The position numbers and the translations under genes are program-made. A stretch of 26,313 nucleotides of DNA, taken from positions 1-26,313 of IMG/VR virus record IMGVR_UViG_3300021956_000070. The stretch is one strand, 5' to 3'. This DNA is from a virus. Under the pieces are notes generated by a model. The model searched no databases. It had not been told where the DNA came from and saw nothing but the letters and a program-made list of their open reading frames with translations. Positions 1 to 26,313 of this stretch are shown here, piece by piece (positions within the stretch are counted from its first letter, which is position 1; each line of letters starts with the position of its first letter).

Positions 1-72
1 AGCCGTAGCCGTAGCCGTAGCCGTAGCCGTTGCCGTAGCCGTAGCCGTTGCCGTAGCCGTAGCCGTTGCCGT
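1..72. repeat. Hexanucleotide tandem repeat (agccgt/tgccgt)
   Basis: Twelve tandem 6-base units fill the left edge. On the plus strand they read agccgt or tgccgt; the last variant units are at 31-36, 49-54 and 67-72. The period is a multiple of three, and variation is confined to one base that switches Tyr and Asn codons on the minus strand. The tract therefore looks like repetitive coding sequence, not a non-coding satellite. It runs off the window, so its full length is unknown. Confidence 0.9.
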
Positions 73-94
73 CAAGCGTTAAAATCCTTTGCAT
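1..94 (-). CDS. Gly-Tyr/Gly-Asn repeat protein (partial, cut by left edge)
   Basis: This reading frame starts at an ATG at 94-92 and runs off the left edge. It is too short and incomplete for a simple ORF search. The first residues are MQRILTLDG, then alternating glycine with tyrosine or asparagine in the pattern NGYGYG. All twelve hexamer units stay in frame. The start overlaps the last 16 nt of the upstream gene, as is common in this phage. There is no signal peptide or known catalytic motif in the visible part. Aromatic Gly-X repeats are often flexible or self-associating, but I cannot assign a function. The choice of start is fairly secure because it is the only ATG before the repeat in this frame. 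Confidence 0.55.
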   Translation of the reverse strand, partial: MQRILTLDGNGYGYGNGYGYGNGYGYGYGYG

Positions 95-390
95 GGGATC
101 AATGAAATCAACGCTTTACGCGGTGCAAGCACTACTCCGCACTCGTCAAGTTTTGTGTCACTCAACGGCCCATTTCGCAACTCGCCCAATCCGTTGCTGG
201 TCCCCCAAACTCGAATATTGCGAGCGCGTTCAATCCTCACCCACTCAGAGTCAACGGTAATGTCGCCAACATAAACAAACCCTCTGTCAAGCACGACAAT
301 ATGCTGGCCCGATGGATTTTGTGACTGTTGCTGTTGCGCTTGATCGCCAAGTGCAATTTTAAGAATCGCTGTAACTAGCTCTGTGTTCAT
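79..390 (-). CDS. Small phage protein of unknown function, partner of the Gly-Tyr repeat gene
   Basis: The predicted protein is 103 residues with the start at 390 (MNTELVTAILKIALGD). An in-frame ATG at 450 would add 20 low-complexity residues and share one base with the upstream stop (TAATG), so it remains possible. I prefer 390 because the preceding DNA is A/C-rich like other leaders here. A Gln-rich linker is followed by a compact domain with VLDRGFVYVG, then ARNIRVWG, then an LxEL stretch and a hydrophobic C-terminus. The pattern resembles small phage proteins of the DUF6948 type, but this is from memory and unverified. Its end overlaps the Gly-Tyr repeat gene, so the two are probably co-translated. 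Confidence 0.6.
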   Translation of the reverse strand: MNTELVTAILKIALGDQAQQQQSQNPSGQHIVVLDRGFVYVGDITVDSEWVRIERARNIRVWGTSNGLGELRNGPLSDTKLDECGVVLAPRKALISLIPCKGF

Positions 391-449
391 GGTTTCTGTG
401 TTTTTGTTGTTTCCGCGTTTGTCGGATGCGCGGCCCCCCGGTGCGGTCA

Positions 450-851
450 TTAAAACGGAATCTCGTCAGCCTCTAGATCGGCATTGGCTGCCAATGGCAA
501 CCAGCGTTTGATTTCGAGGTACGGCTTGCCAGTCTTGTCATTAATCCGCTCACCGGGCCCAAGTTCCACGCGAGCCATCTTGCCCACGCAATCTTCCGTT
601 TCGATTACAAGCGTCTTGCCTTCCACAACATTCTTGCCAATGGCTCGTCCAAATCGTGCGACATTGTCAGAATTTTTTGCCGTAAAAACAACCCACGACC
701 GAAAGGTCAGCGGGCCCACTTTTACCTCCAGTTGCAGCATCTCGTTTCCGGCTTTTGAGACTGCCTCAACGGCGGTTTCGATGCGGGCAAGGTGGATTCC
801 CGCCTCAATCTGGGCGGGCTGGTCGTTAGTTTCGATTTTCAATGATGGCAT
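450..851 (-). CDS. Putative single-stranded DNA-binding protein with SSB-like acidic tail
   Basis: The product is 133 residues and mostly beta-rich by composition. It ends in an acidic stretch and the tip ADEIPF. That matches the conserved C-terminal peptide of bacterial SSB proteins (typically DDDIPF), which recruits partner proteins. The body does not look like classical SSB. It is closer in size and layout to phage DUF669-type proteins, some of which sit beside annealing proteins and bind single-stranded DNA; that family link is from memory. It lies 12 nt after the RecT-like gene, which supports a recombination or replication role. The leader before the ATG is A/C-rich (AACCAACCAAAACC) and has no Shine-Dalgarno sequence. 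Confidence 0.6.
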   Translation of the reverse strand: MPSLKIETNDQPAQIEAGIHLARIETAVEAVSKAGNEMLQLEVKVGPLTFRSWVVFTAKNSDNVARFGRAIGKNVVEGKTLVIETEDCVGKMARVELGPGERINDKTGKPYLEIKRWLPLAANADLEADEIPF

Positions 852-863
852 GGTTTTGGTTGG

Positions 864-1619
864 TTAAATTCCGAAGGCTGCAAAGAACCGCTCCTGATTG
901 GCTGCGGCTTGACTGACAATGTCTGCCGGAATGTCGAGGTATGTCTGTCCCTCGGTGATCCATCCGCGTTTAATGGCTCCTGCGGTCACCTTTTCCTTTT
1001 GCGCCTTGGTCTTGTCAGACAAAAGGCGTTGGATAGGCGGGATCCGTTCGAGCATTGGCGGAACCGTGGACTCTACCGCCTCGGAGTCTGTCTGTACAGT
1101 TTCGGACTCGACGGTAATGGTCGGCGTCGGCTCCGGTTCCGGTTGAATCGGTGCGAACTCTTGCACTTCCTCGGGTGCGTAAAGTCCCGAAAGGACGGCT
1201 GGAAAAATCCCGCGCACGGCCTCGGAAATGCACCGAGCTTTGAGCATCTGCCTCGGAAATTTCTTCCAAGTCGGATTACTGGTCAGCCCGGCGCGTTCGG
1301 CATCTTTAATGGTCCAGGACACTTTGAGCGAGCCTCCCTGCGGATGGCTGAATGTGCCCGAGACGGCCTCATGCGTGTAGTCGTGCCACTCGACCTTCCC
1401 GCCTGCCTGCTGGAACCGTGCCAGCATGGCTTCGGATTTCAAGGATGGTCTGCCGTTAATGATGTGGTAATCGCGAGCCGCTTCGGCGGGGTGCCGGCCT
1501 TCGGCTTGGCAGAGTAGCCCTAAGGCCAATGCCTGTTCAGCGGTTTGGATGCCGAACAATTTGGATTTCGCGATGGCTTCGGCCATGAGCCGAGTTTGGT
1601 CAAACGGTATCAGGTTCAT
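864..1619 (-). CDS. RecT-like single-strand annealing protein (putative)
   Basis: This 251-residue protein resembles a phage family usually annotated as RecT or RecT-like. The N-terminal helices (MAEAIAKSKLFGI) are followed by an AEGRHPAEAARDYHIINGRP segment, a beta-rich part with a W-T-I-K-DAERAGL motif, and the WKKFPRQMLKARCISEAVRG block. After that comes a long acidic Pro/Glu/Thr linker (about residues 150-190) and a short C-terminal domain. Annealing proteins pair homologous single strands during phage recombination. A PD-(D/E)XK nuclease, a RuvC-like resolvase and an SSB-like protein in the same operon support the role. The ATG overlaps the preceding gene by 20 nt. Assignment rests on pattern memory and context, not on a search. 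Confidence 0.6.
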   Translation of the reverse strand: MNLIPFDQTRLMAEAIAKSKLFGIQTAEQALALGLLCQAEGRHPAEAARDYHIINGRPSLKSEAMLARFQQAGGKVEWHDYTHEAVSGTFSHPQGGSLKVSWTIKDAERAGLTSNPTWKKFPRQMLKARCISEAVRGIFPAVLSGLYAPEEVQEFAPIQPEPEPTPTITVESETVQTDSEAVESTVPPMLERIPPIQRLLSDKTKAQKEKVTAGAIKRGWITEGQTYLDIPADIVSQAAANQERFFAAFGI

Positions 1620-1797
1620 TTTCTTGGTTTTCTAGTTTCTCAATCGCTTCTTCAACTTCTTGCGTCTGCAATCGCCGGTAATCGGCGAGCAGTCGCAGCA
1701 CGCAAAGATAGGTGGTATCGTCTGGGTCTTTGGCAAAGTCCTCTACCCACATGCAAATTTTGCCAAGCATCAATCGGCAACTTTCTTCTTCGCTCAT
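1600..1797 (-). CDS. Small acidic hypothetical protein
   Basis: The product is a 65-residue acidic protein predicted to be helical, with a C-terminal stretch (QTQEVEEAIEKLENQENE) that could form a short coiled coil. The start codon overlaps the RuvC-like stop codon in an ATGA junction, and the end overlaps the RecT-like start by 20 nt. The tight packing on both sides supports a real gene in the recombination operon. I do not recognise the family and see no catalytic motif. Confidence 0.6.
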   Translation of the reverse strand: MSEEESCRLMLGKICMWVEDFAKDPDDTTYLCVLRLLADYRRLQTQEVEEAIEKLENQENEPDTV

Positions 1798-2252
1798 TTC
1801 TTCAGTTTCATTCCCGCCTCAAGAATAAGTAACGCGTCGGCGGTTTTCAGCGTTACGGACAATCGTGGATACAGCGCCTGTGCGCGGCCTTTGAGGTGCG
1901 CCTTCCAGCGGGTCCCGTGGGTTTTCTTTTCACCGAGTCCAAGAGCTTGCTGCCACTTTTTCGGCGGAAGGTACTCGATCCGGCATTGGTGCGCGGCCAG
2001 CAATCCCTCGATGCGTCCGTAGTTCCGAAACATGGTTGCCATGCTGCTCCCGCTCATTTTGCCTGCAAACTTGGGAAGTTCTTCCAAAAACACAACCGGC
2101 GCGGGAACTCCGTAGCAAAGCACCTGTAGCGTTTGCCGCAGATCGTGGACGGTCTCCGGCATCGGCAACGCGTGCACGCTGCCGTCGGTGTCCATGTAAG
2201 CGATGCCGCCCGATACGCCGGGGTCGATGGCGATGTAGTGTTGAGTACTCAT
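1794..2252 (-). CDS. RuvC-like Holliday junction resolvase
   Basis: The 152-residue protein has the RNase H-fold layout of RuvC-type resolvases. The first strand carries YIAIDPGVSGGIA with the metal-binding Asp at residue 10. VVFLEELP supplies acidic residues at 57-58. A K-W-x-x-ALGL segment follows, and KTADALLIL near the C-terminus provides the late Asp at about 139. Such enzymes cleave four-way junctions made during phage recombination or replication and resolve branched DNA before packaging. It sits between small genes with ATGA junctions on both sides, in an operon with nuclease, annealing and SSB-like genes. The length is normal for the family. Substrate specificity cannot be read from sequence. 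Confidence 0.8.
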   Translation of the reverse strand: MSTQHYIAIDPGVSGGIAYMDTDGSVHALPMPETVHDLRQTLQVLCYGVPAPVVFLEELPKFAGKMSGSSMATMFRNYGRIEGLLAAHQCRIEYLPPKKWQQALGLGEKKTHGTRWKAHLKGRAQALYPRLSVTLKTADALLILEAGMKLKK

Positions 2253-2452
2253 TTAGTCAATCTTGCCCAGATACGCGCAAGCACGCTGTGGTTTTCAAGT
2301 TGGTTGAGCGACTCTCGTAGGAGTCGCACTGATTCGCCTTGCCACGCGATGATTTGCCGCGCGTCGGTCAATTTTGCGGATGTTGCCCGAAATTTAGCGC
2401 GTTCATCGCGGAGTTTGCGGCGTAGGTGCCAGATTTGTTTTTGCGTGCTCAT
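2249..2452 (-). CDS. Small basic helical hypothetical protein
   Basis: This 67-residue protein is rich in Arg, Lys and Gln and is predicted to be almost entirely helical, possibly a coiled coil (RRKLRDERAKFRATSAKL). It has ATGA stop-start junctions with both neighbours, which supports expression as part of the recombination operon. There is no recognisable domain. Its position immediately before the resolvase is the only functional hint. Confidence 0.55.
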   Translation of the reverse strand: MSTQKQIWHLRRKLRDERAKFRATSAKLTDARQIIAWQGESVRLLRESLNQLENHSVLARIWARLTK

Positions 2453-2808
2453 TGCGCCTCCTTTGCTGCGGCGATGAGTGCGTCTGCCTGCTTCAATCCA
2501 ATTTTTGCAAGATCCTGATAAGACCCAGAATTGCTGTATGATCCCGTTAAAATTATTGCGGCAATTTCAAGGCGTGATGGCTCTGGACGAACTTGTGCGG
2601 CTTTTGCGTCATTCATGCTCGTAACAAGTTTGAGCAGTTGCTGACTCAAATCATCTGGATTGACCATCTCTGACTGCATTCTGGCAATAAAGTCATCTTG
2701 CTCTTGCAACCTTGATGCAGCGTCGAGGAGATCACGACGCATGATTGCGTCCATCTGCTCTGCACTTTTCCGTAGGTTGTCAATAATGCGATAGGTGCTT
2801 GGTGTCAT
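2449..2808 (-). CDS. Hypothetical helical protein
   Basis: I take the start as the ATG at 2808 (MTPSTYRIIDNL), 22 nt after the nuclease stop, giving 119 residues. A longer open frame extends upstream to 3030, but that part lies inside the nuclease gene and reads as an out-of-frame shadow. The protein is helical in its first half with charged repeats, and its C-terminus reads KIGLKQADALIAAAKEAQ. I do not recognise the family. The leader lacks a Shine-Dalgarno sequence. It ends in an ATGA junction with the next gene. Confidence 0.6.
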   Translation of the reverse strand: MTPSTYRIIDNLRKSAEQMDAIMRRDLLDAASRLQEQDDFIARMQSEMVNPDDLSQQLLKLVTSMNDAKAAQVRPEPSRLEIAAIILTGSYSNSGSYQDLAKIGLKQADALIAAAKEAQ

Positions 2809-2830
2809 TGGATTGTGTGGGCGTTTCACG

Positions 2831-3820
2831 TTATTTCGCAGCAACAAGTGGAGCCTGCCCGATTTTCCGTTGAACAATCTCATCCGGCAGCACCGCCCCC
2901 GCTGCACTCCAAAGAGCTTGCGCTTTTTTGAGGCTGATTGAGCCTTGCGCCATAATCGCGTCACCGGCACCAATTGCGCCGCTTTGCACGGCTTGTGCAA
3001 TGTGCTCAGCCTCGATGTACTCGCTGGCACGCGGCTTTTGCAGCCGCCAGCCTGGAACGCTTTGTCCAGCTTCGAGCAACTCGCGTGCCTTTTCCTTTGC
3101 AGCGTCTCGGAAATCGTCGAGAGTCTGGCAAGCTGCCAAGAATTGCCCGAGTCGGTCTGGGTCGTTTAGGAGCGCAAGAAACGCTTCATCTTGAACGGTC
3201 GGCGCGAGCCCAGCAACGGTCACCAACGCGGAGTCTTTGCTGGCAACGCGGGCCGGGCAGGTCAGCGATTTCGCACACCAGCCGCAGTAATCGTTTTCCA
3301 CCGGCGCTGTGCCTACATTTGCAAGCACACTTCCAACCAGGTCGTGTGCCTCTTGATATGTCCAGCGTTTAGAAACAACCTGGCGCTGATCGCAAAACAG
3401 CAGGTGCGTGGTCCACTTGCCCACAAAGTGGGTCTGCATCAGCCCGAGAGCATAGGCCGCCATCTGCGCTGAGTAGTCGTAGACCTGCCCACTCTTTAGG
3501 TCAATGAGCCATTGCCCGCGTGCCGCAACGCCGTCAGCGGTGCCCTCGTGTTCCAGCCGGATGGTGCGTATCTTGCAAGCGGCTTCGTCTGTAGTCAGGC
3601 CGTCAGCGCCACCGTTAAGTGCAATGCACCGGCCAATTGCCCAGCTCACGGCGGCGGCGTCATCGTCCGATAGGTCACGCGGATATTCGCCCGTCGTCCA
3701 AGCGTCTCGGAATACACGGTCGAGCATTGTTCCGCGTGCTGCGGCGTCCGAGGTGCCGGGAGCGCCTTCGTACTGCCCGCACAAGGCCAGTTTTGGTAGA
3801 CTGCTGTGTCGTATTTTCAT
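2831..3820 (-). CDS. PD-(D/E)XK (RecB/Cas4-like) exonuclease
   Basis: With the start at 3820 (MKIRHSSLPK) the product is 329 residues; an ATG at 3859 would overlap the previous gene and adds an unlikely basic extension. The nuclease core is visible: H-E-G-T-A-D at about 91-96, IDLKSG with the D-x-K pair at 107-109, and QMAAYAL with the Q-x3-Y motif at 119-123. One Cys near the N-terminus (14) and three later ones (179, 182, 188 in YCGWCAKSLTC) match the iron-sulphur arrangement of AddB/Cas4-type nucleases. It probably resects DNA ends to supply single strands to the RecT-like protein encoded downstream. The C-terminal third is helical and of unknown role. Confidence 0.75.
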   Translation of the reverse strand: MKIRHSSLPKLALCGQYEGAPGTSDAAARGTMLDRVFRDAWTTGEYPRDLSDDDAAAVSWAIGRCIALNGGADGLTTDEAACKIRTIRLEHEGTADGVAARGQWLIDLKSGQVYDYSAQMAAYALGLMQTHFVGKWTTHLLFCDQRQVVSKRWTYQEAHDLVGSVLANVGTAPVENDYCGWCAKSLTCPARVASKDSALVTVAGLAPTVQDEAFLALLNDPDRLGQFLAACQTLDDFRDAAKEKARELLEAGQSVPGWRLQKPRASEYIEAEHIAQAVQSGAIGAGDAIMAQGSISLKKAQALWSAAGAVLPDEIVQRKIGQAPLVAAK

Positions 3821-3833
3821 TCTTCGGTTGAGT

Positions 3834-4505
3834 TCAGTTTTTCTTTCGGCTCGATCCAAGCGTCCTCATATTTCGGCGCGCTGCCTCTCTTGTGCACGGC
3901 AATGTGCAAGTCTTTGCTGGCAACTTCGTCCCAGTGTAACGCCACGGAAATTCTACACCGCACACAATGCAGGTCTGCGGCGGTCTTGGCCTTTTGCGTA
4001 GCGCCGCCTCGGTAATTCTGCGAGCGCGTAGCAAGTTCCCGCATTCCCGGGAGCAACATTTGCTGCGTACAAACGGAAAGATTTTGCCACAGTATTCGCA
4101 TGGCAATTCTTCCGGCCTTCCAGCCCGTGCCATGTAACATGCACGGCAAATTGTGGAATAGATATGGATCTCGGCACCACACTTGCACGCTTTTGTCGTC
4201 GGCGCTATAAAAACGCGTTTTGGCTTTTCAGGAACCGGCTCTGGTCGGTAGGCCAGCCCGGCTTTGATTGCGGCCTCAATGGCTGCGGGAAATGCAGCCA
4301 TTTTTTGCCGAGGAGTTTCCAGTTCGGTGTCTTTGGACGGGAGTTTGACCAGCCCTTTTGCCATGGCTGACCTGATCAGATCAGGAAGTTCCAGCAAATC
4401 GACTTTTAAGCGTTCGCTTGGGGTAAGCTGAATTTCGTAACGGCTGCGAGGTGCCGGACTCCAGCATGGTGCACCGTTCATGGTGCCGTTTATTGAGCCG
4501 CTCAC
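3834..4505 (-). CDS. Multi zinc-ribbon protein of unknown function
   Basis: The best start is the GTG at 4505. It overlaps the upstream TGA as GTGA and has a strong Shine-Dalgarno AGGAG 7 nt before it. That gives 223 residues; the longer open frame to 4622 is a shadow of the preceding gene. The second half carries successive Cys clusters: CKCG then CRACY, CEYCG then CCSREC, and CIVCG then CTLPC, consistent with three zinc ribbons. The C-terminus is very basic. The first half is helical without a known fold. A nucleic-acid-binding or transcription-related role is plausible from the ribbons and the basic tail, but there is no catalytic motif. The nuclease gene follows 13 nt later. Confidence 0.65.
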   Translation of the reverse strand: MSGSINGTMNGAPCWSPAPRSRYEIQLTPSERLKVDLLELPDLIRSAMAKGLVKLPSKDTELETPRQKMAAFPAAIEAAIKAGLAYRPEPVPEKPKRVFIAPTTKACKCGAEIHIYSTICRACYMARAGRPEELPCEYCGKIFPFVRSKCCSRECGNLLRARRITEAALRKRPRPPQTCIVCGVEFPWRYTGTKLPAKTCTLPCTREAARRNMRTLGSSRKKN

Positions 4506-4741
4506 AGGAGATCTCCTTTCCAGAGTGCGCCGATCGTAATGATTGCCAGCGCGGCGATGGTTAGGCTTTCGCCCAGGTTGTTGCATTGCGTAAGTGCCAC
4601 AATATCTGCCAACAGTAGGCAACCAAGCCCAGTTGCGTAGGTCACGGAGTGCTTGCGGCGGTTCGGTGTTGGTGGCTTTTGCGGGCCTTGGTACGGGCCC
4701 GAGGAGTAATGTGAGGTGCTCATTTGTTCGTCAGGGTTCAT
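4502..4741 (-). CDS. Small membrane protein
   Basis: Taking the ATG at 4741 gives 79 residues (MNPDEQMSTSHY); a second ATG at 4723 is also possible. The open frame to 4837 overlaps the preceding gene and is less likely. A polar Pro-rich N-terminus is followed by two hydrophobic segments (YATGLGCLLLADIVAL and LTIAALAIITIGALW), so the protein probably spans the membrane twice. The stop overlaps the GTG start of the zinc-ribbon gene. The 10-base palindrome TTTTTAAAAA lies just before the start. It could be a small inner-membrane protein of the early region; no function can be assigned. Confidence 0.55.
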   Translation of the reverse strand: MNPDEQMSTSHYSSGPYQGPQKPPTPNRRKHSVTYATGLGCLLLADIVALTQCNNLGESLTIAALAIITIGALWKGDLL

Positions 4742-4754
4742 TTTTAAAAACAGC

Positions 4755-5129
4755 CTAGTCAACGAGTTGGCAATCGGCAACCGATGCCCAACCTTCGTCC
4801 CCGTTGGAAAAACGGATTTCGCGAAGATTGCCGTCAACGGACAGCACTTTGCCAGAATAGGTGCAACCGTCTTCGTCGACTAAAACGCAGCTTCCAACGG
4901 GGAACGGCAACTGAAGCGAGTAACTGCGGCCACCGTCCCAATACCCTTCGCACGCCACGGTCAGCGCGGCTACCTGTTCCGGCAGGTCGCACAAGTCAAG
5001 TCCGCGCCAAAGGTCAATGTGCAGCGTGGGCGTGTCGTACTCGGCGGAATACGCGCAAACCGCGCAATGCGGTGCCATGGCTTGGGGAATAAGCGTGGAG
5101 ATTTCGTGGAGCGTTTCGATCGTGTTCAT
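4755..5129 (-). CDS. Hypothetical protein downstream of a hammerhead ribozyme
   Basis: The 124-residue product starts at 5129 (MNTIETLHEIST). It is acidic with five cysteines. The C-terminal part has a small beta-barrel look: PVGSCVLVDEDGCTYSGKV, then a V-D-G-N turn, then IRFSNGDEGWASV. I do not recognise the family. The leader has no Shine-Dalgarno sequence. The gene is the first one downstream of the hammerhead ribozyme. If the ribozyme cuts between 5187 and 5186, the mRNA for this protein would begin with a 5'-hydroxyl and a leader of 57 nt that includes stem I. Confidence 0.6.
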   Translation of the reverse strand: MNTIETLHEISTLIPQAMAPHCAVCAYSAEYDTPTLHIDLWRGLDLCDLPEQVAALTVACEGYWDGGRSYSLQLPFPVGSCVLVDEDGCTYSGKVLSVDGNLREIRFSNGDEGWASVADCQLVD

Positions 5130-5158
5130 TGTAGTGTTCAGTTTAAGTTCACTCTGAC

Positions 5159-5214
5159 GGCCTCGTCAGCACCCGCCTTACGGGTGGACGCCCCCCAGAG
5201 GGGGCGTTTCGGCC
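5159..5214 (-). ncRNA. Type II hammerhead ribozyme
   Basis: Reading the minus strand 5' to 3': GGCC (5214-5211); GAAA (5210-5207), whose last A closes stem III; stem III ACGCCCCC/GGGGGCGT (5207-5200 with 5195-5188), loop TCTG; C17 at 5187; stem I CACCCG/CGGGTG (5186-5181 with 5175-5170), loop TAAGG; CTGACGA (5169-5163); GGCC (5162-5159). GGCC pairs with GGCC as stem II, the open stem, which makes this a type II hammerhead. All invariant core positions are present: CUGANGA, GAA, the A15.1-U16.1 pair and C17. Cleavage is predicted between 5187 and 5186. Stem II can extend past an internal loop by pairing TTCT (5220-5217) with AGAG (5155-5152), including one G-U. The first G is also the last base of the upstream TAG stop codon. 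Confidence 0.88.
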
Positions 5215-5357
5215 TAAGAAAGTTTGGCGAGCATTGCGTTGAGGCGCTCCAAAGCATCGATGCATTCTCCGATTGTGTTTGGGTGGCCTTGAAATTCAGC
5301 GTAAGCGAGGTCCATTTCGTATTCGCGGATTGCGGAGAGAATCTGTTGTTTGGTCAT
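5214..5357 (-). CDS. Small helical hypothetical protein upstream of the ribozyme
   Basis: I start this at the ATG at 5357 (MTKQQILSAIREYEMDLA), giving 47 residues. The open frame begins at a TTG at 5411, but that would overlap the previous gene. The leader before 5357 (CAAACAACAACA) is the A/C-rich type seen elsewhere in this phage. The protein is helical, and the GECIDALERLNAMLAKL segment is amphipathic. No known domain is visible. The stop TAG supplies the first base of the hammerhead ribozyme, so its mRNA would end about 30 nt after the stop codon if the ribozyme cuts. Confidence 0.5.
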   Translation of the reverse strand: MTKQQILSAIREYEMDLAYAEFQGHPNTIGECIDALERLNAMLAKLS

Positions 5358-5404
5358 TGTTGTTGTTTGGTTCGTTGTTGCGGTTGCTGCTAACGACGAC
5401 AACT

Positions 5405-5599
5405 TTAGCAAGCCAAACGCGCTTGGCTAGCTATTTCTTTCACTTTTTTTGCACGCTTTAAAGCGTTGAGTTCCCGCGCTTTAGGACGCGGCTTACTAGC
5501 ATTCCGGCGCGCTGCCTCTGCTTTTTTCTCGGATTTTACTGCGCCGCCCAGCCGTCCGATCTCGCGGCAGTGCTCGCGGAGTGTCTTTTCAGGTTGCAT
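5405..5599 (-). CDS. Small basic protein with LGG/Ala-Arg pattern
   Basis: The product is 64 residues, strongly basic and Ala-rich. GRLGGAVKSEKKAEAARRNA resembles the short Gly-Gly/Lys motifs found in small bacterial and phage proteins that may bind nucleic acid, but the family is uncertain. It is the first gene of the left-hand transcription unit, 6 nt after a promoter-like -10 element, so its mRNA may be leaderless or nearly so. There is no Shine-Dalgarno sequence (GGCTGGCGGG precedes the ATG). Confidence 0.55.
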   Translation of the reverse strand: MQPEKTLREHCREIGRLGGAVKSEKKAEAARRNASKPRPKARELNALKRAKKVKEIASQARLAC

Positions 5600-5605
5600 C
5601 CCGCC

Positions 5606-5633
5606 AGCCTAGCAAAGCCCGTTTTGCTGTCAA
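5606..5633 (-). promoter_or_regulatory. Promoter-like element with inverted repeat in the spacer
   Basis: The minus strand carries a perfect TTGACA (5633-5628), a 16-nt spacer, and TAGGCT (5611-5606). That -10 keeps the three most conserved positions (T, A and the last T) of TATAAT. The spacer is almost exactly an inverted repeat, AGCAAA-N6-TTTGCT (5611-5616 and 5623-5628 on the plus strand), as expected for a repressor or activator site. The start codon of the next gene lies 6 nt past the -10. This would drive the left-hand operon separately from the late genes. The assignment is inference from sequence only. Confidence 0.45.
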
Positions 5634-5685
5634 ATTAGTGTCGCAAGTGCCTTTGTTTCAAGGAGGACAAACTACAAAACCTCGT

Positions 5686-5702
5686 CGCGGAATCTCTCCG
5701 CG
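5686..5702 (-). terminator. Weak terminator-like hairpin after the lysozyme gene
   Basis: CGCGGA and TCCGCG form a perfect 6-bp stem with a 5-nt loop. On the minus strand TTTTG follows after a 6-nt gap, so this is not a canonical terminator. It lies about 35 nt past the lysozyme stop and before the promoter-like element, where a late-operon terminator would be expected. The 13-base odd palindrome GGGACTCAGTCCC at 5722-5734 is between it and the lysozyme stop. The rest of this 138-nt gap holds no gene I can support. Confidence 0.35.
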
Positions 5703-5737
5703 CACCATACGGCTACTTGCGGGGACTCAGTCCCAAA

Positions 5738-6343
5738 TCATTCGCCAAGCATTGCCAGCCCGGCTTCAAACAAATCGGCTTCTTCGTCCCGCCTGCGCCG
5801 TAAGCCCTTGGATTCCGGCCACAACCGTTTCATTGCGCGTAGTTGGTCGGGGATTGGTTTCCATTCTTTAACTCGCATTAGGTCGCGGATGGTAGCCATT
5901 TCCATGCGCCGTTCGCCAATTAGGGACGGCCCACGGTTGAACACAAGCGAGACCAGCGCCGCCGCGCAATCGCCGGGAAGGTCCACAAGCTGCGGGTAGA
6001 CTCGAAGTGTGCGGAGATACCAGGTCGGCAAAGTGCTCTCTTCAAACACGGCCAGCGCCGCAGCCCACGGCACAACGAGATGCCGGACATGAGGAAGGAT
6101 AGCCCGTGCGTTTTCGCCTTTTTTGCCCGACACACCAACCAGCGCGGCCAGCGTGGTAGAATTTAGATATTTTGCCCATGCCCTCGTTGTCTCCACAACC
6201 GGCGTGTGTCCGAGATCCCAACCAATGCCTATCGTGATACCAGACTCTCCGCCGGGCCATTCGGGATTGCGGTCGTAAAGGCTCTCCCCGCCCGTTTCCC
6301 AGCCAATAATTGCTTTAATCCCCCGCTCCGTAAGGTTCATCAT
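5738..6343 (-). CDS. Phage lysozyme (endolysin), GH24-like
   Basis: The start is the ATG at 6343 (MMNLTERGI), preceded by one of the few strong Shine-Dalgarno sequences here (AGGAGG, 6 nt before). This gives 201 residues; the longer frame to 6508 is a shadow of the preceding genes. The N-terminus has GWETGGESLYD with Glu residues at 16 and 20, followed by GITIGIGWDLGH (about 35-46). This is the E then T/G/D layout of phage muramidases that cut the peptidoglycan glycan backbone. VSLVFNRGPSL later in the protein is also typical. There is no signal peptide, so release would need a holin. It is the last gene of the late cluster and follows small membrane-protein genes. The exact glycosidase family is uncertain. 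Confidence 0.75.
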   Translation of the reverse strand: MMNLTERGIKAIIGWETGGESLYDRNPEWPGGESGITIGIGWDLGHTPVVETTRAWAKYLNSTTLAALVGVSGKKGENARAILPHVRHLVVPWAAALAVFEESTLPTWYLRTLRVYPQLVDLPGDCAAALVSLVFNRGPSLIGERRMEMATIRDLMRVKEWKPIPDQLRAMKRLWPESKGLRRRRDEEADLFEAGLAMLGE

Positions 6344-6557
6344 CTTCCTCCTCCTCTTGTATTTGTGGTTCCTCTCCAGTCTCTTCAGAAAACCGCATTG
6401 CTTGGTAGAGCCGCGCAAATAGGCTGCCGGAACCGGCTTCGTAAGTTGTGTAAGTGTTTGTATCCGAGTCATGCGCCAAGATTTGCACGCAATCAAAGTG
6501 CTCGCCAATTTCGGCAGCCATTCGCTCGATAAATTCCTGCTTTTCGTCCTGTGTCAT
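6315..6557 (-). CDS. Small acidic hypothetical protein
   Basis: The 80-residue protein is acidic throughout and ends in a poly-acidic tail (QIQEEEEDDEPYGAGD). The Glu codons of that tail double as the Shine-Dalgarno region of the lysozyme gene, which starts inside it with a 29-nt overlap. The start forms an ATGA junction with the preceding gene. I recognise no domain. Its place in the lysis region may be incidental. Confidence 0.6.
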   Translation of the reverse strand: MTQDEKQEFIERMAAEIGEHFDCVQILAHDSDTNTYTTYEAGSGSLFARLYQAMRFSEETGEEPQIQEEEEDDEPYGAGD

Positions 6558-6814
6558 TGGACTTTGTAGTGTTTTGCGAGTACCCGTTTGCCGTCGTCGG
6601 TCGTGGTCATGTACCGAGCACTAATCCACTTTTTAGTAATTGCAAATCGCACGGCTTTGCAGCGCGGTATTTCCAGCATTTTCGCCAGTTGCGACGGAGT
6701 GTACCATCCAGCAGGTGCAGGTTCTCCAACCAATTCGGCCTTGAGCGCGGCAATCGCCGACTGTGTTAAACCGGGAGTCTGAATTGTTGGTCTTTTGTCT
6801 CTTTCGCGAGCCAT
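6554..6814 (-). CDS. Small helix-turn-helix-like protein
   Basis: With the ATG at 6814 (MARERDKRPTIQ) the product is 86 residues. It overlaps the metallophosphoesterase end by 49 nt; no good later start exists, because the next Met lies inside the predicted helix-turn-helix. The C-terminal half reads WYTPSQLAKMLEIPRCKAV, a helix-turn-helix, followed by a short wing-like part (MTTTDDGKRVLAKHYKV). This resembles small MerR/excisionase-type DNA-binding domains. It could regulate late or lysis genes, but there is no operator evidence. It is linked to the next gene by an ATGA junction. Confidence 0.55.
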   Translation of the reverse strand: MARERDKRPTIQTPGLTQSAIAALKAELVGEPAPAGWYTPSQLAKMLEIPRCKAVRFAITKKWISARYMTTTDDGKRVLAKHYKVQ

Positions 6815-7512
6815 ACGACGGTTTCGTTGTCTGAATACTCTCCCCAAGCAAAGCCCCTGCTCCAAGATGTAGTGGCACGCCGGTTTGCCGCATAACCCAT
6901 TGCGTTTGTGTCGCCAAGCCACCCAACACAATACCCCGTTGGGTGCGCCCTGTTGCGTCCCTCGGCCTGTTGCACGCGGTGGAGGTGTGCGATCACTACC
7001 TTATTTGCTGCCCCCTCACAAATGGCCTCCGCGTGATCGCGAACCGCGTTTTCGTTCACCATGTATCCGTGCCCGAATAAAGCATCGCCGTATAAACGCC
7101 ACCCATGCTGGAAATTATAGTCCACAATCTGGCACCGCATTGATCGAGCTCGATCCTGAATCTGCGCCATTACGCGAGCCGCCAGCGCGGCCACAATCGC
7201 GCGCGGAGACTCCATGAGCGTGTTAAGTCGAGCTTCGTGGTTGCCGAGAAAGTAGACTTGCGGTTCCAGTCGGCTTAGAAACGCAAGCCCGTCGTTCAGG
7301 TCAGACTCGGGATTCACCGCATCATCCGCCGTGCCCGAAGCACCTGCACGAAGACAGGCGAGGTCGATCGCGTCGCCTAAATGTAGAGTGGTGTGCGGCT
7401 TCCAGCGTTTCTTGAACGCCAGCACCTTTGCAAGTAATTGCTGGTCGGCGTGGTGCCCGTGCGAGCAACCAACGGCTAGAAACCGCTTCCATGCCCGCGT
7501 TATGTTTGCCAT
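6766..7512 (-). CDS. Calcineurin-like metallophosphoesterase
   Basis: The 248-residue protein follows the motif order of the calcineurin-like phosphoesterase fold. HLGDAID has the Asp at 47, YFLGNHEARL has N91, H92 and E93, FGHGYM has His148, and VIAHLHR has His176 and His178. The first motif, usually GDxHG or DxH, reads AVGCSHGH at 13-20, so the metal-binding Asp is replaced by Cys16. The enzyme class hydrolyses phosphomono- or diesters with a two-metal centre; the substrate cannot be inferred. Its position between small membrane proteins and the lysozyme suggests a late role, perhaps on nucleic acid or cell-envelope phosphates. The start is 3 nt after the previous stop. Confidence 0.75.
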   Translation of the reverse strand: MANITRAWKRFLAVGCSHGHHADQQLLAKVLAFKKRWKPHTTLHLGDAIDLACLRAGASGTADDAVNPESDLNDGLAFLSRLEPQVYFLGNHEARLNTLMESPRAIVAALAARVMAQIQDRARSMRCQIVDYNFQHGWRLYGDALFGHGYMVNENAVRDHAEAICEGAANKVVIAHLHRVQQAEGRNRAHPTGYCVGWLGDTNAMGYAANRRATTSWSRGFAWGEYSDNETVVWLAKETKDQQFRLPV

Positions 7513-7515
7513 GCG

Positions 7516-7749
7516 TTAGACTCTTGCAAGGAAAGTAAAGCCCGATCCCGGCACGCGTGGAAGCTTGCCCTGCTCGTCGTAAATCCCGCTGTACGGACTA
7601 ATTTTGTCGGGCGGAAGGCCCACGCCATCAGTCCCCGCTGGTGGCAGGATTCTTTTTACGCTTGCGAGGATTTGGAGCCCTGCTGGAGGAGTCGCGCCGA
7701 GATACCGGGCTTGCAGGCTTGGAATCACCGGAACAGGAAGGACAGTCAT
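7516..7749 (-). CDS. Hypothetical protein partly nested in the preceding gene
   Basis: This 77-residue frame starts at an ATG inside the C-terminal region of the previous gene and overlaps it by 122 nt in the +1 frame. It then continues alone for another 112 nt to just before the phosphoesterase. The part outside the overlap (PDKISPYSGIYDEQGKLPRV) has normal protein composition, and it fills a gap that would otherwise be empty. The N-terminus is Pro-rich, but there is no signal peptide or lipobox, so I do not call it an Rz1-type spanin. I cannot assign a function. Confidence 0.5.
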   Translation of the reverse strand: MTVLPVPVIPSLQARYLGATPPAGLQILASVKRILPPAGTDGVGLPPDKISPYSGIYDEQGKLPRVPGSGFTFLARV

Positions 7750-7882
7750 GTTTTTTCAAAAATTGCTTACCGAAAAAGCCGATGGCAATGCCGCCAATGC
7801 CCGCCACAAGCGCCCATGTGCCGGGAGCCACGGTCGAAAGCAAGGTCAGCAAAAGCGACACATTGCCAGCGGTTAGAGTCAT
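7628..7882 (-). CDS. Small membrane protein, holin-like
   Basis: The 84-residue protein starts in an ATGA junction with the 55-residue gene before it. A hydrophobic stretch from about residue 8 to 35 (LLLTLLSTVAPGTWALVAGI onwards) is followed by KKHDCPSCSG and a basic Ser/Pro/Arg tail. This is the size and layout of small phage holins or lysis accessory proteins, though it matches no named holin family that I recognise. The tail overlaps the nested frame downstream. It lies three genes before the phosphoesterase and upstream of the lysozyme. Confidence 0.6.
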   Translation of the reverse strand: MTLTAGNVSLLLTLLSTVAPGTWALVAGIGGIAIGFFGKQFLKKHDCPSCSGDSKPASPVSRRDSSSRAPNPRKRKKNPATSGD

Positions 7883-8046
7883 TTACGCTCGTTCCGAATC
7901 ACATCCACAACGCCGAAAATTGCCACAATTGCAGAACCAATCTCGCCGCCCAATCCAGCCGAATAAAAGCCCATCGCCGCACCCAGTTTTGCAAGTCCGA
8001 GCCAAGTGGACGGCTGGCGAACATAGTCCTTAAATATTTGTTTCAT
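7879..8046 (-). CDS. 55-residue membrane-associated protein of the lysis region
   Basis: This short gene fills what would otherwise be a 147-nt gap. The ATG at 8046 overlaps the preceding gene by 17 nt, and its TGA overlaps the next ATG as ATGA. The protein begins MKQIFKDYVRQPSTWLGLAK, continues with a Gly/Ala-rich hydrophobic stretch, and ends VVDVIRNERK. It looks like the small phage proteins that accompany holins and resembles them in composition. It may be membrane-bound. The two exact junctions and the good composition make it likely to be real. Confidence 0.65.
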   Translation of the reverse strand: MKQIFKDYVRQPSTWLGLAKLGAAMGFYSAGLGGEIGSAIVAIFGVVDVIRNERK

Positions 8047-8209
8047 TGTTTTCGTTTGCTTCGTTTAAAAGTCGCTCCCAGAGGGCTTTCCTGTCGGCTT
8101 CGCACTCGCGAATTTTGCCGTTGAGGTACCAAACCGCCGCAAGCGTCAAAGCCATGGAAAGCCCCTGCGCGGCTGCTTGCTGTGCAATGAGGTCAAGCAG
8201 TTGCGTCAT
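8030..8209 (-). CDS. Small one-TM protein, possible holin or spanin-like partner
   Basis: With the ATG at 8209 (MTQLLDLIAQQ) the product is 59 residues; a TTG at 8236 is an alternative start. A hydrophobic segment (GLSMALTLAAVWYL) is followed by a charged, probably coiled-coil tail (RECEADRKALWERLLNEANE). Small one-TM proteins with a charged C-terminal helix are common in phage lysis cassettes. The gene follows the methyltransferase by about 40 nt and leads the membrane-protein cluster. No Shine-Dalgarno sequence is visible. Confidence 0.55.
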   Translation of the reverse strand: MTQLLDLIAQQAAAQGLSMALTLAAVWYLNGKIRECEADRKALWERLLNEANENNETNI

Positions 8210-8248
8210 CGTAACGGTGGCAGAAACTGCCTGCAAAAATTGATCTCA

Positions 8249-8782
8249 TCATAAACGGTGCTGGGACAAGTAAGAAGCAAGCCGGATTGCTTGTGGCGTT
8301 TCTTCTTGAATAATCCTATCATAACAGGCTTGCCCATAAGCCTTGAAAACTACCGCGTTGTTGCGAAACCATCCCATGTGATAACCGGAAGCCATAAACG
8401 AAACCAGCCGTTCGGTTTCTTCAGCATCGACCACATAGTTGAGTAACGCAAACCTCTCCACCCAGTAGCTTTTTGGTTGGCAATTAATATGCCCATGCCC
8501 GCCTTGCCCCGGAACCGCAGCGGAAAAAAGCACGGTCGGTGCAACGCTTGTGATTTGTTTAACAAGCTCGTCTGCGCGGTTTTTTGGCAAATGCTCTGCA
8601 ACCTCAATGCACATTGCGAGGTCATATTTTCCAGCGTATTTCTGGGCAAAATCCGCAGAAAATACATCCATCACCTGGTATGGACAACGCGGGTCAAGAT
8701 CCACCCCGTCAGCGTCAACTCCGGCTTCTCGGAGCGCTTTGACATAAATCCCGGGGCCGCAGCCAATGTCTAACACTTTCAT
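8249..8782 (-). CDS. SAM-dependent class I methyltransferase
   Basis: The start at 8782 overlaps the glycosyltransferase stop as ATGA, giving 177 residues. Starting further upstream would add an unlikely 27-residue extension. The protein opens directly with the SAM-binding motif I (MKVLDIGCGPGIYVKALREA), then GVDLD with the acidic end of strand 2, and a motif IV region (KYDLAMCIEVAEHLP). This is the Methyltransf_11/23-like class that methylates small molecules, sugars or proteins. It lacks the DPPY/NPPY motif of DNA-adenine methylases. Tight coupling to a glycosyltransferase, which follows the fibre gene, suggests it may methylate a sugar placed on the fibre or on the cell surface. This is inference. 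Confidence 0.75.
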   Translation of the reverse strand: MKVLDIGCGPGIYVKALREAGVDADGVDLDPRCPYQVMDVFSADFAQKYAGKYDLAMCIEVAEHLPKNRADELVKQITSVAPTVLFSAAVPGQGGHGHINCQPKSYWVERFALLNYVVDAEETERLVSFMASGYHMGWFRNNAVVFKAYGQACYDRIIQEETPQAIRLASYLSQHRL

Positions 8783-9927
8783 TTGTACAAAGCTCCGTAG
8801 TTGAGGCCCAACCCAACCCCCAAGGCCCTGTTGTGGTCTTCGTACCATCCTTTGCCGTGCCAAATATCTCGGAAGTCGGCAAAGGCTCGCTCGAATTTTG
8901 GTTTTACTGCATCAAGGGAAAAATTCTGAAACGCAAACAACGCCATTTTTGCTCGGTCAATACGGTCAATGTTCCGGATTGCGCGCAAGATGTCGCCCAT
9001 CGTGTTGCACCGAAACCCATTGACACCGTCAACTATGTACTCGGTCATTGCTCCAAAATCCGTGGTGATTGGCACGCATCCGCTCATCATCATTTCCACC
9101 GCAGTACCGCCAAACGGCTCCCAATAGGTCGAAAGCAAAAACCCAAACTTGGCCTTGGCCATCAATGCTTTGCGTGTCGGAATGTCAGCGTATCCAACGA
9201 AATCAACATGTTCGGGCCATTCCTTAAGCCCGATTCCTTCAGGGCCACCTTGCCCGGCAATCTTGAGCCGGACACCCATGCGCCTGCAAGCGTCAATAGC
9301 AATGTCCAAGCCCTTGTTAGTGCCAAGCCTGCCAATAAACAGCGCGTAATCTTCGCGTTCCTGCGTTGCGTCAAAGTCCCTTGCGTCAAAATAGTTTGGC
9401 ACCACCCGGTGATACCATTGTGGTGAACAATAAGAAACGCCTTGCGTGCCAGCATAAGCCCCTTTGAGCGGGTAGGATTCGTAGCAACGGAACTGAGCAA
9501 ACGCCCAGCCAGAACCAATTCCTGGCTCAATAACGATCAAATCGTTGCTGGCGTTGGCAATGTCGCAAGCGGGTTTAGTTCCGCTCCAGAATGCTAACAC
9601 TAAGTCACCACGCTTTTTGCGTTTCAGAATTTCCGCGCCAGCGTTGGCGTTGAATGTCTGATGCGCCAAATCTCCCGAACTGTGCCGAAATTGGTTCTTG
9701 CGCCAATCGTAGTTTCCGTAAGTCCTTTCCAAGACCTCGTTTGAGGTAACATCTACATGTTCGTGCGCAGCGGTTTGCGAATCTGGATGCCCGTAATGAA
9801 TCACCCGGTATTCGCTGCTACCCTTGAACATCTCGCAAAACTTCAAAACCTTTTGCGTAAACGCACAGGCTGAATAATCGTGATGCGTTACTGTGTGCGG
9901 GACTGCAAGTGCGTGAATATTCGTCAT
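8779..9927 (-). CDS. Glycosyltransferase, GT4-like (GT-B fold)
   Basis: I take the ATG at 9927 (MTNIHALAVPHTV), giving 382 residues; the frame to 9978 would cross the hairpin before it. The C-terminal half is typical of GT4 enzymes: FIGRLGTNKGLDIAIDAC (about 197-214), VRLKIAGQGG, and WEPFGGTAVEMMMSGCVPI with the E-x7-E pair at 270 and 278. The N-terminal half is a weaker acceptor domain. GT4 enzymes transfer sugars from nucleotide-sugar donors. The gene lies directly after the collagen-like fibre gene and is coupled to a methyltransferase, so a role in decorating the fibre is plausible. Modification of host surface glycan is the alternative. Confidence 0.8.
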   Translation of the reverse strand: MTNIHALAVPHTVTHHDYSACAFTQKVLKFCEMFKGSSEYRVIHYGHPDSQTAAHEHVDVTSNEVLERTYGNYDWRKNQFRHSSGDLAHQTFNANAGAEILKRKKRGDLVLAFWSGTKPACDIANASNDLIVIEPGIGSGWAFAQFRCYESYPLKGAYAGTQGVSYCSPQWYHRVVPNYFDARDFDATQEREDYALFIGRLGTNKGLDIAIDACRRMGVRLKIAGQGGPEGIGLKEWPEHVDFVGYADIPTRKALMAKAKFGFLLSTYWEPFGGTAVEMMMSGCVPITTDFGAMTEYIVDGVNGFRCNTMGDILRAIRNIDRIDRAKMALFAFQNFSLDAVKPKFERAFADFRDIWHGKGWYEDHNRALGVGLGLNYGALYK

Positions 9928-9937
9928 CAAACAAATA

Positions 9938-9970
9938 TGGCCCGCCCTGCGAAATTTGCAAGGCGGGCCA
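9938..9970 (-). terminator. Terminator-like hairpin between fibre and glycosyltransferase
   Basis: TGGCCCGCC (9938-9946) and GGCGGGCCA (9962-9970) form a perfect 9-bp stem with a 15-nt loop. On the minus strand it is followed by TATTTGTTTG and then the ATG at 9927. It fits a terminator or attenuator after the highly expressed fibre gene. Its unusual feature is that only 10 nt separate the stem from the next start codon. Confidence 0.6.
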
Positions 9971-9988
9971 CAATTCAAATTCTACAAA

Positions 9989-12433
<2,445 letters not shown>

Positions 12434-12436
12434 AGG

Positions 12437-12787
12437 TTATGTATTTGTGGTACGGACAACGATCCGTGCACCAGAGTAAATGGCGACGGGAAAAAGAAGT
12501 GTGCCGCCATTGGCTGGCAGAATGTCGAAACTGTAGTTTGGCTCCTGTTGAACACCATCAATAACAACCTCGTAGCGTGCGGCATCGGTTGTTGAGTAAC
12601 CAGCGATCGGATGGAAACTGGATTTAATGCCATCCCCTGTGAATTGGGACATGTACCAAGTCCCACCGCCACCGCCGCCGCTGGCACCAGGAGGCCCCGG
12701 GGGACCCGTCAAAAGTGTAACGACCAACGGCATTTCCATGCTGTTGGTGTAGAGATTTAACCGATCAACCTCGGTGCAAACGGTCAT
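12437..12787 (-). CDS. Short tail protein with collagen-like segment and fibre domain
   Basis: The 116-residue protein contains a short collagen-like stretch (GPPGPPGASGGGGGG, about 28-42). It is followed by a domain with FTGDGIKSSFHPIAG, YEVVIDGVQQEP and an LLFPVAIYSGARIVV end. That domain matches the one at about 486-574 of the large fibre encoded next, so the two genes share a module. The start overlaps the previous stop as ATGA, and the fibre gene begins 3 nt after its own stop. It is likely a baseplate or tail-tip component that connects to or caps the fibre. Confidence 0.7.
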   Translation of the reverse strand: MTVCTEVDRLNLYTNSMEMPLVVTLLTGPPGPPGASGGGGGGTWYMSQFTGDGIKSSFHPIAGYSTTDAARYEVVIDGVQQEPNYSFDILPANGGTLLFPVAIYSGARIVVRTTNT

Positions 12788-13104
12788 ACAATCGAAGTTC
12801 GCGCCTGAATTATGCGCATATCCCAGCCGTCGGGCCGCTGCACATCGATTGTGAGCTGCGCCCCAAACTGTGCGGCTAAAGCTGCCGTCTGCGTTTGATT
12901 AAGGCGCAAAGAAACGGTTGTTGCATCAGGCTTTGTAACACTTGGGGTTGTTAAAGACGCGCCAGCGGCGGTTTTAAGCGTTGGCGTAACAATCCAGTCC
13001 GTAAGCACCGTGTACTCTGAGCAGCAACCGTCCTCTTGGATTTTAAAGCTAAAATCCCAGTCGGTGCCGCGCTGAATTGTCGAAGATGTCTGGACAGCGA
13101 CCAT
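12784..13104 (-). CDS. Tail-tip hypothetical protein
   Basis: The start at 13104 (MVAVQTSSTIQRG) shares one base with the previous stop (TAATG), giving 106 residues. The longer frame to 13152 is a shadow. The protein is beta-rich (DWDFSFKIQEDG, then DATTVSLRLNQTQTAAL) with two adjacent Cys and reads like a small tail structural domain. A copy of the CTTGTCCCGA motif lies 14 nt before the ATG. No enzyme motif is visible. Its position between tail genes and the fibre suggests a tail-tip part. Confidence 0.6.
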   Translation of the reverse strand: MVAVQTSSTIQRGTDWDFSFKIQEDGCCSEYTVLTDWIVTPTLKTAAGASLTTPSVTKPDATTVSLRLNQTQTAALAAQFGAQLTIDVQRPDGWDMRIIQARTSIV

Positions 13105-13337
13105 TACATTCTTGGGGGTCGGGACAAGTAGTTGTCGGCAGAGTCGCAACACCCGCTCACCTGGTCGGCACCGTCAGGCCACGCACGAGCGGCGATCTCG
13201 TCATCCCGGTTCGGCAGTTTGCCAAGCGGGCAGTTCGGCTTATCTTGCAGGATCGTCCAGCGTCCAGAGCATCCTCCGTACTGGTCACAGTTTAAGCACA
13301 CTTCTGATCTTTTGTCAGCTATCCAGCGCGGAATCAT
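13104..13337 (-). CDS. Small cysteine-rich protein, probable zinc binder
   Basis: The 77-residue protein has CLNCDQYGGCSGRW followed by a further Cys in DKPNCPLG, a C-x2-C-x4-C-x11-C arrangement that suits zinc or iron-sulphur binding. Another CC pair lies near the C-terminus. The start is in an ATGA junction with the preceding gene. Small Cys4 proteins occur in the tail-tip regions of several phages; the role here is unknown. Confidence 0.6.
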   Translation of the reverse strand: MIPRWIADKRSEVCLNCDQYGGCSGRWTILQDKPNCPLGKLPNRDDEIAARAWPDGADQVSGCCDSADNYLSRPPRM

Positions 13338-13921
13338 GCGGCGGTGAATGTGTAGTTCAGCGTTCCGGTTCCAATCGGAGTCGCGAAATCATAATCGTCC
13401 GGTTTGTAATAAGTGATGGTTTCTCCCGGCCCAATCCGATCAAACCATCCGTAAGCCAACAATTGCGCCGCGTCGTCAATAATCCGCACAAAGCCCTTAG
13501 TCACGCCTGTCGATGTGGTCCAGATCCCAAACCCGCATTCGTAAAATGGATCGCTGGTGTTCTCCGGCTTGAACATTCCGGAAGGAAAAATGGCAAAATT
13601 ATCAAGCGTGCTGTCAAAAACGGCAGCTGTGGCAATTGGTGCTCCTTCCAGATTTACCGTCAACGAATAGCCGTTGTTTGTCTGAATGTAGCTGGTCAGA
13701 AAAAACCGTTCGTAGCCTTGGAGTCCATTTCGTCTCGCAAAAAACCCGTCATAGCCTTGTCCGCACCGCATGCCTCGCCGCGTGTACGGCGGGCCCACAT
13801 CTGGGTAGGTTTGCGTGCCGCTGATGGTGACTTGCAGCCCAAACTCATCGAGGTAAGAGATCTCCGCCGAGATGCTCATCCCGGTCAGACTGAAACTATG
13901 TCGCCACTCGTAACAGTTCAC
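13334..13921 (-). CDS. Tail structural protein (minor tail/tip), hypothetical
   Basis: The best start is the GTG at 13921, which overlaps the previous TGA as GTGA and gives 195 residues; an ATG at 13951 is an alternative. The protein is rich in Gly, Tyr, Phe and Thr with many beta-strand patterns (SAEISYLDEFGLQVTISGT, and GTLNYTFTAA at the end). No known domain was recognised. Its place in a run of structural genes with overlapping ends supports a virion component. Confidence 0.6.
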   Translation of the reverse strand: MNCYEWRHSFSLTGMSISAEISYLDEFGLQVTISGTQTYPDVGPPYTRRGMRCGQGYDGFFARRNGLQGYERFFLTSYIQTNNGYSLTVNLEGAPIATAAVFDSTLDNFAIFPSGMFKPENTSDPFYECGFGIWTTSTGVTKGFVRIIDDAAQLLAYGWFDRIGPGETITYYKPDDYDFATPIGTGTLNYTFTAA

Positions 13922-14484
13922 GGCGCGGGGTTTGACCAATCCAACAAGCACGGGTTCGGAACCGGCTGCGTGCAGACATTGTCGATCTGCGTGATGGCTG
14001 CCGGACTGTCTCCAACGGTCACGGTTGCCAGCAAAATGTACTGCATGTTGCTTGTATTTGCCAGCAGGTCATTGATTTGCAGAATCGTGATCGCGTCAGC
14101 GTCCGGTCCTATGACGAGGTTCACCGTGTCCCAATAAACGGCAGCGTAAATGTAGCAACTGCCAGAGATGGTCAATTTGAACGCTGGGAACCCAATGCCC
14201 ATCCCTTCTGGCCAGCGGCCAGCGATCTGGTTTTGGGCCACTTCAACTTTGAGGGTTTCGCCCTCGCTAGCGTCAGTCACCTCAAAGTATTGGCACACGG
14301 GGCCTTGCACTTGCCCACCGGATGTTCCTCCGCGCTGGAAAATGTTAAGTGTTGTGCCGTTGCTTGTGCGGTTGAAACTGCCACCAGTCACGCCTGTGAT
14401 TTGATGCGACCGCACCAAATCGATCAGCGCATTAAATGCACTCGGAGAAATGGGTTGCCCGCGCTGTTGGTAAGGAGGTGTCAC
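13918..14484 (-). CDS. Tail structural protein, hypothetical
   Basis: The 188-residue protein starts at a GTG in a GTGA junction with the preceding gene. After a polar N-terminus (QQRGQPISPSAFNALIDLV) it is beta-rich: KVEVAQNQIAGRW, then FKLTISGSCYIYAAVYWDTV, then YILLATVTVG. This composition is common in phage tail-tip and fibre-adaptor proteins. No catalytic motif is visible. The exact role is unknown. Confidence 0.6.
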   Translation of the reverse strand: MTPPYQQRGQPISPSAFNALIDLVRSHQITGVTGGSFNRTSNGTTLNIFQRGGTSGGQVQGPVCQYFEVTDASEGETLKVEVAQNQIAGRWPEGMGIGFPAFKLTISGSCYIYAAVYWDTVNLVIGPDADAITILQINDLLANTSNMQYILLATVTVGDSPAAITQIDNVCTQPVPNPCLLDWSNPAP

Positions 14485-15173
14485 GAAAGGTTTTGGTAAA
14501 GGTCAGCATCCCATGCGGTTCCCGCCGGGCTGGATTGGTACTCGTAGGTAGTCCGATAAAAGTCACCTTCTTGTTGAGACCGGACTCCAGACAAAATAAA
14601 ATTGGTTGCTGGCGGATATGTGAACCCAGAAGGCCAGCCTCCAGCCCAATTATCCAATCGCCCAACATTGGTCATGTCAGGAGCCCCGCTTTCTAGCACG
14701 GTCACGCGAACGGTGATTCGTCCAACATAATAACTTTCAACACCTTGCTTTATATAAGAATAAAAAGTGGCAAAACTTGGGTCTTCTTCTGCCGCCGGTT
14801 GCCAATAATTTTGCTGGTTTTCGGTAGTTGCCCCTGTGCCTTTTCCGGCAAGAAACGGATCGGTAGGATTGCGTTTGTAAACAGCCCATTGTTTCTGAAG
14901 GACATCCGAAATCGGATGCGCACCAAGACCTGACCAAATCGGATGTGTCTCAAGCGGTTCCGTTCCGATTTGCGCGTCAAATGAAAACTGCGGGTCGCCC
15001 TGTTCGATTAAAAACTCTTCGGTGAGCGTATAAACGCCGTCGGTATGGTCTTCTCGATACGACCTAGCGTTTGCATTTTTGGGGATCTCGTTATTGAGAT
15101 CCTGCTGCGTGATTGTTTCGATCACGCATTTGTCGATCCCCATGGATCGTTCGACTCGTACTTCTGTTGGCAT
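14481..15173 (-). CDS. Minor tail protein, hypothetical
   Basis: The 230-residue protein starts 1 nt after the tape-measure stop, with a recognisable GGAG 9 nt before the ATG. It has a mixed acidic beta-rich composition with YYVGRITVRVTVLESG and many aromatic residues towards the C-terminus. The gene after the tape measure in siphoviruses usually encodes a distal-tail or tail-tip protein, so that is the likely role. I see no specific family motif. Confidence 0.6.
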   Translation of the reverse strand: MPTEVRVERSMGIDKCVIETITQQDLNNEIPKNANARSYREDHTDGVYTLTEEFLIEQGDPQFSFDAQIGTEPLETHPIWSGLGAHPISDVLQKQWAVYKRNPTDPFLAGKGTGATTENQQNYWQPAAEEDPSFATFYSYIKQGVESYYVGRITVRVTVLESGAPDMTNVGRLDNWAGGWPSGFTYPPATNFILSGVRSQQEGDFYRTTYEYQSSPAGTAWDADLYQNLS

Positions 15174-15174
15174 G

Positions 15175-16548
15175 TTAAATTACTCCAAAAGCAGGGGTTA
15201 AATCGCCAAGCATCGGGTTGCTCGCTGGACTTGCAGATTTCAGGAAAGCATCGATGGAGTTTGCAATCCGTTGTTGGACCGAAAGCTGTTCGCGTTGCAG
15301 GTTGAGCGCAATATCTGCGCCCCAAACTGCACCGCCAAGTGCGCCAACTTTAGAAGCGCTTGAGGTAATCGCTTGCGGCATGGATGGCAGTCCTTTTTGA
15401 GTAAGTTCCAAACCACCAGGCGGCGGAGTTTTTTTGGCGGCTGCTTGTTCGCTTTCATGCTGGATACGCTTGTTGGTTTTTTCCATCAAACTTCCGATCG
15501 CATCCTCAACGGAAGTCGTGTCCAACATTGGCGCAATGGTCACGGATTTTCCAAATCCAAAGCGCTCCTTAATCGCGTCTGCTGCTTCGTAAATCAAAGC
15601 GATGGCGCTGTTGATCGTGTTCATGACAAACAACACAAGCCCACCAAAGATTGCGGAGATGGCCGACGCCATTCCGGTCAATCCTTCTTTCAAAGAAGTC
15701 ACCCAAAACGCAATTCCCGATCCCATCGTTTTGCCAACCTCCGCAAGGACATTGTTTAGAAATCGCGCAACATAGCCAAGTTGTTCAACCACAGATTGTA
15801 AGGCTGGAACAGCAGTTGACGCCATACCGCCAAAAAAACCAGTAATGTCAACTTTTAGTCCTTTGACCGCTGCTTGAAAATCAAGAAACGCACCTCCAGA
15901 TTCTTCTGAAATCTTTGCCATTGGGCTAATTCGCGTTTCAGCTTTAGCAATTGCTGCCGGTTTCATTGCCGGAAGAAAACTAGCTCCGCTGCGCCCAAAA
16001 ATCGTGCGGGCAACTTGCATTTTGGAAGAGGAGCTTTCCAGTTGGTTGATCCCAGCAGCGATCAGTTTGAACTGCTCGTATTGGCTTTTGCCGTCGAGCA
16101 TTGCTGCACTAATTCCAATCCTAGCAAGTGCCTGTGCCGCTTTGCTTCCGGGATCAGAAATGTCAGCCATCGATGCCGCCATTTTGGACATCACGCTCGG
16201 AATCTTTTCCGCATCAACGCCAATTTTTCCAAATACTTTGGAAAGCACAGAAAACTGCGTGGCCGTCATCCCGGCTTGCTCGGCCATGACATTCATTTCC
16301 TTTGCCTTACCCATTGCATCCCACATCCCCTTTGCTGCAACAGCAACAAGTCCAGCCCCCGCCGCAGCCGCAACAAGAGGCGCAGGGATGGCGGCCAATG
16401 CCGATCCCATAGCTGCAATGGTCCCCTTTATGTCACCGCCTGCAAGCGCTTTAGTAATGTTACCAAAGGCTGTTTGTGTGCCTTTTGCGGCATCACTCAA
16501 ACCTTTTGCGTACTGGCTCCAGTCAAGTCCTAGCGAAGCGTAAATCAT
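15175..16548 (-). CDS. Tail tape measure protein
   Basis: The 457-residue protein is Ala/Gly/Ser-rich and mainly helical. It has several hydrophobic stretches typical of tape measures (AAIPAPLVAAAAGAGLVAVA, and FGGLVLFVMNTINSAIALIY) and the common AGMTATQFSVLSKVFGKIGV type of segment. Tape measures set tail length, chaperoned before assembly by the gpG/gpGT pair encoded two genes upstream. At roughly 1.5 angstrom per helical residue this length implies a short tail of about 60-70 nm. The start overlaps the previous stop as ATGA. Confidence 0.8.
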   Translation of the reverse strand: MIYASLGLDWSQYAKGLSDAAKGTQTAFGNITKALAGGDIKGTIAAMGSALAAIPAPLVAAAAGAGLVAVAAKGMWDAMGKAKEMNVMAEQAGMTATQFSVLSKVFGKIGVDAEKIPSVMSKMAASMADISDPGSKAAQALARIGISAAMLDGKSQYEQFKLIAAGINQLESSSSKMQVARTIFGRSGASFLPAMKPAAIAKAETRISPMAKISEESGGAFLDFQAAVKGLKVDITGFFGGMASTAVPALQSVVEQLGYVARFLNNVLAEVGKTMGSGIAFWVTSLKEGLTGMASAISAIFGGLVLFVMNTINSAIALIYEAADAIKERFGFGKSVTIAPMLDTTSVEDAIGSLMEKTNKRIQHESEQAAAKKTPPPGGLELTQKGLPSMPQAITSSASKVGALGGAVWGADIALNLQREQLSVQQRIANSIDAFLKSASPASNPMLGDLTPAFGVI

Positions 16549-17261
16549 AGCTTTTTGTTGTAATCCGCAGCACGGCGGGCAATTGCATTTGCCTGCATCT
16601 TAAACGCGTACCCAAGAACGCGTTGGATCTCGGTAGAATCGGAATGATTTGTCGGGTTTTCGACAAGGATCCCAAACGCTCCCGGAAGGTCATCAATCCG
16701 CACCGTGCCGTTGTTTTGCCCAGTTTGCTTTGTGATCCACGCCGCCGGATTATACCCAAACGCTTTTGCCCCGGCGACCCACCCAGCAGCAGTCACGCCT
16801 TGCTGCGCAAACAGTTTCTTTTTGAGCTTCTCAACTTGAGACGCCCATGCCGGACGCTTTGGCTTGGCAATGATTCGTTTGTTTCTCCCGCGCTTAGATT
16901 TGTACCAAGCGTACAAAGCGTCCAAAGACACATCCAATTTGTTGCGGCCTTTGCCTTTTCTGGCTTCGTCCGGAACGCGTAAAAACGCTTTTGAAAGGTC
17001 TTTAGAAATGGCTGTCTCGCCTTGAGTGCGACCCTTTTTAAAGTCCACATTGCCAGTCAACTTGCCTGCCTTTGTCACCTTGAGCGTTGCCTTTTTTCCG
17101 CCCATTGGAGGCGTGACCGCAAAAACATACTTGATGGCTCCTTTGAACTCCCGCGTGATGACCTCTTTTGCGGATTTTTTGGAACGGTAAATCTCCAGCT
17201 TCACAGCGGCCTCAAGCTGTTTTTGCGCCGTTGAAAAGTCGAGTTTGACAATGTCACTCAT
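16545..17261 (-). CDS. Basic tail-associated protein, hypothetical
   Basis: The start at 17261 (MSDIVKLDFSTAQ) has a good Shine-Dalgarno (GGAGG then GAGGAAG). It overlaps the end of the frameshifted chaperone extension by 8 nt, giving 238 residues. The frame to 17384 is a shadow. The protein is strongly basic (SKRGRNKRIIAKPKRP) with two long helical parts. Its slot between the tail chaperone and the tape measure is atypical, since these are usually adjacent. No enzyme motif is visible; it may be a tail-completion or minor tail protein. Confidence 0.6.
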   Translation of the reverse strand: MSDIVKLDFSTAQKQLEAAVKLEIYRSKKSAKEVITREFKGAIKYVFAVTPPMGGKKATLKVTKAGKLTGNVDFKKGRTQGETAISKDLSKAFLRVPDEARKGKGRNKLDVSLDALYAWYKSKRGRNKRIIAKPKRPAWASQVEKLKKKLFAQQGVTAAGWVAGAKAFGYNPAAWITKQTGQNNGTVRIDDLPGAFGILVENPTNHSDSTEIQRVLGYAFKMQANAIARRAADYNKKL

Positions 17262-17816
17262 CTTCCTCGTCCTCCAATGGTTGCGGCGACACAAACAGGT
17301 TTTCCAAGGCTTTTCTTTCGCGCCTGATAGTCCATGCCCCGTTGCCCCATATCGCCGCATGATAGATGCGCAGAAGCATTGCAAGAGGTGCCCTGCGTTG
17401 AATGTAGTCCAGCGTCCATCCGGTTTCTCGCGCCAGAACCAGGACGAATGCTTCGCCCCAGTCTGGCGCTGTTAGTTTTTTGGTGCGTCAGACTTCCCTC
17501 CAGGTTGTGGGATGACTTCGACCTGTCCGGCTTCAACGGCTTCGGCTTGCGCTTTGCACCAATCAGCAACTGGCTTTGCCAATGCCAGCGGGAACGCCCG
17601 AGAAAAGGTTTTGATGGCAGCCGTTGCAGTCTTGTCCGAAATCGCTTGTTCCACTTCCTCTGGTTCACGACTCTGCATCCACGCAACTGCCACAACCTGC
17701 TCTTGGTCAGTCATGGCTGCCAGCCCGAGTTCCATGATGGCCATTTGCGTGGTAAGTGTCCATGGACGCAATTCCAGCGGCCCGATTACCGTGTTTTTAA
17801 GGAAGAAAGGGTTCAT
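17254..17816 (-). CDS. Tail assembly chaperone fusion (gpGT-like) by programmed -1 frameshift
   Basis: Read through a -1 shift at the heptamer A AAA AAC (17481-17475), the 114-residue upstream protein gains 73 residues, giving 187. The extension has no start codon of its own. It starts LTAPDWGEAFVLVLARETGW, continues with IQRRAPLAMLLRIYHAAIWG, and ends in an acidic LEDEEDE. It is clearly protein-like and carries the ETGW-type motif seen in the second halves of phage tail chaperones. In lambda, gpG and gpGT made this way bind the tape measure and tube proteins during tail assembly. The extension ends 17256-17254, overlapping the next gene's start. Confidence 0.8.
17430..17481 (-). promoter_or_regulatory. 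-1 ribosomal frameshift signal (slippery heptamer and stem-loop)
   Basis: A AAA AAC (17481-17475) is in the canonical X XXY YYZ phase with the upstream frame and is followed at once by the TAA stop (17474-17472). Five nt after the heptamer a perfect 8-bp stem begins: GCGCCAGA (17469-17462) pairs with TCTGGCGC (17437-17430) across a 24-nt loop. Heptamer, spacer and stem are all in the range of known -1 frameshift sites. Confidence 0.8.
17472..17816 (-). CDS. Tail assembly chaperone (gpG-like, unshifted product)
   Basis: The start at 17816 (MNPFFLKNTVIGPLEL) overlaps the previous stop as ATGA, giving 114 residues. The product ends at the TAA right after the slippery site. It is helical with WTLTTQMAIMELGLAAM and a Gly/Pro-rich tail leading into the shift point. 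Its position after the tail-tube genes and before the tape measure matches gpG. Most ribosomes would make this form, and a minority the gpGT-like fusion. Confidence 0.75.
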   Translation of the reverse strand: MNPFFLKNTVIGPLELRPWTLTTQMAIMELGLAAMTDQEQVVAVAWMQSREPEEVEQAISDKTATAAIKTFSRAFPLALAKPVADWCKAQAEAVEAGQVEVIPQPGGKSDAPKN

Positions 17817-18238
17817 GCGAAACGAGCGGAGAATTCTTGTTTGAGCCACTCGGGAGAGTCTGGGTAAACGATCCCAAAAGATCTTCCGTCCTTGCGCGAG
17901 ATTCCCACAGCAGAAGAACGCGCAAACCGTTTCAAATCGCGTGCGTTGTCACGGTATCCCCGCATCCAAGAGATGTCAGAATCGGGGTGCGCTTTGCACC
18001 AATCCAAGTCTTCAAAGCGTTTGCGGAACTCATCAAAATCAATCGGTTCCCCGTCAATTTTGGCAAACACATCGCAATTGACGATCCACCGCACATGCGG
18101 CTTTCCGGTTTCGTCAACGAAGTGCTGGAAACCACCACGCTCAACGAGTGCGCCGCCTGAGGTCAACCAGGCGGCGATGATATCAGTATTGAAGCTCTTG
18201 CCCGGAGCTTCGCTGTCCTCAATTAATCGGAGGCGCAT
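17813..18238 (-). CDS. Hypothetical tail-region protein
   Basis: The 141-residue protein is charged and aromatic, with HFVDETGKPHVRWIVNCDVF, FDEFRKRFEDLDWCKAHPD and a DLKRFARSSAVGI segment. I do not recognise the family. It lies between the tail-tube pair and the tail chaperone and ends in an ATGA junction with the latter. No Shine-Dalgarno sequence is visible. Its role in the tail or in assembly is inferred only from position. Confidence 0.6.
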   Translation of the reverse strand: MRLRLIEDSEAPGKSFNTDIIAAWLTSGGALVERGGFQHFVDETGKPHVRWIVNCDVFAKIDGEPIDFDEFRKRFEDLDWCKAHPDSDISWMRGYRDNARDLKRFARSSAVGISRKDGRSFGIVYPDSPEWLKQEFSARFA

Positions 18239-18248
18239 AAATTAGTTG

Positions 18249-18563
18249 CTAAGAAGCGTTTTTGTAAATCGTGCCGGTTGCGGACCAACCACGATAGTCG
18301 TCGTTTTTGCTGTCGAGCGTGACATTGGTCCAAAGGCCTTTGCCACTTGTACCAGTCACGCCGGAAATCAAATCGCCGGTGTCAAAAGGGCAGGTGTCAC
18401 CTTTACCCTTCACGCTGATGGAATAGGACGAGTCGTAGGTTTTGGCTTCGGAATGCTGTCCGAGCGAGTTGATGAGCTGTTTGAACTCACCCTTCATTTC
18501 AAGATCAACCGATTCAATGATTGAACCGGAAGCCGTTACAATGGAGATGCCGAAAGTTGCCAT
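18249..18563 (-). CDS. Tail tube-like protein, second of a tandem pair
   Basis: The 104-residue product is beta-rich. It starts MATFGISIVTASGSIIES and carries YSISVKGKGDTCPFDTGDL, then SKNDDYRGWSATGTIY at the end. The layout parallels the gene just upstream: an FG start, a VKxKG(D/E)T segment and a final NDD-aromatic strand. This suggests a duplicated tail-tube or tube-related domain. It lies 3 nt after that gene. Confidence 0.6.
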   Translation of the reverse strand: MATFGISIVTASGSIIESVDLEMKGEFKQLINSLGQHSEAKTYDSSYSISVKGKGDTCPFDTGDLISGVTGTSGKGLWTNVTLDSKNDDYRGWSATGTIYKNAS

Positions 18564-18566
18564 GGT

Positions 18567-18866
18567 TTATTCAAAAAGGGTGTAGGTTGCTTCGGCTGTG
18601 GAGAAGTCGTCGTTGGTTTGCGAGACCTTTGAGCCCGTAAGCTTTGCGCCGGTGAAGTTGCCTTCCGGTACTGCCAGCAAAGAGGTTTCACCTTTGGTTT
18701 TCACCGTGGTAGTCGTCGTGCTGCGCGGCTTGGCCTGAACCACAACCGTCTGCCCATCGGCATCCCGGATGGTTGCAAGCTCAATAGCTTTTTCTTCGCT
18801 GGACTCTTGCAGGTAGCCGCTCGGTGCGGTCACCCCGAAATCAATGGCTCCAAATGATACAGGCAT
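18567..18866 (-). CDS. Tail tube-like protein, first of a tandem pair
   Basis: The 99-residue product begins MPVSFGAIDFGVTAPSGYLQ and contains TTTVKTKGETSLLAVPEG and a closing NDDFSTAEATYTLFE. It aligns by eye with the next gene over much of its length. Small beta-rich proteins at this point in a siphovirus usually form the tail tube. No Shine-Dalgarno is present (ACACACC precedes the ATG). Which of the pair is the main tube protein is not decidable from the window. Confidence 0.6.
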   Translation of the reverse strand: MPVSFGAIDFGVTAPSGYLQESSEEKAIELATIRDADGQTVVVQAKPRSTTTTTVKTKGETSLLAVPEGNFTGAKLTGSKVSQTNDDFSTAEATYTLFE

Positions 18867-18872
18867 GGTGTG

Positions 18873-19253
18873 TTATGGTTTTGGGCCGTAGCCCACGATG
18901 TACGGCATGGAGGTGCGCCAATGGCGTTCCTCACGAAGATTGTCAGTAGACTGTGCGACGACTCCGTAGAGTTGCACGGTGTTGGAATCCAGCACCAGAG
19001 AGCGCATTGCGGCGTCTACTTCGGCGGCAAAAGCGGCTTGTTCCGCCTTGGTGTAGTCGTCGGCTTGCGAAATCACATTGAGCGTCAGCGTGCCGCGTTG
19101 TAGCGGGCTGCCTACAACAATGTCGCTTTGCAGTTCCATCAGCACCGACTTGCCGGGAATCGCTTGGTCGTCCTGCGGTTCGCCAATGTAGACGCCCGGA
19201 AGCTCAAGAGCCAAAGCGTCTTGCACGGCTGCGGAGAATACGCCGTCGATCAT
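18873..19253 (-). CDS. Head-tail or tail-terminator protein (putative)
   Basis: The start at 19253 (MIDGVFSAAVQDALAL) overlaps the previous TGA as ATGA, giving 126 residues. Another ATG at 19283 would create a longer overlap. The protein has an alpha/beta layout, with a central strand GTLTLNVISQADDY, a helix AEQAAFAAEVDAAMRSL, and a final strand MPYIVGYGPKP. This pattern resembles tail-terminator and neck proteins of siphoviruses in size and position, just before the tube genes. The assignment is positional. Confidence 0.6.
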   Translation of the reverse strand: MIDGVFSAAVQDALALELPGVYIGEPQDDQAIPGKSVLMELQSDIVVGSPLQRGTLTLNVISQADDYTKAEQAAFAAEVDAAMRSLVLDSNTVQLYGVVAQSTDNLREERHWRTSMPYIVGYGPKP

Positions 19254-19552
19254 CGTGTCACATCCTCCAAGTAAATTTTCCACGAAACCGGATCTTCGTC
19301 CCAGCTCGTGATTCGCCGCTCGGTGCCATTAACGGAGAGCTTTGTGCCTTTCACCGGCTCGGGAAAGCCAGCCTTTGCAACGCGTACAAAGCCAGCAAAA
19401 TGCTGCTCAAACCCGCCCATAGCAAGAAGGTCGGATGTCTTTTCATTTGCAACACAATCCGCAGTCACGCCCTGATAGGTGACGCTGTCGGCCTGCATAT
19501 AGCCAAGTGCGTCCCCAAGTGCGGTTGCGGTGATGTCGCGCCAGTCAGACAT
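19250..19552 (-). CDS. Head-tail connector-like protein
   Basis: The 100-residue protein starts right after the preceding stop codon. It contains ATALGDALGYMQADSVTYQG, FAGFVRVAKAGFPEPVKGT and a closing SWKIYLEDVTR. The size, composition and position between the capsid and terminator-like genes suit a head-tail completion protein. I do not recognise a named family with confidence. Confidence 0.55.
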   Translation of the reverse strand: MSDWRDITATALGDALGYMQADSVTYQGVTADCVANEKTSDLLAMGGFEQHFAGFVRVAKAGFPEPVKGTKLSVNGTERRITSWDEDPVSWKIYLEDVTR

Positions 19553-19783
19553 TTAGATCAGCGACTCTTTTGCGCGCCGGATAGGCGGTTTAACTGCCAC
19601 AGATTCAACCACCGGCGTCCCGCGAATTGTGCGGAAGTTCTCGGGGTTCGGATTGCACACCAAAATCAATTTGCCGGGGTTGGTGTGCGCCTTGAAAAAC
19701 CGGCGAGCGTCTGCCGGTTCGGGTGAGGAAAAGATGACCTGCGGACCGCCGCCGGCGTCTTCGATAACGAGAGAGATTTTCAT
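19553..19783 (-). CDS. Small head-region hypothetical protein
   Basis: The 76-residue product reads MKISLVIEDAGGGPQVIFSS with a basic C-terminus (VKPPIRRAKESLI). It is the first gene after the terminator-like hairpin that follows the major capsid gene, and it abuts the connector-like gene. There is no Shine-Dalgarno sequence. No family is recognised. It may be a head or neck component. Confidence 0.55.
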   Translation of the reverse strand: MKISLVIEDAGGGPQVIFSSPEPADARRFFKAHTNPGKLILVCNPNPENFRTIRGTPVVESVAVKPPIRRAKESLI

Positions 19784-19806
19784 CGTGAGATAATCGGATG
19801 AAACAA

Positions 19807-19835
19807 GGGCTCCGCCCCGTTATAGAGCGGAGCCC
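19807..19835 (-). terminator. Terminator-like hairpin after the major capsid gene
   Basis: GGGCTCCGC (19807-19815) and GCGGAGCCC (19827-19835) form a perfect 9-bp GC-rich stem with an 11-nt loop. On the minus strand it is followed by TTGTTT. Partial terminators after the major capsid gene are common in phages and lower expression of the genes that follow. The next start codon is 23 nt beyond the stem. Confidence 0.7.
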
Positions 19836-19853
19836 GTGTTTAGTGGGGGACCG

Positions 19854-20735
19854 TTAAGGAGTGACGATGCGGACACCCATGTTGGTGCCCTTGCTCACAC
19901 CGTAGATGACCGATGCCGAAATGCAGGTCTTACCGGATTCGCGGCTGTAGAAGCGGCGGAAGGTGACCGGCAACCCGAGATCGGGAACGATCACTTCGGC
20001 GATTTCGATGGAATCCTGCAACGCGGCTTCGGGGTTAACCCGGCGAGCAGCCATAATCAACGCGCTGCTGTGCATTGCGAAACCGGCCAGCGCTTCGCCA
20101 TTCGCATCGCAAAGGTCGGACTCGTAAATATCGAAACCAGACACGCGAGGAACCAAGCCTTCAGCCTTGAAAGGCGTGATGCCGGGGATTTCCGCGCTGA
20201 TAAAGGTCTTGGAGATCGCGCCGTAGTACGCGGGATTCAGCAGCACCGCACGGCCCATTTTGGGAGCCTTGAGGGTCTGCGTCAGCGTCACGCCAAGATC
20301 GATGACATCCTGCCGATCAAAGTTTGCGGCGGAAGAGGAAAGCGGGGTTTGCGCGAAGTTCGCGGCAGTCACCAAGTTCCAGAGGTCGCCAAACACTTTT
20401 GCGCCAAGAGCCTGCACCATCGGCGCGAGGAAAAGACGCTCGAAATTGATTGAGGATTGGAGAACCTCGATGTCCGTAAACCCGAGCGTAACGCCCTGGT
20501 GCTGGTCGAGAGTGATGGTGCGGGCGGTCGTGTCACCGGCCACAGGAGCGTATCCAGCGCTGGTGATGTCCACAACGGACGGGACGGTTGCAAAACGCGT
20601 GGTCACGGACTGACCAGCCGATGCGACATCGCTGGAAAAATCCGTTGTGATGCCACGGAGCGGGGCAAACGCGTTGGTGAGGTAGCTCAAGGAGGCTTGA
20701 GCAATCTGGTTCAGGAAAACGCCATTGAGGGCCAT
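19854..20735 (-). CDS. Major capsid protein (putative)
   Basis: The 293-residue protein occupies the major capsid position, after protease and coiled-coil genes. It starts MALNGVFLNQIAQASLSYLT and has APLRGITTDFSSDVASAGQS, then QHQGVTLGFTDIEVLQSSIN, then GRAVLLNPAYYGAISKTFIS. It ends in a beta-rich domain with TFRRFYSRESGKTCISASVI. The layout fits an HK97-fold coat protein (P22-like or related) although short motifs do not define the family. A strong terminator follows, as expected for a highly expressed gene. The start lacks a Shine-Dalgarno sequence. Confidence 0.75.
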   Translation of the reverse strand: MALNGVFLNQIAQASLSYLTNAFAPLRGITTDFSSDVASAGQSVTTRFATVPSVVDITSAGYAPVAGDTTARTITLDQHQGVTLGFTDIEVLQSSINFERLFLAPMVQALGAKVFGDLWNLVTAANFAQTPLSSSAANFDRQDVIDLGVTLTQTLKAPKMGRAVLLNPAYYGAISKTFISAEIPGITPFKAEGLVPRVSGFDIYESDLCDANGEALAGFAMHSSALIMAARRVNPEAALQDSIEIAEVIVPDLGLPVTFRRFYSRESGKTCISASVIYGVSKGTNMGVRIVTP

Positions 20736-20756
20736 AATTATTTAAGTAGGTGAAGG

Positions 20757-21158
20757 TTAGAGCTGCATTGCTTTCTTGTTCGCGGCGTAAAACTCATTGC
20801 GCTCGCTGAATCCAAGAGTCATGTATTGCGCCCAAAGCTGTTCTTTGGTTTTCGGCGCAGAAAGTTCTTCGGGCACGATGGCAACCGGAGCCACGCCCAG
20901 ATTGGCGACGATCGCGTTGGCTTTTGCGGCGGCGTCAGCTTCGGCGGCCTTCACGGCGTCGAGCTGCTTGGCAAGTTCGAGCTTTTCAGCCTGCGACTTG
21001 TCCAGCGCCGCAGAAAGATCAGCGTGTTGAGCTTTAACAGCTTCAAATTGAGCCACCAGCGCGCTGTGCTCGGCGCTGAGTGCGTTAAGCGCAGCCACAT
21101 CCGCCTGCGCGGCAGAGAGCGCGGCCAGCGCATCGGTGAGGGTCGTAGGGAGATCCAT
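20757..21158 (-). CDS. Coiled-coil protein, possible scaffolding protein
   Basis: I start this at the ATG at 21158 (MDLPTTLTDALAAL), giving 133 residues. An upstream ATG at 21278 would run through a strong hairpin, and the 10-base motif at 21172-21181 is spaced from this ATG just as at two other genes. The protein is Ala-rich and almost all helical, with a long coiled coil (about 10-85), a Val/Ala/Pro linker, and a conserved-looking end, KTKEQLWAQYMTLGFSERNE. Its place between protease and capsid genes matches scaffolding proteins. A decoration role is less likely. Confidence 0.6.
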   Translation of the reverse strand: MDLPTTLTDALAALSAAQADVAALNALSAEHSALVAQFEAVKAQHADLSAALDKSQAEKLELAKQLDAVKAAEADAAAKANAIVANLGVAPVAIVPEELSAPKTKEQLWAQYMTLGFSERNEFYAANKKAMQL

Positions 21159-21185
21159 ACAACCAAGAGTTTCGGGACAAGCAAA

Positions 21186-21214
21186 AGCCCCCTCCGGGAC
21201 AACCGGAGAGGGCT
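21186..21214 (-). terminator. Strong terminator-like hairpin between protease and coiled-coil genes
   Basis: AGCCCCCTCCGG (21186-21197) pairs with CCGGAGAGGGCT (21203-21214). On the minus-strand RNA this is a 12-bp stem with one G-U pair and a 5-nt loop. It is followed by TTTTGCTTGTCCCGAAA and, after 27 nt in all, the next ATG. It has the features of an intrinsic terminator, but its spacing suggests an attenuator before the coiled-coil and capsid genes. Confidence 0.7.
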
Positions 21215-21246
21215 TGAATGAACCCAACTGAATGAACAACGAACGA

Positions 21247-22056
21247 CTACAGCATAGCGAGAAGCGCGTTATACGCAACTTCTTCGGTTCCGATTCCGTC
21301 GATTAAATTGGCTGCACGAGCACGCGGCGCCAAATACGCGGCCCCTGTCATGTATTCGTCAGCAACCATTCGGTTGCGGAGCACATTGTTACGGAACTGT
21401 GCGAATGAGTCGTCAACCAGCTGCTGCAAACTAGCCCGCTGAGCCGGTGTCAAAGACGGCCCCATGCCTGCGCCTTTAAGTGGACCAGAAGTGATCGGAT
21501 CCCACTTGAGCCCTTCAGCCTCGTAAGCAGCAGATTGATCCAACCACGGGATAATTGTGCCAATGGATCCCCAGGTTGAGCCGATGGAGCCGAACACTTT
21601 GTCGCAGGAAACCGCGATGTTGTACGCGGCGCTGCAAGCAGTATCGTCGGAATAAGCCACAATCGGAACCTTCAGCGACTGAATCAAATCCACCACCTCG
21701 GAACATCCGGTGCAGTTGCCGCCGGGAGAGTTAATTTCCAAAAACACGCCGCGCACATTTGCCTCCATGGCGGCTTCAAGATCCTCCGAAACCCAATCGT
21801 AATCCCACGCGCCGCAGCACGCCTCGATAGCACTGATTCCCTTTGCCAGCGTGCCCTCAATGCAGATGTGCGCGATGCCTTGCCCATCGATCTCCATCGG
21901 CTCGCGCTGAGATTTCATGCCCATTGGCATTTCGTACTCGTCCCCGTTGGCGCGCACTAGTCGCGCCTCCACCAGCTTGCGAACGGCTGCGTAGCCTCCC
22001 GGCGTGATCAGCCAAGGACGGTAGAAAACTTGCTCAATAACGCGCTGAAATTTCAT
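21247..22056 (-). CDS. S49 (SppA/gpC-like) head maturation protease
   Basis: The 269-residue protein matches the S49 peptidase fold used by lambda gpC-like head proteases. GVFLEINSPGG (104-113) is the oxyanion region. DTACSAAYNIA carries the likely nucleophile Ser142 and SGPLKGAG the general-base Lys194. SLTPAQRASLQQLVDDSFAQF and AANLIDGIGT follow as usual. It would cleave scaffold, portal or capsid proteins during head assembly. The start overlaps the portal stop as ATGA. It lacks the long scaffold extension found in lambda gpC; a separate coiled-coil gene next door may supply that part. Confidence 0.85.
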   Translation of the reverse strand: MKFQRVIEQVFYRPWLITPGGYAAVRKLVEARLVRANGDEYEMPMGMKSQREPMEIDGQGIAHICIEGTLAKGISAIEACCGAWDYDWVSEDLEAAMEANVRGVFLEINSPGGNCTGCSEVVDLIQSLKVPIVAYSDDTACSAAYNIAVSCDKVFGSIGSTWGSIGTIIPWLDQSAAYEAEGLKWDPITSGPLKGAGMGPSLTPAQRASLQQLVDDSFAQFRNNVLRNRMVADEYMTGAAYLAPRARAANLIDGIGTEEVAYNALLAML

Positions 22057-23552
22057 TCGGTAGTAGAAGTTGTGGCTGGATTGCCGTTAGGAGTTAGAAG
22101 CCCGAACACATCGCGGGTCAGACCCGAGCGTTTAACGCGTTTTTTGATTTCGAGTTCCTCGCGTTCGACTTCGTCCAAGTGCTCTTCGAGCGTTTTGGAG
22201 CCGCTGGCGAGGATATCGGTCATGCTTCGCATTCCGGCACGGTAAGCCTCAATTGCATCGCGAGATGCGTATCCGGAATCGGCAGTCAGGCGGGCTGGTT
22301 CGGTGAACCGGAACTGATACGCACCGCCCCGGTCCCGATCGGTTCCCCGATACTCCGGGAGGATGCCCATCTCGACGAACCGAGCCACAGCGTACGCGCA
22401 CCGACGCTTGCAGAATGCCGCAAGATAAGCGTGCCGTTCAGAAGTGATGCGATTGACCTGCTCCAGCACGATCCGAGCAGAAGCGCCCCCCAGTTTGCTC
22501 ATGTCCCAACCGAATTCCGGCGGCCATTGAGCGGCCAGCAAAGCGTTGCGGATGAGTCGTTCCTGCAAGCGGTCCTGCGCTTCTGTTGGGATCTTCGCGT
22601 CGATTTGCTCGATGGATTCGCCAGCGTTGGCTTGTAGGTATTCGATGCGCCCGCCCGCCATTGGCGTGATGCGAAGCCCCGGCGTGCATTGCGGCGTGTT
22701 TGTTTCGGTCAGCGCGTTGTACGCGTCCGAAGCGTCCGCCATGCCTTGTTGGTTAGTGACCATCAGCCCGATCTTTGCAGCCATTCTGGATGCGGACTGG
22801 ATGTCGTCGCCGAGATCCTTGAGCGAAATGAGGTCGCGAATCGCGGGAGCAAAAGCGGAGATGCCGCGAACCTGGTCCACTTCTCGCGGGTCCATTGTAA
22901 GCATTGCGGACTGCACCGGGATGTCCCGATCGTCCACACCGCTCTGATCCTCCCCGAGCACTCGGTATGCAATGGCGCGGTTGGTCTTGGACAAGATCAC
23001 GCCGTTGTAAATGCGCAGGCCACGATACCGGCCCTCGGTCAAAATACCATCGTCACCACGAGACCCGATTTGATGCCACGGCACCTGCTGGAGTTGCGGG
23101 TAACCGCTCGCGGCGGTCGTCAGGATGGTCAGCAAATCGCCTTCCCGGTCGATGGCGGTCGATTCTAGCCGTAGCCCTTCCCACCAGCTCTTGCCGTCAA
23201 GGTAGGCGATCTGAAACCAGTCTAAGAGAACCGCTTCTGCCTGTTTGCCCCATTCTTTGTCAGCGCCAACAAAGATCGGTCGCATTGCCATCCCTACGGA
23301 CAGCATAGATTTCTGGTCGATGGCGGCATTGACCATGCCGTTATTCCAGTACAATTTGCGAGCCGCCGAGTTGACTGTGCGCCATTCGCCAACGGTCAAC
23401 TCGCGGCTGATGCTTTGAGTGTGGTTTCTCCACCACGGCTCGCCCCACACGCCACCTTCCACGAGGCGTTGGCGACGGTAAACACCCCAATCGGCTTTCG
23501 GCTTGGGTGTGCCAAACCCAGCGAGTTTTTTAAGGCGGTCGAAAAAGGTCAT
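22053..23552 (-). CDS. Portal protein, lambda gpB family
   Basis: The 499-residue protein has the lambda-type portal layout. FFDRLKKLAGFG leads to SISRELTVGEWRTVNSAARK and LYWNNGMVNAAIDQKSM, then ILTTAASGYPQLQQVPWHQI and AMLTMDPREVDQVRGISAFA. The clip/crown region includes QDRLQERLIRNALLAAQWPP and the C-terminus is charged and helical. A dodecameric ring of this protein forms the DNA channel and the terminase docking site. The ATG overlaps the previous stop as ATGA, and its end couples to the protease gene in the same way. Confidence 0.85.
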   Translation of the reverse strand: MTFFDRLKKLAGFGTPKPKADWGVYRRQRLVEGGVWGEPWWRNHTQSISRELTVGEWRTVNSAARKLYWNNGMVNAAIDQKSMLSVGMAMRPIFVGADKEWGKQAEAVLLDWFQIAYLDGKSWWEGLRLESTAIDREGDLLTILTTAASGYPQLQQVPWHQIGSRGDDGILTEGRYRGLRIYNGVILSKTNRAIAYRVLGEDQSGVDDRDIPVQSAMLTMDPREVDQVRGISAFAPAIRDLISLKDLGDDIQSASRMAAKIGLMVTNQQGMADASDAYNALTETNTPQCTPGLRITPMAGGRIEYLQANAGESIEQIDAKIPTEAQDRLQERLIRNALLAAQWPPEFGWDMSKLGGASARIVLEQVNRITSERHAYLAAFCKRRCAYAVARFVEMGILPEYRGTDRDRGGAYQFRFTEPARLTADSGYASRDAIEAYRAGMRSMTDILASGSKTLEEHLDEVEREELEIKKRVKRSGLTRDVFGLLTPNGNPATTSTTE

Positions 23553-23815
23553 ACGAAATAGGCTTGCGTGCGCCGAACTGGCCCATTGATCCCCGCCGCT
23601 TTGTAATTCAAAGCCTGTTGCGCCAGCATCATCACATCCAGAGGCGAAAGCGTTCCGCCCACATTGAACTGGAAGGATGCACCGTCGATCGAGCTGGACA
23701 CCAGAGAGCTTTTGCCGGCACTGACGAGGTCAAACTTTTGGGAGACGATGGCCCGCAACTCGGCAACATCGCGGGTGAGGAACACCTGAAGGAGGAGTTT
23801 TTGGTCGGGAGCCAT
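23549..23815 (-). CDS. Small head-tail joining (gpW-like) protein
   Basis: The 88-residue protein begins MAPDQKLLLQVFLTRDVAEL and ends GPVRRTQAYFV. It lies in the gpW slot between large terminase and portal and has a similar size. Helices flank a short polar beta hairpin (SSSIDGASFQFNVGGTLS), which fits the gpW fold. The ATG is preceded by a hairpin and the CTTGTCCCGA motif, without a Shine-Dalgarno sequence. The family call is by layout and position. Confidence 0.6.
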   Translation of the reverse strand: MAPDQKLLLQVFLTRDVAELRAIVSQKFDLVSAGKSSLVSSSIDGASFQFNVGGTLSPLDVMMLAQQALNYKAAGINGPVRRTQAYFV

Positions 23816-23843
23816 CTATCCAAGCCTTTCGGGACAAGGAAAA

Positions 23844-23871
23844 ACCCGGACACCGCACTCGCGGGCCGGGT
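23844..23871 (-). terminator. Terminator-like hairpin between large terminase and joining protein
   Basis: ACCCGG (23844-23849) pairs with CCGGGT (23866-23871), and CCGC with GCGG inside it after a small internal loop. On the minus strand TTTTTCC follows, then CTTGTCCCGAAA and the ATG at 23815. It is the only notable structure in the 108-nt gap after the large terminase gene. Confidence 0.6.
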
Positions 23872-23923
23872 CGTTACGCCTTGCCCCCCTCTCACGCTAG
23901 GTGTTTAGGGTTGAGCCAGTAGA

Positions 23924-25702
23924 CTATTCCGCCGGTGCTGGTTCGTCAACCTCCGGCGCTTCCGAAATCATGTCCGGCAGAATGCCTAGAATCTGCGCCG
24001 TGAGCACATTCATGGCTTCCGCGTCCCAGAGGTGGTTTGGCCTTCCTGTTGCCGTCCACCGCAGGCGGGTCTTCTTGGTGCGTTTGTCCACGGTTGCCCG
24101 TTTTCGCTCCGAGTTGAGATGCCGGATGTACTCTGGTGGAGCGTCCTGCGGAAATTCCCACACCGGAGAGCCAGTGTTTCGCAAATTGGCCAGGATGTCT
24201 TTGATCGGATCGCTAGCCCAGTAGAAAAAGGTGACAAAGACTCGCTTACCAGCAACATCGCGGGTGGTCGGTGCCACCACACGATCCGGTGCCGAATAGT
24301 ATCGTCGGACGGGTTTACCATCAGGCCCGCGAACCGTAAAATGATCCTCGGCTCGTCCCACAAGTGCGGTCCAGCCAAACTTGGCGCAGGTGTCGTAAAC
24401 ACGCCCGTGGAAACTGTTCCCAGCGTCCAGCAATGTCCGCTTGTCCGGCACCTTAAGTCTGGTCTGGATCTCGCGGATCTGGTCCACCGTGAGAATCTTT
24501 CCAGCCCAGAGTAGCCGAGAATGCCCGTTTTTGAGCCACACCCGCACGATGCCCCAGTAGTGGTCCTGCTGGCAGTCCACCGTGAAAACGCGGGCGGCCT
24601 CGTCCGGCATCGGCCTGCCGTCTTGCCATTCGTTCACAAAATACTCCGACGCCTCTAGTTCCAGCGCCGGGAGTTCTTCCTCCTGCTTCCACGGCTCGGC
24701 AAGCCGCTGCATCCGGAAGTCTTTGGTAGGCTGTAGCACTCCGAGGTGCCGAGCGTCAGATGCTTGGCACCATTGGATAATTAGGTCGGCCCAGCGGATC
24801 CAGTAGACCGATTGAGCCGAAACGCGACGGGAGCGGTAGCCCTCGACATGGTCATTGTTCTCGGACCTCCATTCGCTTCGTTGAGTCAAAGCCCGCCGCG
24901 CTGCGGTTGTGTCAGGAGTCGCGTGCCCGCAATGTGGGCACTCATGCCGAACCGTTTTGACCAGCGCACCCCAATTCCACTCGCCGTTCTCGTTTTTCGC
25001 CTCGTCGTACTTAATGTCAGTCCACGCCGGTTTGACCCACTCCTCGCACCCAGGGCATCGATGGCACCAAACAAACTCCTCGCCGGATCTCCATTCCTCT
25101 GTCAGTTGGTGAGGTTCCTCAAAGCTCTGGCTTGTCAGCAGCGCGTAGCCGTTCCACCTGTCGTGCAAACGCTTTTTGAACTGCGTGATGAGATCGCTGT
25201 ACTGCCAGCACTCGTCCAAAAAGAGCACCTGCACCGATTTTTCTTGAGCGTTGCTGGTGTTTGCACCGCCGAGCATCAGCGGCATGTGGGGAAAGTAGAT
25301 GCCGTCTTTTTTTACATGGTGCCGGTTTGATGGCATGAGTCCTCGCAGCGGTTCACAGGCATTGATTACCGGCTTGAGTCGCGTCTCCATCCATTCCGCG
25401 CTGGTTGCATCGGTCTGGGTAATTGACAGCATTGGACCAGGCTGTTGCGCAACTGCCCAGCACACTAACGCCTCAAGTGCGGTCGATTTGCCCGCGCCGG
25501 TACAGGCTTGCACAAAGGTTTGTCTGCAAATTGGATCGGCAAAATCGTGGAACACGGCGTTCCACCACGGGGCGGTGTGCCTATCAAAATGAGTCGAGCG
25601 TGAGCTGTGCGGGAACCGTACATTTTGCTCCATCCAGTCGAGCGGATCGCCGGTGTAGGCGAGCCGGACCCCGAGACATGAACCGTCAGCAATCGGGTTC
25701 AT
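23924..25702 (-). CDS. Terminase large subunit, GpA family
   Basis: The start is the ATG at 25702 (MNPIADGSCLGVRL) in an ATGA junction with the small subunit, giving 592 residues. The frame to 25837 only reads into the small-subunit gene. Walker A is CTGAGKST (67-74) and Walker B VLFLDE (159-164). A zinc-binding region has CHRCPGC (213-219) and ECPHC (254-258), typical of GpA. The nuclease domain has FTVDCQQD (Asp376, Asp380), LLDAGNS (Asp426) and a final LWDAEAM. The enzyme cuts concatemers and pumps DNA into the head by ATP hydrolysis. GpA terminases usually make defined cos ends. Confidence 0.9.
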   Translation of the reverse strand: MNPIADGSCLGVRLAYTGDPLDWMEQNVRFPHSSRSTHFDRHTAPWWNAVFHDFADPICRQTFVQACTGAGKSTALEALVCWAVAQQPGPMLSITQTDATSAEWMETRLKPVINACEPLRGLMPSNRHHVKKDGIYFPHMPLMLGGANTSNAQEKSVQVLFLDECWQYSDLITQFKKRLHDRWNGYALLTSQSFEEPHQLTEEWRSGEEFVWCHRCPGCEEWVKPAWTDIKYDEAKNENGEWNWGALVKTVRHECPHCGHATPDTTAARRALTQRSEWRSENNDHVEGYRSRRVSAQSVYWIRWADLIIQWCQASDARHLGVLQPTKDFRMQRLAEPWKQEEELPALELEASEYFVNEWQDGRPMPDEAARVFTVDCQQDHYWGIVRVWLKNGHSRLLWAGKILTVDQIREIQTRLKVPDKRTLLDAGNSFHGRVYDTCAKFGWTALVGRAEDHFTVRGPDGKPVRRYYSAPDRVVAPTTRDVAGKRVFVTFFYWASDPIKDILANLRNTGSPVWEFPQDAPPEYIRHLNSERKRATVDKRTKKTRLRWTATGRPNHLWDAEAMNVLTAQILGILPDMISEAPEVDEPAPAE

Positions 25703-26202
25703 AAAGCGGCAAAGCCCTCCCGTGCATTGGCCTTGAGCAATTCGATGCGGCTTCTGAGCTTTGGCTGTATCTCGGCCTCGGTAAGTCCCGCCAGTTGCCC
25801 AGGCAGGTCGCCAACCAGCGCGTCGAGTTCCGAGCACCAGACCGCCACCACGCGGGTTGCGGTTTCGCGCATTTCGTCGGCCAATACCAGCTCGCCCTTC
25901 TCGCGCTTGATGATGAGGTCGAGTCGTTCAATCTCCTTTTGGAGCTTTGCAGTTCTGGCTTCTTTGTAGTCAACCGGCGGCGCAACGGCAGTTTTTGCCG
26001 ATTTCGGCTCGTCAGGTTTTGACTTTGCCAGCGGCGGCTCTACAATCCGGTCGGCTGTATAGGCTTTGCGCCATGCTTCCTGCTCTTCTGTAGACCAGTT
26101 TCGGTCAAAACCTTTTTTTTCCCAAAACTGCACCGCAGATGGGTTTACGCCAAAATGTTTGGCAACTTGGCTATACGATGACCGTTTATTCTGGTTTGCC
26201 AC
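25699..26202 (-). CDS. Terminase small subunit, Nu1-like
   Basis: The 167-residue protein begins at a GTG at 26202; an in-frame TGA sits just upstream, so this is the furthest possible start. The N-terminus carries a helix-turn-helix (SSYSQVAKHFGVNPSAVQFW) for DNA recognition. A Pro/Lys linker and a coiled coil (KLQKEIERLDLIIKREKGEL, about 88-107) follow. This matches the lambda gpNu1 layout, which recognises cos and recruits the large subunit. It couples to the large-subunit gene by ATGA. Confidence 0.8.
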   Translation of the reverse strand: MANQNKRSSYSQVAKHFGVNPSAVQFWEKKGFDRNWSTEEQEAWRKAYTADRIVEPPLAKSKPDEPKSAKTAVAPPVDYKEARTAKLQKEIERLDLIIKREKGELVLADEMRETATRVVAVWCSELDALVGDLPGQLAGLTEAEIQPKLRSRIELLKANAREGFAAL

Positions 26203-26305
26203 GCATCAGTAGTAGACCCGGCAAGATATTCCCGTCAATACCCCACTTGCGCAGTCTACAATCGGAACTTTTTGCCGGTTGCACAAAAAAGGGGCAAGCG
26301 TCCAT
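26186..26305 (-). CDS. Small ORF at the right edge, possibly the end of a longer gene
   Basis: From the ATG at 26305 the frame encodes 39 residues (MDACPFFVQPAKSSDCRLRK first) and ends inside the small terminase gene with a 17-nt overlap. The frame is also open to the window edge, so this may be the C-terminus of a longer gene. It has two Cys and no recognisable domain. The 17-nt overlap with the terminase resembles other junctions in this phage, which is mild support. Confidence 0.35.
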   Translation of the reverse strand: MDACPFFVQPAKSSDCRLRKWGIDGNILPGLLLMRGKPE

Positions 26306-26313
26306 ACCCTCAC

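Follow-up and report, generated by a model that had tools for sequence, protein, structure and literature searches.

Genomic Context

The window analyzed here is a linear virus record of IMG/VR, 26.3 kb in length. Genes for a terminase, a portal, a protease, a major head protein, a tape measure protein, tail fibers, a lysozyme-like protein and RecT are recognizable on one of its strands. On this same strand, the minus strand, a ribozyme is encoded downstream of the structural genes, between a lysis-like gene (5738-6508) and the gene of RecT (864-1619). Its immediate neighbors are two small open reading frames (Table 1). The 124-residue protein encoded downstream had no match in Pfam, PHROG, NCBIfam or the PDB, and the upstream ORF none in Pfam, PHROG or NCBIfam. 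An earlier note on this DNA, made without database searches, had assigned the ribozyme to an early transcript. Such a timing finds no support in this position, nor in the surrounding sequence, as no promoter- or terminator-like site was found near the ribozyme on its strand.

The best full-length match of the terminase, a distant one, is that of the Verrucomicrobia phage P8625. The gene order of this phage is much like that of the window: terminase, portal, Clp-like protease, coat, tape measure, tail fiber, metallophosphoesterase and RecT. Because of these two resemblances, the virus of the window likely has a verrucomicrobial host. A close ribozyme is also present in a Spartobacteria MAG (L215). 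A search of the isolated phage P8625 itself (L496) gave no hammerhead match. Among isolated phages in general, the DNA of the locus found no match, and the ribozyme alone found weak partial matches only.

Table 1. Elements of the ribozyme and the flanking reading frames, numbered along the window.
Feature	Position	Strand	Remarks
Upstream ORF, 65 codons from TTG, 48 from ATG at 5358	5214..5411	-	TAG end inside the ribozyme edge; no family match
A directly 5' of stem II	5215	-	A in 205/205 GGCC-type relatives and 512/543 overall; not part of any search pattern
Stem II, 5' strand GGCC	5211..5214	-	First G also ends the upstream stop TAG (5216-5214)
G12-A13-A14, catalytic core	5208..5210	-	
Stem III hairpin, 8 bp, loop UCUG	5188..5207	-	5207-5200 with 5195-5188; closed by A15.1(5207)-U16.1(5188)
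C17	5187	-	Predicted cleavage site, scissile bond 5187/5186
Stem I hairpin, 6 bp, loop UAAGG	5170..5186	-	5186-5181 with 5175-5170; loop consensus of the class UNRNG
Core CUGACGA (C3 U4 G5 A6 N7=C G8 A9)	5163..5169	-	
Stem II, 3' strand GGCC	5159..5162	-	
Anti-core tail GUCAG	5154..5158	-	Complement of C3-N7 (5169-5165)
Downstream ORF, 124 aa	4755..5129	-	No family match

Architecture of the Ribozyme

Sequence analysis confirms a complete type II hammerhead at 5214-5159 of the minus strand, as the earlier note had described it. Every element could be placed: GGCC, GAAA, stem III, C17, stem I, CUGACGA and GGCC follow each other in this order, so that stems I and III are closed and stem II is open, the permutation that defines type II. 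All conserved core bases are present (CUGANGA, GAAA with the A15.1-U16.1 pair, and an H17, here a C). The covariance-model search proposed at that time as a check gave a match to the Rfam family RF02276 at 5214-5152 on the minus strand; it scores 43.2 bits, above the gathering score of 37 (E 6.7e-6). It is the sole RNA family match within the window. A strict motif parser likewise recognized a single motif in the window, and 200 dinucleotide shuffles of the window yielded none. In the 4.26 Mb of sequence from related loci, 612 motifs were found, vs. none once that sequence was shuffled.

The three stems covary strongly. In an alignment of 49 sequences, 97.6% of the cells of stems I, II and III are paired and 252 cells are changed on both sides; none of 500 shuffles reached either value. 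The phage RNA at this site very likely cuts itself after C17. The scissile bond that had been predicted is supported, and a cut there would put the upstream ORF and the 124-residue protein on separate mRNAs, in line with the original suggestion.

The published pseudoknot between loop I and the 3' tail is absent from the window: the loop UAAGG is without a partner in the tail GUCAGAG. As this pseudoknot is common in the type and not defining for it, the membership in type II stands. An extension of stem II (5217-5220 with 5152-5155), also put forward in the earlier note, can be drawn. It is not kept in the relatives L003 and L004 (with ..AACCTA upstream and the same tail), and it competes for tail bases with a conserved pairing described below. 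A function of stem III as a terminator was rejected as well: it has no U-run, and there is no terminator-like match on that strand.

Type II Hammerheads in Related Loci

Relatives were collected with pattern scans in which the core and stem II were fixed and every flanking base was left free; these returned viral loci by the hundreds, along with 48 genome contigs. Parsing reduced them to 543 distinct type II hammerheads, with up to nine copies in one locus. The phage contigs with the most copies are L076 and L099 (nine each), L294 and L469 (eight each) and L448 (seven); in such contigs, the hammerheads lie within a few kb at successive gene boundaries.

Two classes can be told apart by loop I. 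In the class with a long loop I, the published loop I-tail pseudoknot is present in 40 of the 42 members, where 22 are expected from swapped tails. In the class with a short loop I, to which the window belongs, neither flank is complementary to the loop beyond chance (22 vs. 21.7, and 38 vs. 30 with a maximum of 41). A pseudoknot between the UAAG of loop I and the 5' flank CUUA (5215-5218), at first thought likely, was dropped on the first of these counts, obtained with swapped flanks. A loop I-tail pseudoknot in the short-loop class was rejected too, as there is no excess.

In ten loci with multiple copies (L281, L282, L338, L446, L448, L469, L076, L099, L436 and L398), the strict parser defines 58 hammerheads, of which the gathering cut-off of RF02276 recovers only three. 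The large short-loop class is therefore mostly missed at the current Rfam threshold. Type II hammerheads below this cut-off are also present in the Streptomyces phages Dryad and Yara (L497, 1909-1967 and 1463-1544; L498, 619-675). These are isolated, culturable phages, without a core-complementary tail by eye, and a possible test bed.

Gene Boundaries

The stop codon of the upstream ORF overlaps the ribozyme, and the next start codon is found 29 nt beyond it. The overlap had been pointed out in the earlier note; it is real, and in the relatives it turns out to be general. In 310 of 353 representatives, an ORF with a length of 40 codons or more has its stop no farther than 30 nt from the 5' edge of the ribozyme (from -30 to +12), compared with 25% at random positions. 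The modal arrangement is that of the window, T-A-G with the G as the first base of stem II, and the stop is flush in this way in 152 of the 353. The downstream start lies at a median of 24.5 nt from the ribozyme. Judged from these representatives, a stop overlap combined with a nearby downstream start is the rule among the approximately 540 type II hammerheads collected.

The ribozyme does not belong to one gene. Three other contigs encode the 124-residue downstream protein, and the ribozyme precedes the gene in all three. In L003 and L004, the ribozyme differs from that of the window by one loop base and stands ahead of a downstream ORF with 78% identity over residues 1-74, while the flanking genes differ; the upstream gene of L003 is of another family. 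In loci that resemble the window, a single upstream family, present in 21 loci, has at least a dozen different gene families downstream of it. As both the upstream and the downstream gene families vary around the same ribozyme, it is a boundary element, and by this comparison it marks the place where exchanged gene cassettes meet. In a RecT-bearing phage, the ribozyme could itself supply the short homology for such exchanges.

The near identity of the ribozyme in L003 and L004, in spite of their different flanking genes, also bears on whether it is active. Perreault et al. tested 18 consensus-like hammerheads, of which four failed to cleave (PMC3088659), and the element could in the same way be a hammerhead-like relic, inactive in the phage of the window. 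With all core bases intact and the helices of the family covarying, such a relic is highly improbable.

A Tail Complementary to the Catalytic Core

The tail that directly follows stem II, GUCAG, is the exact complement of CUGAC, the first five bases of the core strand. In the window, G8(5164) and C(5159) can add a sixth pair. The tail was absent from every search pattern. Within the hammerhead core, only N7 is free to vary without loss of activity. It is therefore the only core position able to show covariation with the tail.

This covariation is clear. In the GGCC-type set, N7=C occurs with GTCAG 39 times and never with ATCAG, and N7=T with ATCAG 26 times and with GTCAG once. When free tails are pooled across every type of stem II, a C at N7 is opposite G in 55 of 58 cases, and a U is opposite a purine in 61 of 67 (A in 53, G in eight). 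The association is strong (Fisher 7.6e-23), and by parsimony N7 has switched at least 21 times on the tree. When the closest pairs differing at N7 are compared, 42 of the 58 switch from G to A in the tail too, and eight more use U-G. A gap-free alignment of 49 members has 22 C-G pairs, 27 U-A pairs and no broken pair at N7; its members were chosen for T(C/T)AG, which leaves the N7 column as its sole independent evidence. The match holds across many stem II sequences and with a varying distance between tail and stem II. Both versions occur side by side in single contigs (L282, L281, L469, L338). In many-copy contigs, N7 and tail can differ together from one copy to another. The covariation of N7 with the tail shows that, in addition to the active ribozyme, another RNA structure is under selection.

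In the free tails, T faces G, a G-U pair in RNA, six times, and C never faces A, which indicates RNA rather than DNA pairing. The position at the borders of exchanged cassettes would suit a DNA inverted repeat, CTGAC...GTCAG, kept as a protein site or recombination linker and not as RNA. Given these facings, and given that the repeat always takes in the invariant core of the ribozyme, on the coding strand, this explanation is extremely improbable.

The group with stem II GACC/GGUC reaches the same hairpin in its own way: GUC is already encoded in the stem, and AG follows GGUC in 47 of 55 members. A strictly defined anti-core helix is present in 113 of the 333 short-loop representatives vs. 27 in shuffles, but in only three of the 42 members of the long-loop pseudoknot class, where two are expected. 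Under a loose definition (any start, loop of up to 30), 309 of 540 were counted vs. 143 in shuffles; because of this high background, the strict definition alone was used. Many short-loop phage hammerheads can thus, as far as base complementarity goes, fold an alternative anti-core hairpin, and the tail is present in only about a third of the class.

In a variant of the tail with an insert (GUCCUUCGUCUGAG), UCGUC can pair with GACGA of the core. This and similar forms (for example, GUCCUUCGUCUGAGAG) were encountered in L025, L036, L046, L047, L054, L063, L064, L068, L039, L082 and L095, and can be a second putative way to the same sequestration of the core. In loci without an anti-core tail, the start codon is nearer to stem II (median 21 nt vs. 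25.5 nt with a tail); perhaps the ribosome does the job of the tail there.

A conserved tail could also be an activating tertiary contact. Tail positions do matter in type II hammerheads (PMC3088659), and the loop I-tail pseudoknot of the long-loop class would be the model. We consider such a contact very unlikely in the short-loop class: its loop I has no flank complementarity in excess of chance, the tail covaries with N7 of the core, and its spacing from stem II is variable.

Folding and Proposed Mechanism

Folding was computed with nearest-neighbor energies, in which the tertiary contacts of the hammerhead are ignored. In the predicted 3' product, the anti-core hairpin has a median probability of 0.96. 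In the uncut RNA, this model, without tertiary contacts, gives a median of 0.93 for the anti-core hairpin vs. 0.02 for stem II, so the tail might inhibit cutting. The two folds of the window are nearly degenerate: an 81-nt piece folds into stem II, and a 111-nt piece into the anti-core hairpin. The strengths of stem II and of the anti-core hairpin are correlated (partial rank r about 0.40, n = 66, controlled for GC and N7), a value inflated in part by one base that both helices can share. A purely post-cleavage role does not need this correlation.

The type II hammerhead probably cuts the polycistronic phage mRNA after C17, and the tail would then re-pair with the catalytic strand. The nascent RNA would fold stems III, I and II and then cleave. 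The upstream mRNA would end in the stem III hairpin, and the downstream mRNA would begin with stem I, its freed CUGAC now pairing with GUCAG. This hairpin would displace the 4-bp stem II, which would prevent religation and release the upstream piece. The downstream mRNA would have a 5'-hydroxyl end shielded by a pair of neighboring hairpins, behind which the ribosome-binding region stays open. The comparison of sequences shows the ribozyme, the covarying complementarity of core and tail, and the setting between stop and start codon; from it we infer that cleavage takes place and that the hairpin acts mainly afterwards.

The main rival to this post-cleavage latch is a switch or timer that acts before cleavage. 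The anti-core hairpin would then be the OFF state of a bistable uncut RNA, in which the fraction of RNA that is cut would hang on a race between stem II and the tail, possibly set by the ribosome at the overlapping stop codon. The fold preferred in uncut RNA and the correlated helix strengths speak for it, as does the stop flush with stem II in so many representatives. Natural hammerheads can be fast, however, and the folding leaves out tertiary stabilization. The shared base also weakens the argument from the correlation. We regard a pre-cleavage switch as possible but rather unlikely. Its widest form, a widespread class of phage hammerheads with a two-state switch whose state is picked by the ribosome terminating at the stop that overlaps stem II, is more doubtful still; if true, the cutting of the mRNA would be coupled to the translation of the upstream gene.

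Action of the hairpin after the cut is favored for three reasons. The tail lies directly 3' of stem II, so the order of transcription lets stem II form first. Each product of type II cleavage keeps its own capping hairpin. Finally, selection would act against a purely inhibitory tail at a site where processing is constitutive. As N7 can be changed without harm to catalysis, the pairing with the tail is open to a clean test in which it is freely disrupted and re-established.

Comparison with Known Systems

It is already known that phages carry type II hammerheads, that these form clusters between genes and that a loop I-tail pseudoknot occurs (PMC3088659; review PMC6155905). The anti-core tail appears to be new for those of type II: no description of it was found in the literature searched. 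This novelty is provisional, as most subscription journals lay outside the search.

The type II hammerheads of RF02276 (PMC3088659) share with the window the core, the open stem II, the position at phage or prophage gene boundaries and the presence of several copies per phage. Their consensus has the loop I-3' tail pseudoknot, whereas the window, lacking it, has a 5-nt UNRNG loop I and a 4-bp stem II. The tail of the window, complementary to the core, differs from this consensus too. The HHphage hammerhead of the haloviruses HF1 and HF2 likewise lies just upstream of a phage gene start, and the mapped 5' end of the mRNA is at most 3 nt from its cleavage site (PMC3088659). In contrast to the window, it has a variant core and belongs to an archaeal virus, and an anti-core tail is not described there (PMC3088659).

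The pairing of catalytic sequences elsewhere, which would prevent recutting, has its counterpart in viroids. Viroid hammerheads can be held inactive in the native fold. The strands of ASBVd, for example, differ in reaching the active fold (PMC3939467). These are global rod-like or branched folds, unlike a 5-bp adjacent hairpin that covaries with N7. Engineered ribozymes also carry competing strands, with a competing sequence that tunes a self-cleaving ribozyme (PMC7192461). They are designed, whereas the element of the window is natural, conserved and covarying.
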